Notes under the pieces: generated by a model
What the model saw: the letters and a program-made list of their open reading frames with translations, nothing else
Databases searched by the model: none
What the model was told of the DNA's origin: nothing
Position numbers and translations under genes: made by a program
Shown: piece by piece, positions 1 to 64,000 of the stretch
Numbering within the stretch: the stretch's first letter is position 1
Layout: each line of letters opens with the position of its first letter
NCBI GenBank assembly: GCA_004322045.1
Contig: SCRN01000034.1
Coordinates: 248,001 to 312,000, forward strand
Source of the DNA: Paraburkholderia sp.
GTDB lineage: Bacteria > Pseudomonadota > Gammaproteobacteria > Burkholderiales > Burkholderiaceae
Direction of reading: 5' to 3'
Length of the DNA stretch: 64,000 nucleotides

Positions 1-60
1 CATATGCGTGAATTCGACGACACGAATGCCCGAGAGAGGAAGCGAGGATGCGGCGCTCAT
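1..60 (-). CDS. CaiB/BaiF family CoA-transferase, N-terminal fragment (runs off left edge)
   Basis: Reading the minus strand from an ATG at 60 gives 20 codons to the window edge. The translation contains LPLSGIRVVEFTH, the usual opening of CaiB/BaiF (type III) CoA-transferases, which move CoA between organic acids. The start is at the expected distance, about nine residues before the I-R-V-V-E-F strand. The gene is divergent from the 3-hydroxybutyrate oligomer hydrolase. Its substrate cannot be told from this fragment. The call rests on one motif only. Confidence 0.7.
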   Translation of the reverse strand, partial: MSAASSLPLSGIRVVEFTHM

Positions 61-499
61 TGGATTTCGCTCGACTTCATCGTAAAGACTGTCTCCGGTA
101 ACTCGCCGGTCGCTTACTCGCCGGCCATGTGCCAACTTTAGCCATTCCCGCTCGTCCATCAAGCATTATTTTGGACGCTGAGACATTCCAGACCGGAAAC
201 CCGTGCATCGGGGCCAAGCGTCGATTCGCCGTGTGCCTCAAGGACTACGAAGCATCGCAGCCGGCCGCGCACAAGCTCGTCGAACTTTTGACGACACCTC
301 CAGCCGCACGTCGCAGGGAAAACGAAAGTTGATGGCCGCCGCAAGTTTGCTCACAATCGCGTGATCGACCGACGGCAACGCGCCCCGCTCCTCACGCTCG
401 TGCTGCGCGTCGATGTCATGGCAGTGTCACGCAGGGTCTTCGCATCGACAAACGGCGCACCGCGCGCCCACGCTCAACAAGCATTGCATGGAGACACCG
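61..499. other. Intergenic region between two divergent genes
   Basis: This 439-bp stretch separates the CoA-transferase start from the hydrolase start and should hold both promoters. A 67-codon plus-strand reading frame at 129-332 has no recognisable motif, no convincing ribosome-binding site and no family resemblance, so I do not call it a gene. GGAG at 490-493 serves the start at 500. Confidence 0.5.
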
Positions 500-2620
500 A
501 TGAAAGCCACTCCCCTTGCAACTCCCATTGCGGTTCTACTCACGGGCGCGGCGATCGCCTGCGCATCGTTCTCGTCCACGGCGCGTGCGGATGATCGCGA
601 CGGCGCTCGATCGAATCTCGATCGCTTGCCATGGTTCGTCGTGCCAAGCAGCGTCAAGGCCACGACCTACGATGGCGTCAGCGACGATTTGCTCACGGCC
701 GGGCTCGGCAAAACCGGACTCGCGGGGCCGGCGCCCACGATCGCGAACCCCACTAGCCCAACTGCAGCCGAATTGCGCCGGCTAGCGATCTGGTCGAACT
801 ACCGCGCGCTCGTCGATATGACGGCCAATGGCGGTTATGGACGATTCTGGGGTCCCAATATCGACATCGACGGCAACGACACGCTCGGCGAAGGAAAGAT
901 CGCAGGCGCCGAATACATCGCCTATGCGGACAACGGCAGCGGCAAGCAAAACGTCACGTTGATGGTGCAAGTGCCCACTCAATTCGATCCGCAGAAACCT
1001 TGCATCGTAACCGCGACGTCGTCGGGCTCGCGAGGCGTCTACGGCGCCGTTTCCGCAGCAGGCGAATGGGGACTCAAGCGCGGCTGCGCGGTCGCCTATA
1101 CCGACAAAGGCTCGGGCAACGGTGCGCAAGATCTCATGACGGGGCGGGTCACGCTCATCGACGGCCTGCTCGCCGACGGCGCGAGCGCCGGCAAAAAAAG
1201 CCTGTTCACGGTCGACGCGAGCGCCAGCGATACCGCGCGCTATAACGCGGCCTTCCCCTATCGGTACGCATTCAAGCACGCTCACTCGCAACAAAACCCG
1301 GAACAGGATTGGGGCACGGACACGCTCGAAGCGGTTCAATTCGCCTACTGGGTGTTGAACCACCAATTCGGCGCGGCCGTCGCGGGATCGCATCATCACG
1401 TGCGGTATGAGCCGGGCAGCATCACCACCATCGCCGCCTCGGTCAGCAACGGCGGCGGGGCATCGCTCGCCGCAGCCGAACAAGACAAACCCGGGTGGAT
1501 TACGGCGGTGGTCGTGGGCGAGCCGCAGATCAACGTCGACATGCCCCATCGCGCTCGCGTACTCGAAGGCGGCCAGCCGATCGCTCAGGCAGGCAAACCG
1601 CTGGCCGATTACGTGACGCTCGCCAATCTGCTGCAACCGTGCGCGGCGCTTGCACAAGCCGCAACCGGTGCGCCTTATTTGACCGCGCTGCCCCTTGCAC
1701 GCACCACGGCAATTCGGCAAGCACGCTGCGCCTCGCTGGCGGCCGCTGGCTACGTGAAAGGCGCCGACTTGCAAGCGCAAGCCGACGATGCGCTCGCGCA
1801 ACTGCATGCCGCAGGCTATGAGGCCGATTCGGACTTGTTGCAAGCGCCGATGTGGGACTCCCAGGCCGAGCCGGCCGTCGCCGTGACTTATGCGAACGCT
1901 TATACGCGCTCGAGCGCGCTCGATAACCTTTGCGGCTTCAGCTTCGGCACGACAAACCCGGCGACGGGCGCGGCAGGCGTGCCGCCGGCCGTCTCGCCCA
2001 TGCCGACCGTCTTCGGCCTTGGCAACGGGATTCCCCCGACCAATGGCATCAGCCTCGTCTATGACGATGGAACAACGGGGGCGGCCGATCATCGGCTCGC
2101 TACGCCCGACGCAAGCTTTGCGGGCGCGGTATGCATGCGCCGCCTGTGGACGCAGCACGACCCGCGCATGCGCATGAGCGTGCGCGCCATCAGCGTCGAA
2201 GCCGACTTGCACGGCAAGCCCGCGATTCTCGTCCAAGGCCGAAGCGACGCGCTGGTCCCGATCAATCACGCTTCGCGCGCTTATCTCGCCGCCAACAGCC
2301 TGCGAGAAGGCGCACGCAGCCGGGTGTCGCTGTATGAAGTGACCAACGGCCAGCACTTCGACGCATTCCTCGGCGTGCCCGGTTTCGATACGCGCTTCGT
2401 GCCGGTCCATTACTACTACCTGCAAGCGCTCGACCTCATGTGGCGTCATTTGCACGAGGGCGCGCCGCTGCCGCCGTCGCAAGTCATCCGCACCGTGCCG
2501 CGCGGCGGCACGCCCGGCGCGGCCCCGGCCCTGACCACGGCCAACTTGCCCGCCATTCAATCGAATCCAGGCAGCAACGCCATCGAGGCGCGCCACGGCG
2601 TGGTGGACGTTCCTCATTAA
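500..2620 (+). CDS. D-(-)-3-hydroxybutyrate oligomer hydrolase (3HBOH family)
   Basis: A 706-residue protein that hydrolyses soluble 3-hydroxybutyrate oligomers released from polyhydroxybutyrate to the monomer. The start at 500 is chosen because GGAG lies 7 bases upstream and the first ~30 residues form a signal peptide (basic start, hydrophobic stretch, ending ARA-DD). The frame is open further upstream but gives no signal peptide. The likely nucleophile lies in S314-V-S316-N-G-G-G, and a C-terminal segment with V-Q-G-R-S-D and N-G-Q-H-F-D-A supplies the probable Asp and His of an alpha/beta hydrolase. Length matches Ralstonia/Burkholderia PhaY-type enzymes. The signal peptide suggests export; some family members act in the cell, so location is an inference. 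Confidence 0.88.
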   Translation: MKATPLATPIAVLLTGAAIACASFSSTARADDRDGARSNLDRLPWFVVPSSVKATTYDGVSDDLLTAGLGKTGLAGPAPTIANPTSPTAAELRRLAIWSNYRALVDMTANGGYGRFWGPNIDIDGNDTLGEGKIAGAEYIAYADNGSGKQNVTLMVQVPTQFDPQKPCIVTATSSGSRGVYGAVSAAGEWGLKRGCAVAYTDKGSGNGAQDLMTGRVTLIDGLLADGASAGKKSLFTVDASASDTARYNAAFPYRYAFKHAHSQQNPEQDWGTDTLEAVQFAYWVLNHQFGAAVAGSHHHVRYEPGSITTIAASVSNGGGASLAAAEQDKPGWITAVVVGEPQINVDMPHRARVLEGGQPIAQAGKPLADYVTLANLLQPCAALAQAATGAPYLTALPLARTTAIRQARCASLAAAGYVKGADLQAQADDALAQLHAAGYEADSDLLQAPMWDSQAEPAVAVTYANAYTRSSALDNLCGFSFGTTNPATGAAGVPPAVSPMPTVFGLGNGIPPTNGISLVYDDGTTGAADHRLATPDASFAGAVCMRRLWTQHDPRMRMSVRAISVEADLHGKPAILVQGRSDALVPINHASRAYLAANSLREGARSRVSLYEVTNGQHFDAFLGVPGFDTRFVPVHYYYLQALDLMWRHLHEGAPLPPSQVIRTVPRGGTPGAAPALTTANLPAIQSNPGSNAIEARHGVVDVPH

Positions 2621-2667
2621 GACTGAACTCCCGCAGCGTTTGGGGTGTCTTCGTATTGTCTAGTCTT

Positions 2668-2702
2668 GCGGCCTGTGCCGAACGCCACGCGCTACAGGCC
2701 GC
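2668..2702. repeat. 9-bp inverted repeat between hydrolase and SYLF gene
   Basis: GCGGCCTGT at 2668-2676 is matched by its exact reverse complement ACAGGCCGC at 2694-2702, with a 17-base loop. There is no T-run on either side, so it is not a classical terminator. It lies just upstream of the next gene's ribosome-binding site and may be a hairpin between the two genes. Confidence 0.4.
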
Positions 2703-2733
2703 CATTCGATCGTAGGTCTTATCAGGAGAATTC

Positions 2734-3324
2734 ATGCAACGCCGCCGATTCATTGCACTGACGGGCGCCGCGATCGCATCGAGCGGGCTCGCGCTCTCGG
2801 GATGCACGACCACGCCGCCTTCTTCGAGCGCCACCCCCGAGGCCAACGCCGGACGGCGTGCGTCGATCGACGCCGACGTCGACGCAACGCTCGCTCGTCT
2901 TTACTCGACCGTGCACGGGTCGCGCGAGCTGGTCGGCAACGCGCGCGGCGTTCTCGTCTTCCCCTCGGTGATCTCGGCAGGCTTCTGGGTGGGCGGGCAA
3001 TACGGCCAAGGCTCGCTGCGCGTCGGCGGGCAAACGAGCGGCTATTACAGCATTGCAGCGGCCTCGTTCGGGCTGCAGATCGGCGCGCAATCGAAAGCGA
3101 TCATCATGCTCTTCATGACGCAAGAGGCGCTCGATAAATTCACGCACAGCCAAGGCTGGGCCGCCGGAGTCGACGCCACCGTCGCCGTGGTGCGCGTCGG
3201 TGCAAACGGCAACGTCGATACGTCGACCGCGACGGGTCCGGTGGAAGCGTTCGTGCTCACGAACGCGGGACTGATGGCGGGCGTTTCACTGGAAGGCACG
3301 AAGATCTCGCGGCTCGTGATCTAA
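2734..3324 (+). CDS. SYLF (Ysc84/DUF500) domain lipoprotein
   Basis: A 196-residue secreted lipoprotein. AGGAG lies 8 bases before the ATG. The N-terminus starts M-Q-R-R-R-F, a Tat-like run, then a hydrophobic stretch and the lipobox L-S-G-C with Cys24 as the lipidation site. The rest is a SYLF domain: it contains the conserved core N-A-R-G-V-L-V-F-P (about residues 69-77) and G-F-W-V-G-G-Q-Y-G-Q-G. SYLF domains bind phosphoinositides in eukaryotes; in bacteria they are common envelope lipoproteins of unknown role. It follows the hydrolase by 113 bp with its own leader hairpin and is convergent with aroG. Confidence 0.85.
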   Translation: MQRRRFIALTGAAIASSGLALSGCTTTPPSSSATPEANAGRRASIDADVDATLARLYSTVHGSRELVGNARGVLVFPSVISAGFWVGGQYGQGSLRVGGQTSGYYSIAAASFGLQIGAQSKAIIMLFMTQEALDKFTHSQGWAAGVDATVAVVRVGANGNVDTSTATGPVEAFVLTNAGLMAGVSLEGTKISRLVI

Positions 3325-3364
3325 GGCACGGCACGGCGCTGCGCCGCGCGCACCCAACGCAGCG

Positions 3365-4483
3365 CTAGCGCGAGCGCCGCCTGCGCACGGCCTGTGCGAG
3401 CGATTCGAGCACAGGCTCGGTCTGCGTCCAACTCAAACAGGCATCCGTGATCGATACGCCGTGACGCAACGGCACGCCCGGCTTCAAATCCTGGCGGCCG
3501 GCCTCCAAGTGGCTCTCGATCATGACACCGATGATGCGCGCGTCGCCGCTCGAAAGCTGCTCGCCGATATCATTGGCGACGTCGATCTGCTTCTCGTGCG
3601 CCTTGCCCGAATTGGCGTGGGAGCAATCGATCATCACTTGCTCAGGCAGCCCGGCCGATCGGAGCGCCGCACAACATGCTTCGACGCTCGCCCGATCGTA
3701 GTTCGGCCCCTGCTTTCCGCCGCGCAAGATCACATGGGCGTCCTGATTGCCGCGCGTTTCGAAAATCGCGGCCATGCCCATTTTTGTCATACCCATGAAC
3801 GCGTGGCTCGCGCGCGCCGCGACGATCGCGTCGGCCGCGATCTGCACGCCGCCGTCGGTACCGTTCTTGAACCCGATCGGGCAGCTCAAGCCCGACGCCA
3901 ACTGGCGATGGCTTTGGCTCTCCGTCGTGCGCGCGCCGATAGCGCCCCACGCGATCAGATCGGCGATGTACTGCGGACCCAGCAAGTCGAGAAACTCCGT
4001 TGCCGCCGGCAGTCCCAGCCCGTTGATATCGAGCAGCAACCGGCGCGCGGCCCGCAAGCCTTCGTTGATTCGGAAACTGCCGTCGAGCCGCGGATCGTTG
4101 ATATAGCCCTTCCAGCCCACCGTCGTGCGCGGCTTCTCGAAATACACGCGCATGACGATGAGCAACTCGTCGCGCAATTGCGCAGCGGCGGCTTTGAGCC
4201 GCTGCGCATAATCGAGCGCTTGATCGTGATCGTGGATCGAACAGGGGCCGACCACGGTCACGAGCCGATCGTCACGGCCGTGCAGGACGTCGCCGATTTC
4301 CGCGCGCGTGCGCTCGACGAGCGTTTGCACGTCGGGCGGCACGGGCAGTTCGTCTTGCAGGAGCGCGGGAGAGATCAGCGGACGCACCGCGCCGATGCGC
4401 ACGTCGTCGATTCGGGTTGTGTCTTGCGTCGCGTCCGCAACGCCGACCTCAAGGTCGTGAGATGGATTGTCGATGTTTCTCAT
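3365..4483 (-). CDS. aroG: 3-deoxy-7-phosphoheptulonate synthase, class I (AroF/AroG/AroH type)
   Basis: A 372-residue DAHP synthase, which condenses phosphoenolpyruvate and erythrose 4-phosphate in the first step of the shikimate pathway. The signature G-P-C-S-I-H-D (about residues 80-86) and K-P-R-T-T-V-G-W-K-G are the PEP- and metal-binding segments of the class I-alpha family, and D-C-S-H-A-N near the C-terminus is also conserved. The length is a little above the E. coli paralogues (~350). It lies 19 bases downstream of argG on the same strand, so the two are probably co-transcribed. Which feedback amino acid it senses cannot be read here, so the symbol is by family. Confidence 0.92.
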   Translation of the reverse strand: MRNIDNPSHDLEVGVADATQDTTRIDDVRIGAVRPLISPALLQDELPVPPDVQTLVERTRAEIGDVLHGRDDRLVTVVGPCSIHDHDQALDYAQRLKAAAAQLRDELLIVMRVYFEKPRTTVGWKGYINDPRLDGSFRINEGLRAARRLLLDINGLGLPAATEFLDLLGPQYIADLIAWGAIGARTTESQSHRQLASGLSCPIGFKNGTDGGVQIAADAIVAARASHAFMGMTKMGMAAIFETRGNQDAHVILRGGKQGPNYDRASVEACCAALRSAGLPEQVMIDCSHANSGKAHEKQIDVANDIGEQLSSGDARIIGVMIESHLEAGRQDLKPGVPLRHGVSITDACLSWTQTEPVLESLAQAVRRRRSR

Positions 4484-4502
4484 TACCGTCGCTCCGGGCC
4501 GC

Positions 4503-5849
<1,347 letters not shown>

Positions 5850-6017
5850 TCAATCGAGGAAAGGAGGTTGGATCGAGCAAACCGGCCGTCTGGCGCCCGC
5901 GCAGGCGCCGCCCCAGGGGACGGAAAAAGCGCGAAAAACGCTATTGTAGCCCGTGCGCGCGGGGGCCAGGGGCACGCGCGTAGGAGGATCGGCGTCTAAC
6001 CCGATTCGATTTCGATT

Positions 6018-6215
6018 TCAACCCGCGCTTCGTTTCACCCGCTTGCCGAGCGGACTCTTGGTCTTGTAGCTCACGCCGTGTTGCTCGAGATACTCGCGGA
6101 TCAACTGCCGCACCACCTGCGACGACGTCAGATCTTGTGCCGCGCAAAGCTTTTCAAAGGCTTCCTTCTTTGCGGGATCGATCAGGATGGTCAGGCGGGC
6201 GGTTTTCGTTTCCAT
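6018..6215 (-). CDS. Small ribbon-helix-helix (CopG/Arc-like) protein
   Basis: A 65-residue protein. T-A-R-L-T-I-L-I-D-P (residues ~5-14) is the beta-strand of ribbon-helix-helix DNA-binding proteins. It is followed by K-K-E-A-F-E-K-L-C and S-S-Q-V-V-R-Q-L-I-R-E-Y-L, the two amphipathic helices. The tail is Lys/Arg-rich. No toxin partner is adjacent, so it is more likely a stand-alone repressor or nucleoid-type factor. It is divergent from the hyf-like operon and the A+T-rich palindromes at 6292-6321 lie between them, so it may regulate that operon (inference). No clear Shine-Dalgarno sequence precedes its ATG. Confidence 0.68.
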   Translation of the reverse strand: METKTARLTILIDPAKKEAFEKLCAAQDLTSSQVVRQLIREYLEQHGVSYKTKSPLGKRVKRSAG

Positions 6216-6291
6216 TGCGGGGAAGGATCTGCAAATATGCTAATCAAATTGTAATGCATTTGCTTTCGACCTATTCCAGTAAAACATGGTC

Positions 6292-6321
6292 ATGTGGTTC
6301 ACATGATAACCACATTATCAT
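6292..6321. promoter_or_regulatory. Overlapping palindromes upstream of the hyf-like operon
   Basis: ATGTGGTT (6292-6299) pairs with AACCACAT (6308-6315). Overlapping it, ATGATAA (6303-6309) pairs with TTATCAT (6315-6321) around CCACA. The region is unusually A+T-rich for this window and ends 115 bp before hyfB. Two nested inverted repeats at this position fit an operator. The nearest candidate binder is the ribbon-helix-helix protein encoded at 6018-6215. Binding is inferred. Confidence 0.5.
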
Positions 6322-6435
6322 CCCGTGTTAGCTAGATGGGCCTTTCGGTGTCATAATGCACACGGAACTGCGCCGTCGGATTCTGCGGCCATTTCATGCA
6401 CCTCGTTAAACTCGAGCGTACTGGAGACATTCCGG

Positions 6436-8442
6436 ATGGCCCCCGTGCCTGTCGTCCATTTGGTCCTGCTGGCTACGGCCGCCTGGCTCGTGATCGGCAC
6501 GCTCGGACTCGGGGTGCTGCATCGCACGCGACTCGTCTCGCATGGGCTGTTTCCGCTCGGCGCACTGGGCGGACTGTTGTTGGGCGCGGCGGGGCTTGTC
6601 GGCATCTTTGCGGAGCCGTCCGCCACCGTGTTGCCGATCGGGCTGCCCGGCCTGCCATTTCATCTGCGTGTCGACCGGCTGTCCGGCTATTTCCTGTTCG
6701 TGCTCGGTATCGTCAGCGCCGGAATCGGCAGTTTTTCCGCCGGCTACTTCCGTAAGGGCGAAGGGTCTGCGCCGGGGTTGATTTGCTTCGAATACCACGT
6801 GTGTGTCGCGAGCATTGCCCTGGTGCTCGTCGCGGACGATGCGTACGTGTTCATGGTCGCCTGGGAAACGCTGACGCTGTCCGCGACGTTTCTTGTGATG
6901 ACCAACCATCGGATCGGCGAGATTCGCCGTGCGGGCTACCTGTATTTCCTGATTTCGCACGTCGGCGCACTCGCGCTCCTGCTCTGCTTCGGCATTCTGC
7001 AGGCGCGCACTGGCGACTACACGTTCGCCAACATGCGTGCACAGTCGCTCGGCACGTTCTGGGCATCACTTGCGTTCCTGTTGGCGCTGGTCGGCTTTGG
7101 CGCAAAGGCGGGCATCTTCCCGCTGCACGTCTGGCTGCCCGAGGCGCACCCCGCCGCGCCGTCGCCCGTGTCGGCGCTGCTGAGCGGGTTCGTGCTGAAA
7201 GTGGGGCTGTACGGCCTGCTGCGCACCGTGTTCGACCTGCTGCACGTGCAGATCGCGTGGTGGGGCGCGCTGCTGCTCGTGCTGGGCGTGGCTACTGCAC
7301 TGCTCGGTGTCGTGTTCAGTACCATCCAGGTCGACATGAAGCGCCTGCTCGCCTATTCGTCGATCGACAACGTCGGCCTGATGATCGTCGCACTGGGGAT
7401 CGCGGTGCTGTTTCGTGCATACGGGATGACGAGCCTTTCCGCGCTCGCATTGACCGCGATGCTCTATCAGATCGTGGCCCACGCGGCGTTCAAAAGCCTG
7501 CTGTTCCTCGGCACGGGCGCCGTGTTGCACGCAACCGGCGAACGCAATCTCGGCAAGCTCGGCGGACTGATCCGCTTCATGCCGTGGACCGCATGGGCGG
7601 TGCTCGCAGGCGTCGCGGCGAGCGCGGGCTTGCCGCCGCTCAGTGGCTTCGCTGCGGAGTGGTTGCTGCTGCAGAGTGTCTTGTTCACGCCGGGCCTGCC
7701 CGATTCGATGCTCGCGATGACGGTGCCGATCGTCGCTGCGCTGATCGCGATGTCGGCCGCGCTGGCGGGCTATACGATGGTCAAATTCTTCGGCATCGTG
7801 TTCCTCGGGCAACCGAGGGAGGCGAAGCTGGACCGCGCACGCGACGCGAACGGATGGGAACGGGTTGCGTTCAGTTGGTTTGCCGCCATTGGCGTGCTGC
7901 TCGGACTGATGCCCGCGCAATTCGTCAAGCTGCTGGATCGCGTCACGCGCGCGCTCGTCGGCACCGGCATCGGCGCCGAAAATCACGGCTGGTTGCTGTT
8001 CGTACCCGTGTCGACCGCGCGGGCGAGTTACATGCCCGCGATATTCATGCTGTTTTTCATTGCGTGCTGTGGGCTCGCCTGGGTGCTGGTGAGGCGTTTC
8101 TACCACGGCCGGCTGCGGCGTGCCGCACCGTGGAGTTGCGGTTTCCCATTCAGGACCGCACGGATGCAAGACACCGCGGAAGGTTTCGGGCAGCCGATCC
8201 GTGAAATCTTCACGCCGCTGTTGCACATCGAGCGGCAACTGCCGTCGCCGTTCGACACCCAACCGGCCTACCGGGTGTCCGTCACGGATCGCACCTGGTC
8301 CGCCCTCTACGCGCACATCTCGACGCTTACGCAACGTGCCGCCGACTGGGCAGGGCGCTTGCAGACGGGCAAGATCGCCGTGTATCTGACCTACAGCTTC
8401 GTCGTGCTGATCCTTCTCCTGATGCTGGTGAGGCGATGGTAA
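6436..8442 (+). CDS. hyfB: Hydrogenase-4 component B-like antiporter subunit (HyfB/NuoL family)
   Basis: A 668-residue polytopic membrane protein of the Mrp/NuoL antiporter-like family. The ATG at 6436 is chosen because GGAG sits 10 bases upstream and the hydrophobic N-terminus begins directly; the frame extends upstream but is not hydrophobic. Conserved proton-channel features are visible: W-E-T-L-T in an early helix (channel Glu), K-A-G-I-F-P-L-H-V-W-L-P-E-A-H and the S-A-L-L-S-G-F-V-L-K helix. It is the first gene of a six-gene operon and its last 7 bases overlap hyfC. It would couple electron transfer in the peripheral arm to ion movement. Confidence 0.88.
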   Translation: MAPVPVVHLVLLATAAWLVIGTLGLGVLHRTRLVSHGLFPLGALGGLLLGAAGLVGIFAEPSATVLPIGLPGLPFHLRVDRLSGYFLFVLGIVSAGIGSFSAGYFRKGEGSAPGLICFEYHVCVASIALVLVADDAYVFMVAWETLTLSATFLVMTNHRIGEIRRAGYLYFLISHVGALALLLCFGILQARTGDYTFANMRAQSLGTFWASLAFLLALVGFGAKAGIFPLHVWLPEAHPAAPSPVSALLSGFVLKVGLYGLLRTVFDLLHVQIAWWGALLLVLGVATALLGVVFSTIQVDMKRLLAYSSIDNVGLMIVALGIAVLFRAYGMTSLSALALTAMLYQIVAHAAFKSLLFLGTGAVLHATGERNLGKLGGLIRFMPWTAWAVLAGVAASAGLPPLSGFAAEWLLLQSVLFTPGLPDSMLAMTVPIVAALIAMSAALAGYTMVKFFGIVFLGQPREAKLDRARDANGWERVAFSWFAAIGVLLGLMPAQFVKLLDRVTRALVGTGIGAENHGWLLFVPVSTARASYMPAIFMLFFIACCGLAWVLVRRFYHGRLRRAAPWSCGFPFRTARMQDTAEGFGQPIREIFTPLLHIERQLPSPFDTQPAYRVSVTDRTWSALYAHISTLTQRAADWAGRLQTGKIAVYLTYSFVVLILLLMLVRRW

Positions 8443-9386
8443 CCCTATCCGGCGTGCTATCGCAGACCCTCGAGATCGTGGTCGCGCTTGCGGCCGCGCC
8501 ACTGCTCACCGGTTGGGTCAACCAGTGTCGCGCATGGCTGCAGAACCGGCGCGCACCGTCCATCTGGCAGCCGTATCGGATGCTGCACAAGTTATTCAAC
8601 AAGGAATCGGTCCTCGCGTATGGCGCGAGTCCGGTGTTCCGCGGCGCGCCCTACGTCGTTTGGGCTGCGATGACGCTCGCGTGCGCGATCGTGCCGACGC
8701 TGTCGACCGAGTTGCCGCTGTCGCCCGCCGCCGACGCGATCGCGCTGGTCGGTCTGTTCGCGCTCGCCCGCTTCGCGCTGTCGCTCGCGGCGATGGACGT
8801 CGGCACGGCATTCGGCACGCTCGGCGCCCGCCGCGAAATGCTGATTGGCTTCCTCGCGGAACCGGCGCTGCTGATGGTGCTGCTATCGGCCTCGCTGATT
8901 ACACAGTCGACGCTGCTGACGAGCATCGTTGCAACGCTCGGGCGTCACGAACTCACGATCTATCCAAGTCTGGCGTTCGCGGGTATCGCATTCACGCTGG
9001 TGTCGCTCGCCGAAAACGCGCGGCTGCCCGTCGACAATCCGAGCACCCACCTCGAACTCACGATGATCCATGAGGCGCTGATCCTCGAGTACTCGGGGCG
9101 ACACCTCGCGCTGATGGAGTGGGCAGCCAGCCTCAAGCTGTTTGCTTATTCATGCATCGGCCTTGCGCTGTTCCTGCCATGGGGTATCGCAAGCGCCGGC
9201 AATCCAGTCGCGCTGCTGCTTGCCGTGCCGGTACTCGCCCTCAAGCTGATGGCGGGCGGTGCCACGCTTGCCGTCGTCGAGACGGTCAACGCGAAAATGC
9301 GGATTTTTCGGGTGCCGGAGTTTCTGGCAACTGCGTTTCTGCTCGCGGTGATCGGCATGCTCGTTCATCTGCTGCTGGGGGCGTGA
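8436..9386 (+). CDS. hyfC: Hydrogenase-4 component C-like membrane subunit (HyfC/HycD/NuoH family)
   Basis: A 316-residue membrane protein of the complex I subunit 1 family, which links the peripheral electron-transfer arm to the antiporter subunits. N-P-S-T-H-L-E-L-T-M-I-H-E-A (about residues 197-210) and S-G-R-H-L-A-L-M-E-W are the HyfC/HycD loop motifs with conserved acidic residues. About eight hydrophobic helices are visible. The start overlaps the hyfB stop by 7 bases, and hyfE starts at the next base after its stop, so translation is probably coupled. Confidence 0.88.
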   Translation: MVTLSGVLSQTLEIVVALAAAPLLTGWVNQCRAWLQNRRAPSIWQPYRMLHKLFNKESVLAYGASPVFRGAPYVVWAAMTLACAIVPTLSTELPLSPAADAIALVGLFALARFALSLAAMDVGTAFGTLGARREMLIGFLAEPALLMVLLSASLITQSTLLTSIVATLGRHELTIYPSLAFAGIAFTLVSLAENARLPVDNPSTHLELTMIHEALILEYSGRHLALMEWAASLKLFAYSCIGLALFLPWGIASAGNPVALLLAVPVLALKLMAGGATLAVVETVNAKMRIFRVPEFLATAFLLAVIGMLVHLLLGA

Positions 9387-10046
9387 ATGCACGGTTACGC
9401 GACGCAACTGATCAACTTCCTTGCGGCCGTGCTGCTGATGCTGTCGTTCGCGATGCTCAGCCAGCGCCGGATTTTGACGCTGATCCATCTCTATACGCTG
9501 CAGGGTGTCACGCTCGTGTCGGCGAACCTGATCCTCGGCTTCGTGACGCACGACGCGCACCTGTACGTATCCGCCGGGCTGACGCTGGTGCTGAAGGTCG
9601 GCCTGATTCCATGGATCCTATACCGGCTCGTTCGCCGGCTCGATGTCCAGGCCGATGTCGAGCCGCTCATCAATATTCCGACGACGCTGCTGATCGGCAT
9701 CGTGCTCGTGGTCATCGCGTTCAACGTCGCGTCGCCGATCAGCCAGCTTGCCACGTCGGTGGCACGTGGCACGCTCGGGATCGCGCTCGCGTGTGTGCTG
9801 CTGTCGTTCATGTCGATGATCACGCGCGCCAAGGCGATTCCTCAGGTGATCGGTTTTCTGTCGATGGAAAACGGGCTGTTCTTCGCGGCGGCAGCCGCGA
9901 CCAACGGCATGCCGATGGTCGTCGAACTCGGCATCGGGCTCGACGTGCTGATCGGCATTCTGATTCTCGGCGTGTTCATGTTTCAGATTCGCGAGCAGTT
10001 CGACAGTCTCGACATCCATCACCTCGAGAAGCTCAAGGATGAATAA
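9387..10046 (+). CDS. hyfE: Hydrogenase-4 component E-like membrane subunit (HyfE)
   Basis: A 219-residue hydrophobic protein with about six to seven membrane segments, related to HyfE and distantly to NuoK. L-I-H-L-Y-T-L-Q-G near residue 33 and F-L-S-M-E-N-G-L-F-F near residue 155 (a Glu inside a helix) are typical. It starts immediately after hyfC and overlaps hyfF by 8 bases. Subunits of this family sit in the membrane arm next to the NuoH-like protein. Confidence 0.85.
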   Translation: MHGYATQLINFLAAVLLMLSFAMLSQRRILTLIHLYTLQGVTLVSANLILGFVTHDAHLYVSAGLTLVLKVGLIPWILYRLVRRLDVQADVEPLINIPTTLLIGIVLVVIAFNVASPISQLATSVARGTLGIALACVLLSFMSMITRAKAIPQVIGFLSMENGLFFAAAAATNGMPMVVELGIGLDVLIGILILGVFMFQIREQFDSLDIHHLEKLKDE

Positions 10047-11502
10047 CGCTCAAATCGTGTTCATCGTGCTCGGCATGCCGCTCTTGGCGGCCGGATGCTT
10101 GGCATGCGTGCGGCCGAGCTCTGCCGCGCGCAGCTTGAACGTCGGCTTCAGCCTCCTGACGTTCGCGGCGACGCTCGTGCTCGCCGCGCGCACCGTCGAA
10201 CACGGGCCGTCATTCGCGTTCGGGCACGCCTTCTTCGTCGATCCGCTCAACGTATATCTGGTTGCGCTGACAGCGTTCGTTGGCTGGACGACATCGCTGT
10301 TCTCGCGGCCGTACATGCAAGTCGAGGAAGCCCGCGGCCGGATGACGCCCGCGCGAATGCGGCTTTATCACAGCATGTATCAACTCTTCATGTTCGCGAT
10401 GCTGCTCGCGCTCTTGACCAACAATCTTGGCGTGCTGTGGGTCGCGATGGAGGCCGCAACGCTCGCGACCGTGCTGCTGGTGAGCGTCTACCGGACCGCC
10501 GCGAGTCTCGAGGCGGCATGGAAGTACTTCATCCTGTGCGGCGTCGGCATCGCACAGGCGCTGTTCGGCACGATCCTGCTATACCTTGCGGCGAGCCGGC
10601 AACTCACCGACGGCGATGCGCTACTGTGGACGAGCCTAGCCGCGGTCAAGGCGCAGCTCGATCCGACGATCGTTTCAATCGCGTTCGTGTTCCTGCTCGT
10701 CGGTTACGGCACCAAGGTCGGACTCGTGCCGATGCACAGCTGGTTGCCGGATGCGCATGCCGAAGGTCCGACGCCGATTTCGGCGGTGTTGTCCGGCTTG
10801 CTGCTGAACGTCGCGCTGTACGCGGTGCTGCGCTGCAAGGTCCTCGCCGACGGCGCGCTCGGCAACGGCCTACCGGGGCGACTGCTGGTCGGGTTCGGGC
10901 TCGTGTCGGTGCTGGTCGCGTCGTTCTCCCTATTTCGACAGAAGGACGTCAAGCGACTGTTCTCGTATTCGTCGATCGAACACATGGGGATGATGACGTT
11001 CGCGTTCGGGCTCGGCGGACCGGTCGCGACGTTCGCCGGACTATTGCATATGACGGTGCACTCGCTCGTCAAGTCGGCGATCTTCTTCGCAGTCGGCCAC
11101 GCCGTGCAGAAAGCGGGAACGCAAGCGATCGAGGGCATCCGCGGGCTGCTGCAGGTCAGCCCGACGGTCGGCTGGGGATTGATGCTCGGCACGCTCGCGA
11201 TTCTCGGCCTGCCGCCGTTTGGCGTGTTCGCAAGCGAGTTCCTGATCTTGACGACGGCGATGAACACGCTACCGTGGACCGCACCGTTTCTGCTGCTCGG
11301 GCTCGCTGTAGCGTTCGCGGCGATCTTCGCGCGCGTGCAGCGGATGGTGTTCGGTGCCGCGACGACGGCCAAGCCGCTCGCGTACCGGCCAGCGCTGCTG
11401 CCGGTGTTCGCCCATCTGGGGATCGGCCTGATGCTCGGCCTTTACGTGCCGCCCTATCTGGCGACGTGGTATCGCCAGGCTGCAACGATGCTGGCGGGGT
11501 AG
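10039..11502 (+). CDS. hyfF: Hydrogenase-4 component F-like antiporter subunit (HyfF/NuoN family)
   Basis: A 487-residue second antiporter-like subunit. Motifs match the family: W-V-A-M-E-A-A-T-L-A (channel Glu), T-K-V-G-L-V-P-M-H-S-W-L-P-D-A-H and S-Y-S-S-I-E-H-M-G. With HyfB it gives the complex two antiporter-type subunits; E. coli Hyf also has HyfD, which is absent here. It overlaps hyfE by 8 bases and is 3 bases from hyfG. Confidence 0.88.
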   Translation: MNNAQIVFIVLGMPLLAAGCLACVRPSSAARSLNVGFSLLTFAATLVLAARTVEHGPSFAFGHAFFVDPLNVYLVALTAFVGWTTSLFSRPYMQVEEARGRMTPARMRLYHSMYQLFMFAMLLALLTNNLGVLWVAMEAATLATVLLVSVYRTAASLEAAWKYFILCGVGIAQALFGTILLYLAASRQLTDGDALLWTSLAAVKAQLDPTIVSIAFVFLLVGYGTKVGLVPMHSWLPDAHAEGPTPISAVLSGLLLNVALYAVLRCKVLADGALGNGLPGRLLVGFGLVSVLVASFSLFRQKDVKRLFSYSSIEHMGMMTFAFGLGGPVATFAGLLHMTVHSLVKSAIFFAVGHAVQKAGTQAIEGIRGLLQVSPTVGWGLMLGTLAILGLPPFGVFASEFLILTTAMNTLPWTAPFLLLGLAVAFAAIFARVQRMVFGAATTAKPLAYRPALLPVFAHLGIGLMLGLYVPPYLATWYRQAATMLAG

Positions 11503-11505
11503 ACA

Positions 11506-13068
11506 ATGCGACTCGATTCGATGCAGCTCCACGGTTCGGCACGGCTTGCGCAAGGCACGGGTCGGATCCCTGCGATCGTGACCGAGGTCGGCGAAGTGGA
11601 GTGGGTTCAGATCGCGCACGCGGCGCGGTCGGGACAAAGCCGGCTCGTTGCGATGTGGGGCGGCGAGGCGCCGGATGGCGTATTGTCGGTAAACGCGGCG
11701 TATGAATGCGAGGACGGCATCCTATGGGTACGTCGCGCGACAGGCGACATGCCGGGGCCCGAAGGGGATTTCCCCGATCTGGCCGCGGTTTTTCCGTATG
11801 CAGCACGCATGCAGCGGGCGATTTTTGATCTGACGGGCCTGCGTGCGCGTGGGGCCCAGGACACTCGCCCGTGGCTTAATCACGGAAACTGGCCCGCCGA
11901 TTACTTCCCGCTGCGGAAACAGGCGGCGGGCAACGAACGATTCGAGTCGAACGAGGCGGATTATCCGTTCGTGCGGGTGGCCGGCGATGGCGTGCACGAG
12001 ATCGCCGTCGGACCCATTCACGCCGGCACGATCGAGCCGGGCCATTTCCGGTTTTCGGTCGTCGGCGAGAAGGTGCTGCGTCTCGAAGAGCGCCTCGGCT
12101 ACGCGCATCGCGGTGTCGAACGACTGTTCGAGCGCACACCTGCCTCGCAAGGCCACCGGGTCGCCGGCCGGATCGCCGGCGATTCGACGGTGGCGTTCTC
12201 GTGGGCCTACTGCATGGCGCTCGAGCAGGCGTGCGATATCGCATTGTCCAAGCGTGCGCTGTATTTGCGTGCGCTCCTGCTCGAGTGCGAGCGCGTCGCC
12301 AACCATCTGGGCGACTTGGGCGGAATCGGCAACGACGCCGGTTTCGGATTCGGTCTCGCGCAATTCTCGCGGTTCAAGGAGGACTGGATACGGACGAACG
12401 CTCGGGCATTCGGGCATCGCTACCTGATGGATCGGATTGTGCCGGGGGGCGTGGCAGTCGATCTTTCTTCCGAGCACGCGGCCAAGTTGTCGGCTCAGTG
12501 CGAACGCATCGAGCGCGACGTCCACGCGATGCGGCAAATTTACGACGATCAGTCGGGCCTGCAGGACCGCTTTCTCGGCACCGGCCGATTGACTCCCGAT
12601 GTCGTCGAGTATTTCGGTGTGCGTGGCATGGCGGCCCGCGCCAGTGGCGGGGCGTTTGACCTGCGCGCCCACCTGCAAGCGGCCCCGTATGGCGAGCTCG
12701 CCGTCAAAATTGCGAGCGACGTCCGCGGTGACGTCGCTGCGCGCGTCGCCGTCCGCTTTTCCGAAATCGACGAATCGCTCCGTTTAATACGGTTGCTGCT
12801 GGCAAATCTTCCGCAGGGGCCGATCGTCGTCGACGTGACGCACGCGGCAGAGCGCTCCCTAGGGGTCGGCTGGGTCGAGGGCTGGCGCGGCGACGTGTTC
12901 GTTGCGCTGGAGACGGCCCCGGGTGACACGGTTGTCCGGTGTCATTGCCATGATCCGTCGTGGCAAAACTGGCCGGCGCTCGAGCACGTGATCATCGGCA
13001 ACATCGTTCCCGATTTCCCGTTGATCAACAAGTCGTTCAATCTGAACTACGCGGGGCATGATCTCTAA
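11506..13068 (+). CDS. hyfG: Hydrogenase-4 large subunit-like protein (NuoC-NuoD fusion) lacking nickel ligands
   Basis: A 520-residue fusion of a NuoC-like N-terminal part (~1-140) and a NuoD/[NiFe] large-subunit part. Where true group 4 hydrogenases have R-I-C-G-x-C, this protein has R222-I-A-G-D-S-T, so both first-site cysteines are missing. The C-terminus ends F-N-L-N-Y-A-G-H-D-L, without the usual C-x-x-C nickel ligands. Such proteins belong to energy-converting hydrogenase-related (Ehr) complexes, which do not make H2 by nickel chemistry. No hydrogenase maturation genes or formate dehydrogenase are nearby. The symbol is used for homology only; the reaction is unknown. Confidence 0.85.
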   Translation: MRLDSMQLHGSARLAQGTGRIPAIVTEVGEVEWVQIAHAARSGQSRLVAMWGGEAPDGVLSVNAAYECEDGILWVRRATGDMPGPEGDFPDLAAVFPYAARMQRAIFDLTGLRARGAQDTRPWLNHGNWPADYFPLRKQAAGNERFESNEADYPFVRVAGDGVHEIAVGPIHAGTIEPGHFRFSVVGEKVLRLEERLGYAHRGVERLFERTPASQGHRVAGRIAGDSTVAFSWAYCMALEQACDIALSKRALYLRALLLECERVANHLGDLGGIGNDAGFGFGLAQFSRFKEDWIRTNARAFGHRYLMDRIVPGGVAVDLSSEHAAKLSAQCERIERDVHAMRQIYDDQSGLQDRFLGTGRLTPDVVEYFGVRGMAARASGGAFDLRAHLQAAPYGELAVKIASDVRGDVAARVAVRFSEIDESLRLIRLLLANLPQGPIVVDVTHAAERSLGVGWVEGWRGDVFVALETAPGDTVVRCHCHDPSWQNWPALEHVIIGNIVPDFPLINKSFNLNYAGHDL

Positions 13069-13610
13069 TGTGGCAACTCATTCGTCAGTTCGCGCGCACC
13101 GATTTTCCGGACGAAGCCGCGCCGGCGGCGGAAGACGCCTGGCGTCATGAGGAACAGCAGATCCGCCAGGATATTCTCGAACTGCTTGGACGGGCACTGT
13201 GCATTCGCCAGATCGACGCGGGTTCGTGCAATGGCTGCGAATTGGAAATTCACGCACTGAACAACCCGTACTACAACATCGAAGGGCTCGGCATCAAGTT
13301 CGTCGCGAGTCCGCGGCATGCGGACCTGTTGCTCGTGACCGGTCCCGTGACACTGAACATGCGGGCAGCCATGCTCGCTGCGTACGACGCGACGCCCGCC
13401 CCGAAGCTCGTGGTTGCAGCAGGCGAATGCGCGTGTACGGGCGGCATCTTTGCCGGCAGCTATGCGGTGTGTGGTCCAGTCTCGTCGATCCTACCGATCG
13501 ACGTCACGATTCCGGGATGTCCGCCGCCGCCAAGCGATCTTCTGCGCGGCATTTTGACGGCTTGCCGATTACGCCAAGACCGAGGCAACCATGGCAGCGA
13601 AGCGACCTGA
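13068..13610 (+). CDS. hyfI: Hydrogenase-4 small subunit-like [4Fe-4S] protein (HyfI/NuoB family)
   Basis: A 180-residue protein of the complex I 20-kDa (PSST/NuoB) family. The cluster ligands look intact: C54-N-G-C57, G-E-C121-A-C-T-G-G and P-G-C151-P-P, so one tetranuclear N2-type cluster can be held although the partner subunit lacks nickel ligands. The start ATG shares its A with the stop of hyfG. It is the last gene of the operon; no HyfA- or HyfH-type ferredoxin follows, so the electron donor is not encoded here. Confidence 0.87.
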   Translation: MWQLIRQFARTDFPDEAAPAAEDAWRHEEQQIRQDILELLGRALCIRQIDAGSCNGCELEIHALNNPYYNIEGLGIKFVASPRHADLLLVTGPVTLNMRAAMLAAYDATPAPKLVVAAGECACTGGIFAGSYAVCGPVSSILPIDVTIPGCPPPPSDLLRGILTACRLRQDRGNHGSEAT

Positions 13611-13797
13611 CATCGAGCCCCCCACACCACTGCACTGGTAACTGAAGTAACTGAAAAACAAGCGCTGTTCGCGACGATGCATACTTCGGCGAGACATTGA
13701 GTGAGCGCGATGCGCGCAGTGCGCTACGCGGCGATGGGCCGCGGCATATCCGGCCGTTTGGTACCATGCAGCCTTTTCAGACCAGGCTGAGCGCAGC

Positions 13798-16374
13798 GTG
13801 ACGCACCGACTCATAACGACCGTCCGGGATTCATGCATCACATGGGCGCGCCGCATGCGGCATCCGACCCGCCGTGGCGTGCTGTTCGCGCTCGCCACGC
13901 CACCCGCTCTCGTCGTGCTGTACGTGCTCGTGCTGATTCCGTTCACGCCGAGCATCAGCGACATCCGCAAGGCGCGCGTCGATCGCCCGGCGCAAATCCT
14001 CTCGGCCGACGGGAAGCTGCTGACCGAATTCAAGCCAGCGAACCGCGAATGGGTCACGCTCAAGCAGATTTCGCCGCACATGGTCGATGCGCTGATTTCG
14101 ACCGAGGACCATCGCTTCTACGCGCACCACGGCATCGACTGGAAACGCACTGCCGCCGCGGCGTTGCACACTTTTCATGGCGACCGCCAGGGCGGCTCGA
14201 CGATCACCCAGCAACTCGCGCGCAACCTGTACCCCGATGAAGTGGGCCGCGCGCCGACGCTCACACGCAAGATCAAGGAAGCGATCACCGCGGAAAAGAT
14301 CGAGATGGCCTATAGCAAGGACCAGATTCTCGAAACGTACTTGAACACGGTGCCGTTTCTGTACAACGCCTATGGCGTGGAGATGGCCGCACGCACCTAT
14401 TTCAGCAAGTCGGCCGCGGAGCTCGACATTCTCGAAGCCGCGACGCTCACGGGCATGTTGAAAGGCAACAGCTACTACAACCCGGTGCTCAACCCAGAAC
14501 GCGCGCTGCAGCGGCGCAATACGGTGCTCGCGCAGATGGTCAAGTACGGGCGTCTGAGCCCCGCCGCCTACGACAAGCTCAAGGTCAAGCCGCTAGCCGT
14601 CGATTTCGAGCGTCAAGTCGAGCCGCCCGGCCCCGCGCCGCATTTCGCGCAGCAATTGCGCAAGTGGCTGATCGGTTGGGCCGATGCGAACGACTACAAC
14701 GTCTATTCCGACGGCCTGATCGTTCATACGACGATCGATTCGCGCCTGCAGGCGATGGCCACTGCAGCCGTCGCTCTGCAGGGCAGAGCCTTGCAATCGA
14801 TTGCCAACGGTCAATGGAGCGGCCGTGCAGGTTGCTCGCCGGCGAACGATCTATTCAGGACGTTCATGCGCGAATCGCCCGAATATCGCAGCGCGCGCGC
14901 CGCGGGTCAGAGCGACGAGGCTGCGTTGAAACAGCTCGGCGCCGACCGCGGCTTCATGCGCACCCTATGTCATGACAAAACCCAGGTGCAGGCGGGGTTT
15001 CTCGCGATCGACCCGCGCAGCGGCGCCATCGAGGCCTGGGTCGGCAGCCGCGACTTCGAGGAAGAGCCGTTCGACCACGTGCAACAGGCGCGGCGCCAGC
15101 CCGGCTCCACGTTCAAGCCGTTCGTCTACGGCGCGGCGTTCGCGGCCGGGGCCAAGCCGACGGATACCTTCATCGATCAACCGGTCGAGATTGCGCTCAA
15201 GGGCGGCGAGATCTGGCGTCCGGACGACGACGTCCCGCCAAGCGGCAAGCCGATGACGCTGCGCGATGCGCTCGCCTACTCGCGCAACCGGATCACAGCG
15301 CAGTTGATCGAGCAGATCGGCGCCGAGCGTGTCGCGCGCCTCGCGCGAGCAATGGGCGTGCGCGACAGCAAGCTCGACCCGGTACCCTCGCTCGCGCTCG
15401 GCACGAGCCCGGTGACGGTCAAAGAAATGGTGTCGGCCTATGCCACCATTGCGAACGACGGCGCATATCTCGAGCCGCGCATGGTGACGAGCATCGAGGA
15501 TCACGACGGCCGCGTGCTTGCGCAGTTCGCGCCGGCCGCGCCGGAACAGGCGTTGCCGGTCGCGGCCGATCGCACGTTGATCGACGTCATGCGCGATGTC
15601 GTCAACCGCGGGACGGGCGCGGCCATTCGCTCGCGCTACGGGATTCGCGCCGACGTGGCGGGCAAGACCGGCACGACCCAGGGCAACACCGACGGCTGGT
15701 TCATTTTGATGCACCCGCAACTCGTTGCCGGCGCCTGGGTGGGCTTCGACGATGGCCGCGTCACGCTCGCCGGCAATTACTGGGGTGAAGGCGCGCACAG
15801 CGCGCTGCCGATCGTCGGCGACTTCTATCAACGGGCGCTGCGTGCGCGCGTGATCGATGCGCGCGTGCGCTTCGACACCGAGGTGCAGCCAGGCACCTTC
15901 GCTGTATTCCGTGACAAGCTGCGGGCGTGGATGGCATGGCTGTCCGGTTCGAAGCCGCAAACGCAAACGCAAGCGCCGGCGCATCGAACGCCGCCGGCCG
16001 TGAAACCGGCGGCGCCGGCGTCCGAGCCTGCACCGGCTTCGGAAGCCGTGCCCGGTTCGGCGGCTTCGGCGGCTTCCGCATCGCAAGCGCCCGCAGCGGC
16101 GTCGCCGGCGTCCCTGCCACCGCTGATCGGCACGCCTGCGAGCGGCGCGGCAGCGGCGGCACCGGCAGCGGCGCCGCCGAGCACGCCCGCTTCCGGGGCT
16201 GCGGTCGGCGCCGCGCCACAGGTCGCACCGACGCTCCTGCCCCCGCCCTCGGGCGCACACACGGGCGCAACGCAACGTGAGGGCGGCGGTTTTCCGCCTG
16301 CGGGCGCGGGCTCCTCGCCGACCCCGACGCCCGACATTCCTCAAACGACGCCGCCGGGAGCCGATTCGCAATAA
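13798..16374 (+). CDS. Class A penicillin-binding protein (PBP1A-type glycosyltransferase/transpeptidase)
   Basis: An 858-residue bifunctional cell-wall synthase. One membrane anchor lies at ~29-48. The GT51 domain shows E103-D-H-R-F-Y and G-G-S-T-I-T-Q-Q-L-A-R-N. The transpeptidase domain shows S437-T-F-K, S-R-N near 495 and K-T-G-T-T near 623, so all active-site motifs are present. The last ~140 residues are a Pro/Ala-rich, low-complexity periplasmic tail. The start is a GTG at 13798; an ATG at 13855 is an alternative that would shorten only the cytoplasmic tail. It stands alone after the hyf-like operon. Confidence 0.88.
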   Translation: MTHRLITTVRDSCITWARRMRHPTRRGVLFALATPPALVVLYVLVLIPFTPSISDIRKARVDRPAQILSADGKLLTEFKPANREWVTLKQISPHMVDALISTEDHRFYAHHGIDWKRTAAAALHTFHGDRQGGSTITQQLARNLYPDEVGRAPTLTRKIKEAITAEKIEMAYSKDQILETYLNTVPFLYNAYGVEMAARTYFSKSAAELDILEAATLTGMLKGNSYYNPVLNPERALQRRNTVLAQMVKYGRLSPAAYDKLKVKPLAVDFERQVEPPGPAPHFAQQLRKWLIGWADANDYNVYSDGLIVHTTIDSRLQAMATAAVALQGRALQSIANGQWSGRAGCSPANDLFRTFMRESPEYRSARAAGQSDEAALKQLGADRGFMRTLCHDKTQVQAGFLAIDPRSGAIEAWVGSRDFEEEPFDHVQQARRQPGSTFKPFVYGAAFAAGAKPTDTFIDQPVEIALKGGEIWRPDDDVPPSGKPMTLRDALAYSRNRITAQLIEQIGAERVARLARAMGVRDSKLDPVPSLALGTSPVTVKEMVSAYATIANDGAYLEPRMVTSIEDHDGRVLAQFAPAAPEQALPVAADRTLIDVMRDVVNRGTGAAIRSRYGIRADVAGKTGTTQGNTDGWFILMHPQLVAGAWVGFDDGRVTLAGNYWGEGAHSALPIVGDFYQRALRARVIDARVRFDTEVQPGTFAVFRDKLRAWMAWLSGSKPQTQTQAPAHRTPPAVKPAAPASEPAPASEAVPGSAASAASASQAPAAASPASLPPLIGTPASGAAAAAPAAAPPSTPASGAAVGAAPQVAPTLLPPPSGAHTGATQREGGGFPPAGAGSSPTPTPDIPQTTPPGADSQ

Positions 16375-16459
16375 ACCGGACCGCCGCGAGCGAGCTTTTC
16401 GCCATGCCACTAGAATGGCTGCTTTGCGGGTAAACACCGCTTGGCTACGGCGAACGAGA

Positions 16460-17686
16460 ATGCAACGGATTGAAGCGGCAAAGAACAAGACGGCGTGGGT
16501 GCTTTTTGCCCTGGCGGTAGGGGGCTTCGCGATCGGCACGACCGAGTTCGCGACGATGAGCGTCTTGCCGCTGTTCGCGCAAGGCCTCGGTATCAGCGCA
16601 CCCGTGGCCGGCCATGTGATCAGCGCGTACGCATTGGGCGTGGTGGTCGGCGCGCCCGCGCTGGCCGTGCTCGGTGCAAGGCTCGACCGTCGGCATCTTC
16701 TGATCGCGCTGATGGCGCTGTTCGCCGTGGGCAACACGCTGAGCGCGCTCGCGCCGAGCTACGGCTGGATGCTCCTGTTCCGCTTCATCAGCGGCTTGCC
16801 GCATGGCGCTTATTTCGGCGTTGCGGCGCTCGTCGCAAGTTCGCTCGTGCCCGAGAACCGGCGCACGGTCGCCGTCGGCCGCATGTTTCTGGGGCTCACG
16901 GTCGCCACGATCATCGGCGTGCCGTTCGCGAACTGGCTCGGTCATGCGATCGGTTGGCGCTGGAGCTTCGGTTTCGCGGCCCTGATGGGGGCGGTCACGA
17001 TGACCTGCGTGCGCTTGTGGGCGCCGTCCACGCCGGCCGCCGCCGACGCGAGCCCGCTGCGCGAATTGAGCGCATTGGGCCGCCCTCAGGTCTGGTACAC
17101 GCTCGGTATCGGCGCGGTCGGGTTCGGCGGCTTGTTTGCCGTCTATACCTACTTGGCCAACGTGCTCATGTCGGTCACCCACGCGTCGGTGGGCACGGCT
17201 TCGTTGGTGCTCAGCATCTTCGGGGTCGGGCTCACGGCGGGCAATCTCGTCGTGCCGATGTTCGCGGATCGCGCGTTGATGCGCACAGCCGGGCTCTTGC
17301 TGGTTTGGAGCGCGCTGACGCTGCTGGCCTTTCCGTTGGCGGCCGCGAATGTCTGGACGATTGCAGTCGACGTCTTCCTCATCGGGGTCGGCGGTGCGCT
17401 CGGCACCGTATTGCAGACACGTTTGATGGACGTCGCCGAGGATGCGCAAAGCCTCGCCGCTTCGTTGAATCACTCGGCATTCAACACCGCGAACGCGCTC
17501 GGGCCGTTCCTTGGCGGGCTCGCAATCGCAGGCGGCTTCGGCTGGACGTCGCCCGGCTGGGTCGGAGCGTTGCTGGCCGTAGCCGGCCTTGGCGTCTGGG
17601 CGATGGCGGGCTTCGCGCAGCGCAATGCCGATCGCAAGGCAGCGCGATTGGCCTGCGGCGCTTGCTTGGAAACGCAGGGGCGATAA
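16460..17686 (+). CDS. MFS transporter, AraJ/drug:H+ antiporter-1 type
   Basis: A 408-residue protein with 12 predicted membrane segments. The ATG at 16460 is chosen because it leads straight into the first helix, which carries the family sequence G-T-T-E-F near residue 30; the open frame upstream is basic and non-membrane. The loop G-A-R-L-D-R-R between helices 2 and 3 is the MFS motif A. Members export sugars, arabinose polymers or drugs; the substrate here is unknown. Its stop codon lies inside the A-run of the acnB terminator. Confidence 0.82.
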   Translation: MQRIEAAKNKTAWVLFALAVGGFAIGTTEFATMSVLPLFAQGLGISAPVAGHVISAYALGVVVGAPALAVLGARLDRRHLLIALMALFAVGNTLSALAPSYGWMLLFRFISGLPHGAYFGVAALVASSLVPENRRTVAVGRMFLGLTVATIIGVPFANWLGHAIGWRWSFGFAALMGAVTMTCVRLWAPSTPAAADASPLRELSALGRPQVWYTLGIGAVGFGGLFAVYTYLANVLMSVTHASVGTASLVLSIFGVGLTAGNLVVPMFADRALMRTAGLLLVWSALTLLAFPLAAANVWTIAVDVFLIGVGGALGTVLQTRLMDVAEDAQSLAASLNHSAFNTANALGPFLGGLAIAGGFGWTSPGWVGALLAVAGLGVWAMAGFAQRNADRKAARLACGACLETQGR

Positions 17687-17718
17687 AAAAAGCACCGTAG
17701 ACGTCTTGCCTACGGTGC
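17685..17718 (-). terminator. Rho-independent terminator of acnB
   Basis: On the minus strand, GCACCGTAG (17718-17710) pairs with CTACGGTGC (17700-17692) over a 9-base loop and is followed by seven T residues (17691-17685). It lies about 60 bases past the acnB stop. It overlaps the stop codon of the convergent MFS gene. Confidence 0.85.
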
Positions 17719-17776
17719 CATCACGTGACTTGCGAACGCTACGGCGCAAACGACACGCCGTAGTGGAGAGGCGCGC

Positions 17777-20362
17777 TTACAGCGTCACGGTGTCTGCCAC
17801 TTCCTTGAAGTCTTCGATCTGATCGAAGTTCATGTATTGGTAGATCTTGTCGCCGTTGGCGTTCAGCACGCCCATGTCGGCCATGTACTCCTCGCGGGTC
17901 GGAATGCGGCCCAAGCGCGAGCAGATCGCGGCCAGTTCCGCCGAGCCTAGATACACGTTCGTGTTCTTGCCCAAGCGGTTCGGGAAGTTGCGGGTCGACG
18001 TGGACATGACCGTCGCGCCTTCGCGCACTTGTGCCTGGTTGCCCATGCACAGCGAGCACCCCGGCATTTCGGTACGCGCGCCCGCTGTGCCGAACACCCC
18101 ATAGTGCCCCTCTTCGGTCAATTGCTTCTGATCCATCTTGGTCGGCGGCGCGACCCACAGCTTGACCGGGATGTCGCGCTTGCCTTCGAGCAACTTCGAC
18201 GCGGCGCGGAAGTGACCGATGTTGGTCATGCACGAGCCGATGAACACTTCGTCGATCTTGTTGCCGGCCACGTCCGACAGCGTCTTCACGTCGTCCGGAT
18301 CGTTCGGGCAGGCCACGATCGGCTCGTGGATGTCGGCCAAGTCGATCTCGATGACGGCCGCGTACTCGGCGTCCGCATCCGGCGACAATAGTTGCGGGTC
18401 GGCCAGCCACTGCTCCATTGCCTTGATGCGGCGCTGCAAGCTGCGCGGGTCCTGATAGCCCTGCGCGATCATCCACTTCAGCAGCGTGACGTTGCTGTTG
18501 AGGTATTCGATGATCGGCTCCTTGTTCAGGTGCACCGTGCAACCGGCGGCCGAGCGCTCGGCCGATGCATCGGACAACTCGAACGCTTGCTCGACCTTCA
18601 GATCGGGCAGGCCTTCGATTTCGAGAATGCGGCCCGAGAAGATGTTTTTCTTGCCTTGCTTGGCAACGGTCAGCATGCCTTGCTTGATGGCGTAGAGCGG
18701 GATCGCGTTGACCAAGTCGCGCAGGGTCACGCCCGGCTGCATCTTGCCCTTGAAGCGGACCAGCACCGATTCCGGCATATCGAGCGGCATGGTGCCCGTG
18801 GCGGCGGCAAAGGCAACCAAGCCGGAACCGGCCGGGAAGCTGATGCCGATCGGGAAGCGGGTGTGCGAATCGCCGCCCGTGCCCACGGTGTCGGGCAACA
18901 GCATGCGATTGAGCCACGAGTGGATCACGCCGTCGCCGGGACGCAGCGCGATGCCGCCGCGCGTGCTGATGAAGTCCGGCAACGTCCGATGAGTCTTCAC
19001 GTCGACAGGCTTCGGATAAGCAGCGGTGTGGCAGAACGACTGCATGACGAGATCGGCCGAGAAGCCGAGGCACGCGAGATCCTTCAGTTCGTCGCGCGTC
19101 ATCGGGCCGGTCGTGTCCTGCGAGCCGACCGACGTCATCTTCGGTTCGCAGTACGTGCCCGGGCGAACGCCCTGGCCTTCCGGCAGCCCGCAAGCGCGGC
19201 CGACCATCTTCTGGGCCAACGAGAAGCCTTTGCCGCTATCGGCAGGCTGCTGCGGGAGGCGGAACAGCGTGGACGACGGCAGGCCCAACGCTTCGCGCGC
19301 CTTGGCCGTCAAGCCGCGGCCGATGATCAGCGGAATGCGGCCGCCGGCGCGCACTTCGTCGAACAGCACATCGGACTTGACCTGAAACTGCGCGATCACC
19401 TCGCCGTTTTTCAGCGCCTTGCCTTCGTAGGGGCGCAGTTCGACCACGTCGCCCATTTCCATCTTCGATACGTCGAGTTCGATCGGCAATGCGCCGGCGT
19501 CTTCCATCGTGTTGTAGAAGATTGGCGCAATTTTGCCGCCCAGGCAGACGCCCCCGAAGCGCTTGTTCGGGATGAAGGGGATGTCTTCGCCCGTGAACCA
19601 CAGCACCGAATTGGTGGCGGACTTGCGCGAGGAGCCCGTGCCGACCACGTCGCCCACGTATGCGACCAGGTGGCCTTTTTCCTTCAACGACTCGATGAAC
19701 TTGACCGGACCGCGTTTGCCGTCTTCTTCCGGGGTGATGCCGGGACGGGCGTTCTTCAGCATGACCAGCGCATGCAGCGGGATGTCGGGCCGGGTGGTGG
19801 CGTCCGGGGCGGGCGAGAGATCGTCGGTATTGGTTTCGCCCGGGACCTTGAAAACGGTGACGGTCAGGCTTTGCGGCACTTCCGGACGGCTCGTGAACCA
19901 TTCGGCGTCGGCCCAGCTTTGCATCACGGCGCGGGCGTTCGCGTTGCCCTTATCGGCCAAGTCCTTGACGTCGTGGAATTGATCGAACATCAGCAGGGTT
20001 TTCTTCAGCGCATCAGCGGCCGTGACACCCACTTCGGCGTCCGCCAGCAGCTCGATCAGCGGCTGGATGTTGTAACCGCCGAGCATCGTGCCGAGCAGTT
20101 CGGTGGCGCGCGTGCGCGAGATCAGTGCGCAGACGGTCTCGCCTTTGGCGACCGCGGCCAGGAAGCCCGCCTTCACGCGAGCGGCCTCGTCGACACCGGC
20201 GGGCACGCGATGCGTGATCAGGTCGAGCAGCGTTTGCTCTTCGCCGGCGGGCGGTTTCATCAGCAGTTCGACCAGCTCGGCGGTCTGCTCGGCCGTCAGC
20301 GGGAGGGGAGGAATGCCGAGCGCGGCGCGTGCGGCTAGGTGAGCACGAAAGTTTTCAAGCAT
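17777..20362 (-). CDS. acnB: Bifunctional aconitate hydratase 2 / 2-methylisocitrate dehydratase
   Basis: An 861-residue AcnB, which interconverts citrate, cis-aconitate and isocitrate with a [4Fe-4S] cluster. The start at 20362 (M-L-E-N-F-R-A-H) gives the standard length; the frame stays open for 36 upstream codons that are not part of the family. The N-terminal HEAT-like domain comes first, as in AcnB and unlike AcnA. The cluster ligands lie in G-S-C-M-T-N and the C-S-L-C-M-G-N motif in the last third. It has its own terminator at 17685-17718 and is divergent from the outer-membrane transporter gene. Confidence 0.96.
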
Positions 20363-20649
20363 GGGGACCACCTGCTGGTATTGCGGTTCAAAGGGAGGCC
20401 TGGGGCACGCCGGGTGGGCTGCCGGCACAGCTTCGACCGCGATTCTAGTTGCAACGCCCGGCAACGTCAAATGTCTTATGTCTTATATAAGACTCAAGAG
20501 AGAAGAGGAGCAGTAGTGAATGCAGCATGGCCGTCGTCCGAGCCCAGGACGCGGTCGAGCGCACATACGCGCGGGCATCGGGCTTGTATTCTTCGATCCG
20601 TCGTCGAAGTCCATCGGAGTCGACCCGCAGGCTGACATGGAGAAAACCC

Positions 20650-22071
20650 ATGAAGTGCGTGCCATTTCGGCAGTTCAGCGCGATCGGCTACGCAGCGCTT
20701 CTGGCATTTTGCGTCGAAGCCCATGCGCAGTCGCTCGAAACCCAGGCAACGCAAGCCGGCCAGGCAAACATCAGCGCGCTGCGCGCGGAAGTCGATCAGC
20801 GACTCAAAGAGCTCGAGGCTCTCAAGCGCAAGCTTGCCGATGAAGAGGGGAACTTTCGGCAATTGAGCCGTAGGCTGAATGCGAGCCAGCTCGAAAGCAG
20901 GCACGCTACAGGCGGCACAGATGCCAACGGTCTGCCGGTTGGCGCCGCGGCGACCGGGGGCGCGACCGCCGCAGCGCAGGCGGTTCAGGCCGATCAGGCA
21001 GCAGCACAGGGCGCCGTCCCGCAGAGCGACCAGAACGCAGGCGCCAGTGCCGGTGGAACAGACCAGGCCAGCACGCCTGCAACACCGGTTGGCCAAGCCC
21101 CCGTGGCGGATACGCATCCGCCCGCCGTCGCCCCGATCTTCGACCAGCCCGGCGTGCTGACGCCCCGCCATACGTTGGTCGTCGAGCCCTACTTCCAGTT
21201 CTCCTATTCTTCGCAAAACCAGATCTCGCTCGTCGGGTACACGATCGTTCCGGCGCTCTTGATCGGACTCATCAATGTGAGCGAGGTCAAGACGACGACG
21301 CTGACTGGCGGCGTCGCACTACGGTACGGGCTCACGAACCGGATGGAACTCGAAGTGCGCGTGCCGTACGTCTATCAAACCAACGATACCGTCGCGAGAG
21401 AGCCCTTCGTCGGCACCGCCGCGAACACGACCATCAGCAGCAACGGCCACGGCCTCGGCGACGTCGAAGCGACGCTGCGCTATCAGTTCAATCAGGGCGG
21501 TCCGGACAAGTTCTACTACATTGGCTGGCTGCGCTTGAAGTCGGCCACGGGCAAAAGCCCGTTCGACGTCGTCACCGATTGCGTCGTGTCCTGTGTCGTG
21601 GGCACGACCGCCAACACAGGCCTGCCTCTAGAGCAACCGACCGGCTCGGGCTTCCTCGCGATCCAGCCGGGCCTCACCTGGCTGTTCCCGACCGATCCTG
21701 TCGTGTTTTTCGGCAACTTCAGTTACCTGCACAGCTTCGGCAAGGACGAAAGTCTCACGCTGCGCGATGGACAAACGCAGTTCCTCGGCAAGATTCAACC
21801 AGGCGACATCTGGGGATTCAACATCGGGATGGGCCTCGCGCTGAACGAGAAAGCGTCGGTCAGTATCGGCTACGACCAGAGCATCGTGTTGCCCACCTCG
21901 CAGAACGGACAAACGGTGCCCGGCTCCGTGCGCGTCATACTCGGCACATTGCTGATCGGCTACTCGTACCGGATTTCGCCGACGACCACCCTCAACTTCT
22001 CGATCGGCGCCGGCCTCACGCGAGACACGCCGGACCTCACGCTCTCGCTGCGCGTCCCGATGTCGTTCTGA
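20650..22071 (+). CDS. Outer-membrane beta-barrel protein with N-terminal coiled coil (FapF-like)
   Basis: A 473-residue secreted protein. The ATG at 20650 has GGAG 8 bases upstream and opens a signal peptide ending A-H-A-Q. Residues ~37-75 form a charged heptad coiled coil (L-R-A-E-V-D-Q-R-L-K-E-L-E), followed by an Ala/Gln/Gly-rich linker to ~165. The rest alternates hydrophobic and polar residues and ends in Phe, as expected for a barrel of the phenol-degradation MetA-type family (PF13557). Coiled coil plus this barrel is the plan of FapF, the amyloid exporter. It is convergent with the C39 peptidase operon, its likely partner. Function is inferred. Confidence 0.68.
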   Translation: MKCVPFRQFSAIGYAALLAFCVEAHAQSLETQATQAGQANISALRAEVDQRLKELEALKRKLADEEGNFRQLSRRLNASQLESRHATGGTDANGLPVGAAATGGATAAAQAVQADQAAAQGAVPQSDQNAGASAGGTDQASTPATPVGQAPVADTHPPAVAPIFDQPGVLTPRHTLVVEPYFQFSYSSQNQISLVGYTIVPALLIGLINVSEVKTTTLTGGVALRYGLTNRMELEVRVPYVYQTNDTVAREPFVGTAANTTISSNGHGLGDVEATLRYQFNQGGPDKFYYIGWLRLKSATGKSPFDVVTDCVVSCVVGTTANTGLPLEQPTGSGFLAIQPGLTWLFPTDPVVFFGNFSYLHSFGKDESLTLRDGQTQFLGKIQPGDIWGFNIGMGLALNEKASVSIGYDQSIVLPTSQNGQTVPGSVRVILGTLLIGYSYRISPTTTLNFSIGAGLTRDTPDLTLSLRVPMSF

Positions 22072-22092
22072 TCCGCAGCCCCAAATATGCCT

Positions 22093-22110
22093 GCCGCCAC
22101 GACGTGCGGC
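22093..22110. terminator. Short hairpin between convergent genes
   Basis: GCCGC (22093-22097) pairs with GCGGC (22106-22110) in the 44-bp gap between two converging stop codons. There is no T-run, so any termination role is weak or Rho-assisted. Confidence 0.25.
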
Positions 22111-22115
22111 CACTC

Positions 22116-22745
22116 CTAACGGGGACGCACCGCACCGACCAGTGCGCCGTTCATCGTCGACAGAAAATTCGTCGCCGTGAATGCGCCGAGCGAATTCACG
22201 CTCGTATTGATCGTCGTCACCGATTGGATCTGCTGACCGTTCAGCGTGTTTTGGATCAGCGCGCCAGTCAGCCCCGGCAGCGCGCCCTGCTGCACCGAGT
22301 TGTGCGGGCCGATCTGGATCAGCGCTCCCGTGTTCGCATTCGCCAGCATTTGCGCCTGTTGGGCTGTCATATCGGCAATATTCGGAATGTCGAAGCTCGT
22401 TTGCGCGACCAGATTGCCGTTCACGAAAGCCGCCCGCGAAATGCCGAACGACACCATCAGACCGGACGGCAAGTCAAACCCGCCTCGCATTTCGTCCAGA
22501 CGGTCCCCGCTTATCGCCACGAGATCGGAAGACGCCCACGCGGGGTCCGCATCTTCCGTGCGGGAATCGGGTGCAGCATTCGCATCGGCGGGTGCGAGCG
22601 CGCCTTCAGACATGCGCGGCATCGCCTCGACCGGACCACTTGCGATCGCCGGCGAATCGCTGACTGCCGCGCCCGCCTGGAAGCCGCATAGGCTGCTGCA
22701 TAGTGCGGTGATGATGCCTGCCGCCTTCAGATGTTCGAATGTCAT
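22116..22745 (-). CDS. Secreted protein with R-G-G motif, linked to C39 peptidase
   Basis: A 209-residue protein of no named family. It has a hydrophobic signal peptide (~1-27), an Ala/Asp-rich spacer, and then D-R-L-D-E-M-R-G-G-F at 81-90. After this comes S-F-G-I-S-R-A-A-F-V-N-G and a Gln/Asn-rich segment with L-I-Q-N-T-L-N-G-Q-Q-I-Q. The LDxxRGG sequence is shared with the protein encoded at 23444-23896. It resembles the double-glycine processing site that C39 peptidases cut. It starts 8 bases after the peptidase stop and ends the five-gene minus-strand unit. Processing after Gly89 is a prediction. Confidence 0.65.
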   Translation of the reverse strand: MTFEHLKAAGIITALCSSLCGFQAGAAVSDSPAIASGPVEAMPRMSEGALAPADANAAPDSRTEDADPAWASSDLVAISGDRLDEMRGGFDLPSGLMVSFGISRAAFVNGNLVAQTSFDIPNIADMTAQQAQMLANANTGALIQIGPHNSVQQGALPGLTGALIQNTLNGQQIQSVTTINTSVNSLGAFTATNFLSTMNGALVGAVRPR

Positions 22746-22753
22746 CGCTGTTC

Positions 22754-23440
22754 TCAGAATTCGCCTGGCCCGAGTTTCGGCACGACTACGTTGAACAAGC
22801 CATCGCGCGCAATCGCGGTATCGAGCGGCGCCGACGGCGCAACGTGCCAGTCGCGCGGATCATTGAACTTCGCCATTTCATGCCGGTTGTGGATGACGAA
22901 CACGACATGGTCCTGCCACTCCGCCTCAAAACTGCGCTGTGACAACGCCCGCGTGCCGTTGGCCGGATCGCCGATCAGCACGCGTCCGTTGCGCACGCCC
23001 TTGACCACCACGAAGTGGTGATAACCATGTTCGACGATCAGCACGATCGCAGGTGTGCTCGTGTCGTTGAGCTTGTCGAGCGGCACTTCATAACCGTCCG
23101 CCTGGAAGCCGCGCGAGATCAAGAACGTGCGGATATCGAGCAGCGAGAAGCCTTCCCGGCGAATCTTGTTCTGATCGCCGCGTTGAAACATTTCGACGAA
23201 GGCTTGCTGTTCGCTCACGGGATAATTGTATTGATACGTCAGGAGCGTCGCCACGGCCGCAGAACCGCAACTGAAGTCGAATTGCTGCCTGATGGTCCGC
23301 TTGAAGCGGGCCTCCTTCAGGCTCGTCAAATGCAGCGAGTAATACCCTCCCGACGGATCGGTGACGCCAATAGGATCGGCGTGCGCAGCCGGCAGGCAGA
23401 ACCCGCATGCGAGCAGGAGGTAAGTCGCGACGCGCTTCAT
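22754..23440 (-). CDS. Periplasmic C39-family cysteine peptidase (FapD-like)
   Basis: A 228-residue protein with a signal peptide (~1-21). The papain-like C39 catalytic residues are visible: Gln52/Gln53 and Cys58 in Q-Q-F-D-F-S-C-G-S, His142 in H-H-F-V-V-V-K-G, and Asp158 in I-G-D-P. There is no ABC-transporter portion, so it is a free periplasmic peptidase like FapD, not a bacteriocin exporter. It starts 3 bases after the stop of the gene before it and 8 bases ahead of the next. The two flanking genes both encode R-G-G motif proteins, its probable substrates. Confidence 0.82.
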   Translation of the reverse strand: MKRVATYLLLACGFCLPAAHADPIGVTDPSGGYYSLHLTSLKEARFKRTIRQQFDFSCGSAAVATLLTYQYNYPVSEQQAFVEMFQRGDQNKIRREGFSLLDIRTFLISRGFQADGYEVPLDKLNDTSTPAIVLIVEHGYHHFVVVKGVRNGRVLIGDPANGTRALSQRSFEAEWQDHVVFVIHNRHEMAKFNDPRDWHVAPSAPLDTAIARDGLFNVVVPKLGPGEF

Positions 23441-23443
23441 CGC

Positions 23444-23896
23444 TCAGTTTCCGAAACGCACGTTCAGCACCGTCGCGTTCTGGATCAGTACATTTGCGCC
23501 GGTGTTCTGGATGACCGTCGGCAAGCCGCTCGAATTCGCGAACGATCCGCCGCCGATCGTATTCGAGCCGGTCGCGACGTTCGTGGCGGCGTTATCGGCA
23601 ACCGAGCCGGTCAAATAATTTTGTCCGATCAGCGCATCGCCGCCACGGCGTTGGTCTAACTGTTCGGCCGTTAACGCCACGCCAAAACCGGGCTGCTGCG
23701 CGTCCTGCGACGCGGCGGCCGTCGTTGCGGCAAGGTCGGATTCGGCGCCGCCGATAGGAGCGGCCGCGTCGGTCGCCGCAATGTGCGCCGGTTGTGGTGA
23801 TGCTTGCCCATCGACCGCGGCATAAGCGTTCAAGCCACGAAGTGCAATGACGACAGGAACGAGCAGCAACACCCTCTTCTGTTTCTGTATTTGCAT
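23444..23896 (-). CDS. Small secreted R-G-G motif protein, linked to C39 peptidase
   Basis: A 150-residue protein with a strong AAGGAGG ribosome-binding site 5 bases before its ATG and a signal peptide ending A-Y-A-A. After an Ala-rich spacer comes L-T-A-E-Q-L-D-Q-R-R-G-G (75-86). It is followed by an Asn/Gly/Thr-rich tail ending in a hydrophobic strand-like V-L-I-Q-N-A-T-V-L-N-V-R-F. The tail could add to a fibre or pilot export after cleavage at Gly86. Its stop is 3 bases from the peptidase start. No named family is recognised. Confidence 0.63.
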   Translation of the reverse strand: MQIQKQKRVLLLVPVVIALRGLNAYAAVDGQASPQPAHIAATDAAAPIGGAESDLAATTAAASQDAQQPGFGVALTAEQLDQRRGGDALIGQNYLTGSVADNAATNVATGSNTIGGGSFANSSGLPTVIQNTGANVLIQNATVLNVRFGN

Positions 23897-24010
23897 GGAC
23901 GCCTCCTTGGCCTGCGTGCAGCGAAAACCCGCTGTACAGCGGCCGGATATCCGAGACCGCGCCTCGCGGTCGGCCAGAACGGCCTACGCCATGTCATTCG
24001 CGCGGACATC

Positions 24011-24050
24011 GGGAAAACGCCGTGGAGCGCCTTGCTGCTCGCCCCACGGC
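24011..24050 (-). terminator. Terminator/attenuator inside the Gly-rich/C39 operon
   Basis: On the minus strand GCCGTGG (24050-24044) pairs with CCACGGC (24025-24019), with a further GCG/CGC pair inside, followed by GTTTT. It lies about 40 bases past the stop of the second Gly-rich gene. It probably terminates most transcripts there so that the peptidase genes are expressed less than the abundant Gly-rich proteins. A second, weaker stem (CCATAC/GTATGG, 24051-24071) precedes it. Confidence 0.6.
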
Positions 24051-24088
24051 CCATACCCCCGGCGTGTATGGCTTAACGAAGCTGCCGC

Positions 24089-25321
24089 TCAATGCCCGAC
24101 AGTCAGGTTCGCCTGCACGGTAACGGCTTGCTGCACCAGCGAGGCCAAGCCGCTGTTCTGGCTCATCACAGCGATACCGGCTGCCGATTGCGCTGCGGCG
24201 GTCATGTTGTTGCTCATGTCGAAGGTGCCGGCATTGACCGTGTTGACGCCGCCCGCGCCTCCCGCACCGCCGACGCCACCGTTGCCGACACCGCCGTTGC
24301 CTGCAGCCCCTGCCGCGCCGGCTACGCCTACTGCTCCCGCGGCACCTGCGCCACCGGTTGCACTGCCGTTATCGGCGCTCGTGCTTGCGTCGCCGTTGGT
24401 GCCGCTGCCGCCAGTGCCAGTGCCGCCGGCACCACCCGCGCCCGCCGAGGCGGTCGCCGCACCGCCGTTGCCGCCGGTGCCGCTACCTGCTCCGCCCGTT
24501 GCGGCGTTAGCGCCGGTCGAGGCCGCTCCGCCCGCAGCAGTTGCCGTGCCGCCCATGCCAGTGCCGGAGCTGCCCGCCGCTCCTGCGCCGCCTGAGCCGC
24601 CTGGCGACGAACTGGATACGGTCGAGTTGCGGTAGGCATAGGCACTGCCGCCATTGCCGCCGCCCCCGCCGCCGCCTCCTGAACCGCCGCTCGCCTGCGC
24701 GTTTCCACCCGCGCTTGCCGCGACGCCGCCCAGCGCGACACCGACGGCGCCTGCACTGCCGCCGCGCCCCGCGCCATTGCCGCCCTGGGTGCCGCCGGCG
24801 CCTGCATAGCCGCCGTTGCCGCCGTTGCCGCCATTGCCATTACCAGCAGACGCGCTGCCGTTCGTGGCATTGCCAGCAGTCGCTCCGCCGTTCGTCGCGG
24901 TTCCTCCGTCGCCACCATTGCCGCTGGCGCCACTCTTGCCGCCATTGCCGCCTATGCCTGCGCCGCCGTAACCTTTGCCGCCACCGCCGGCGCTACCACC
25001 TGCGGCGCTGCCCCAGTTACTAGCTTGGTTGCCGATGCCGTTGACTCCCAGGTGCGTCACCGAACCGTCCAGCGTGCTCAACGCCACAGCGCTCGTCGCG
25101 TTGAAGGCGTTTTGCTTCACGTTGGCGTATGACGCGATCTCGTTGGCATTGCTACCTGCCGTCGAGGTTTGTCCTGATGAGGCGGAACTGCTCAGCGAGT
25201 TTGCGCCGGACATCGATTGTTGGTCGCAAGATTGGGCGTTGTCACTGCACGGATTCGCTGTCGCGTACCCGCTAACCCCAAGCGCCAACGCCGCGGCCGT
25301 CGCCATCAGAGTTGTTCGCAT
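24089..25321 (-). CDS. Gly/Asn-rich secreted repeat protein (second paralogue)
   Basis: A 410-residue protein. The start at 25321 follows GGAGG and opens a signal peptide ending A-T-A-N. The mature N-terminus has C-S-D-N-x-x-S-C-D-Q with two cysteines. The middle (~115-350) is G-G-x-G-G and G-N-G-G repeats. The C-terminal ~45 residues carry M-S-Q-N-S-G-L-A-S-L-V-Q-Q-A-V, which loosely recalls curlin repeats. It is a close paralogue of the upstream gene, 16 bases away. Relatives are sometimes labelled 'heme utilization' or 'adhesin' without proof. A surface fibre or matrix protein is my inference. Confidence 0.72.
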   Translation of the reverse strand: MRTTLMATAAALALGVSGYATANPCSDNAQSCDQQSMSGANSLSSSASSGQTSTAGSNANEIASYANVKQNAFNATSAVALSTLDGSVTHLGVNGIGNQASNWGSAAGGSAGGGGKGYGGAGIGGNGGKSGASGNGGDGGTATNGGATAGNATNGSASAGNGNGGNGGNGGYAGAGGTQGGNGAGRGGSAGAVGVALGGVAASAGGNAQASGGSGGGGGGGGNGGSAYAYRNSTVSSSSPGGSGGAGAAGSSGTGMGGTATAAGGAASTGANAATGGAGSGTGGNGGAATASAGAGGAGGTGTGGSGTNGDASTSADNGSATGGAGAAGAVGVAGAAGAAGNGGVGNGGVGGAGGAGGVNTVNAGTFDMSNNMTAAAQSAAGIAVMSQNSGLASLVQQAVTVQANLTVGH

Positions 25322-25337
25322 AAGAGCCTCCGGCCCA

Positions 25338-26570
25338 CTAATGGCCAACGGTCAGATTCGCCTGGACAGTAACGGCTTGCTGCACGAGCGACGCCATCCC
25401 GCTGTTTTGGTTCATGACCACGATGCCTGCTGCGGACTGTGCCGCCCCCGTCATCGAGTTGGCCATGTCGAACGTGCCAGCGCTGACAGTGTTGGCCCCA
25501 CCGGCGCCGCCGGCGCCACCGACCGCTCCGTTACCTACGCCGCCGTTGCCCACACCGCCTGTGCCGCCTGCACCGCCCGCGGCGCCTGTCGCTCCAACGC
25601 CGGCGGTTGCACTGCCGTTGCTGGCCATGGTGCTCGAGCCGCCGTTGGTTGCGCTACCGCCCGTGCCCGTGCCGCCTGCGGCGCCGTTGCCGGCTGTCGC
25701 TGTCGCTGCGCCGCCAGCGCCGCCGCTACCCGAGCCTGCGCCGCCCGTGGCTGTGCTAGCGCCCGTGGTGCCTGCGCCGCCGGTGCCGGTGACTGCCCCG
25801 CCCGTGCCGCTGCCTGAGCCGCCCGCCGCTCCGGCGCCGCCCGCGCCACCCGCTGAAGTAGCGCTGACGGTCGACGTGTGGCCGGCGCTGGCGCCGCCGC
25901 CGTCACCTCCTGCGCCCCCGCCACCGCCACCGCCGCCGTTGCCGCTGGCGCCGCCTCCGAGTCCAGCCGCCAACCCGCCGGCTGCGAGACTACCAGCCCC
26001 GGCCAAGCCGCCATGGCCACTGCCGTTTCCGCCCTGAGTGCCGCCGGCGTGTGCGTTGCCGCCGCTCCCGCCGTTGCCCGCATAGCCGTCGCCCGCGCTG
26101 GCCCCGCCGTTGCTGGCGTTACCGGCTGAGGCGCTACCGTTGGTGGCGCTGCCGCCGTTGCCGCCGCTGCCGCCGTTGCCGCCATTGCCGCCACTGCCAC
26201 CCAACGCCGCGCCGCCGTAGCCGTTGCCACCCTTGCCACCGGAGCCGCCGGTGGCGCTGCCCCAGTTACCGGCCTGATTGCCGATACCGTACACGCTGAC
26301 ACCGGTGACGACGCCGTCGAGCTTGCTCAACGCGACAACCTTCGTGCTGTTGTTGCTGTTCTGCCAGACGGAGGCGTTCGCGGCTATTTCGTTGGCGTTA
26401 CTGCCGCTGGTCGAGGTTTGGGTCGACGCTGCGCTACTGCTTAACGTATTGGCACCGTTCGTCGAGCTCTGGTCGCAGGATTTACTGTTATCACTGCATG
26501 GGTTTGCCATTGCGTAACCGCTGAAGCCTAAGGCGAGCACTGCAGCGGACGCCATCAGTGTCTTGCGCAT
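25338..26570 (-). CDS. Gly/Asn-rich secreted repeat protein (first paralogue)
   Basis: A 410-residue protein with GGAGG ahead of its start and a signal peptide ending A-M-A-N. It has the same plan as its neighbour: C-S-D-N-x-x-S-C-D-Q, a Ser/Thr/Asn-rich segment with S-N-A-N-E-I-A, a long glycine-repeat core, and a nearly identical C-terminus ending V-Q-Q-A-V-T-V-Q-A-N-L-T-V-G-H. Equal length and shared ends show a tandem duplication whose glycine core has since drifted. It is the first gene of the minus-strand unit, with a long A+T-rich leader upstream. Confidence 0.72.
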   Translation of the reverse strand: MRKTLMASAAVLALGFSGYAMANPCSDNSKSCDQSSTNGANTLSSSAASTQTSTSGSNANEIAANASVWQNSNNSTKVVALSKLDGVVTGVSVYGIGNQAGNWGSATGGSGGKGGNGYGGAALGGSGGNGGNGGSGGNGGSATNGSASAGNASNGGASAGDGYAGNGGSGGNAHAGGTQGGNGSGHGGLAGAGSLAAGGLAAGLGGGASGNGGGGGGGGAGGDGGGASAGHTSTVSATSAGGAGGAGAAGGSGSGTGGAVTGTGGAGTTGASTATGGAGSGSGGAGGAATATAGNGAAGGTGTGGSATNGGSSTMASNGSATAGVGATGAAGGAGGTGGVGNGGVGNGAVGGAGGAGGANTVSAGTFDMANSMTGAAQSAAGIVVMNQNSGMASLVQQAVTVQANLTVGH

Positions 26571-27193
26571 ACGAACCTCCTGTGCAAACGATAGGGTGGG
26601 GCTGGCGCAACGCACCAAGCCACCGCGCAAGAACGCATAGGCAATGCCATGCCGCTAAGTAACTGAAATGAAAGGATAATTTTTGAGATTACTGCAGCGC
26701 GGCATTTACCCCAGGGTTTTTACTTAGGTCTTGTGTTTCTCGCACGCAACATCCAAACCGGCATTGCGCCGGCTGCGAGCACTTATCACATCGAAAACCA
26801 CTTTTAATTCAATGCGATACGTGACCTTTATAATTCCCCAAAGGAGGAGAGAAAAACGTTTCTTTTCTGAATCGCTGACCGTCCGAGGTTATCGTTCAAT
26901 GAAAGGTACTTTTCATTGCGCTGAATTATGCGGCTTGCACACACGTATTCTGACGAAAACGAGATGGCGTTCCGTTGATTGCCGCACATTTCTGCATATC
27001 GCGCGCCGGGCAGCGAACTCGCGCCCCATGTATCGCAAACGGGACGCCACCCGATCGGCGCGCCGCCACTGGTCCCTGATGCACCGCGTGCCGCCGCCCC
27101 CAACGGAATTTGTGATGCATGCGACGCCAAAAATCTCACAAAACATATTTGTTCGATAAACGCTTATAACCGATCAAATATGCTCTATACCGG
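26571..27193. other. Long A+T-rich intergenic region
   Basis: This 623-bp stretch precedes the Gly-rich operon and ends at the hipA remnant. It is clearly richer in A+T than its surroundings, mainly 26640-26990, and should hold the promoter of the Gly-rich genes. A plus-strand frame at 26731-27159 has no start signal or recognisable motif and I do not call it. CATATTTG (27144-27151) and CAAATATG (27175-27182) form an inverted repeat just before the hipA remnant. No RNA gene was recognised. Confidence 0.45.
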
Positions 27194-27577
27194 TTGGCAC
27201 ATGTCGCAGGCATCAATGCGACCGCCCCGGCGCTCACCGAGATGGATTACCTGCTGGGCGTGGACGATCGAAGCCGGATCGGCGCGCTGCGTCTTCTGGA
27301 CCAGTCGGGCAACTTCCTGCGTACGATCGAGGACGGCAGCCACGGCACGCCGCCGCTACTTGAACTAGCGCAACTCATCAGCGCCACCCGCGCGGTGGAG
27401 CTGAACAAGGAAACGGAGGCCGATCTGCACTACCTGCGCGGACGTGGGACCTCACTAGGGGGCATGCGACCCAAATGCACGATACTTGATGACGACGGCC
27501 ATCTGGCCATCGGAAAATTCCCGAGCATCAAGGATGACCGCAGTGTCACGCGCGGCGAGGTGCTGGCCCTTCACTTG
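27194..27577 (+). pseudogene. HipA-type kinase toxin remnant (internal fragment)
   Basis: About 128 codons match the N-terminal half of HipA serine/threonine kinases: D-Y-L-L-G-V-D-D-R-S-R-I-G-A-L-R, then G-R-G-T-S-L-G-G-M-R-P-K-C-T and I-G-K-F-P-S. The first ~80 residues of a normal HipA and the whole C-terminal catalytic half are missing. The reading frame runs on into the antisense of pqqD without further similarity. No HipB antitoxin is adjacent. It is a dead fragment, probably marking a deletion or insertion next to pqqD. Confidence 0.75.
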
Positions 27578-27588
27578 CCTTCTTGCCG

Positions 27589-27876
27589 TTACCAGCGCAG
27601 CCATCCTTTGCCGCGCGCGACATCGACGAACGCGCGAGCGCTCTGTGCGATCTGCGCATCGGCGCCGGGAAACGCCGTCTGCAGTTCGCTGACGATCGCG
27701 GCAACGCTGCGCACACCGTCGCAGCGCTTCAATATTTCACCGGCGCTCACATTGAGTTTGATGAGACCTTCGGGATACAGCATGACGTAAGCATTCTGGC
27801 TGTCTTCCCAGCGAAAGACGAAGTGCGGCGCCAGGCGCGGGCACACGTCATCAGTGACGGACGGATCGATGTTCAT
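27589..27876 (-). CDS. pqqD: PQQ biosynthesis peptide chaperone PqqD
   Basis: A 95-residue protein of the RiPP recognition element family. PqqD binds the precursor peptide PqqA and presents it to the radical-SAM enzyme PqqE. Motifs include P-R-L-A-P-H-F-V-F-R-W-E near residue 14, Y-P-E-G-L-I-K-L-N near 36 and E-I-L-K-R-C-D-G near 48. The start at 27876 gives the family length; the open frame extends upstream into pqqA antisense phase. It follows pqqA by 56 bases on the same strand. pqqB and pqqC, usually between them, are absent. Confidence 0.9.
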   Translation of the reverse strand: MNIDPSVTDDVCPRLAPHFVFRWEDSQNAYVMLYPEGLIKLNVSAGEILKRCDGVRSVAAIVSELQTAFPGADAQIAQSARAFVDVARGKGWLRW

Positions 27877-27932
27877 GGCTCGATGAGCGCAGACGTCGGA
27901 CGGAGACGCTGCCGCTTCCGTCCGGCCGCCTC

Positions 27933-28007
27933 TTAGCGCACGTAAACGTAGGCGGTGACCTCGAAGCCGAGGCGGATCTCGCAGAAAGCCGGATTTTCCC
28001 AAGTCAT
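27933..28007 (-). CDS. pqqA: PQQ precursor peptide PqqA
   Basis: A 24-residue peptide, M-T-W-E-N-P-A-F followed by E-I-R-L-G-F-E-V-T-A-Y and ending V-Y-V-R. It carries the invariant E16-V-T-A-Y20 whose Glu and Tyr side chains become the PQQ skeleton. The start has AAAGGAG 7 bases upstream. It leads the short pqqA-pqqD unit. A 17-bp motif at 28105-28121, shared with the pqqE upstream region, lies about 100 bases ahead. Confidence 0.93.
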   Translation of the reverse strand: MTWENPAFCEIRLGFEVTAYVYVR

Positions 28008-28104
28008 ATCAAGTCTCCTTTTATCTCGGAAGGGCAACATGCCATCCGTGGGCCGATTATTGGCTTGGAATCGCGCGCGCTCCAGCGGCATCTCGCCAAA
28101 AAAG

Positions 28105-28121
28105 CCTCATGAAAATCATGA
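28105..28121 (+). promoter_or_regulatory. 17-bp motif shared with the pqqE upstream region (copy 1)
   Basis: CCTCATGAAAATCATGA, with two TCATGA half-sites around AAA. A 16/17 match lies at 30383-30399, about 130 bp before pqqE. This copy is about 100 bp upstream of pqqA. Two near-identical copies before two transcription units of one pathway suggest a common activator site. Confidence 0.55.
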
Positions 28122-28140
28122 CTCCGCGACGAGGCATCGT

Positions 28141-28186
28141 TGTCTCGTTTTGAAGCAACACACTGTCTCGATTGTCTCGCATTGAA
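28141..28186 (+). repeat. Direct repeats TGTCTCG(N2)TTGAA upstream of the two-component system
   Basis: TGTCTCGTTTTGAA at 28141-28154 and TGTCTCGCATTGAA at 28173-28186 match at 12 of 14 positions and lie 32 bp apart, about three helical turns. A further TGTCTCG is at 28164-28170. Spacing on one helix face fits a response-regulator site between pqqA and the kinase gene. Confidence 0.5.
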
Positions 28187-28324
28187 ACAAGCAAGCGCAG
28201 CCAAGCGGCCGCGCGCCGCGCCGCGGCGACTTGCCACTTATTGTGGTATCAAATTTGCATGTTTTAGATTTCAAGAACCGGGGCATATAGCCCTCGCTCC
28301 TAGATTGAGGGAGTGCATGAGAGG

Positions 28325-29719
28325 ATGACAACACTACGACGACTCAAGCCATTGAGCTTGCATACCCGCATCGGCCTGGTATTGACGGCGCTCGCCGCCA
28401 TTCTGATGACGACGCTTGGCGTGCTATGGGTGAGGCAGACACGCGACGCGATTCATGAAGAAGTGACTGCCGCCGCACGCGTCGCCGAGCAATGGCTGAC
28501 GGTCTCCGCCGCCGAGTTGAGGGCGCAGCCGTCCAACGACAATCGCGCGCGGCTCCTGGCGCAAATCGTCGCCGTCGGCCGGATTCGCGCCAACGCGCTC
28601 GAAGTGATCGATCTTGGCGGATCGTGGCGCTATCAGTCGCCGCCATCGAGTTACAAGGCCGGTCGCTCGGCGCCCGCGTGGTTCGCCGCGCTCGTCGAAC
28701 CGGCGTTTGCCGCGTGGCGCATCGATGCGCCCGGGATCACGCTCGTCCTTCATCCCGATCCGTCGCGCGCCACACTCGATGCCTGGGACGACTTGTGCGC
28801 CATGGCCGGTTGGGCCATCGTCCTCCTATTCGCTTTGTTCATCGCCGTGCGCCACGCGCTCGAGCACGCGCTGCGCCCGCTCGGCCAGATCATGACAGCG
28901 CTGGACCGCACAGGTGCGGGGTGCTTCGACACGCGTCTTCCTGCCTTTCCGATACCTGAGCTGGGGCGCCTTGCCAAAGCGTTCAACGGTATGGCCGATC
29001 GCCTTGCGCAGGCTGTCGACCATAACGTGCGCCTCGAGAGCGAGCGGGAATTGGGCGAGCAAATGCATGCAAGGCTCGAAGCGGAACGCCGGCATATCGC
29101 GCGCGAGTTGCACGACGAATTGGCGCAAGGCATCACGGCGGTGCGTGCGCTCGCGGGGGCCATCGTCCAACGCACCGACGAAAAGAACGCACTGCGGGGC
29201 CCGGCTGAAAGCATCATCGCCGCGACCAATCAGATGCAAGACGGCGTGCGCACCATCTTGCATCGTTTGCGCGACGCACCGACAGCCGATGCGTCCGGTA
29301 CGCAAGCGGCGCTGCGGCATTACTTGCGCATCTGGCAGCAGCACTACCCGGACATCGCGTTGACGGCGACATTTGCGGAGAATGCGATGCCGATCGGCGA
29401 GGCGGTGCTTCACGCGATGTTGCGGATCGTTCAAGAAGGGCTGACGAACGTGGCCCGTCACGCCTGCGCGACACGGGTCGACGTAACGTTGCGGCGCTCG
29501 GGCAACGGTAAATGGCTCGAACTCGTCGTTGCCGACAACGGCGGCGGCCTCCCCGTCGCCTCGCGCACCGCAGGCAGCGGCTTGGGCCTCGCCGGCATGC
29601 GCGAGCGCGTACGCACGCTTGGCGGCCAGTTCGTATTCGAACCCGGCACGGGCGGAGGCGCTCGGCTCGGCGTGCGGTTACCCGCCGTCGACCCCGCGCC
29701 TTTGGAGCACCGATCATGA
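28325..29719 (+). CDS. Sensor histidine kinase, NarX/NarQ (HisKA_3) type
   Basis: A 464-residue membrane sensor. Two membrane segments (~16-36 and ~160-176) flank a periplasmic sensor region of about 120 residues. Then come a HAMP-like linker, the phospho-acceptor box R-E-L-H-D-E-L-A-Q (His263) and an ATPase domain with G-L-T-N-V-A-R-H, D-N-G-G-G and G-L-G-L-A-G-M-R-E-R. It overlaps the response regulator by 4 bases (ATGA). A GTG at 28313 is an alternative start. Position between pqqA/pqqD and pqqE suggests control of PQQ synthesis or of a PQQ-dependent alcohol oxidation; the signal is unknown. Confidence 0.85.
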   Translation: MTTLRRLKPLSLHTRIGLVLTALAAILMTTLGVLWVRQTRDAIHEEVTAAARVAEQWLTVSAAELRAQPSNDNRARLLAQIVAVGRIRANALEVIDLGGSWRYQSPPSSYKAGRSAPAWFAALVEPAFAAWRIDAPGITLVLHPDPSRATLDAWDDLCAMAGWAIVLLFALFIAVRHALEHALRPLGQIMTALDRTGAGCFDTRLPAFPIPELGRLAKAFNGMADRLAQAVDHNVRLESERELGEQMHARLEAERRHIARELHDELAQGITAVRALAGAIVQRTDEKNALRGPAESIIAATNQMQDGVRTILHRLRDAPTADASGTQAALRHYLRIWQQHYPDIALTATFAENAMPIGEAVLHAMLRIVQEGLTNVARHACATRVDVTLRRSGNGKWLELVVADNGGGLPVASRTAGSGLGLAGMRERVRTLGGQFVFEPGTGGGARLGVRLPAVDPAPLEHRS

Positions 29720-30363
29720 ACCGCTCTCTCGCTGGTCTCAGCGTGCTGTTGGCCGATGATCACGCCATGGTCCGCATGGGCTTTCGCTTGCTGCTCGAAG
29801 GGGCCGGAGCCACCGTACTGGGGGAAGCCGAAAGCGGCGAACAAGCGCTGCGTCTTTACGATGAGATCCGGCCCGACGTGCTGACGATGGACGTGTCGAT
29901 GCCGGGCATCGGCGGGCTTGCTGCGCTCGAACGGCTGCGCGCCCATCACCCCGCGGCGCGTGTGCTGATGCTGTCGGCCCATCACGATGCCGTAGTTCCC
30001 GTGCGGGCGCTCAAAGCGGGCGCCGCCGGCTATCTGTGCAAGCGCTGCTTGCCGCAGGAATTGATTCAGGCGGTGCGGCTCGTGGGGCAGAATCGGCGCT
30101 ATCTCGATCCCGAACTCGCGCAGCAGGTGGCGTTGACTCAGCTCTCCGGGGCCGCGCATCCGGCACAAACCCTGACCGACAAGGAGTTCACGGTTTTCCT
30201 GCAACTGGCGCAGGGCCGCTCGGTCAACGAAGTCGCTTCGGACTTTCACTTGAGCGCGAGCACGGTCGGCACGCATCTTTATCACATCAAGCAGAAGCTC
30301 AATGCAAGCAACGCCGCCGAATTGGCCGTCATCGCCATGCGCGCCGGGCTGATCGAGGCGTGA
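29716..30363 (+). CDS. NarL/LuxR-family response regulator
   Basis: A 215-residue regulator. The receiver domain has acidic pocket A-D-D-H (13-16), phospho-acceptor D59 in T-M-D-V-S-M-P-G, and K108 in C-K-R-C. The C-terminal LuxR-type helix-turn-helix (~147-205) contains V-N-E-V-A-S-D-F-H-L-S-A-S-T-V-G-T-H. The start overlaps the kinase stop. The shared 17-bp motif at 28105 and 30383 and the TGTCTCG repeats are candidate targets. Confidence 0.88.
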   Translation: MNRSLAGLSVLLADDHAMVRMGFRLLLEGAGATVLGEAESGEQALRLYDEIRPDVLTMDVSMPGIGGLAALERLRAHHPAARVLMLSAHHDAVVPVRALKAGAAGYLCKRCLPQELIQAVRLVGQNRRYLDPELAQQVALTQLSGAAHPAQTLTDKEFTVFLQLAQGRSVNEVASDFHLSASTVGTHLYHIKQKLNASNAAELAVIAMRAGLIEA

Positions 30364-30382
30364 CGCGGCCGCCGCTCCGCAC

Positions 30383-30399
30383 CCTCATGAAAATCACGA
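30383..30399 (+). promoter_or_regulatory. 17-bp motif shared with the pqqA upstream region (copy 2)
   Basis: CCTCATGAAAATCACGA differs from the copy at 28105-28121 at one base. It lies 20 bases past the response-regulator stop and about 130 bases before pqqE. It implies that pqqE has its own promoter rather than relying on read-through from the regulator genes. Confidence 0.55.
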
Positions 30400-30527
30400 G
30401 GCTGCTTTACCCGAAACCGCGAGCGCGTTCTCCATCGATTCGCGTCGCCGCGCTCGCGACGTAGGCCAAAAATATGTCCAAAGGGCGGGCGCATCGCACC
30501 GCCCGATGGAGGAGAGAGGAAACGGCT

Positions 30528-31673
30528 ATGCCTAAGGAATCGCACGGAATCAGCCTCGACGGTCAAGGGCAGCCCCTGTGGCTCACGCTCGAACTGACCT
30601 ACCGCTGCCCGCTGAAATGCTCGTGGTGCAACAACCCGCTCAATTTCAAGGACTACGCGAAGCGCGAACTCTCGACGCAGGAGTGGAAAGACGTTCTGCG
30701 CGATGCCCGCGCGTTGGGCTCGTTGCAGCTCGGTTTCTCGGGCGGCGAACCGCTGGAGCGGGACGACTTGGAAGAGCTCGTCGCCTACGCCGACTCGATC
30801 GGCTTCTACACGAACCTCATCACTTCCGGCATCGGGCTGACCGAGCAGCGCATGATCGCCCTCAAGCAAGCCGGCCTGAAGCAGGTTCAGCTATCGCTGC
30901 AAGCGATGCGGCCGCAACTGAACGACGAACTGGTCGGTGCGAAGGCGCACGCGCATAAGCTCGAAGCCGCGCGCCGCATCAAGGCGCACGGCCTGCCGAT
31001 GGTGCTGAACATGCCGGTGGGCCGGCAGAACATCGGCGAGATCGATGCCGTCTGCGAATTTGCCGCCGATATCGGCGTGGAATACATCGAATTCGCCAAT
31101 ATCCAGTACTACAACTGGGCGCTGCTCAATCGCGACGAGTTGATGCCCACGCTCGAGCAGGTGCGTGAAGCCGAGGCGACGATTCAACGCTGGCGCAGCA
31201 AACTGGGCGAGCGCATGACGATTTATTTCGTCATTCCCGACTATTACGAGAGCCGTCCCAAAGCATGCATGAACGGCTGGGGGGCGATCCATCTGACCAT
31301 CGCCCCCGACGGCGTCGCCATGCCCTGCCAGGAAGCGCGCGTGATCCCGGGGCTCGTATTCGAATCCGTGCGTGAAAAGCCGCTGTCGTGGCTCTGGCAC
31401 GAATCCGAACTGTTTCGCCGTTATCGCGGGCTCGATTGGATGCGCGAGCCGTGCCTTTCTTGCTCCGAAAAGGAAAAAGATTTCGGCGGCTGCCGCTGCC
31501 AGGCATTCCTCCTCACCGGCGATGCGGCCAATACCGATCCGGCCTGCAGCCGCTCGCCGCATCATCATCTCGTGCAACAGGCTGCCAGCCAAGCGGCGCA
31601 GCCGCTGCGGTTTCGCAAGCCGCTCGTGAAGCGCAGCGGCAGCGGCGTTTCCACGGCTTTCATGGAGGATTGA
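30528..31673 (+). CDS. pqqE: PQQ biosynthesis radical SAM enzyme PqqE
   Basis: A 381-residue radical-SAM protein that forms the Glu-Tyr carbon-carbon cross-link in PqqA. The [4Fe-4S]-SAM cluster motif is C27-P-L-K-C31-S-W-C34, preceded by L-T-Y-R. The C-terminal SPASM-type part holds the auxiliary-cluster cysteines in M-P-C-Q-E, E-P-C-L-S-C and F-G-G-C-R-C. The start at 30528 follows AGAGAGGA. It is separated from pqqA/pqqD by the two-component genes and transcribed the opposite way. The next ORF begins directly after its stop codon. Confidence 0.93.
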   Translation: MPKESHGISLDGQGQPLWLTLELTYRCPLKCSWCNNPLNFKDYAKRELSTQEWKDVLRDARALGSLQLGFSGGEPLERDDLEELVAYADSIGFYTNLITSGIGLTEQRMIALKQAGLKQVQLSLQAMRPQLNDELVGAKAHAHKLEAARRIKAHGLPMVLNMPVGRQNIGEIDAVCEFAADIGVEYIEFANIQYYNWALLNRDELMPTLEQVREAEATIQRWRSKLGERMTIYFVIPDYYESRPKACMNGWGAIHLTIAPDGVAMPCQEARVIPGLVFESVREKPLSWLWHESELFRRYRGLDWMREPCLSCSEKEKDFGGCRCQAFLLTGDAANTDPACSRSPHHHLVQQAASQAAQPLRFRKPLVKRSGSGVSTAFMED

Positions 31674-31769
31674 ATGCGCCATCCTTACGACACCGCCGCC
31701 GGCACGATCGTGCTGGGCGCGCTGCTCAGCGCCGTGCTCGTCGCCATCGCGCGGCTCTTGATGATTTGA
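31674..31769 (+). CDS. 31-residue single-span membrane microprotein
   Basis: The ATG directly follows the pqqE stop (TGAATG) with GGAGG overlapping the end of pqqE, ideal for coupled translation. The product is M-R-H-P-Y-D-T-A-A-G followed by a hydrophobic helix of about 20 residues with R27 near the end. It is too small for a named family. It sits between pqqE and the PuuD-like membrane protein and may be a small subunit of it. Confidence 0.6.
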   Translation: MRHPYDTAAGTIVLGALLSAVLVAIARLLMI

Positions 31770-31780
31770 GGAAGAACGCG

Positions 31781-32278
31781 ATGACGATCGATCTTCTGCT
31801 GCGCTGGACGCATTTCATCGCGGGCATCATTTGGGTTGGCCACAACTACTCCAGCGTGATTCAACGCCCGAGTTGGCGGCCGCTGCTGCGCTCGGACTTG
31901 AGCGACGACCAAAGCCCCCGCTTTCAAGCGCTGCTCAATCGCGAGCACGGCATCTTCCGCTGGGCGTCCGTCATCGCCTGGTCCGCGGGCATATTGATGC
32001 TCTGGCGCCGCGGCTGGCTGCCCGGCGCGCTCTCGCTGCACGCCGGCCTCGCGCCGATCGGCATCGGCATGTATCTCGGCACGCTGATGATGGCGAACGT
32101 ATGGCTCGTGCTCTGGCCACACCAACAAAAGGTGCTTGGCCTCAAACCCGCGACGCTCGACGAGCGCCTGCGCTGCGCGCGCATTACGCATCTGTCCTCG
32201 CGCACCAATACGATGTTGTCGATCCCGCTGCTGCTCTTCATGGCGGCTAGCGCGCACGGCGGCATCGCCGCGGGTTGA
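31781..32278 (+). CDS. PuuD/urate hydroxylase N-terminal-like membrane protein
   Basis: A 165-residue protein with about four membrane helices. It begins with R-W-T-H-F-I-A-G-I-I-W-V-G-H-N-Y, the opening of the membrane domain of PuuD-type urate hydroxylases (PF06181), where helix histidines may hold haem. The cytochrome c domain of full PuuD is absent. G-A-G-G-A-A ribosome-binding sequence lies 9 bases before the ATG. It is in the pqqE unit, so a redox role beside a quinoprotein is possible, but the reaction is unknown. Confidence 0.65.
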   Translation: MTIDLLLRWTHFIAGIIWVGHNYSSVIQRPSWRPLLRSDLSDDQSPRFQALLNREHGIFRWASVIAWSAGILMLWRRGWLPGALSLHAGLAPIGIGMYLGTLMMANVWLVLWPHQQKVLGLKPATLDERLRCARITHLSSRTNTMLSIPLLLFMAASAHGGIAAG

Positions 32279-32283
32279 CAAGC

Positions 32284-33414
32284 ATGATTCCGAATCCGCC
32301 CTACGGGGGCTCCGCGCAAAACGGCGCGGCGTGGAGCTTCGCGGCCGGCCCGTCGCGTCTGCCCGACGCGGTGCTCGCGCGCGCAGGCGAAACCTTGTTT
32401 CGCCGCGATGCGCATGGGGCAGCCGCCATCGAGCGCCCGTTCACTGGCGACGGTTTCCGTGAAGCGCTGGCGGGTGCGCGAGCGCGTCTCATCCGCTTGC
32501 TCCAAGTGCCGGAGCACTACAGTGTGCTGTTTCTCGCGGGCGGCGCAATGCATCAATTCGCGGCAGTGCCGATGAACCTGCTCGATCCGGCAGCGGGATT
32601 GGGACGTGCCGCCTATGCGGATTCCGGCTACTGGTCGCGCCGCGCGATGCAAGAGGCGCGTCGTCATTCGAACGTGACAGTGGCGGCACAGCATGCCGGC
32701 AGCACCCCGCTCGCGGCGCCCTCTCTCTCCGGTTGGCAACTGCCGCGCGATAGCGCCTATTGCCACATCACGGCGAATGAAACGGTCGATGGCATCGCCT
32801 ACCCCGCGTTGCCCGACACCGGCGAGGTTCCGCTCGTCGCCGATGCGACCTCGTGCATACTGAGCGCACCGCTCGACATAGCAAAGTTCGGCCTCGTCTA
32901 TGCCAGCGCCCAGAAGAACATCGGGCCGGCTGGCCTCACCATCGTCATCGTTCGAGAAGATCTGTTGCAGCGCCCCGCGACTGCTGCGCCCTCGCCTTTG
33001 CATTACGGCATACAGGCAGCGCAGGGAAGCTGTGTGAATACGCCGCCCACGCTCGCCATTCTCATTGCGGGCTTGGTCTTCGAGTGGATCGAGCAATGCG
33101 GCGGATTGACCGCGATGGCCGAGGTCAACCGACGCAAGGCTGCGTCTCTGTATCGGACGATCGACGAAAGCGACGGCTTCTACATCGCTCCGGTCGCACC
33201 AGGGCATCGCTCCATCACCAACGCCCGATTCCATCTCGCCAACGACACGCTGACCGACCATTTTCTCGATGAAGCCGAACGTGCGGGACTCGCTCATCTG
33301 CGCGGCCACCCTCACGTTGGCGGCCTGCGCGCGAGCCTCTACAACGCGATGCCGGAAGCGGGCGTCGACGCATTGATCCGTTTCATGACGCAATTCGCGA
33401 GTCGGTACGGATGA
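32284..33414 (+). CDS. SerC-like PLP aminotransferase (divergent phosphoserine aminotransferase)
   Basis: A 376-residue fold-type I aminotransferase of the SerC family. Family parts are A-A-G-P-S-R-L-P at the start, F-L-A-G-G-A-M-H-Q-F-A near 82, D-A-T-S-C near 183, and the PLP lysine in S-A-Q-K-N-I-G-P-A-G-L. The usual S-H-R phosphate-binding segment near residue 41 is replaced by E-R-P-F-T-G-D-G-F, so the substrate may not be phosphoserine. It overlaps the next gene by 4 bases. It is probably a neofunctionalised paralogue; a true serC should be elsewhere in the genome. Confidence 0.75.
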   Translation: MIPNPPYGGSAQNGAAWSFAAGPSRLPDAVLARAGETLFRRDAHGAAAIERPFTGDGFREALAGARARLIRLLQVPEHYSVLFLAGGAMHQFAAVPMNLLDPAAGLGRAAYADSGYWSRRAMQEARRHSNVTVAAQHAGSTPLAAPSLSGWQLPRDSAYCHITANETVDGIAYPALPDTGEVPLVADATSCILSAPLDIAKFGLVYASAQKNIGPAGLTIVIVREDLLQRPATAAPSPLHYGIQAAQGSCVNTPPTLAILIAGLVFEWIEQCGGLTAMAEVNRRKAASLYRTIDESDGFYIAPVAPGHRSITNARFHLANDTLTDHFLDEAERAGLAHLRGHPHVGGLRASLYNAMPEAGVDALIRFMTQFASRYG

Positions 33415-34163
33415 GCGCGAACCGATGGCCGAGCCGGCTAGGATTGGCCGGCGGAATCGATAAGGACGGCGCGCGCGCCGCCGAGTTGCTCGCCATCGGC
33501 TTCGGCAGCGTCGAATTCGGCACGGTCACGCCGAACCCCGAACCGGGCAGCCATGCCGGCGTGCGCTCGCTCGCGGCTCGCTTGGCCGCGCTGCCTTCGC
33601 GCGAACGAGGCACCACTCGCATCGGCATCGGCCTTGGCATGCAGGCTGCCACGCCCGCGGCGCTTGCTGCGGAGTGGACGCGCGGCCAGCGCGAAAGCTG
33701 CGACGTGGCCGATTATCTGAGCTTCAATTTGAGCGCACGCCGATACCGCCCACTGCCGGATTACGAGCACTGGCCTTTCCTCCTAGGAGCGTTCGCTGCT
33801 GTCGCCGGAGAGCGAGAGCGCAGCGCCGCCAGTTCGCATCGGCACGTCGGGCTTGCGCTGAAGCTGCCGCTCGGTGCAACCGGCGAATTTCCGCTGTTGC
33901 TGGCCGAAGCGGCCGTCGATGCGGGGTTCGACGCGGTGATCGCCGTGCTGCCGGAAGACCCCACACGAATCGAGCGGCTGCATGCGTTGGCTGCGCATCT
34001 CGACGGCCGATCCGCGTTGATCGCCGTAGGGGGCATTCGCACGGGCGCCGATGTACGAGACGCCCTCGATGCCGGTGCGGACGGCGTTCAAGTCCACCGC
34101 ATTTTTGCAGAACTAGGTGCGCACTGTCTGCCGATGCTGGCGTGCAAGGACACCGGCCGTTGA
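33411..34163 (+). CDS. Dihydroorotate dehydrogenase-like FMN protein (divergent)
   Basis: A 250-residue TIM-barrel protein. G-L-A-G-G-I-D-K-D-G and F-G-T-V-T-P-N-P-E-P-G match class 2 dihydroorotate dehydrogenase, and G-G-I-R-T-G-A-D-V-R near 208 with A-G-A-D-G-V-Q-V-H is the FMN phosphate site. The catalytic segment N-I-S-S-P-N-T of PyrD is replaced by N-L-S-A-R-R, and the protein is about 90 residues shorter than PyrD with no membrane-binding N-terminus. Its start overlaps the SerC-like gene (ATGA). With that gene it looks like a two-enzyme module on an unknown substrate. Confidence 0.72.
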   Translation: MSANRWPSRLGLAGGIDKDGARAAELLAIGFGSVEFGTVTPNPEPGSHAGVRSLAARLAALPSRERGTTRIGIGLGMQAATPAALAAEWTRGQRESCDVADYLSFNLSARRYRPLPDYEHWPFLLGAFAAVAGERERSAASSHRHVGLALKLPLGATGEFPLLLAEAAVDAGFDAVIAVLPEDPTRIERLHALAAHLDGRSALIAVGGIRTGADVRDALDAGADGVQVHRIFAELGAHCLPMLACKDTGR

Positions 34164-34254
34164 ATCCCCTCGCCGCTGACGAAGTCGCCACGCAGCAAGC
34201 ATGGAGAACGTCACGCCGCGCCTCGTCGGGCCTTCGGACAAGCTGCGACGGTTC

Positions 34255-35085
34255 TCAGGCCTGCGTCCCGTCGATCAACGCAAGCAAGTTCGCGTACACC
34301 CCCTCGCCCGCGGCGATGATCGGATTTCCCGCGAGCAGCCCCCCATCGGCGAAGAAGTCGTTGACGGCCCCCCCGGCCTCGCGTACCAGCACGATTCCCG
34401 CCAGGCAGTCCCAAGCATTGATATGCGGCTCGTAATAGCCGATCAAACGCCCGGCTGCAACGTACGCGATCATGAGCGCACCCGAACCGTTGCGAATGAA
34501 CATCCCGCCGTCGCGCAGCAGCCGATCGAGAAACGGAACGAAGGCGTCCGGCTCGACGCGATGGGAGAACCCTACGCCGAGCACACCGTCGCGCACCGAG
34601 CGCGCCGGGCTCGCAGTCAACCGTGTGTCGCCCTCGAACGCACCCTGCCCCCGAGCGGCGTGAAAGAGCTCGCCGCTATTCGGATCGAACACGACGCCGA
34701 CAGCAGGCTCGCCGTCGATCAGAATGCCGATTGAGATGCACCAAGCATGCATGCCGTTCAGGAAGCAACTCGTTCCGTCGATCGGATCGACAACCCATAC
34801 GACGCATTCGCGCTGCAATGTGGCCGATGCCCCGCTCGCGCTCTCTTCGCCAAGAAACGCATCTTCGGGAAATGCGTCGCTCACATGCCCGCGGACGATA
34901 CCTTCCACCTCGCGATCGGCCATGCTGACGACATCCTGCAAGCCCTTGTGCTCGACTTCGAGCGCGGCGCGATTGCGGAACATCTGCAACGCGCGCTGGC
35001 CGGCTTGCCTTGCGATCTTGCGCGCTAGCGCATAGCGGGCATCCAGATCAATCGAAACGGGCGTCGGCGACTCCTTGACTGTCAT
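34255..35085 (-). CDS. Inositol-monophosphatase-family phosphatase
   Basis: A 276-residue Mg-dependent phosphatase of the IMPase/SuhB/CysQ/HisN superfamily. Metal and substrate motifs are G-E-E-S, D-P-I-D-G-T-S and W-D-C-L-A-G-I. The start at 35085 overlaps the ABC ATPase stop (ATGA), so it is translated with the transporter. That linkage suggests it removes phosphate from the imported compound (sugar or cyclitol phosphate). It is the last gene of the LacI-controlled operon. Confidence 0.85.
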   Translation of the reverse strand: MTVKESPTPVSIDLDARYALARKIARQAGQRALQMFRNRAALEVEHKGLQDVVSMADREVEGIVRGHVSDAFPEDAFLGEESASGASATLQRECVVWVVDPIDGTSCFLNGMHAWCISIGILIDGEPAVGVVFDPNSGELFHAARGQGAFEGDTRLTASPARSVRDGVLGVGFSHRVEPDAFVPFLDRLLRDGGMFIRNGSGALMIAYVAAGRLIGYYEPHINAWDCLAGIVLVREAGGAVNDFFADGGLLAGNPIIAAGEGVYANLLALIDGTQA

Positions 35086-36155
35086 GCATGCGCTCCCACG
35101 ATTGCCGCGCCGTGCGCTTTGAGCTGCAGGCCAACCCGCGCGCCGCGGGGAAAAATCTGATCCAGACGATGACACACGACGAAGAGCTCTCCAAGTTCCG
35201 ATTGAATGGCGTACTGCATTTCTCTGCCGAGATAAGTGGCACGGCTCACTTCACCGATCAGCGTCGTGTCGCCGCTCGCAACCTGCAACGCGATCGCTTC
35301 GGGACGCAACGCGATGCGGACCAGCCCCGTGCGCCTACCCGCATACGGAAGGTCCAAGGCCGCGCCGCCGATCAAGCAGTTCGCGGTCTTTCCGTTCGCG
35401 CTGCGAATCTCGCCGTCTACTAAGTTGGCGTTACCGATGAAGTCCGCAACGAACTCGTCGGCAGGGGCCTCGAAGATTTCTCGCGGCGAACCTTGCTGAA
35501 CGATCTTTTTACGATTCATCACGACGATCTGATCGGAAATGGCGAGCGCCTCTTCCTGATCGTGCGTCACATAGACTGCTGTCAATCCGAGCTTCAACTG
35601 CAAATCGCGAATTTCGTCTCTCACGCGGGTTCGCATTTTGGCGTCGAGATTCGAGAGCGGCTCGTCGAGCAACAGAACCTCGGGCTCGAGCACCAACGCC
35701 CGCGCCACCGCAACGCGTTGTTGCTGGCCGCCTGATAACTCGCTTGGCGAGCGATCGGCCAGATCGGCGAGACCGACGAGCGCGAGCGCCTCGAGCGCGC
35801 GTTCGCGCGCCAGCTTTTTCGGTTGGCGCGCCACCGTCAGGCCATAAGCCACGTTTTCGACCACGCTCATGTGCGGAAACAATGCATACGACTGAAACAC
35901 CATGCTGACGTCGCGTTCCGCCGCCGACAGTTCGGTCACGTCGCGGCCGCCGATCGAAATGCGGCCTTCATCGACTCGCTCCAAACCGGCGATCATGCGC
36001 AGCGTGGTCGTCTTGCCGCAACCGCTGGGACCGAGCAGGGTCACAAGGGTCTTCGGCTCGATGCTGAAACTGATGTCGTCGACGGCGATGCTTTTGCCAT
36101 AGCGCTTGGTGACCCGCTCGAAAGCAAGTGAACCGCGTTGCTGGGTCTCTCTCAT
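35082..36155 (-). CDS. ABC transporter ATP-binding protein (AfuC/FbpC-like)
   Basis: A 357-residue ATPase. Walker A G-P-S-G-C-G-K-T-T (~38-46), signature L-S-G-G-Q-Q-Q-R, Walker B L-L-L-D-E-P-L-S-N-L-D and H-loop V-T-H-D-Q-E-E-A are complete, followed by a TOBE-type C-terminal domain. It overlaps both the permease gene (4 bases) and the phosphatase gene (4 bases). It belongs to the Fe3+/spermidine/phosphonate/hexose-phosphate group. Confidence 0.88.
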   Translation of the reverse strand: MRETQQRGSLAFERVTKRYGKSIAVDDISFSIEPKTLVTLLGPSGCGKTTTLRMIAGLERVDEGRISIGGRDVTELSAAERDVSMVFQSYALFPHMSVVENVAYGLTVARQPKKLARERALEALALVGLADLADRSPSELSGGQQQRVAVARALVLEPEVLLLDEPLSNLDAKMRTRVRDEIRDLQLKLGLTAVYVTHDQEEALAISDQIVVMNRKKIVQQGSPREIFEAPADEFVADFIGNANLVDGEIRSANGKTANCLIGGAALDLPYAGRRTGLVRIALRPEAIALQVASGDTTLIGEVSRATYLGREMQYAIQSELGELFVVCHRLDQIFPRGARVGLQLKAHGAAIVGAHA

Positions 36156-38332
36156 GCTGCTTTCTTCTTCAATACGGCGCGCGGCTTGCCCGCGGGTTGG
36201 ACACGGGTCTGCGCGCGCAACCGGCGTGTGCCGACGAATCGTTGCGTCAGCAGAATCATCAGCAGCATGACGACCACGAGCACGCTCGCATAAGCGATCG
36301 CGGTGCCGTAGTTGCCATTCGAGACGAGGCCGATGATGTACGACGTAGCCATATCGTAATTGGCGCTGACCAGGAAAATCACAGCGCTGACCGACGTAAT
36401 GGAGCGCACGAAGCTATATACCAATGCCGAAGCCAACGCCGGGCGCAGCAACGGCAGAATCACCCGGCGGATAGTCGTGAAACTACCGGCGCGCAGCATG
36501 ATCGAGGCTTCGTCCAGGCTCGCATCGAGCTGGCGCATGGCGGCGATGCCGCTGCGCAGCCCCATGGGCATATTGCGAAAGACGAAGCACAGCACGAGAA
36601 TCGCCGCCGTGCCGGTCAGTTCGACCGGGCCAGCGTTGAACGTCAGCAGATAGGCGATGCCGATCACCGTGCCCGGAATCGCGAAGCTGAGCAACGTGCC
36701 GAATTCGAAGAGGCGTTTGCCGGCGAAGCGCTGACGGATCAACAGCCACGCCGCGAGCATGCCGACGAACGACGTCAACGGCGTGGCGATTGCGGCAATG
36801 GTGAGCGTCGTGAAGAACGACGGCCACGCTTGGCCGTTCCAGTGCAAGCCGCCGACGTCGCCCGAGACGCCGAACGCATCGAAGTAATGCGCGAACGTCA
36901 ACGTGTTGTCCACGCCCCAAATCTTGACGAAGCCACCCAGCAGCATCATCCCGTACACGATGAGCGTGAACCCATACCAGGGCACGGCCACGCACCACAA
37001 CCCGATTTGAAGTCGGCGATCGAGCGGCGCATGCGCGCCGCTATCGGCCTTGCCCGATACCGTGACGTAGGATTTGCGGCCCAGCCACAGGTTTTGCAGC
37101 ATAAAAGCGCCGAGCGCGAACACGAGCAGCACGAGCCCGAGTCCGGCCGCGCGGCCCGGATCGTTCTGCGCACCGACGACGGAGAAATAGATCTCCGTGG
37201 ATAGCACGTGGAAGTTTCCGCCCAGCACGATCGGATTGCCGAAATCGGCCATGCTCTCGATGAAGCACAGCAGGAAAGCGTTGGCCAGACCTGGGCGCAT
37301 CAGCGGCAACGACACGGTCGCGAACGTCTGCCAACGCGATGCACCGAGTGTCTGTGAGGCTTCTTCGAGCGACGGCCCCACCCCTTCGACCACGCCGATA
37401 AGGGTCATGAACGCGATCGGCGTGAACGCGAGCAGTTGCGACAGCCACACGCCCGGCAGGCCATAGAGCCAACGCCCAGGCCTCATGCCGAATAGATCGG
37501 CGATCAACATCGTCAGCGCGCCATTGCGGCCCAACAGCAGAATCAATGCGAGCCCGAGCACGAATGGCGGTGTGATGATCGGCAGGACGCTCAGACTGCG
37601 CAATACGCGGATCCAGCGCGCCGACGTGCGCGCAACCAGCAATGCGAAGACGATGCCGAGCGAGGTCGAACCGGCCGCACTCGCCACGGCGAGCGCCAAG
37701 GTGTTCCATGCCACGCCGCACGTGCGGCCGCCGGACAGGCAAGCAAGCCCCCACACACTACGCGAAGCGACTCGCGGCAGCACGGCAGCCAGCGCAAAGC
37801 GGCCGTCGGCATCGCCGAACGCATCGAGCAGAATGCTGCCGACGGGCCAAAACACGAACACGCCGATCAACGCCACGACGATGCCGATTGCCGCGGTAAC
37901 GAAGAGGTCGCCGCGACAGGCGCCGCACAACGCCGCCCCGCTCGTCGACATCACGATGAACACGGTAGTCGCGAGCAACGCACCGGCGCCGAGCCCGGCC
38001 GGTGCACCCGCGCGCGCCGCCATGCCCCATGCCAGCCACGCAATCGTCGCGAGCCCCGCGGCCCCGCTGACGAGCCAGACGATGCCGAGCCGTCGCCGGG
38101 CGGAAACGATCGCTACGCCGGCCGCGGCAACGGCAAGCCATCCGAACAACCCCCACAGCGGAGTCAACCCGAAGCGCGCGGCTTGCAGCAATGCGGGCGC
38201 ACCCGCGGCCGATTCGAATACCCTCGGCGCGAGCCAGTGCAGCGCGAACACGCCGCCGTCCTGCTGATACCAAGGCAACGCAACGAGTGCAAACGCGCCG
38301 AGAGCCAGCCAAATCGACAGAGTCTTTTTCAT
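36152..38332 (-). CDS. ABC transporter permease, fused two-domain (AfuB/FbpB-like)
   Basis: A 726-residue membrane protein with about 14-16 hydrophobic segments. It contains two binding-protein-dependent permease domains in one chain, each with its E-A-S-x-x-L-G-A (first: E-E-A-S-Q-T-L-G-A; second: D-E-A-S-I-M-L-R-A) coupling-helix sequence. An extra N-terminal membrane region of about 120 residues precedes the first domain. The single-chain form is the FbpB/AfuB arrangement. It is 9 bases from the binding-protein gene. Confidence 0.85.
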   Translation of the reverse strand: MKKTLSIWLALGAFALVALPWYQQDGGVFALHWLAPRVFESAAGAPALLQAARFGLTPLWGLFGWLAVAAAGVAIVSARRRLGIVWLVSGAAGLATIAWLAWGMAARAGAPAGLGAGALLATTVFIVMSTSGAALCGACRGDLFVTAAIGIVVALIGVFVFWPVGSILLDAFGDADGRFALAAVLPRVASRSVWGLACLSGGRTCGVAWNTLALAVASAAGSTSLGIVFALLVARTSARWIRVLRSLSVLPIITPPFVLGLALILLLGRNGALTMLIADLFGMRPGRWLYGLPGVWLSQLLAFTPIAFMTLIGVVEGVGPSLEEASQTLGASRWQTFATVSLPLMRPGLANAFLLCFIESMADFGNPIVLGGNFHVLSTEIYFSVVGAQNDPGRAAGLGLVLLVFALGAFMLQNLWLGRKSYVTVSGKADSGAHAPLDRRLQIGLWCVAVPWYGFTLIVYGMMLLGGFVKIWGVDNTLTFAHYFDAFGVSGDVGGLHWNGQAWPSFFTTLTIAAIATPLTSFVGMLAAWLLIRQRFAGKRLFEFGTLLSFAIPGTVIGIAYLLTFNAGPVELTGTAAILVLCFVFRNMPMGLRSGIAAMRQLDASLDEASIMLRAGSFTTIRRVILPLLRPALASALVYSFVRSITSVSAVIFLVSANYDMATSYIIGLVSNGNYGTAIAYASVLVVVMLLMILLTQRFVGTRRLRAQTRVQPAGKPRAVLKKKAA

Positions 38333-38341
38333 CAGCGTGCT

Positions 38342-39367
38342 TCAGTTACCGTGAGAGTAGATTTCCGACGTCCAGCGCTGCAGCAGATGCTTGCGCGTCT
38401 GCGGCGAGCCGTACTTCGCGAAGTCGTAGTCGATCAACTTGATCGAGGCCAGGTTCGGGGCCTGCGGCGGCACCTTCGCTTGCACGTTCGACGGAATTTG
38501 ATAGGCCTTGGCCTCGACCGCTGCACTCTGCGTATCGGCACGCAGCGCGAAGTCATAGAAGCGCTCGGCCTCGGCAAGATTCTTCGCCCCCGCCACAATG
38601 CTCATGCCGCCGATTTCGTAGCCGGTGCCCTCGCACGCAGGCGTCACCGCGATCGGAAACCCGGCCACCTTCTGCTTGATCAGATCGTGCATGAATTCGA
38701 TTGCCACCGTAGATTCGCCGCGCGAGGCGGCCTCACCCGGCGCGACGCCCGTATCGGTGTATTGGTTGATGTTCGCATTGAGCGCGCGCATGTAGGCGAA
38801 TGCGTCGTCTTCGCCGAAAAGCTGCACGAGCGTGGCGAGCGCGACGTACGACGTGCCCGACGAATTCGGATTGGCGATTTGGATCTCGCCCTTATAGGCC
38901 GGATTGAACAGATCCTTCCAGCACTTCGGCACGGGCAGCTTGCGCGCTTTCAACTCGTTTTCGTTGTAGCCGATTCCCAGCACGCCCTGATAGATTCCGA
39001 CCGAGCGGCCCTGCGCCACTTTGGCGAATCCCTGTGCCCATGGCTGCAACTGCGCTTGCAACGGCGACTGGTACGCCTGCGTCAGATTCTCGAACGCCGC
39101 CTGCAAATGCGCGTCGCCCGAGCCGGCCCACCACACGTCGACCTGCGGATTCTTCCCCTGCGCTTGAATTTGCGCGAAGCTTTCCCCCGCGCTCTTGCGG
39201 ATCATCGACACTTGCACCCCGCTTTCCTTCTCGAAGCGTGTCTTCATCAACTGACACCATTCGAGGTCCGCGGAGCACAGCACGTTCAGCTTGCCTGCAG
39301 CGTGTGCGCCCGACATGACGCATAGCCCCAGAACGAGAGCGACCGAGCGTCCCAAAAAGCTTTTCAT
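38342..39367 (-). CDS. Periplasmic solute-binding protein (AfuA/FbpA-like)
   Basis: A 341-residue protein with a signal peptide ending A-H-A-A. It is a family 1 type II binding protein. N-P-N-S-S-G-T-S-Y near residue 163 and Y-T-D-T-G-V-A-P-G-E-A are close to AfuA, whose studied member binds hexose phosphates rather than iron. Tyrosine pairs typical of ferric-binding proteins are not evident. It is the first gene of the importer operon, with an operator 116 bp upstream. Confidence 0.82.
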   Translation of the reverse strand: MKSFLGRSVALVLGLCVMSGAHAAGKLNVLCSADLEWCQLMKTRFEKESGVQVSMIRKSAGESFAQIQAQGKNPQVDVWWAGSGDAHLQAAFENLTQAYQSPLQAQLQPWAQGFAKVAQGRSVGIYQGVLGIGYNENELKARKLPVPKCWKDLFNPAYKGEIQIANPNSSGTSYVALATLVQLFGEDDAFAYMRALNANINQYTDTGVAPGEAASRGESTVAIEFMHDLIKQKVAGFPIAVTPACEGTGYEIGGMSIVAGAKNLAEAERFYDFALRADTQSAAVEAKAYQIPSNVQAKVPPQAPNLASIKLIDYDFAKYGSPQTRKHLLQRWTSEIYSHGN

Positions 39368-39482
39368 GCGATTGTCTCCAGTTATTTATATGGCGGTGCT
39401 CGACGGTCGCGGCCGCTGCGTCGGAGCCGCGTCAGCACTCCGGCGATGCGCGAACGCAATCTCATCATCGCCGCAAACCATT

Positions 39483-39498
39483 TTGCACACGAGTGCAA
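39483..39498. promoter_or_regulatory. LacI-type operator O1, before the ABC importer
   Basis: TTGCACACGAGTGCAA, a near-perfect palindrome with a central CG as in LacI/GalR operators. The exact reverse complement occurs at 40773-40788 and 42083-42098. It lies between the LacI gene and the binding-protein gene, 116 bp ahead of the latter. Confidence 0.8.
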
Positions 39499-39564
39499 TT
39501 TAACACCAAGCAAAGGCTTGTTCAACACGAGCCATGTAAAAGACGGCGGTTGCGTACCCCGGAT

Positions 39565-40608
39565 TTACCCGGATAGCGGCCCCGCCGTATCGCGTTCGAC
39601 GAAAGAAACAGGGACCACGCGCACTTGCGCCGGCAACTCGAAGTCGTTCATCCGCTCGACCAGCACTTGCACGGCGCAGCGCGCGAGCTCCTGCACGTTC
39701 TGCGCAACCGTCGACAATCGATAGCTGTCGAGCGCGGCATGCTGGATATCGTCGAACCCGATCACACGAATATCTTCCGGGACGCGCTTGCCGAAACGAT
39801 GCCGAACCGCGTCGATAAAGCCCAGCGCGATCATGTCGGTAGCGCAGAAAACCCCATCGGGAATGCCGCGCGAGCGCTTCAGAAGCGTATTGGCGGCCTG
39901 CTGTCCGCCTTCATAGCTATCGGTCGACGTGTTGCACAGTTCGACTTCGCCTTTGCGCCGTGGCAATGCTTTGAGCGCGTCGACGAATGCATCGCAGCGC
40001 GCCTTGCCGCTAAAGTTGGAAATATGCGGCCCGACGAACGCGAAGCGCGTGGCGCCCGCCTGCACGAGCCGCTGCGCGGCCATCCGGCCGCCCGCGTCGT
40101 TGTCGCTGTTGACCACGTCGGCACCATCGAGCTCGGCCGCCCGGTTCAGCATCGCCACCGGAATGCGGCGGTTCACGTATTCGCGCGCCAACGCGAGCGG
40201 CGGCGCGCCGGACGTCATGATCACGCCGGCGATCCGATAGCTCAACAAAATCTGCAGCGAATGGGCGATTTGGTCGGCGTCGTCGGCATTCATCAGGATC
40301 GGCAGGAAGCCGTGCTCGCCCAGATAATGGGCGAGCGGCGCGAGCAGCTTTACCCGAAAGGGATTGGTCAGCCCCGAAGTCACCACGCCGACGAAGCTGC
40401 TGCGCCCTTGAATCATGTTGCGGGCATTGATGTCCACCTGATATCCGAGCTCTTCCGCAGCCTGCATGACCCGCGTTCGGGTCTTGCCGGAAATGCTGGC
40501 GCCCGGCGTGAACGCACGCGAGACCGCCGAACGCGACACGCCCGCGAGTTTCGCGACGTCTTCAGCGGTCGCCCAACTCTTCTCCCTGTCCTTCTCTTTA
40601 TCGCTCAT
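39565..40608 (-). CDS. LacI-family transcriptional regulator
   Basis: A 347-residue repressor. The N-terminal helix-turn-helix is T-A-E-D-V-A-K-L-A-G-V-S-R-S-A-V-S-R-A-F (~14-33), with a hinge near 57. The rest is a periplasmic-binding-protein-like ligand domain. It is transcribed in the same direction as the ABC importer and divergently from the porin. Three copies of one 16-bp palindrome around these genes are its probable operators, with a phosphorylated sugar or polyol as a likely inducer (inference). Confidence 0.88.
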   Translation of the reverse strand: MSDKEKDREKSWATAEDVAKLAGVSRSAVSRAFTPGASISGKTRTRVMQAAEELGYQVDINARNMIQGRSSFVGVVTSGLTNPFRVKLLAPLAHYLGEHGFLPILMNADDADQIAHSLQILLSYRIAGVIMTSGAPPLALAREYVNRRIPVAMLNRAAELDGADVVNSDNDAGGRMAAQRLVQAGATRFAFVGPHISNFSGKARCDAFVDALKALPRRKGEVELCNTSTDSYEGGQQAANTLLKRSRGIPDGVFCATDMIALGFIDAVRHRFGKRVPEDIRVIGFDDIQHAALDSYRLSTVAQNVQELARCAVQVLVERMNDFELPAQVRVVPVSFVERDTAGPLSG

Positions 40609-40715
40609 GTGCGTTCACGCGTTCCAATCGTCTACGTCGCCAGGCCGGTAGCTTACCAAACAGGCGAGAATCGCACACGTGTTCACTCGTAGCCACTTCG
40701 CCCATATACGGGTAA

Positions 40716-40739
40716 ATGCTCACGTGTTTTTGTGAGCAT
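40716..40739. repeat. Inverted repeat between lacI-type gene and porin
   Basis: ATGCTCAC (40716-40723) pairs exactly with GTGAGCAT (40732-40739) around GTGTTTTT. It differs from the 16-bp operator, so it could be a second regulator's site or a leader hairpin in the divergent promoter region. Confidence 0.4.
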
Positions 40740-40772
40740 ATCGGTTGAAAGCAGATACAAATTGCCTCAGAG

Positions 40773-40788
40773 TTGCACTCGTGTGCAA
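40773..40788. promoter_or_regulatory. LacI-type operator O2, before the porin
   Basis: TTGCACTCGTGTGCAA, the exact reverse complement of the site at 39483-39498, 80 bp upstream of the porin start. Its place fits repression of the porin promoter by the neighbouring LacI protein. Confidence 0.8.
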
Positions 40789-40867
40789 AACCACACGACT
40801 CGTCGCGTCCGATCCTCGCGCAGGAAGACAAAGGGCCGACCGATCACTCGAAAAACTGGAGACACGC

Positions 40868-42061
40868 ATGTCAACGAAATCCCCCCGCCGCTTCGCTTGT
40901 GCTTTACGGTGGCTCGTCCCGGGCTGTTCTCTGTTCGCCGTGCAACTCGCCTGCGCGCAAAGCAGCGTGACGCTGTACGGCGTCGTCGACGATGGCATCG
41001 CCTACGTCAACAATTCGCAGGGCGCCTCGCGCACCTACTTGCGAGCCGGCAACCTGTCCACCTCGAAGTTCGGTTTCCGCGGCGTCGAAGACCTGGGCGG
41101 CGGCCTCAAGACGATCTTCCAACTCGAAGCCGGCTTCGATCTGAACACGGGCGCCAACTCGTCGGCAGGCCTGCTGTTCAACCGCCAGGCGTTCGTGGGG
41201 CTGCAAAGCGCCCGGGCCGGCACGGTGACGGCGGGCCGCCAGTACACGCCCTACTACCTGTTCCTAGGCCCTTATGCGAGCAGCAACTGGTTGACCGGCG
41301 CAACCGGTGCGCAGCCCGGCGATATCAACGGCCTCGACAGCAGTTTTCGCATCAACAATTCCGTGTCGTACGTATCGCCGACTTACGCCGGATTTACGGT
41401 CGGGGCGCTTTATGGCGTAGGCGGGGTGGCAGGCAGTCTCGGGCGCGGCCAGACGGTCAGCGCGGCCCTGCGCTACGTGAAAGGCCCGCTCAGCGTGGCC
41501 GCAGGCTATCTGAAGATGTACAACACGGAGCTATCGAGCGGTTTCGATAGCGCTTCGACGGCGAACATCCCGACTTCCGCGGTCAACGCCGGATATGTAT
41601 CGGCGCGCAGCATCCAGCACGCGGCGATCGCCGGCAACTACACGATCGGCGATCTGACGCTAGGCTTGAACTACGCGAACGTGCGTTACGCGCCGGGCAA
41701 CCGCTCACTATTCCGCGACACGGCTATGTTCAATACCTACAGCGCGCTCGCGGCATATCGATTCACACCGGCATTCGCCGTGGCTGCCGGCTACTCGTAT
41801 ACCGCCGCATCGAAGGCAAACGGCATCGCCTCGGCCGCACACTATTCCGAGGTCTCGCTCAAGGAAGCGTACAGCCTATCCAAGCGCACGACCATGTATG
41901 CGCTGCAAGCCTACACGCATGCGAACGGCAAGACACTCGGCGCGAAGGGCAGCGGGCAAGTGATCGACGCCGCCGCCCTCGTCGGCGATTCACAAAACTC
42001 GACGCCTTCGTCGACAGGCAATCAGCTCGTCTTCATGCTCGGCGTGACCGCCCCCTTTTGA
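40868..42061 (+). CDS. Gram-negative general porin (OmpC/Omp32-like trimeric barrel)
   Basis: A 397-residue outer-membrane porin of the beta-proteobacterial type. The start at 40868 has GGAG 7 bases upstream and begins a signal peptide ending A-C-A-Q-S. The mature protein starts S-S-V-T-L-Y-G-V-V-D-D-G and ends in A-P-F, the C-terminal Phe needed for barrel assembly. G-F-R-G-V-E-D-L-G-G-G-L is the usual second-strand sequence. Operators before and after it tie it to the ABC importer, so it likely admits the same solute. Confidence 0.9.
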   Translation: MSTKSPRRFACALRWLVPGCSLFAVQLACAQSSVTLYGVVDDGIAYVNNSQGASRTYLRAGNLSTSKFGFRGVEDLGGGLKTIFQLEAGFDLNTGANSSAGLLFNRQAFVGLQSARAGTVTAGRQYTPYYLFLGPYASSNWLTGATGAQPGDINGLDSSFRINNSVSYVSPTYAGFTVGALYGVGGVAGSLGRGQTVSAALRYVKGPLSVAAGYLKMYNTELSSGFDSASTANIPTSAVNAGYVSARSIQHAAIAGNYTIGDLTLGLNYANVRYAPGNRSLFRDTAMFNTYSALAAYRFTPAFAVAAGYSYTAASKANGIASAAHYSEVSLKEAYSLSKRTTMYALQAYTHANGKTLGAKGSGQVIDAAALVGDSQNSTPSSTGNQLVFMLGVTAPF

Positions 42062-42077
42062 TTGATTTTCTTTTGAC

Positions 42078-42103
42078 CTCTATTGCACTCGTGTGCAATA
42101 GAG
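42078..42103. promoter_or_regulatory. Extended operator O3 / 26-bp palindrome after the porin
   Basis: CTCTATTGCAC and GTGCAATAGAG form a perfect 11-bp inverted repeat around TCGT. It includes the same 16-bp operator core (42083-42098) seen at O2. It starts 17 bases after the porin stop, away from any gene start. It may be an auxiliary operator for DNA looping, or serve also as a transcript hairpin. Confidence 0.65.
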
Positions 42104-42115
42104 ATGCTGGGCACA

Positions 42116-42150
42116 GCCGATGCGCCAACGAATAGCGATGGCGCATCGGC
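42116..42150. terminator. Strong hairpin between porin and SDR gene
   Basis: GCCGATGCGCCA (42116-42127) pairs exactly with TGGCGCATCGGC (42139-42150) over an 11-base loop. It has no T-run but lies between two converging genes, so a bidirectional transcription barrier is likely. Confidence 0.5.
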
Positions 42151-42210
42151 AAACTGGATTGAGCTTTACGATGGAACATTCACATCAGGCGAAGCATTTC
42201 ACATTTCCAT

Positions 42211-42957
42211 CTACCGCATGCCGCCGCTGGCGATGATATGTTCGCCCGTTAGCCACCTGGCATCGTCCGACGCGAGGAACACCACGGCCGACGCGATATC
42301 GTCCGGCTGTCCCACGCGGCCTAGCGGCGTCTGGCTGACCATGAACTTCTCCATGTCCGATCCGATCACGCCGGCGCTTCGCGTGCCCTCGGTCACGATC
42401 ATGCCGGGATTGATTGCATTCACGCGGATCTTCTTCGGCCCCAACTCGCGCGCGAGCACGCCCGTGATCGCATCCACGGCGCCTTTCGTGCCGCTGTAGA
42501 CAGCGCTCTCCGGTGGCGTAATAGTCGATGCGACGGAACTGACGTTGATGATGCTTGCGCCTTCCCCGAGGTGTTTGACCGCGGCTTGCGTGGTGAGCAG
42601 CACGCCGAGCACGTTCGTGTCGAATTGCTTACGGTAGTGTGCTTCCGTGATCGCTTCGATCGGGGCGAACTCATAAACGCCGGAGTTGTTCACGAGGATG
42701 TCGAGGCGGCCGTAGGTTTCGATCGCCGCGTCGACGATACCTTGCGCATCGGCGGCCTTCGATACATCGCCGCCGACGGCCACCGCCTTGCCTCCGGCCG
42801 CCGTGATCGCGGATACGACGGCATCTGCCCCTGCCTTGCTGCTGGCGTAATTGACCACGACCGAAGCCCCCTCGGCCGCGAGCGCCTTCGCAATAGCAGC
42901 GCCAATGCCTTTCGACGCCCCCGTGACAACAGCCACCTTCCCTGTAAGCTTGCTCAT
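42211..42957 (-). CDS. SDR-family oxidoreductase (glucose/3-oxoacyl reductase type)
   Basis: A 248-residue classical short-chain dehydrogenase/reductase. The NAD(P) site is T-G-A-S-K-G-I-G (~12-19), N-N-S-G-V is present, and the catalytic set is S139-type N-V-S-S with Y-x-x-x-K in Y-S-G-T-K. The start is the second of two adjacent ATGs (42957), 6 bases from AAGGGA. It resembles the 'glucose 1-dehydrogenase'-labelled SDRs; the substrate is unknown. It is divergent from the D-serine dehydratase-like gene. Confidence 0.85.
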   Translation of the reverse strand: MSKLTGKVAVVTGASKGIGAAIAKALAAEGASVVVNYASSKAGADAVVSAITAAGGKAVAVGGDVSKAADAQGIVDAAIETYGRLDILVNNSGVYEFAPIEAITEAHYRKQFDTNVLGVLLTTQAAVKHLGEGASIINVSSVASTITPPESAVYSGTKGAVDAITGVLARELGPKKIRVNAINPGMIVTEGTRSAGVIGSDMEKFMVSQTPLGRVGQPDDIASAVVFLASDDARWLTGEHIIASGGMR

Positions 42958-43359
42958 CATGCTTCCCTTCGCAAAACTCGCCTCGTTGATCGGAACCGGC
43001 GCCGTGACTGACATGCAGTGCTCGGCCGGCAACCAGACGGAATATAGGAGTGGGCGTGGCCGCGATAAAGCGGCCTAGGGCGAATTGACTAGTGGGATCG
43101 GACGAATAATCGGATGCATGTCGAACTGAGGGGCACGCTGGCCTTGGGATGATTAGCCGCCTACCGGCTCGCGCCGCGGTCGCGTCTCGCACCGCCATGC
43201 CGCAACAATGCTCGGAGCGCTCAAACATTAAATATCGCTTAACGCCCGATTTATGAGTCGTTAAGCACAAATTCTTGGTGCGCTCCTATAGTGGCCCTTC
43301 CGAATGCGCGATGTGGACGCAGGGATGCCGATCGCGCGACGAATCGCCAGGAGCCAGAA
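42958..43359. other. Divergent promoter region, SDR / D-amino-acid enzyme
   Basis: This 402-bp region has no gene I can support. It contains the 26-bp TTAA-N18-TTAA element at 43239-43264, which also shows GCTTAACG/CGTTAAGC symmetry (43237-43266). CAGGAG before 43360 is the ribosome-binding site of the next gene. Confidence 0.5.
43239..43264 (+). promoter_or_regulatory. 26-bp TTAA-N18-TTAA element, copy A
   Basis: It opens TTAACGCCCG and ends GTCGTTAA. Flanking bases extend the inverted repeat to GCTTAACG / CGTTAAGC (43237-43244 and 43259-43266). Related elements of identical length lie at 45662-45687 and 51414-51439. It is about 95 bp upstream of the D-serine dehydratase-like gene. Confidence 0.6.
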
Positions 43360-44490
43360 ATGAATTTGGAGTCGTTGAATACGCCCACCGCATTGATCGA
43401 TATCGCGCGCATGAACCGCAACATCGAACGTATGCAGCAACGCATGAACACGCTCGACGTGGGCTTCCGGCCGCACGTCAAGACAACCAAATGCGTGCAG
43501 GTGGTCCAGGCCCAAATCGATGCGGGCGCGTGCGGCATCACGGTATCCACACTCAAGGAATCTGAACAATTCTTCGCATGCGGCATCCGCGATATCGTCT
43601 ACGCCGTCGGCATGGCCCCGAACAAACTGCCGCAGGCACTGGCACTGCGCCGACAGGGCTGCGACTTGAAAATCGTCGCCGATAGCGTCGCCTGCGCCGA
43701 GGCCATCGTTGCCTTCGGCCGGGCCCACGAAGAACCGTTCGAAGTCTGGATCGAGATCGACGTGGACGGCCATCGTTCAGGCATCGCCCCCGAGGACGAC
43801 ATGCTCCTCGCTGTCGCAACGACGCTCGTCGGCGGCGGCATGCAGCTTGGCGGTGTATTGGCGCACGCAGGCTCCAGCTATGACTACGATACGCATGAAG
43901 AACTCGTCCGTATTGCCGAGCAGGAACGCTCGGGCTGCGTGCGCGCCGCCGAGCGCTTGCGGGCAGCGGGCCTGCGATGCGATGTCGTCAGCATCGGGTC
44001 GACGCCGACAGCACTGGCGGCGGAACATCTCGAGGGCGTGACGGAAGTGCGCGCGGGCGTCTACGTCATGTTCGATCTCGTCATGCACAACGTGGGCGTC
44101 ACCGACATATCCGAGATTGCCTTGACCGTCCTGACCACCGTGATCGGCCACCAGAAGGAAAAAGGCTGGGCCATCGTCGATGCGGGCTGGATGGCGATGA
44201 GCCGCGACCGCGGCACCCAGCGCCAGAAGCGCGACTTCGGCTACGGTCTCGTCTGCCTCGAAAACGGCGAGGTGTTGAGCGAATATCTGATGAGCGGCGC
44301 AAACCAAGAGCACGGCATCGTCTCCCGGTCAGGCTCGCCGGATCACGAGATCGAGCAGCGGTTTCCCATCGGGACGCGTCTACGGATCCTCCCCAATCAT
44401 GCGTGCGCCACCGGGGCGCAGCACCCTGCTTATCAGGCCGTGAGCCCGGACGGCAGTGTCGAGACCTGGCCGCGCTTCTATGGCTGGTAA
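43360..44490 (+). CDS. D-serine dehydratase / D-threonine aldolase-like PLP enzyme (DSD1 family)
   Basis: A 376-residue fold-type III PLP enzyme (alanine-racemase N-terminal fold). The PLP lysine is in R-P-H-V-K41-T-T-K. The C-terminal domain has N-H347-A-C349-A-T, the His-Cys metal site of the eukaryotic-type D-serine dehydratase and D-threonine aldolase group. Products would be pyruvate plus ammonia, or glycine plus an aldehyde, from a D-beta-hydroxy amino acid. The start at 43360 follows CAGGAG. A terminator at 44554 follows. The exact substrate is not decided by the sequence. Confidence 0.83.
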   Translation: MNLESLNTPTALIDIARMNRNIERMQQRMNTLDVGFRPHVKTTKCVQVVQAQIDAGACGITVSTLKESEQFFACGIRDIVYAVGMAPNKLPQALALRRQGCDLKIVADSVACAEAIVAFGRAHEEPFEVWIEIDVDGHRSGIAPEDDMLLAVATTLVGGGMQLGGVLAHAGSSYDYDTHEELVRIAEQERSGCVRAAERLRAAGLRCDVVSIGSTPTALAAEHLEGVTEVRAGVYVMFDLVMHNVGVTDISEIALTVLTTVIGHQKEKGWAIVDAGWMAMSRDRGTQRQKRDFGYGLVCLENGEVLSEYLMSGANQEHGIVSRSGSPDHEIEQRFPIGTRLRILPNHACATGAQHPAYQAVSPDGSVETWPRFYGW

Positions 44491-44879
44491 GGCGCGCAAA
44501 AATTCAAGACCATGACAGGAGCGTTGCGATGAGGTACGTCTCGACCCGAGGCGACCGCCGCGAGCGGCGGTTTTCGGAAGTGCTGATGTAGCCGCCCACG
44601 AGATTATTCGCAGTCCTACACGCACGAACGACGATAAGACGATTTTGCTATTTGCCGTCGATGTTGCATCGCGTCACTTCATGCCGCAGGAACTGCCGCG
44701 AATCCCCCTGAAAACAGGTGAAACGCGTTTTTTGCCCTCGTCAATTCGGTGTAGTAGCGAAGTCATTCCCGCTTAAATTTCATCTACCGACACTTCCATC
44801 GGTGCTTGCCCGAAGTGGTGTGCGGCAAGCCCTTCATTCAAGAGTCCCTTGGGATTCGTCACTCATCGAGACTGAAGAC
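44491..44879. other. Intergenic region with terminator
   Basis: This 389-bp gap holds the terminator at 44554-44574, a 20-codon frame that spans that hairpin and is not a gene, and then the leader of the dehalogenase-type gene. No copy of the TTAA-N18-TTAA element was found here. Confidence 0.5.
44554..44574 (+). terminator. Rho-independent terminator after the DSD1-family gene
   Basis: ACCGCCG / CGGCGGT form a GC-rich stem (44554-44571) with loop CGAG, followed by TTTT. It lies 63 bases after the stop at 44490. Confidence 0.75.
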
Positions 44880-45548
44880 ATGATCGACTTCGAGCCGAAA
44901 TTCATCACGTTCGATTGCTACGGCACCCTCGTCAACTTTCGCATGGCCGACATGGCGCGCGAAATCTACGGCAGCCGCCTCCACGGGCAAGAGATGGAAC
45001 GTTTCGTCAAGCTGTTCGCCGCCTATCGTCGCGACGAAGTGCTCGGCGCCTGGAAACCCTACCGCCAGGTCGTCCTGAACGCCGTGCGCCGCACCTGTGA
45101 ACGCACCGGCGTGCCCTTCATCGAAACCGAAGCAGAAAAGTTCTACCTGGCAGTGCCGACGTGGGGACCGCATCCGGACGTCCCCGAAGGTCTCTCGCGG
45201 CTTGCGAAGAAATACAAGCTGGTCGGCCTGACCAACGCGGACAACTCGCAGATTGCGAGCAACATCGAGAAGCTCGGGGCGCCGTTTCATGCGGTCATCA
45301 CGGCCGAAGACGCCCAAGCCTATAAGCCACGCATGCAAGGCCTCGAATACATGTTAAAGAAGCTCGACGCGCAGCCTCACGAAATCCTGCACGTCTCGTC
45401 CAGCCCGCGCTACGACCTGATGACTGCGCACGATCTCGGCGTCGTGCACATGGCGCACGTGCTGCGCGGCCATGAACCGGAAGCGCCGGAATACGGTTAT
45501 ACGGCGGTCAAGAACATCGTCGAATTGGCCGAGCAGCTAGGCCTGTAA
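44880..45548 (+). CDS. HAD-family hydrolase, haloacid dehalogenase type II
   Basis: A 222-residue HAD enzyme. The nucleophile is D12 in F-D-C-Y-G-T-L-V; L-T-N-A-D-N near 123 and the K-P in Y-K-P-R are motifs II and III; S-S-S-P-R-Y-D near 184 is motif IV. The motif order matches L-2-haloacid dehalogenases, but many such proteins are phosphatases on small acids. The upstream open frame is not conserved-looking, so the start is set at 44880. It lies in the catabolic island between the D-amino-acid enzyme and the cupin-oxidase pair. Confidence 0.82.
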   Translation: MIDFEPKFITFDCYGTLVNFRMADMAREIYGSRLHGQEMERFVKLFAAYRRDEVLGAWKPYRQVVLNAVRRTCERTGVPFIETEAEKFYLAVPTWGPHPDVPEGLSRLAKKYKLVGLTNADNSQIASNIEKLGAPFHAVITAEDAQAYKPRMQGLEYMLKKLDAQPHEILHVSSSPRYDLMTAHDLGVVHMAHVLRGHEPEAPEYGYTAVKNIVELAEQLGL

Positions 45549-45661
45549 GCGATTTTCGCCTCCGTGACCGCCGAGTTCGACGGCGGCCAAGGATTCGCAT
45601 CGCACGAAGCGGCAGGCCTATCGGCCAGCCCTCGACAGGCGTTTCCGCCATTAAGCGGGGT

Positions 45662-45687
45662 TTAACGCCCGCTTGTTGGACGGTTAA
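45662..45687 (+). promoter_or_regulatory. 26-bp TTAA-N18-TTAA element, copy B
   Basis: It opens TTAACGCCCG exactly as copy A does and ends GGTTAA; 19 of 26 positions match copy A. It is about 70 bp upstream of the cupin gene. An overlapping AAGCGGG/CCCGCTT repeat lies at 45653-45674. Confidence 0.6.
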
Positions 45688-45757
45688 TCATTGGGAGAAG
45701 CTCGCGCCGCATAATTACATGCGCGCATCTTCTTCCGCGCAATTCATAGGAGCAAAA

Positions 45758-46492
45758 GTGACCGCAGCATTCGTACTGCACCGTGCCGAAGGTGCGCCTT
45801 TTTCGACCTCCTTCCGCAGGGGAGCTTTCGGCCAAAACGATCCCTTCGCGCGACATCGCGAGATCGCGTGGGAAGGACCGGACTCGGTGGCCGCGGGTCG
45901 TGTCAGCTTCATCGGCGAGCTCGACGTAGCGAGTTTTCCCCACATCGAAACCATCATCGTCATGGAAGGCTCGCTCACGTTGGAAGTGGCCGGCATGGCG
46001 CCGTTGGTGCTGGGCTCGGGAGAGGGTGCGGTGATCGGCAGCGGTACTTCGCTGCGCGCAAGGGCGGAATCGCGCACGCTGTTCGTGTTCTGCGCCGCCG
46101 CTTGCAAGCGACCGACGAAGACAGGCATCGTCGCGTTGCGCGCGCAAGCCGACTTCAAGCCGTCGGCAACACTGCCGGCGGAGGTGCTGCTCGGCCCGGC
46201 TCCTGAATGCCGCAGCGATAACGTGTTCACCGATGACGACGCGCAGTACAAAGCGGGGACGTGGGATTCGACGCCGTACCATCGGATCGTTCGCCCGCAT
46301 CGCGTCAACGAGTTCATGTATCTCCTGGCCGGCGGCGTGCGGTTCGCCGCGCCCGACGGCAGCGTGCTTTCGCTCAGCGCCGGCGACGCGCTCTTCGTGC
46401 CCGTGGGTGCGTCGATCGGATGGGAGAGCAGCGAACGCGTGGCGAAGTTTTACGTGACGCAAACCGTCCAGGCTCCAATCGAACGAGATTGA
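45758..46492 (+). CDS. Bicupin-domain protein
   Basis: A 244-residue protein with two cupin barrels (~45-110 and ~155-235). The second has H-R-x-N-E-F-M-Y-L-L and G-D-A-L-F-V-P. I choose the GTG at 45758 because AGGAG lies 4 bases upstream; an ATG at 45719 would add 13 residues without a ribosome-binding site. It ends 2 bases before the flavoprotein gene, so the two are co-translated. It may be an enzyme or a ligand-binding accessory for the oxidase; the metal-binding histidines look incomplete in the first barrel. Confidence 0.72.
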   Translation: MTAAFVLHRAEGAPFSTSFRRGAFGQNDPFARHREIAWEGPDSVAAGRVSFIGELDVASFPHIETIIVMEGSLTLEVAGMAPLVLGSGEGAVIGSGTSLRARAESRTLFVFCAAACKRPTKTGIVALRAQADFKPSATLPAEVLLGPAPECRSDNVFTDDDAQYKAGTWDSTPYHRIVRPHRVNEFMYLLAGGVRFAAPDGSVLSLSAGDALFVPVGASIGWESSERVAKFYVTQTVQAPIERD

Positions 46493-46494
46493 TC

Positions 46495-47820
46495 ATGTCC
46501 CCTCCGTTGACTCAGATACAAACGTCGCCCACGCTGCCCACTGCCGCCGATGTGGTCGTGATCGGCGGCGGCATCATCGGCGTCTTTACCGCCTACTATC
46601 TCGCTCAGCGCGGCGTTTCGGTCGCCCTGGTCGAGAAGGGAAGAATCGGCGCCGAGCAGTCGAGCCGCAATTGGGGCTGGTGCCGGCAGCAAAACCGCGA
46701 CGAGCGCGAATTGCCGATGGCAAGCAAGAGCCTCGATCTGTGGGAACGATTCGCCGTCGAATCGGGCGAGGACACGGGTTTTCATCGCTGCGGGCTGTTG
46801 TATCTGAGCAATGACGACGCAGAGTTGGCTCGTTGGGCGAGTTGGGGTGACTTTGCGAAGACGGCGGGCGTGACGACCTACATGCTCGATAGCAAGCAAG
46901 CCGCCGAGCTCGGAAAGGCGACTGGGCGGGCCTGGAAAGGCGGAGTATTCTCGCCCAGCGACGGCACGGCGGACCCCGGGAAAGCCGCCCCCGCCGTGGC
47001 AACCGCGGTCATGAAGCTCGGGGGAAGCGTCACGCAACACTGCGCGGCGCGGGGCATCGAGTTGGAGGGCGGGCGAGTCTGCGGCGTCGTTACGGAAGCC
47101 GGCGTCATCAAGACCCGGACCGTCGTGCTCGCCGGCGGCGCGTGGGCATCCGCGTTCTGTCGCCAGCTCGGCGTGCGCTTTCCTCAAGCCTCGATCCGCC
47201 AATCCATCCTGAGTGTGGCACCCGTCGAGCATCGCTTGCCCGACGCGTTGTTCACCTCCGGCGTATCGATCACCCGCCGCAACGACGGGCGCTATGCACT
47301 TGCGATCAGCGGACGCGCGCGCGTGGATGTCACGCCGCAGTTCCTGCGATTCGCCCCGCATTTCGTGCCGATGTTCGCCAAGCGTTGGCGCAGCCTTCTT
47401 CCGGGCGGACTCGAAGGCGTCCGCGGCGGCCATGAAACGCTGAAGCGGTGGCGGCTCGACGCGCCGACACCGATGGAGCGCGTGCGCATTCTCGATCCGA
47501 AGCCTGATCAGCCGACGATCACCGAAACCCACCGCCGCGCCGTCGAACTGTTGCCCGAACTTCGCGACGCCAAAATCACGCACGCGTGGGCCGGTTTCGT
47601 CGACAGCACGCCCGACGGCGTGCCGGGTATCGGCGAAGTGCCGGGCGTCCCGGGGTTGATCTTGGCGGCGGGCTTTTCCGGTCACGGGTTCGGCATCGGA
47701 CCCGGCGCTGGGCACTTGATCGCGGATCTGGCCACCGGCGTGCCGCCGATCGTCGACCCTGTACCGTATCGGCCGGGCCGGTTCGCCCACTCCGCATGGG
47801 GCAAGGTCGCTGACTTCTAG
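46495..47820 (+). CDS. FAD-dependent amino-acid/amine oxidoreductase (DAO family)
   Basis: A 441-residue flavoprotein. The Rossmann FAD motif is V-V-V-I-G-G-G-I-I-G (~20-29), followed by E-K-G-R-I-G-A-E-Q-S-S-R-N-W-G-W, as in gamma-glutamylputrescine or sarcosine oxidase relatives. Near the C-terminus G-F-S-G-H-G-F-G-I-G-P-G is the second flavin contact. It starts 2 bases after the cupin stop. It probably oxidises a secondary amine or D-amino acid made in this island. Confidence 0.82.
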   Translation: MSPPLTQIQTSPTLPTAADVVVIGGGIIGVFTAYYLAQRGVSVALVEKGRIGAEQSSRNWGWCRQQNRDERELPMASKSLDLWERFAVESGEDTGFHRCGLLYLSNDDAELARWASWGDFAKTAGVTTYMLDSKQAAELGKATGRAWKGGVFSPSDGTADPGKAAPAVATAVMKLGGSVTQHCAARGIELEGGRVCGVVTEAGVIKTRTVVLAGGAWASAFCRQLGVRFPQASIRQSILSVAPVEHRLPDALFTSGVSITRRNDGRYALAISGRARVDVTPQFLRFAPHFVPMFAKRWRSLLPGGLEGVRGGHETLKRWRLDAPTPMERVRILDPKPDQPTITETHRRAVELLPELRDAKITHAWAGFVDSTPDGVPGIGEVPGVPGLILAAGFSGHGFGIGPGAGHLIADLATGVPPIVDPVPYRPGRFAHSAWGKVADF

Positions 47821-47844
47821 ACTAGAGCGCAATCTCGCCAAGAA

Positions 47845-47880
47845 GGAGTGCGAGCGGAGACTCGTCTTCGCTCGCGCTCC
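47845..47880. terminator. Hairpin between convergent oxidase and aldehyde dehydrogenase genes
   Basis: GGAG-t-GCGAGCG (47845-47856) pairs with CGCTCGC-g-CTCC (47869-47880) over a 12-base loop, one mismatch. On the minus strand it is followed by TTCTT. It lies 25 bases after the oxidase stop and can serve both directions. Confidence 0.5.
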
Positions 47881-48073
47881 CGAACTTGATCGGACGCGGT
47901 GCATCCGTATCGCTAGTTCGTTCGTGTCACGATTGTTGGCAGGGTTGCAAGCGTGACCGGCCACGACTCCGATCCGAAGATCGAGCCATGCGCGGGAAGT
48001 ATCCAATCTGAGCCCCTTTACCAAACAAATAGCATCGAATGTTCAGCGTCATCACGTCAGGCGCAGCAGCCGC

Positions 48074-49531
48074 TCAATCGTAGAACCCGAGGATCGACTT
48101 GACCTGCATGTACTCTTCCATGCCTTCGATTCCATACTCTCGGCCATTGCCCGACTGCTTGTATCCGCCGAATGGCGCTTGCGGGTCCCATGCCGGATAG
48201 TTCAGATGCACCTGGCCGGACTGAATTTGCGCGGCGACCGCGCGCACGAGCACCTTGTCCGCGCCTTGGACATGCGCACCCAGCCCGTACACCGTGTCAT
48301 TCGCAATAGCGATTGCTTCTTCGACCGAGTCGTAGGGCAGGATCGCGAGAACCGGCCCAAAGATCTCTTCCTGAGCGATCGTCATTTGGGTACGAACGTC
48401 GGAAAAGATGGTGGGACGTGCATAGAAACCCCTGCTGAGTCCCTCGGGCCGTCCGGGTCCACCCACGATCAATTTGGCCCGTTCCTCGATACCGGCTTCG
48501 ATCATCGTCTGCACTCTGCCGAACTGCGCGCAATTGGCCAGGGGGCCATGCGTCGTGGCATCGGCAAACGGATCGCCGACAATCATCTGCTCCGTCGCCG
48601 AGACGGCCAACGCTTCCACCTGCCCCAGCGCGGCGCGCGGCACGATCAATCGCGTCGGCGCGCTGCACGACTGGCCCATATTCCGGAACGCGGCGGCAAC
48701 GCCTAGCGAGACGGCGCGCGGCAGATCGGCGTCGGGCAATACGACATTCGGCGATTTGCCGCCAAGCTCCTGCGCGACGCGCTTGACCGTCGGCGCGGCC
48801 GCCTGCGCAACCAATACGCCAGCACGCGTCGACCCGGTGATCGACACCATATCTACCTGCGGGTGTGACGCCAGCAAGGTTCCGACTTGCGCGCCGGTGC
48901 CCATCACCAAATTGAATACGCCCTGCGGGACGCCAGCGTCCGCGATGACTTCGGCAAAGAGCAACGCGCTGAGCGGCGACAGTTCACTCGGTTTGAGGAC
49001 CACGGTGCAGCCTGCCGCGAGCGCGGGGCCGACCTTTGCAGTGATCTGGTAGATGGGCCAATTCCACGGCGTGATCAGCGCGCACACGCCGATCGGTTCG
49101 CGAACGACCGCGGTCGTACCGCGCTGAACGCGGAACGGGTAGCTGGCAAGATTGTCGCGCGCAACGCGGATATGTTCGGCTGCGAGCGGCACGTGCGCCG
49201 CGCGCGCATAGCTGATCGGCGCGCCCATTTCCGTCGTCAACGCCATGGCGAACAACTCGGCGCGCTCGAGCATCAAGGCATGCACGCGGTCGAGCAGCGC
49301 GGCACGCGCTTGCGGCGAAGTCGCAGACCAACCTGCTAACGCTTTGCGCGCCGCGCGCACCGCCTTGTCTGCGTCGCGCTCGTTTCCCAGCGCAATGTCA
49401 CACACCTCGTCTTGCGTGGACGGAGAGACGACGGCGATTCGACCGGCACCCTCGGGCGCGACCCATTGTCCGCCGATAAAGAACCGATCCAGCCGTCCGG
49501 CTTGCATGAGATGACGAACAGGTGAAGTCAT
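48074..49531 (-). CDS. Aldehyde dehydrogenase family protein
   Basis: A 485-residue NAD(P)-dependent enzyme. The catalytic Glu is in Q-E-L-G-G-K-S and the nucleophile is the Cys of G-Q-S-C-S-A; P-W-N-W-P is the coenzyme-binding segment. The start at 49531 overlaps the stop of the upstream flavoprotein gene (ATGA), which gives tight coupling. Oxidation of an amine by the flavoprotein yields an aldehyde that this enzyme would convert to the acid. Confidence 0.9.
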   Translation of the reverse strand: MTSPVRHLMQAGRLDRFFIGGQWVAPEGAGRIAVVSPSTQDEVCDIALGNERDADKAVRAARKALAGWSATSPQARAALLDRVHALMLERAELFAMALTTEMGAPISYARAAHVPLAAEHIRVARDNLASYPFRVQRGTTAVVREPIGVCALITPWNWPIYQITAKVGPALAAGCTVVLKPSELSPLSALLFAEVIADAGVPQGVFNLVMGTGAQVGTLLASHPQVDMVSITGSTRAGVLVAQAAAPTVKRVAQELGGKSPNVVLPDADLPRAVSLGVAAAFRNMGQSCSAPTRLIVPRAALGQVEALAVSATEQMIVGDPFADATTHGPLANCAQFGRVQTMIEAGIEERAKLIVGGPGRPEGLSRGFYARPTIFSDVRTQMTIAQEEIFGPVLAILPYDSVEEAIAIANDTVYGLGAHVQGADKVLVRAVAAQIQSGQVHLNYPAWDPQAPFGGYKQSGNGREYGIEGMEEYMQVKSILGFYD

Positions 49532-50805
49532 TGCAGTATGTCCTTGAGTCGATACCATGCGCCCACGAACGGCAAGAACCACGGCTTGCCGAAGTGCCCA
49601 GGAATAGCGGGCCAGTCGAAGTCCTTCCACGGATTGAGATCGGCGCGTCCGTCCATGATCTCGACCATCAGCGTGCCCATCAGCGTGGCCATGTGCGTGC
49701 CGTGCCCGCTATAGCCCATCGAGTAGTACACGCCGTCTCGCTCGCCCGCGCGCGGCAGGCGATTGGCGGTCATGTCGACCATGCCGCCCCAGCAATAGTC
49801 GATGCGCACGTCGGCCAATTCGGGAAACACGGTGGCCATCTGCTGCCGCAAGATCATCCCGCTTTTTTCGTCCGAGCGGGGGTTCGACGTCGCGAAACGC
49901 GCGCGACCGCCGAACAGTATCCGATTGTCGGGCGTGACACGAAAGAAGTTGACGAAGTTTTTCGTATCGGTGGCGTTCCGGCGCGTGGGCAGCAGCCGAT
50001 CGAGCCGTTCCAGCGGCAAGGGCTCGGTGACGATGATGAAAGCCCCCACCGGCACGATCCTGCGCCGGATCCAGCCGAACGGTCCCACCTGCGAGATGCC
50101 GCTCGCCAACAGCACTTGCGAAGCACGGATCTCTCCACGCGGGGTTCGGGCCACATAGGCGCCGCCGGATTCTCGCTGCAAACCCACAACCGGCGCATGC
50201 TCCAAAATGTGCGCGCCGCGCGCTTGCGCAGCCGTCGCGAGTCCACGGACATAGCGACCGACATGCATCCCGGCGCTCTTCTCGAAGATCAATCCGCCGT
50301 GATAACGGTCCGAGCCGATCTCGTCGCGAAGCTCGGCCTTCGTCACGAGTCGCGTATCGGGATCCACGCTTTCTGCAAGCAACGCCTGACTTCGCGCGAG
50401 CTTGTCGAAATGCTCCGGCTTCGCCGCGAGCTTGAGCTTGCCTCTGCGAACGAAATCGCAATCGATCGACTCTTCCCTGACCAGCCGCTCGACCGTGTCC
50501 ACACCCGCGTCGAACGCGAGATAGAGCCGCTTGGCCAATTCCACGCCGATCCGTTGCGAGAGCGAAGCGTAATCCTGCGCGAAGCCGTTGTTGCACATGC
50601 CGCCGTTGCGGCCCGACGCCGCCTGCCCCACGGTGCCAGCCTCGCAGAGAACCACGCGCGCGCCTTTCTTGGCGAGCGCCAACGCTGCCGCCGAGCCTGT
50701 GATTCCCCCGCCCACTACGATCACGTCGCAGCGTCCGCTATCGAGATCAGGCGAGTTGCCGACAAATGGCCCGGACGTATCCAGCCAGTAAGAACTGAAA
50801 CGCAT
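49528..50805 (-). CDS. FAD-dependent oxidoreductase, gamma-glutamylputrescine oxidase-like (DAO family)
   Basis: A 425-residue flavoprotein. D-V-I-V-V-G-G-G-I-T-G (~27-37) binds FAD and A-S-G-R-N-G-G-M-C-N follows, as in PuuB. The start at 50805 is chosen because GGAG stands 6 bases upstream, inside the codons of a longer open frame. It overlaps the aldehyde dehydrogenase (4 bases) and lies 72 bases after ridA, so the three form one unit. Confidence 0.85.
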   Translation of the reverse strand: MRFSSYWLDTSGPFVGNSPDLDSGRCDVIVVGGGITGSAAALALAKKGARVVLCEAGTVGQAASGRNGGMCNNGFAQDYASLSQRIGVELAKRLYLAFDAGVDTVERLVREESIDCDFVRRGKLKLAAKPEHFDKLARSQALLAESVDPDTRLVTKAELRDEIGSDRYHGGLIFEKSAGMHVGRYVRGLATAAQARGAHILEHAPVVGLQRESGGAYVARTPRGEIRASQVLLASGISQVGPFGWIRRRIVPVGAFIIVTEPLPLERLDRLLPTRRNATDTKNFVNFFRVTPDNRILFGGRARFATSNPRSDEKSGMILRQQMATVFPELADVRIDYCWGGMVDMTANRLPRAGERDGVYYSMGYSGHGTHMATLMGTLMVEIMDGRADLNPWKDFDWPAIPGHFGKPWFLPFVGAWYRLKDILQ

Positions 50806-50877
50806 TACACACTCCAAAGCGGGCGCACCGGTCGTGACAATTGGCAGCGTTGCTCCGCATCGATTCGATCGACCCGA

Positions 50878-51282
50878 CTACACCAAAGCCACCGCCTCGA
50901 TTTCAATCTTCAGGCCAAAATGCAGCGCAGGCACAGGGACCACGGCGCGAGCGGGTCTCGCCTCTCCGGCCCAACGCGCGTAAATCTGGTTGAACGCTGC
51001 CCAATACTCGATATCGACGATATAGACACGAACCTGGACCAGTTTCGTGATGTCGCTGCCTGCGCCGGTCAGCGCCGAAGCTAGATTGGCCAACACCTGC
51101 TCGGCCTGGGCTTCGAACGGTTTGTCCGTGAGTTTGCGTCCGGTCGAGTCGATCGGCAGCTGACCCGACACGAAAACCAGCCCGTTCGTAATCGAGACGT
51201 GACTGTAGTGGCCGCCAGGCGTTGCGAGCCCCTCCGGATTGATCGTCCGCGGGTACTGCTCGCCATGTTCAGTTTTATCCAT
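50878..51282 (-). CDS. RidA/YjgF-family enamine/imine deaminase
   Basis: A 134-residue RidA-type protein that hydrolyses reactive enamines and imines formed by PLP enzymes and amine oxidases. Q-V-R-V-Y-I-V-D-I and the C-terminal I-E-I-E-A-V-A are family parts with the substrate-carboxylate Arg. The start at 51282 gives the family length; the frame is open upstream. It is the first gene of the ridA-oxidase-aldehyde dehydrogenase unit and is divergent from the LysR gene. Confidence 0.88.
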   Translation of the reverse strand: MDKTEHGEQYPRTINPEGLATPGGHYSHVSITNGLVFVSGQLPIDSTGRKLTDKPFEAQAEQVLANLASALTGAGSDITKLVQVRVYIVDIEYWAAFNQIYARWAGEARPARAVVPVPALHFGLKIEIEAVALV

Positions 51283-51391
51283 GTGAACCGCTGATAAGGG
51301 TAAGAAGTTTGCCGGCCGCTGCCTGGGCAAAGTCGGCAAGCTGCCGGCTTTGCGGCTACCGCCCGGCGTCAAGCGCGCGTGAGCCACTATA

Positions 51392-51408
51392 GGAAAAAAT
51401 ATTTTTCC
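51392..51408. promoter_or_regulatory. 17-bp A+T-rich palindrome in ridA-lysR region
   Basis: GGAAAAA and TTTTTCC pair around ATA. It sits between the two divergent genes and may be a second regulator site beside the TTAA element. Confidence 0.4.
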
Positions 51409-51413
51409 CGTGT

Positions 51414-51439
51414 TTAATATTCGATGAATTCATCGTTAA
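51414..51439 (+). promoter_or_regulatory. 26-bp TTAA-N18-TTAA element, copy C (probable LysR site)
   Basis: It opens TTAATATTCG and ends ATCGTTAA; it contains the perfect palindrome CGATGAATTCATCG at 51422-51435. 17 of 26 positions match copy A. It lies just before the LysR start and between it and ridA, the usual place for a LysR binding site that also controls its own gene. Confidence 0.6.
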
Positions 51440-51449
51440 TGGGTGCTTA

Positions 51450-52382
51450 ATGCTTCAATTGGAAGACATGCAACTGCTCCGCGCGCTCGGTGCATCGCAA
51501 TCGCTTGCCGCGGCCGCGAGGCTGCTGGATCTCACGCCGCCCGCGGTTACGGTCCGGCTTCAGCGCATCGAAGAGCGCATGGGCGTGCGCCTTGCCACGC
51601 GCGCGGCCAGAGGGATTTCCCTCACTGACGAGGGCCAGCGCCTGGTTCAAGAAGCGATCGTCATTCTGGAGAGGATCGAGTCGATTCCTTCCCGCATTTC
51701 CGGAGAGGCGAGCGGCGTGAGCGGCCACCTGCGCGTCGTGGCGCCGTTCGGGTTCGGTCGCGAATACATCGCCCCGCTGGTTCGCGACCTGCATCGCTCG
51801 CACCCGAACCTCGCGATTTCGCTCATCTTGGTTGAAAGCCCGCTCGCTGCCGCATCGGGTGCGGACGTCGTCATCTCCATCGGCCACATCAAAGGCTCGT
51901 CCTGGGTCGGACATTATTTGGCCCCGAACGACCGCATTTTGTGCGCGAGTCCCGCCTTGGCGCGCAGCCTGTCGAAGCTCAAGCATCCGTCCGAGCTGAC
52001 CCTGCACGCCTACCTGACCTTGCGGGAGAACGATGAAGACGTGACCCGTCTGCGTTTCACTCAACACGATGCCGCGGGCAAGCGGATGAGCAAGGCCGTC
52101 ACGGTTCGGTTGAACAGCGCATTGTCTTCAAACGATGGCACCGTTGTAAGGGACTGGGCAATGGACGGCCTAGGCGTCGTCGCGCGCTCCGAATGGGATT
52201 GCGCGCGGCTGATTGCGGAGGGAAAGCTTAAGCGCGTGTTGCAGGCATGGCGCCTCGAACCGGCTCCGGTCATCGCCCTCACGCCCACGCGTCAGGGCCT
52301 GACGATCCGTCAGCGCGTATTTTTGGAAGCCGCGAAACAAGCTTTTGATCCAGCGCCCTGGCGGAAACGCTCTTTTGATTGA
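51450..52382 (+). CDS. LysR-family transcriptional regulator
   Basis: A 310-residue regulator. The winged helix-turn-helix is S-L-A-A-A-A-R-L-L-D-L-T-P-P-A-V-T-V-R-L (~18-37), followed by the dimer helix and a ligand-binding domain. It is divergent from ridA. The TTAA-N18-TTAA element lies 11 bases ahead of its start, so it probably controls itself, the ridA unit and, through copies A and B, the D-amino-acid and cupin-oxidase units. Confidence 0.88.
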   Translation: MLQLEDMQLLRALGASQSLAAAARLLDLTPPAVTVRLQRIEERMGVRLATRAARGISLTDEGQRLVQEAIVILERIESIPSRISGEASGVSGHLRVVAPFGFGREYIAPLVRDLHRSHPNLAISLILVESPLAAASGADVVISIGHIKGSSWVGHYLAPNDRILCASPALARSLSKLKHPSELTLHAYLTLRENDEDVTRLRFTQHDAAGKRMSKAVTVRLNSALSSNDGTVVRDWAMDGLGVVARSEWDCARLIAEGKLKRVLQAWRLEPAPVIALTPTRQGLTIRQRVFLEAAKQAFDPAPWRKRSFD

Positions 52383-52503
52383 TAACCAAAACACATCAAT
52401 CGTTCGAAACATTGCACTTATCGTTTTACCGGCTGCGGGCGAACATTCCTGAAACGACGAAGAGCGGTCCCCGCATTTTCTCGGGATTTCAGGAGACACA
52501 TCG

Positions 52504-53802
52504 ATGCACCCCGCCCCCTCTACCCTTTCGTCCGCGCGCTCGAAGGCCTCAGTGGTGTTCCGCGTCACCGCCGGGAATTTTCTGGAGCAGTTCGATTTCT
52601 TTCTGTTCGGCTTCTATGCGACACAAATCGCCCACGTCTTTTTCCCGGCGGGGAGCGATTTTGCCGCGTTGATGATGACGTTCGCCGTCTTCGGCGCCGG
52701 CTTCCTGATGCGCCCGCTCGGCGCAGTCGTGCTCGGCGCGTACATCGACGACGTCGGCCGCCGAAAGGGCCTCATCGTCACGCTCTCCATCATGGCGAGC
52801 GGCACCATCCTCATTGCGTTCGTACCGGGTTACGCGACGATCGGCCTGCTAGCGCCCGCGCTCGTGCTGATCGGCCGACTGCTGCAGGGCTTCTCAGCGG
52901 GAGCGGAACTCGGTGGCGTGTCGGTGTATCTCGCCGAAATGGCCACGCCCGGCCGCAAGGGCTTCTTCACGAGCTGGCAGTCCGCGAGCCAGCAGGTTTC
53001 GATCATCGTGGCAGCGGCCCTTGGCTTCGCGCTCAATCAATCGCTGAGTGCGGCGGCCATCGCAGCTTGGGGATGGCGTGTGCCCTTCTTCGTCGGCTGC
53101 ATGATCGTGCCGATCATCTTCGTGCTGCGCCGCAATTTGGAGGAAACACAGGAGTTCAACGCGCGCAAGCACCGGCCGAGCATGAACGAAGTGTTCCGTA
53201 CGCTGGTGGAGAACTGGGCCGTCGTGATTGCCGGAATGATGCTGGTGGCGATGACCACCGCGAGCTTCTATCTCATCACGGTTTACGCGCCGACGTTCGG
53301 CAAGACGGTCCTGCACTTGAGCACCGCCGATAGTTTGCTCGTGACGCTCTGTGTAGCGGTGTCGAACTTCGTATGGCTTCCGATCGGCGGCGCCCTCTCC
53401 GACAAGATCGGCCGCCGGCCGCTGCTCGTCGGCATGACGCTGCTCAACATCGCCACGGCGTACCCGGCGCTGTCGCTGCTCGCTCACGCGCCGAGCTTCC
53501 TCAACATGCTGCTCGTCCTTCTTTGGCTCTCGTTCATGTATGGCGTCTATAACGGCGCGATGATCGTCGCGCTGACGGAAATGATGCCGGCCCAAGTGCG
53601 CGTTGCGGGCTTCTCGCTCGCCTATAGCCTCGCGACGGCGGTATTCGGCGGCTTCACGCCGGCGATCTCGACGGCGCTCATTCACATGACGGGCGACAAA
53701 GCCGCACCCGGCTACTGGATGAGCTTCGCCGCGGCTTGCGCGCTCGCCTCCACGTTCGCGCTCTATCGCCGCCGCGCGGCGGCGCTGACGCCGGCGCACT
53801 GA
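52504..53802 (+). CDS. MFS transporter, metabolite:H+ symporter family (tricarboxylate-type)
   Basis: A 432-residue protein with 12 membrane segments. [11 protein letters not shown] near residue 25 and [12 protein letters not shown] near 79 are typical of the MHS group (citrate CitA, tricarballylate TcuC, shikimate). GGAG lies 10 bases before the ATG. It precedes the aconitate-isomerase-like gene by 56 bp, which favours cis/trans-aconitate or citrate as substrate. Confidence 0.85.
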
Positions 53803-53858
53803 CCGACATCTTGCTCGGCCGTGCATCCGAGCGCCCTAAATTCGACACGCCCTCGATC

Positions 53859-54641
53859 ATGAAAAACCTGCTACTAAAACTGTGTGCGGCAGCGCTTGTC
53901 GCCGGCTCGGCCGCTGCGACGAACGCACATGCCGCCGACCTACATGTCATGACGTCCGGTGGCTTTACCGCAGCGTATAAGGTGCTCGGGCCCAAGTTCG
54001 CGTCGCAGACGGGCGATACGCTCGAGACCGCGCTCGGTCCGTCGATGGGGAAATCGCCCGAGGCTATCCCCAACCGACTCGAACGTGGCGAGCCCGCAGA
54101 TGCCGTCATCATGGTTGGATATGCGCTGGACGAGTTGATCCGCAAGGGCGAGGTGATCCCCTCATCGCGCGTCGAGCTGGCCGATTCGCGCATCGGCATG
54201 GTCGTGCGCGAAGGCGCCGCGAAGCCGGACATCAGCACGGAGGAAGGCCTGCGGCAGACATTGCTGCATGCCAAGTCAATCGCCTACTCGGACAGTGCTA
54301 GCGGCGTCTATATCGAGCGGGAGTTGTTCAAGAAGCTCGGCATCGAGGATCAAGTCAAGTCGAAGGCGAAGATGATTCCGCGGATACCCGTGGCGTCGGT
54401 GGTGGCGAACGGCGACTACGCAATCGGCTTCCAACAGGTGAGCGAATTGCTGCCCGTCAAGGGCGCTGCCTTCGTTGGAAAGATTCCGGAATCGCTGCAA
54501 TCGGTCACGCGTTTCGCCGCAGGCATTCCGGTCCACGCGCAGCATCCGAAGGAAGCGAAAGCGTTGCTCGACTACCTCGCCTCCCCGGGCGTGCAAGGCG
54601 AGGTGAAGTGGACCGGGCTCGATTCGGTTTCGACTCATTGA
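53859..54641 (+). CDS. Periplasmic ModA-like protein, probable aconitate isomerase
   Basis: A 260-residue protein with a signal peptide ending A-H-A-A. The mature part is an extracellular solute-binding (SBP_bac_11, ModA-like) fold: L-H-V-M-T-S-G-G-F at the start, D-S-A-S-G-V-Y near 163 and F-Q-Q-V-S-E-L near 196. Aconitate isomerase from Pseudomonas is a periplasmic protein of this family and about this length, and this gene follows a tricarboxylate-type carrier. No ABC permease is present, which argues against a transport role. The enzyme assignment is an inference from family and context. Confidence 0.65.
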   Translation: MKNLLLKLCAAALVAGSAAATNAHAADLHVMTSGGFTAAYKVLGPKFASQTGDTLETALGPSMGKSPEAIPNRLERGEPADAVIMVGYALDELIRKGEVIPSSRVELADSRIGMVVREGAAKPDISTEEGLRQTLLHAKSIAYSDSASGVYIERELFKKLGIEDQVKSKAKMIPRIPVASVVANGDYAIGFQQVSELLPVKGAAFVGKIPESLQSVTRFAAGIPVHAQHPKEAKALLDYLASPGVQGEVKWTGLDSVSTH

Positions 54642-54668
54642 CGCAGACTGACACGACGGCTCGCCGCG

Positions 54669-55592
54669 CTAACCCGGCCCATCGCCGCTCGTCATGCCGC
54701 CGCGCTTGGCTCCCACCATCATTCGATGAAACTCCTGAGCGGCCGGCGTGAGCTGGCGGCCACGGCGTCTGACGATTCCGACGCGCCGCTTCACCACCGG
54801 TTCGACGAGCGGCACGCTCGTCAGAATGGGGTGATTGGCGCCCGGCATCGCCATCGACGGCACGGCCGCAACCCCGAGTCCCGCTTCGACCAAGCCGAGC
54901 ATGGTCGTTACGTGCCGGGTCTCGCAGACGCTCGGCGCACTGGGCGCCACGGCCGACAGCGCTTGGTCGAGCAACAGGCGGTTGCCGGACGTCTTGCCCA
55001 CCGATACGTACTCGTGCTCGTACAGTTCGCTCCAAGTCACGCGCTTCTTGCTCGCGAGAGGATGGTCGCGGCGGCAGGCGGCAACGAACCGGTCCTGCAG
55101 GAGCAGCTTGAATTCGATCTCCGGCTCCTGGCTGCCGATGAAGCTCACGCCGAAATCGGCCTCGCCGCTGATGACCGCGCCAAGCACCTCGTTCGCGCTC
55201 GCATCGAGCAGCCTTACCCTGATGCGCGGAAAGCGCCGGCGATAATTCGCAATGACGTTCGGCAAAAAGTAATAGGCTACCGATGGCACGCAGGCGATGG
55301 TCACATGCCCGAGACGGCTCGATGAAACGTCGCGGATGCCGAGCAGCGCGACATCGAGGTCGTCGAGCAGCTGTTCGGTACTTTGCGCAAACACGCGGCC
55401 GACAGTCGTGAGTGCGACGCTGCGCGTGGTGCGCTCGAACAGACGCACACCGAGCGCTTCCTCAAGCTTGTCGATGCGGCGACTCAGCGCCGGCTGGGAG
55501 ATGCTGACCGCCTCGGCGGCCTTGCGGAAACTGCCCAACTCCGCCACTGCACGAAACGCCTGCAAATCGTTCAAATCGAAGTTAATAGCCAT
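54669..55592 (-). CDS. LysR-family transcriptional regulator (tricarboxylate locus)
   Basis: A 307-residue LysR protein. S-F-R-K-A-A-E-A-V-S-I-S-Q-P-A-L-S-R-R-I (~21-40) is the recognition helix-turn-helix. It is convergent with the aconitate-isomerase-like gene and overlaps the stop of the upstream XRE/MmyB gene by 11 bases, so both regulators are made from one transcript. It is the likely regulator of the transporter pair, although no shared operator was seen. Confidence 0.87.
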   Translation of the reverse strand: MAINFDLNDLQAFRAVAELGSFRKAAEAVSISQPALSRRIDKLEEALGVRLFERTTRSVALTTVGRVFAQSTEQLLDDLDVALLGIRDVSSSRLGHVTIACVPSVAYYFLPNVIANYRRRFPRIRVRLLDASANEVLGAVISGEADFGVSFIGSQEPEIEFKLLLQDRFVAACRRDHPLASKKRVTWSELYEHEYVSVGKTSGNRLLLDQALSAVAPSAPSVCETRHVTTMLGLVEAGLGVAAVPSMAMPGANHPILTSVPLVEPVVKRRVGIVRRRGRQLTPAAQEFHRMMVGAKRGGMTSGDGPG

Positions 55593-56457
55593 GCGCCTCC
55601 CCCCGCGCCTCGGGGGCAGCGCCATCGACGATCGACGCGCGCAACATCGCGCGGATACGCTCCGCGGTGTGCGCCTGCAACGGCGTGTATACGAGCATGC
55701 TCACGTCGGGCCGGCCATCGACGGCGAACAGCGAATACTCCATCTCGAGGCTCCCCAACTCCGGATGCATCAAGCGCTTCACGTTCTCTCCTTCACCGTG
55801 GCTCAGCACGTGATTCTCACGCCACATGCGCTCGAAATCCGGGCTCGTGCGGCACAGATCTTCCACGAGATCGCCCACTTCGGTGGCGAGCCCTGCGCGC
55901 GCCACATCGGCGCGAAATGTTCCGACCACGAAGCGCGCGACGCTCTCCCAATCGTGCTGCCTGGCACGCACGGCCGGATTGCCGAATAGGAAACGCAGGA
56001 TGTTCCGTTCACCGGGTGGCAGGGCGCTATAGTCGGTGAGCACCAGCGCCGCGGCACGATTCCACGCCACGACGTCCCAGCTCGCGGTCTTGACGATCGC
56101 GGGGCTAGCGTCAAGCGAATCCAGCACGCGTTGCAATCGCGGGTTCACGCCCGCCACCACCCGGTAGCGTACTTCAGGGGGCCTGCCGAGGCCCAGCATG
56201 AAGAGATGCTCACGCTCCGTATCCGTCAACATCAGCGCCGCGCCGATGCGTTCCAGCACCTCGGCGGAAGGCGCGCCGCCCCGGCCTTGTTCGAGCCACG
56301 TGTACCACGCGGCGCTGATGTTCGCACGTTGGGCCACTTCTTCTCTGCGCAATCCGGGCGTGCGCCTACGGCCGGAAAAGCCGAAGCTGGCCGGATCGAG
56401 CCGCGTCCGGCGGCTGCGCAAGAATTCTCCGAGGGTGGGGGCGACGTTCACTGGCAT
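55582..56457 (-). CDS. XRE-family regulator with MmyB-like ligand domain
   Basis: A 291-residue protein. The N-terminal helix-turn-helix has the typical family sequence T-P-G-L-R-R-E-E-V-A-Q-R-A-N-I-S and Y-T-W-L-E-Q-G-R. The C-terminal part is the MmyB-type PAS-like domain, which binds fatty acids or similar ligands. It is divergent from the SDR gene at 56556; in such pairs the regulator usually represses its neighbour. Confidence 0.88.
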   Translation of the reverse strand: MPVNVAPTLGEFLRSRRTRLDPASFGFSGRRRTPGLRREEVAQRANISAAWYTWLEQGRGGAPSAEVLERIGAALMLTDTEREHLFMLGLGRPPEVRYRVVAGVNPRLQRVLDSLDASPAIVKTASWDVVAWNRAAALVLTDYSALPPGERNILRFLFGNPAVRARQHDWESVARFVVGTFRADVARAGLATEVGDLVEDLCRTSPDFERMWRENHVLSHGEGENVKRLMHPELGSLEMEYSLFAVDGRPDVSMLVYTPLQAHTAERIRAMLRASIVDGAAPEARGEAHGY

Positions 56458-56555
56458 GACAAGCCTGTTAGCCGGTTTACCTGGATAAGGTCACTACTTC
56501 AACAGGATATCGAATGATCGCATAGTGGCCGGGTGATTACCCAGGAGACTTAACG

Positions 56556-57455
56556 ATGCGAATCTTTCTGACAGGCGCAACCGGCTTCATCGGCTCGGCT
56601 CTGGTTCCCGAACTCATCGGCGCAGGTCACGAGGTCATCGGCATGACGCGATCCGATTCAGGCGCGCAGGCGTTGGCCGCGGCGGGCGCTGAGATCCATC
56701 GCGGCACGCTCGAAGACACTGACAGCTTGCGCAGCGGCGCAGAGAAGGCGGACGCCGTCATCCATCTCGCGTTCGACCATGATTTCTCGCATTTCGTGGA
56801 CAACTGCGAAAAAGACAAGCGCGCGATTGCGGCCTTGGGGGCGGCGTTGGCCGGGTCTGATCGCCCTCTTCTTTTGACGTCCGGCACTGGTGTCGGCAGC
56901 CGCGACGACGGGCAACCGGCCAGCGAGGACGTGTTCAACGCCGCGCATCCTAACCCGCGCATCGCATCGGAGATGGCCGGCAATGCGCTGCTGGAGGCAG
57001 GCGTCAATGTCTCCGTGATGCGTCTGCCGCAAGTGCATAACCCATTCAAACAGGGCCTCATTACGCCGCTCATCCAGATCGTGCGCGAGAAAGGTGTGTC
57101 CGCCTATGTGGAAGATGGCCTTAACCGCTGGCCCGCCGGACATCTGTCCGATGTCGTGCGGCTGTATCGGCTCGCCATCGAGAAAGCCGAACGCGGGGCA
57201 CGCTATCACGCGGTTGGCGAAGAAGGCACCAGCGCGCGGGAAATCGCCGAGGCGTTGGGACGGGGATTGAACGTGCCGGTCGTCTCCATCGCGCGAGAGG
57301 AAGCGCAAGCATATTTCGGATGGATGGCGATGTTCGCCGCGCTCGACATGCCTGCGTCTAGTGCACTTACGCAGGCGCACTTGGGTTGGAAGCCGACGGG
57401 ACCGACGCTCATCTCCGATTTGAACGAAGCGCGCTATGCCAGGGAGGCGGTGTAA
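56556..57455 (+). CDS. NAD(P)-dependent SDR/epimerase-like protein
   Basis: A 299-residue extended or atypical SDR. G-A-T-G-F-I-G-S (7-14) is the nucleotide-binding motif. The usual catalytic Y-x-x-x-K is not evident at the expected place (~150), where A-S-E-M-A-G-N is found, so it may be an atypical NAD(P)-binding reductase. AGGAG lies 8 bases before the ATG. It is divergent from the MmyB-type regulator gene. Confidence 0.82.
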   Translation: MRIFLTGATGFIGSALVPELIGAGHEVIGMTRSDSGAQALAAAGAEIHRGTLEDTDSLRSGAEKADAVIHLAFDHDFSHFVDNCEKDKRAIAALGAALAGSDRPLLLTSGTGVGSRDDGQPASEDVFNAAHPNPRIASEMAGNALLEAGVNVSVMRLPQVHNPFKQGLITPLIQIVREKGVSAYVEDGLNRWPAGHLSDVVRLYRLAIEKAERGARYHAVGEEGTSAREIAEALGRGLNVPVVSIAREEAQAYFGWMAMFAALDMPASSALTQAHLGWKPTGPTLISDLNEARYAREAV

Positions 57456-57540
57456 GCGTCGGGGCAGGTTTTGTCGGGCGCCTTCATGCCGCGTGGCGGC
57501 CATTGCGGGCTCGCTGCAGCACAGAAAGTCAGCAGGATCG

Positions 57541-58584
57541 TTATGGAGTGACGATATCGATTGGCAAACTGCCGTCGATCTGATTACGCCACGCGAGAAT
57601 GGTGTTCGGCACCTTCTTCTCCCACGCAGGCACGTTCGTGTAGTACCGCACCCGCACTTTGTTGTTGCGGTCGAAGACGAGCAGTCCGATCCACAGTTCG
57701 CCGTCGCGGCTCATCACAATCGATGCATTCGTCGTTGCAAGGCCGCGCACGAAAAACTGCTGCACCTTCGCGCCCAGATGATCCAAGTCGGCTCCATCGC
57801 TACGAAGATTGATCGTCGATAGCAGTGCATCGTAATCGCGGCCGAGCAGCGCATGCGCCGCGTCATTCGCCTTGCGATCGTTCAGCACGTGAAGGCTCAC
57901 GAGGTCCACCGACGGCTTCGCGTTCGACGCGGCAAACGTGACGTATCTACCGCCAAAGGACACCCCCATCCCTTCACCACAGGTCTCCGGACCGCTCGCC
58001 TCCGTCACAGCGATGCTTTCGTTGCGGTGAACGAACGTCAGCCGGCACCCCTGCGCGTCGCGATAGTCCGCCGTTTCGCCATGCACGGTGATGTCACCTT
58101 CGTTCTCACCGGTATGCGCCCCATCGTATGCCGAGATCGCAAAATGCAAATGGGGCGCCGCGCCCGAGAAAGTCAGCGTGCCGCCTTGCGTCGGGTTGCG
58201 GCTGTCTAGGGTCCACGTTTGGTCCCACCTGTCCTGTGCCAGCGGGGTCCCCGCCAGCGCCGCCAGCCGTTCCTTGTAGCGGTCGGCTACGCATGACTTA
58301 TCGTCGCCGCACGCATTGCGCAAACGGAGCCATTGCTGCTGTGTGCGTTTGAGCGCCGGGCCGTCGTGGCTCTGCGCCAACGAGGCCTTCCAGGCGACCG
58401 CAAGTTCACTATCGAGTTGCGAAAGCGCAGGTGTCGCGCATATCGCTTTCTCCGTCGGCGAAGCGGCCTTTGCGCAATCGAAACTAGCCGCACGGCAGGC
58501 CATCGGCAATGCGGTTAGCACGGTCAAAGCGATGACATGCAGAAACGACTGCTCACGGCGCGAGAGAGCACAGAGTCGGGGCAT
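57541..58584 (-). CDS. LprI-type (DUF1311) secreted protein
   Basis: A 347-residue protein with a signal peptide (~1-33). Residues ~34-95 form an LprI N-terminal domain: S-F-D-C-A-K-A, A-I-C-A-T-P-A-L, L-D-S-E-L-A and N-A-C-G-D-D-K-S-C with the conserved cysteines. LprI-family proteins inhibit lysozyme in mycobacteria; in proteobacteria the role is unclear. The C-terminal ~230 residues are of no family I recognise. It is a single gene, divergent from the toxin module. Confidence 0.75.
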   Translation of the reverse strand: MPRLCALSRREQSFLHVIALTVLTALPMACRAASFDCAKAASPTEKAICATPALSQLDSELAVAWKASLAQSHDGPALKRTQQQWLRLRNACGDDKSCVADRYKERLAALAGTPLAQDRWDQTWTLDSRNPTQGGTLTFSGAAPHLHFAISAYDGAHTGENEGDITVHGETADYRDAQGCRLTFVHRNESIAVTEASGPETCGEGMGVSFGGRYVTFAASNAKPSVDLVSLHVLNDRKANDAAHALLGRDYDALLSTINLRSDGADLDHLGAKVQQFFVRGLATTNASIVMSRDGELWIGLLVFDRNNKVRVRYYTNVPAWEKKVPNTILAWRNQIDGSLPIDIVTP

Positions 58585-58999
58585 TACCGTAACCTCGTAG
58601 GTTCGTCGTATCGGTCAGCAATTCGCTCGTGCCGTAGAGCAGCACATGCGCGGGCGACCGAGTACGGCGCATTGTCAGGAGTGACGCGGAGTGTACCAAC
58701 TAGCGCACGCGGCTGCAGCCACGTGCTCGGGGGATATCTGTCGAGACACCCGATCCCCCGTTTGCCCGTTTCGATGACGGACAATCGTGATGCGTTTCCG
58801 TTGGTCCTGTTTTTTTACGCATGGCGACGTTCGACTGACCTACCCCATTAAAATCACCCAGCTCCAGCAGCCGTGCGGCATTCAACAATGGCCAAATGGC
58901 CACCGTTGTGGGAACGAGTGATCTGTATTGTGCATCGGGCGCCGCATAAAGCCGATCGCGACTAGCCGAAGATTCAAATCCGAATCCACCTTCGAAGAT
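58585..58999. other. Intergenic region before the toxin module
   Basis: This 415-bp region has several short open frames on both strands without ribosome-binding sites or motifs. No hairpin or operator stands out. It should contain the promoters of the LprI-type gene and of the toxin module. Confidence 0.4.
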
Positions 59000-59335
59000 A
59001 TGCAAGCGCATCAAACACACGCTCTGACTGAGGACGAACGCAGGTTCGTAACGGCCGTTCAAGACAGCATTCGCAACGCCGTCCCGAGGCTCGCCGACGA
59101 TCCGGCATTGCTCGACAAGCTCAAGCAAGCATACGGAGAAGCTAGGGTCATAGGGCTGGCACAAGAGAAATTACTGGCGGATTTTCTCTATCTCGAAATG
59201 CAGTCCCCAGGTTTTCATCGTCATCCGGCGATTCGAGGATGGCTCCATCAGCCCGGCGCAACCCCCGACGAGCGCTTCGCCGATTTGATCGATCTACTTC
59301 GCAACAAGTTCCAGCAGCTAAAGGAGATCAAATAA
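59000..59335 (+). CDS. Probable effector adaptor/chaperone upstream of Tox-REase-5 toxin
   Basis: A 111-residue soluble, helical protein. The start at 59000 is preceded by no strong ribosome-binding site; an upstream ATG at 58928 would add 24 residues. It has no signal peptide. P-A-I-R-G-W-L-H-Q-P-G-A-T-P-D-E-R-F-A-D near the C-terminus is the most striking segment. The stop shares a base with the toxin's ATG (TAATG). In the P. aeruginosa TseT cluster small proteins in this position help load the effector; an equal role here is inferred. Confidence 0.6.
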   Translation: MQAHQTHALTEDERRFVTAVQDSIRNAVPRLADDPALLDKLKQAYGEARVIGLAQEKLLADFLYLEMQSPGFHRHPAIRGWLHQPGATPDERFADLIDLLRNKFQQLKEIK

Positions 59336-59922
59336 TGGCGTCGACACGTCGCTCTCGCCTCGAAGAAGCGAGCATTGCACTTTTGGCATTGCTAACCGCC
59401 ATAGGAGGCGCTGTTGGCGGTCTCGCCGACAAAACGCATCCCGACCGCGATAGCCTCGAGACGGAGAAAGCGAAGTCGAACTCAGCCTCACGTGTCATAC
59501 CGGTGCTTTATGAGTCGCACGCCCAGTGCCCACCGCGTAGAGGTTGGCTCGTCACGAGGAAATGGCACATGTCCAAGATCTCGCGTGACTACCAGGCGCG
59601 CGTTACGGGCTTCTCGCCATTCACCGAATGGAAATTTATGAATATCGAATTCGACGGATTCCGATCATCGGAATGCCGTCTGCAAGAAGCGAAAGCTCGG
59701 TACGATCAGTTTTTTGATTCCCAGACCGGTTTCCCGAAACACTTCTTCGAGATCTTCGGTCTGCCACGCACTCTCAATCAAGCCCGTATTCAAAGCGAAA
59801 TTGCAAAGAACAATCCACCTACAAGGCTGACATGGTATTTCATGCAACCCATTTCTCATAAATTTTTCTCGCGGCTTTTTGTGCGCGAAAGACTGCTCAT
59901 TGAATCTCTGCTCCATCCTTGA
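59335..59922 (+). CDS. Tox-REase-5 domain nuclease toxin (TseT-like, probable type VI effector)
   Basis: A 195-residue protein. One hydrophobic segment lies at ~14-30. Residues ~64-165 match the restriction-endonuclease-fold toxin 5 domain: C-P-P-R-R-G-W-L-V, D-Y-Q-A-R-V-T-G-F, E-F-D107-G-F and Q-E118-A-K120-A-R-Y-D-Q-F. D107 and E118-x-K120 form the PD-(D/E)xK nuclease pattern, so it looks active. It is sandwiched between a co-translated small protein and an Imm52 immunity gene. No PAAR or VgrG gene is in the window, so the delivery partner lies elsewhere. Confidence 0.78.
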   Translation: MASTRRSRLEEASIALLALLTAIGGAVGGLADKTHPDRDSLETEKAKSNSASRVIPVLYESHAQCPPRRGWLVTRKWHMSKISRDYQARVTGFSPFTEWKFMNIEFDGFRSSECRLQEAKARYDQFFDSQTGFPKHFFEIFGLPRTLNQARIQSEIAKNNPPTRLTWYFMQPISHKFFSRLFVRERLLIESLLHP

Positions 59923-59923
59923 C

Positions 59924-60634
59924 ATGGTAATTTTCCTATCCTTCCAGCTTCAAAAATCTGTCCTCCCTTCGGGAGAGGAGCACCTTGGCATCTTATGGAG
60001 AATCGCCAGGCTGCTCGAGCCGTTCGGCCTCCCAGTTCAACACTGGTACCCGCCCGCCCCCACACGAAAAAAATCCCTTGCGCACGCTGCATTCGACCGC
60101 AACGGTCCAACGCCGGTGGCACTCGAGATGCTTCGGCTGCAAGACGCGAAGGATGCTATGACCAACTATCGACGAACTGGTGTCTGGAGCGGAACAGAGA
60201 ACGGTAGAAGTGGCGCGTTCTCCGTTTCGGTTTCGTCCAATCCCGACCTCCCTACTTGTCTGCTCTATGTGCAATTGAAAGACGTCGCGGCACTCGATAA
60301 CGCCAGGAACGCGCAGCGACTCATGTTGGGCTTGCTCGACATCTGGCCTCTCGCCGCTGATATAGAAGTCGGCCCGCTGATGTACTACACCGAGCACCGG
60401 GTTTTTCCGAAACGACCTGGCGCCGGCTGGATGCTCTATCTCCCGACGGCAATCGCGCACGATAAGGTGCCCGAGGCCGCGGAACTCGTGCCGGTCATGG
60501 ATGGGGATAGACAGAAGGGGACCATCATCGTCAGCGTCTCCGATGCTGCCTTTTCCATCGGCAATCCAGATCACGTGAAGATCGCTAACGCGATCGAAAT
60601 CCGATTGGCAGACCAAGACCTTTTGCCTCGGTAG
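59924..60634 (+). CDS. Imm52-family immunity protein
   Basis: A 236-residue cytoplasmic protein. The C-terminal half has the Imm52 sequences G-W-M-L-Y-L-P, V-P-E-A-A-E-L-V, K-G-T-I-I-V-S-V and the end I-E-I-R-L-A-D-Q-D-L-L-P-R. Imm52 is the usual partner of Tox-REase-5 toxins (TsiT with TseT). Its ATG lies one base after the toxin stop, so toxin and antidote are made together. The start M-V-I-F-L-S-F is chosen for this spacing. Confidence 0.8.
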   Translation: MVIFLSFQLQKSVLPSGEEHLGILWRIARLLEPFGLPVQHWYPPAPTRKKSLAHAAFDRNGPTPVALEMLRLQDAKDAMTNYRRTGVWSGTENGRSGAFSVSVSSNPDLPTCLLYVQLKDVAALDNARNAQRLMLGLLDIWPLAADIEVGPLMYYTEHRVFPKRPGAGWMLYLPTAIAHDKVPEAAELVPVMDGDRQKGTIIVSVSDAAFSIGNPDHVKIANAIEIRLADQDLLPR

Positions 60635-60706
60635 CGGAGGTCAGCATGTCGAAGGAGTTGGACGCGCAGTGGGTGAGGCAGACTTAGTACAGCTTGCGCC
60701 GCGACC

Positions 60707-61036
60707 TTAGTTAACGTGCGTGGCTATGAAGAACGTCGCCGCGACAAGCGCGGTACCAAAGCTGCATACAAAGGTCACGAGCTTCCAGGCCTGAGCGTTG
60801 ATTTCCAGATGAAGTGCCGCCTTCATATCGAGCAAATCAGCCCTGGTAGCAACCGTGTTCAGGCGTGTCTCTATCCGCGCGAGTCTGTCGCGCGTATCGT
60901 GGTTGGCGGCTTCGAGCGATGAGATTCTGGCGTCCGTAGCACCATCATCGCCGCCACCGCCACCCTTGTCAAACCGTGGACGGGGCAGTTCGGTATCGGC
61001 ACTTCTCAACCGGCGGCGAATATCTGGAATCGTCAT
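60707..61036 (-). CDS. Small coiled-coil protein with C-terminal membrane anchor
   Basis: A 109-residue protein. Residues ~28-38 are Gly/Asp-rich, ~38-75 form heptads (I-S-S-L-E-A-A-N, R-L-A-R-I-E-T-R-L), and ~83-106 form one membrane helix. The plan is like phage-type XhlA/Bdr-like accessory proteins, but I do not recognise a family. Two adjacent ATGs (61039, 61036) could start it. It lies in a region of gene fragments. Confidence 0.55.
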   Translation of the reverse strand: MTIPDIRRRLRSADTELPRPRFDKGGGGGDDGATDARISSLEAANHDTRDRLARIETRLNTVATRADLLDMKAALHLEINAQAWKLVTFVCSFGTALVAATFFIATHVN

Positions 61037-61295
61037 CATTTCGGTCTCGGGTATGCCCCAAGCCACAGAGGGATTTCACGCGGTAGCGTTAGACAATGAT
61101 CGGTCGATAATAGTCTTGAGATGCCGCGGTCGGGCGGCTACCACTATTTTCTCGGACTGAATCCGACGTTTTCGATTCAAGTCTGCCCTCGCGCAGACAG
61201 ACGTCCTAAGTCTGCCTGCCAACTCTGCCATGCGGTGTGTACCCGCTCTTAAGCAGCTTCGCGCGTTGAGGCGATAATATGCCTCAACCATCGTC

Positions 61296-61559
61296 GTGGA
61301 GAAGATCGACGTCGTCCACACCGAGCCCTACGGTTGCGCCCATATCGTCGCTGGAGCGCGTGCGTGCCCACCGGAAGACGTTGGCGGTCCACGCGGCTAT
61401 CAGAGGTTCCTTGAAACGCTACGCGAGCGACCTGAAAGCGAAGAAGCGCGCGACCTGAGGATATGGGTCGGGCGCGGCTTTGACGCCGAGTTATTCGACC
61501 GCCGCGCAGCAAACGCCGCACTTCTACGAATGGCATCCAACGGCTGGGGGCGGAGGTAA
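61296..61559 (+). pseudogene. Plasmid pRiA4b ORF-3-like protein, 5'-truncated remnant
   Basis: 87 codons match the C-terminal half of the pRiA4b ORF-3 family: A-G-A-R-A-C-P-P-E-D-V-G-G-P-R-G-Y and W-V-G-R-G-F-D-A-E-L-F-D. The N-terminal half, normally over 80 residues with G-D-x-W-x-H, is missing, although the preceding bases still read V-V-E-K-I-D in frame. It is a broken gene, often seen near mobile DNA. Confidence 0.65.
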
Positions 61560-61594
61560 CTGCGGTTCAGGTGAAGACGTTGTTGGCACAGCGC

Positions 61595-61741
61595 TTATGT
61601 CGACACACAGGTACGCGGCAGTTGTGGAGTGCGGCCGAATATGGCCGCCACCACGGCGTCGTCGGGCATCGACCGCGCGCGGTCGAGCCAGTCGTGCTGG
61701 AGGGCGGCGTCGCCGACGGTCGCTGACTTCTTGCGGCCCAT
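61595..61741 (-). pseudogene. 48-codon fragment of unknown origin
   Basis: An open frame with protein-like composition (M-G-R-K-K-S-A-T-V-G-D-A-A-L-Q-H-D-W-L-D) sits in an otherwise gene-free gap and reads well also upstream of its ATG (D-F-P-D-G-L). It may be the tail of a degraded gene. No family is recognised and it could be chance. Confidence 0.25.
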
Positions 61742-61814
61742 CAGTCCGTCGGGGAAGTCAGCCTAGTAGCTCGTGACGGGCCGCCTCCGCTGGGGCAGCC
61801 CTGGCAACGCACTG

Positions 61815-62249
61815 TTAATCGCGATGATGGTGCTTGCGATGGCGCCAACTCGGGTGCCCACGGTAATCATTGGCGTAAGAATTCGCGCGGGAGATGTGGC
61901 CTCCGAGTGCTGAGCCTGCGCCGCCGCCTGCGGCCGCCCCGATGATGCCACCGGCGCGGCCGCCCATCGCATTGCCCGCCGCCGCGCCCGCGCCGCCACC
62001 CAGCGCGCCGCCTACGATCGCCCCCGTACGTTCACGGCGGTTCGAGGTAATGGCGCCGCCCGCGCCGCCGCCCACGGCACCGCCGATAACCGACCCGGTG
62101 CTGCCCCCAACGGCGCCGCCAACGGCAGCGCCGGCCGCGCCACCCAGTGCGCCGCCCAGCGCATTGTTCAAATCGCCGGCGAAAGCCGGCAGCGAGCTCA
62201 GTGCAGCCAATGCCGCGAAGGCGGCAATCCGAACGTTTTTCTTCAACAT
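61815..62249 (-). CDS. Glycine-zipper secreted protein
   Basis: A 144-residue protein with a signal peptide ending A-F-A-G. Residues ~25-120 are glycine-zipper repeats (G-G-A-L-G-G-A-A-G, G-G-A-V-G-G), the kind that insert as packed helices into membranes. The end is His/Arg-rich (H-P-S-W-R-H-R-K-H-H-H-R-D). The start at 62249 (M-L-K-K-N-V-R) is chosen for the signal peptide. The role is unknown; related proteins affect the outer membrane or stress response. Confidence 0.78.
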   Translation of the reverse strand: MLKKNVRIAAFAALAALSSLPAFAGDLNNALGGALGGAAGAAVGGAVGGSTGSVIGGAVGGGAGGAITSNRRERTGAIVGGALGGGAGAAAGNAMGGRAGGIIGAAAGGGAGSALGGHISRANSYANDYRGHPSWRHRKHHHRD

Positions 62250-62367
62250 ATGAGGCCTTTCGTCTTCGTTTGAATCATGGCGCGCAGTATAGCGAGCCAC
62301 CGAAAGGCAAATGTTGCTTGGCGATGCGAAGTCCGTAAGAGATGTAACGAAATCCCGGAGGTTGGTT

Positions 62368-62451
62368 GGTTTCAGCCGGTGCCACGTCGGTCGCGATGAT
62401 GAACAAATCGGCGTCGATCGCCTCGGCCACCAGCGCCGGGGCCAAACCTAC
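62368..62451 (-). pseudogene. Carbamate kinase-like remnant
   Basis: About 28 codons on the minus strand read L-A-P-A-L-V-A-E-A-I-D-A-D-L-F-I-I-A-T-D-V. This matches the carbamate kinase (ArcC) segment that binds ATP, normally D-x-D-x-A-x-x-L-A with A-D-L-L-x-I-L-T-D-V. No start, no flanking ArcC motifs and no full frame remain. It lies directly after the trehalase stop. Confidence 0.45.
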
Positions 62452-64000
62452 CCGGAGGAGCGCTGACGCGGCTCCCCCGCACGACTGCCGTGTGCCTCGT
62501 GTTCGGGATGCACATCGAGCAGCTTGCGCACGACACCGTTGGTCCACCCGAAGCCGTCCTGCAAGGGATACTCGCCGCCACCGCCGCCGCGGGTCGCATC
62601 GACGTCGCGATGCAGGGCGTACTTTTCGACGAGCTTGAACTCGCGCTCATAAACGGCCGCCACCGTAGCGAGCCAGCGGTGAGCGATCTCTCGCCCGAGC
62701 GCCCGATCGCCGTAGCGAATCAGCCCCCGCGCCGCCATCCATTGCAGCGGCGCCCATCCGTTGGAGCGGTCCCATTGCTGCTGGCTCGCTTGCTCGGTCG
62801 TTCTCACGCCACCCGCCGCCAACAATCGGGACTCGATCGCACGCCCGGCACGATGCGCCTGCTCGCTTGACGCGAGCCCGACGTATAGCGGCACGGCGAG
62901 CGCCGCGCTGAGCCCTTCGCGCTGCACGCCGAGCTGCCAGTCGTAGTCGACGAACGCCCCGTCCTTCTCGCTCCACAGGTAATGATCGATGGCGCGACGC
63001 CGCGCCTCGGCTCGACGGCCGAACGCATCGGCCGTCGACGCATCGCCGTGCGCGCGGGCGAGCTTTTCGATCTGCGTCTCGAGTTTGTAGAGAAAGCTGT
63101 TCAGATCGATCGGCAATATCGACGTCGTTCGAATCGTCGATAGGTCGTTCGGATCGGCGAGCCAACGCGAGCTGAAATCCCAGCCCGACTCCGCGCCGGC
63201 TCGCAAGTCGCGATACACCTCGCCTTTCGGGCGCGCACTGCGCCCCGCCGTTTCGACGTCTTCGATATAGCCCTCATCGCGTGGCGTATCGCGCTCGTCC
63301 CAATAACGGTTCAAGAGCGCGCCGTCGGGCAGCCGTACGACGTGTCGCGCCGCCTCGCCCGGAGCCAGACCTTCGGCGCTTCCCATCCAGTAGGCGTGTT
63401 CGCGCTTGAGTTGCGGCAGATACCTAAGTGCCGGCTGAACGCCGTGCGTTTCAAACAAGTCGACCATCAGCGCGAATACGGGCGGCTGGGAGCGGCTCAG
63501 GTAATACGTTCGGTTGCCGTTCGGGATATGTCCGTAGTGATCGACCAAGAAAGCGAAGTTGTCCGCCATGCTGCGCAGCAGATGGTGTCGCCCGCTTTCG
63601 GCTAGACCCAGCATCGTGAAGTAGGAGTCCCAGTAGTACATCTCGCTGAAACGTCCTCCGGGCACGACGTAGTCGTGCGGCAGCGGCAATAGCGAGCTGT
63701 TCGCCGGGTGGTGGCGAGGCTCGCGCCTCAATACCGGCCAAAGTGAATCGATGTGCGCGGCGAGCGTCTGACTCGTATCCGCCACGTAATGTTCGGCCGG
63801 CGCGCACTCGTGCTTGAAATGCCGCGTCACGAAGTCCTTCAGGTCGAAACCGGGCAGCGCATGATCGGTGCGATAACGCCGCATGATCTCGGCGGGGTCC
63901 GCAAGCGGCACGCAATCGGTGAACGATTTGCTGTCGTCGAACACACGTCCCATCTGGATGGCGACGAACAGTTCTTGATAACGGTCGGCCGGCGTCAAAA
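62448..64000 (-). CDS. treA: Alpha,alpha-trehalase, GH37 (5' end beyond window)
   Basis: At least 516 residues of a GH37 trehalase, which splits trehalose to two glucose. Both family signatures are present: [14 protein letters not shown] (signature 1) and [10 protein letters not shown] (signature 2). The glycine-rich R-G-G-G-G-G-E-Y near the C-terminus is also typical. The first visible residues (Y-Q-E-L-F-V-A-I-Q) lie just after the signal peptide of periplasmic enzymes, so the true start and signal peptide are outside the window; TTG at 63998 is not taken as the start. Confidence 0.9.

Follow-up and report, generated by a model that had tools for sequence, protein, structure and literature searches.

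What does a free C39 peptidase cut when its gene lies beside a gene for a FapF-like outer-membrane barrel, and what would such a pair export? In the Fap system of Pseudomonas (fapABCDEF), secretion depends on the peptidase FapD; its target was called unclear in 2017 (PMC5557850), and its substrate was described as yet to be determined in 2018, in a report that also placed fapD-fapF pairs in five further phyla (PMC6173800). Fap proteins are said to lack canonical C39 sequences; FapE and the region near the FapF linker were named as candidate FapD targets on account of their GG and GA motifs, and N-terminal peptides of FapE were absent for ~70 residues (PMC5557850). By 2025, FapD was thought to process the FapE N-terminus and the periplasmic region of FapF (PMC12822426). 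The locus analyzed here lies in a 64,000-nucleotide stretch of Paraburkholderia sp. DNA (the window; contig SCRN01000034.1) from a genome of 5.99 Mb across 54 contigs.

Six open reading frames were all recovered where the initial annotation had placed them. They are contiguous, as it had stated, with a correction to their orientation: five genes form a minus-strand run from 26570 down to 22116 with intergenic gaps of 3-192 bases, and the barrel gene (20650-22071) is on the opposite strand, convergent with the other five. Signal peptides were assigned by visual inspection rather than with a predictor. The features of the locus are as follows.

20650..22071, plus strand: FapF-like outer-membrane barrel P0001, 473 aa, with a signal-like N-terminus, a helix at about residues 34-85, a disordered linker, and a barrel from about residue 176
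22116..22745, minus strand: small secreted protein P0002 in the FapE position, 209 aa, with a signal-like N-terminus, a variable pro-region, and an LDEMRGG site
22479..22499, minus strand: predicted C39 cleavage site of P0002, L83-G89, before Phe90; conserved and fitting the PCAT1 leader consensus
22754..23440, minus strand: free periplasmic C39 peptidase P0003, FapD-like, 228 aa, assigned from Pfam, NCBIfam, and invariant catalytic residues
23444..23896, minus strand: small secreted protein P0004, 150 aa, with a signal-like N-terminus, a pro-region, and an LDQRRGG site
23639..23659, minus strand: predicted C39 cleavage site of P0004, L80-G86; conserved in alignment A4
24089..25321, minus strand: Gly/Ala-rich secreted protein P0005, 410 aa, a candidate exported matrix or fiber subunit
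24092..24235, minus strand: P0005 counterpart of the P0006 C-terminal module
25338..26570, minus strand: Gly/Ala-rich secreted paralogue P0006, 410 aa (alignment A6)
25341..25484, minus strand: conserved C-terminal module of P0006, about residues 363-410, with many invariant columns in A6

The two large proteins had been called Gly/Asn-rich paralogues. They are paralogues of equal length, and their composition is Gly/Ala-rich (Gly 30-32%, Ala 19-21%, Ser 12%, Asn 8-9%). Searches of Pfam and NCBIfam at E up to 1 gave no match for either. Beyond the Gly-rich genes, the window encodes a PqqD-like protein, a histidine kinase, a LuxR-type response regulator, and a radical SAM/SPASM protein (27592-31670). 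A GC-rich hairpin follows the P0005 stop codon (23990-24085, minus strand). An attenuator between the Gly-rich and machine genes was considered here and dropped because the hairpin is not exceptional (z -0.93 versus shuffles) and the window's stretch is not among the 5 of 38 intergenic stretches that contain a hairpin with a U-tract. A promoter and terminator scan was near chance, with 2 found for 1.2 expected and 6 found for 5.3 expected.

The barrel and the peptidase relate the locus to the Fap machine. P0001 matches the NCBIfam FapF model with 142 bits (E 2e-41), under its equivalog cut-off of 700, and a profile of 34 barrels matches FapF in the PDB (5O67) at E 4e-39 over the barrel part. 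The AF2 model of P0001 has a mean pLDDT of 64, with the barrel mostly at 70-90. In it, a helix spans residues 34-85, and after a linker modeled with low confidence there are 15 strand elements, starting at residue 176. A fold search of the PDB with this model returned FapF entries in the first 18 rows, with 5o67/5o65 the best. The window barrel is thus homologous to FapF by sequence and by fold, and its FapF-like character, proposed initially for comparison of structures, was borne out by all three lines. P0003 matches Pfam Peptidase_C39 with 78 bits (cut-off, 22) and NCBIfam FapD with 131 bits, under the cut-off of 330. On sequence grounds it is homologous to FapD. Pfam identifies only the C39 domain in its 228 aa, with no ABC domain. 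The C39 family profile also matches the peptidase domains of 6mpz (LahT) and PCAT1. The catalytic residues Cys58, His142, and Asp158 had been picked out from the single sequence; together with Gln52 they show no variation across the window-type (63 of 63) and classical (27 of 27) enzymes.

Relatives of P0003 were identified in 93 of 200 genomes of the family and fall into two identity bands, 57-100% and 32-42%. The upper band contains 49 genomes, including that of the window. A second-band match is also present in 22 of these 49 window-type genomes, the window's own among them; such matches need not all be Fap (locus L097 is not). Every one of the 48 window-type family relatives preserves the order small GG protein, C39 peptidase, second GG protein, and barrel. 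A Gly-rich gene lies ahead of this four-gene block in 46 of the 48, and the remaining two loci, L058 and L079, are ended there by contig ends. The barrel gene is convergent in 27 and co-directional in 22 of the 49 family loci, the window included.

A scan of named genomes matched at least 595 stretches, at least 570 of them encoding relatives of any type, and the best 80 were used. The best named match among those listed is in Paraburkholderia mimosarum (85% identity). The best 80 loci come from Paraburkholderia, Burkholderia, Cupriavidus, Ralstonia-labelled strains, Pandoraea, Dyella, Luteibacter, Lysobacter, Luteimonas, Rhodanobacter, Pseudoxanthomonas, Rhodoferax, Massilia, Janthinobacterium, and others. 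Among these 80 of at least 595, the C39 peptidase and each small-protein family were found in 80, the barrel in 79, and the Gly-rich C-terminal module, sought with a profile of the last 62 residues, in 78. In the two loci without the module, the C39 open reading frame starts 833 and 684 bases from the contig start. Full five-part order occurs in 71 of the 77 loci (among the best 80) in which every part was found; in the other 6, the barrel is upstream of an intact block. Cupriavidus metallidurans CH34 has the C39 peptidase, both GG proteins, the barrel, and the Gly-rich module. The 80 named loci share genomes with the family sample, so the two sets of counts are kept separate. Together they establish the conserved neighborhood that the initial annotation had asked to be looked for. 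Its label of a Burkholderia-type system is too narrow, as the system is also found in Dyella, Luteibacter, Lysobacter, Rhodanobacter, Pseudoxanthomonas, Rhodoferax, and Massilia. The locus is a conserved unit of Gly-rich protein(s), a small GG protein, a C39 peptidase, a second GG protein, and a FapF-like barrel.

The two small secreted proteins each contain a single L-x3-R-G-G, in agreement with the R-G-G motifs noted earlier; the link between motif and peptidase is the main addition made here. In both, the site has the form phi(-12)xxxxL(-7)xxxR(-3)G(-2)G(-1) and follows a signal-like N-terminus and a variable pro-region. All 49 family members of P0002 carry it, as do all 49 of P0004 (48 RGG, 1 RGA). 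Alignments of four protein families were built with 34, 34, 29, and 25 of the 49 rows. In the P0002 family (A3, 29 rows), L83, R87, G88, G89, and F90 are invariant; in the P0004 family (A4, 25 rows), L80, R84, and G85 are invariant and G86 is conserved in at least 90%. Column conservation is 1.0 at L(-7), R(-3), and G(-2) and 1.0 and 0.96 at G(-1), versus pro-region means of 0.24 and 0.33 (29 and 25 rows). Outside the family, [LM]-x3-R-G-G was found in the FapE-position gene of all 14 window-type loci examined, within a 403-aa open reading frame in L121. Among the best 80 of at least 595 named loci, P0002 homologues read RGG in 79 and RAG in 1, and P0004 homologues read RG[GAST] in 62 and [STC]GG in 18, so that the P3 position is not always Arg in the latter (SGG, TGG, or CGG in 18 of 80).

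This form resembles the leader of PCAT substrates, L(-12)xxxE(-8)L(-7)xxxxG(-2)G(-1), in which the residues at -12 and -7 make up a hydrophobic knot and specificity is tentatively assigned to -4 (PMC6959990). A hydrophobic -12, Leu -7, Gly -2, and Gly -1 occur in 49 of 49 of both proteins, with one ending in GA. Position -8 is mostly R, K, or Q in the window type, in contrast to Glu in the PCAT consensus. C39 homology and leader positions -12, -7, -2, and -1 are therefore shared with the double-glycine systems (PCAT1, LahT, and ComA). Unlike in those systems, the window peptidase is free, lacks an ABC domain, and has a signal-like N-terminus; the leader comes after a signal-like N-terminus, and export would cross the outer membrane. 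The R-G-G segment resembles a cleavage site, close to the C39 double-glycine leader but placed for the periplasm, and C39 cleavage at this site in P0002 and P0004 is judged quite probable. The exact bond, placed by C39 practice, would leave a mature part of about 120 aa for P0002, starting at Phe90, and a conserved mature part of 64 aa for P0004, starting at Asp87 and with a Q/N-rich stretch at its end.

Matrix scans placed the site near these loci. The cleaner control is the held-out scan, which counts open reading frames rather than proven genes: in loci outside the training set, 12 of 69 secreted-like open reading frames near the locus scored versus 0 of 39 far from it, and in classical loci 8 of 131 near versus 0 of 89 far. 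With training loci included (score of at least 12), the scan scored 71 of 1042 near genes, 1 of 464 far genes, and 0 of 464 shuffled ones; gene choice was greedy here, and some small genes were missed. A similar L-x3-R-G-x segment follows the barrel helix in the linker of 32 of 34 aligned barrels and is lost in the window (20890-20916) and in L038. Among the best 80 of at least 595 named loci, 28 of 79 barrels lack L/M-x3-R-G-[GAST], and in classical FapF a linker site with G-[KR] is sporadic (5 of 27 loci). The linker site is regarded as secondary because it is sporadic in classical loci and lost in the window.

A counterpart of the leader-type site is present in classical FapE, where [LM]-x3-[RTS]-G-[KR] was read in 26 of 27 loci and none is shown in L112. 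The FapE alignment covers 23 of the 27 loci, and three of the four omitted (L089, L096, and L109) still have the K/R site. In one genus, 21 of 25 genomes encode a FapD that exceeds the NCBIfam cut-off, and FapF is above its own in the one genome of that genus with a match. FapE of this genus has EL-x-D-x-[EQ]-[LM]-x2-LRG[KR] in 23 of 23 sequences read, with Glu or Gln at -8. A profile alignment (hhalign) of the two FapE-position families is confined to a 34-column segment surrounding the site (probability 76, E 2.4e-5). The residue at -1 therefore follows the enzyme clade, Gly in the window type and Lys/Arg in Fap. In the same genus, the site lies 39-46 residues from the start of the open reading frame in 11 of 23 and 51-78 in 12 of 23, where the longest frames may start too early; these distances fit only in part the ~70 residues without peptides (PMC5557850). 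Because FapE was already a suspected target in that work, the present addition consists of a specific leader-type site and its conservation. A search of open-licence papers turned up no account of such a site in FapE or of the Gly-rich system.

An extra small secreted gene with L-x3-R-G-G precedes fapA in classical fap operons of the family (L088:4450-4968, L092:5375-5785, L093:10967-11413, and L095:11451-11945). The site of the pre-fapA gene reads RGT in L036, L094, and L096. A comparable site, A-H-G-S, lies in FapA of at least four loci (L036, L094, L095, and L096).

Homology to FapD and FapF and a similar gene order could mean that the locus is a diverged Fap operon with degenerate subunits, and the C-terminus of P0004 has a weak profile similarity to Fap repeats (probability 7.7). 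We consider this very improbable. The Fap subunits FapB and FapC have the repeat pattern X15GX4NX3GX6NX7 (PMC3792158). No strict repeat was found in any of the six window proteins, whereas the positive controls L036, L088, and L095 have 3 per protein, and neither the FapB nor the FapC model of NCBIfam matched the six at E up to 1. The same search gave no FapA-named match, from a library that may lack a FapA model. A separate Fap-type operon was identified elsewhere in the same genome, on contig 43 (L036:3254-9701). It encodes two subunit proteins with 3 strict repeats each, and its NCBIfam scores for FapB (80 bits), FapC (54), FapD (197), and FapF (353) are all below the cut-offs. In a C39 tree of 63 proteins (31 of 63 window-type, 26 of 27 classical, and 6 of 10 third-kind enzymes), the window type forms one clade (99/98) and classical FapD another (97/91); L128, with a C39 frame broken by a stop, and L097, which fits neither clade, were excluded. 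Because strict repeats are absent, the C39 clade is separate, and a Fap-type operon is found elsewhere in the genome, the locus is not assigned to Fap, and the distinct system proposed at first sight stands on the same three results. Catalytic residues invariant in 90 of 90 enzymes weigh against another reading, in which R-G-G is a docking signal that the C39 protein binds as a chaperone without cleavage. In some type 1 systems, C39-like domains that are inactive are described as chaperones (PMC5557850), and K/R at -1 in classical FapE counts against a C39 cut because it is unlike the described C39 substrates, for a cleft called narrow and double-glycine specific (PMC6959990). An active-site Cys mutant of FapD, however, abolished FapC secretion (PMC5557850), and pure docking is distinctly unlikely. 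An acidic pocket that would explain K/R at -1 was sought and rejected: columns differ between the clades (e.g., 137, 141, and 163), with no clear acidic switch.

The third alternative takes processed P0002 and P0004 as the products, exported as peptides, with the Gly-rich proteins as separate surface proteins. The nearest precedent is the nap island of Neisseria, where a C39 peptidase (NapP) and a FapF-related channel (NapF) are paired with GG peptides (PMC11798529), and in the window the two GG genes lie on either side of the peptidase gene. The nap products differ in being small cationic peptides, with a role in autolysis, and the comparison draws on the published description of the island (PMC11798529). 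Mature P0004, with 64 residues, is Q/N-rich and not cationic (one Arg, two Asp), and no immunity-like gene was recognized among the six. The Gly-rich genes are also near-universal partners (78 of the best 80 of at least 595 named loci, both misses near contig starts), and we find peptide export unlikely, if less so than docking or a degenerate Fap operon.

Compared with Fap, the window system has in common a FapF-like barrel with an N-terminal helix, a periplasmic C39 peptidase, a secreted protein with a leader-like site between peptidase and barrel, and low-complexity secreted proteins. It differs in having Gly/Ala-rich proteins in place of proteins with strict Fap repeats, an extra GG protein before the peptidase gene, G rather than K/R at the last site position, and a barrel gene that is convergent in 27 of 49 family loci. 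Profile matches also link it to the Fil cluster (NCBIfam FilB and FilC), with 114 bits for P0003 and 57.5 bits for P0001, but these scores are far under the cut-offs of 475 for FilB and 630 for FilC. A Fap-like repeat shared by the Gly-rich C-terminal module, P0004, and P0002 was considered and rejected, with a best local probability of 36 and no strict repeat; the shuffle control for this comparison used global, not local, scores. A third kind of C39 and barrel locus was also found (L129-L138); in 8 of the 10, no more than 120 bases separate the two genes. The leader site was present in 0 of 29 secreted-like open reading frames near these loci. The training-inclusive scan scored two open reading frames near them, and the one in L133 ends in T-A-G at the site.

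As a whole, the locus is likely a separate system, sister to Fap, for the export of surface or matrix proteins after C39 leader cleavage. All six proteins would cross the inner membrane by Sec, judging by their signal-like N-termini. The free periplasmic peptidase would then recognize the double-glycine-type leader segment in P0002 and P0004 and cut after R-G-G to give the two mature parts. Cleavage may license or prime the FapF-like channel, by analogy with the suspected role of FapE, and the processed small proteins and uncut Gly/Ala-rich proteins would reach the surface through it and assemble there. Classical Fap would follow the same leader logic, with Lys/Arg last in the FapE site, and the two enzyme clades would differ in specificity at that position. 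The initial suggestion that the Gly-rich proteins replace FapB/FapC as the fiber would fit their position and near-universal presence; position and composition are the basis for this candidate role, and we hold the chance that they are an exported polymer to be about even.

Predictions for single residues follow from the conserved site in both systems, which differ naturally at one position, and the question of the FapD target becomes testable through R-G-G and R-G-[KR] sites. We tentatively go a step further, to a reading with slightly less than even odds: a leader code for FapF-type export, recoded at -1, may keep two insulated lines in one cell, with the window line building a Gly-rich, non-Fap surface polymer. 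If so, the code would be the C39 double-glycine leader moved to the periplasm and read by a free peptidase, with Gly at -1 in the window system versus Lys/Arg in Fap. As a second export locus it is common among soil and plant-associated genera; its large Gly-rich product has no match in Pfam or NCBIfam, and the polymer would, on that reading, occur across many Burkholderiales and Xanthomonadales.
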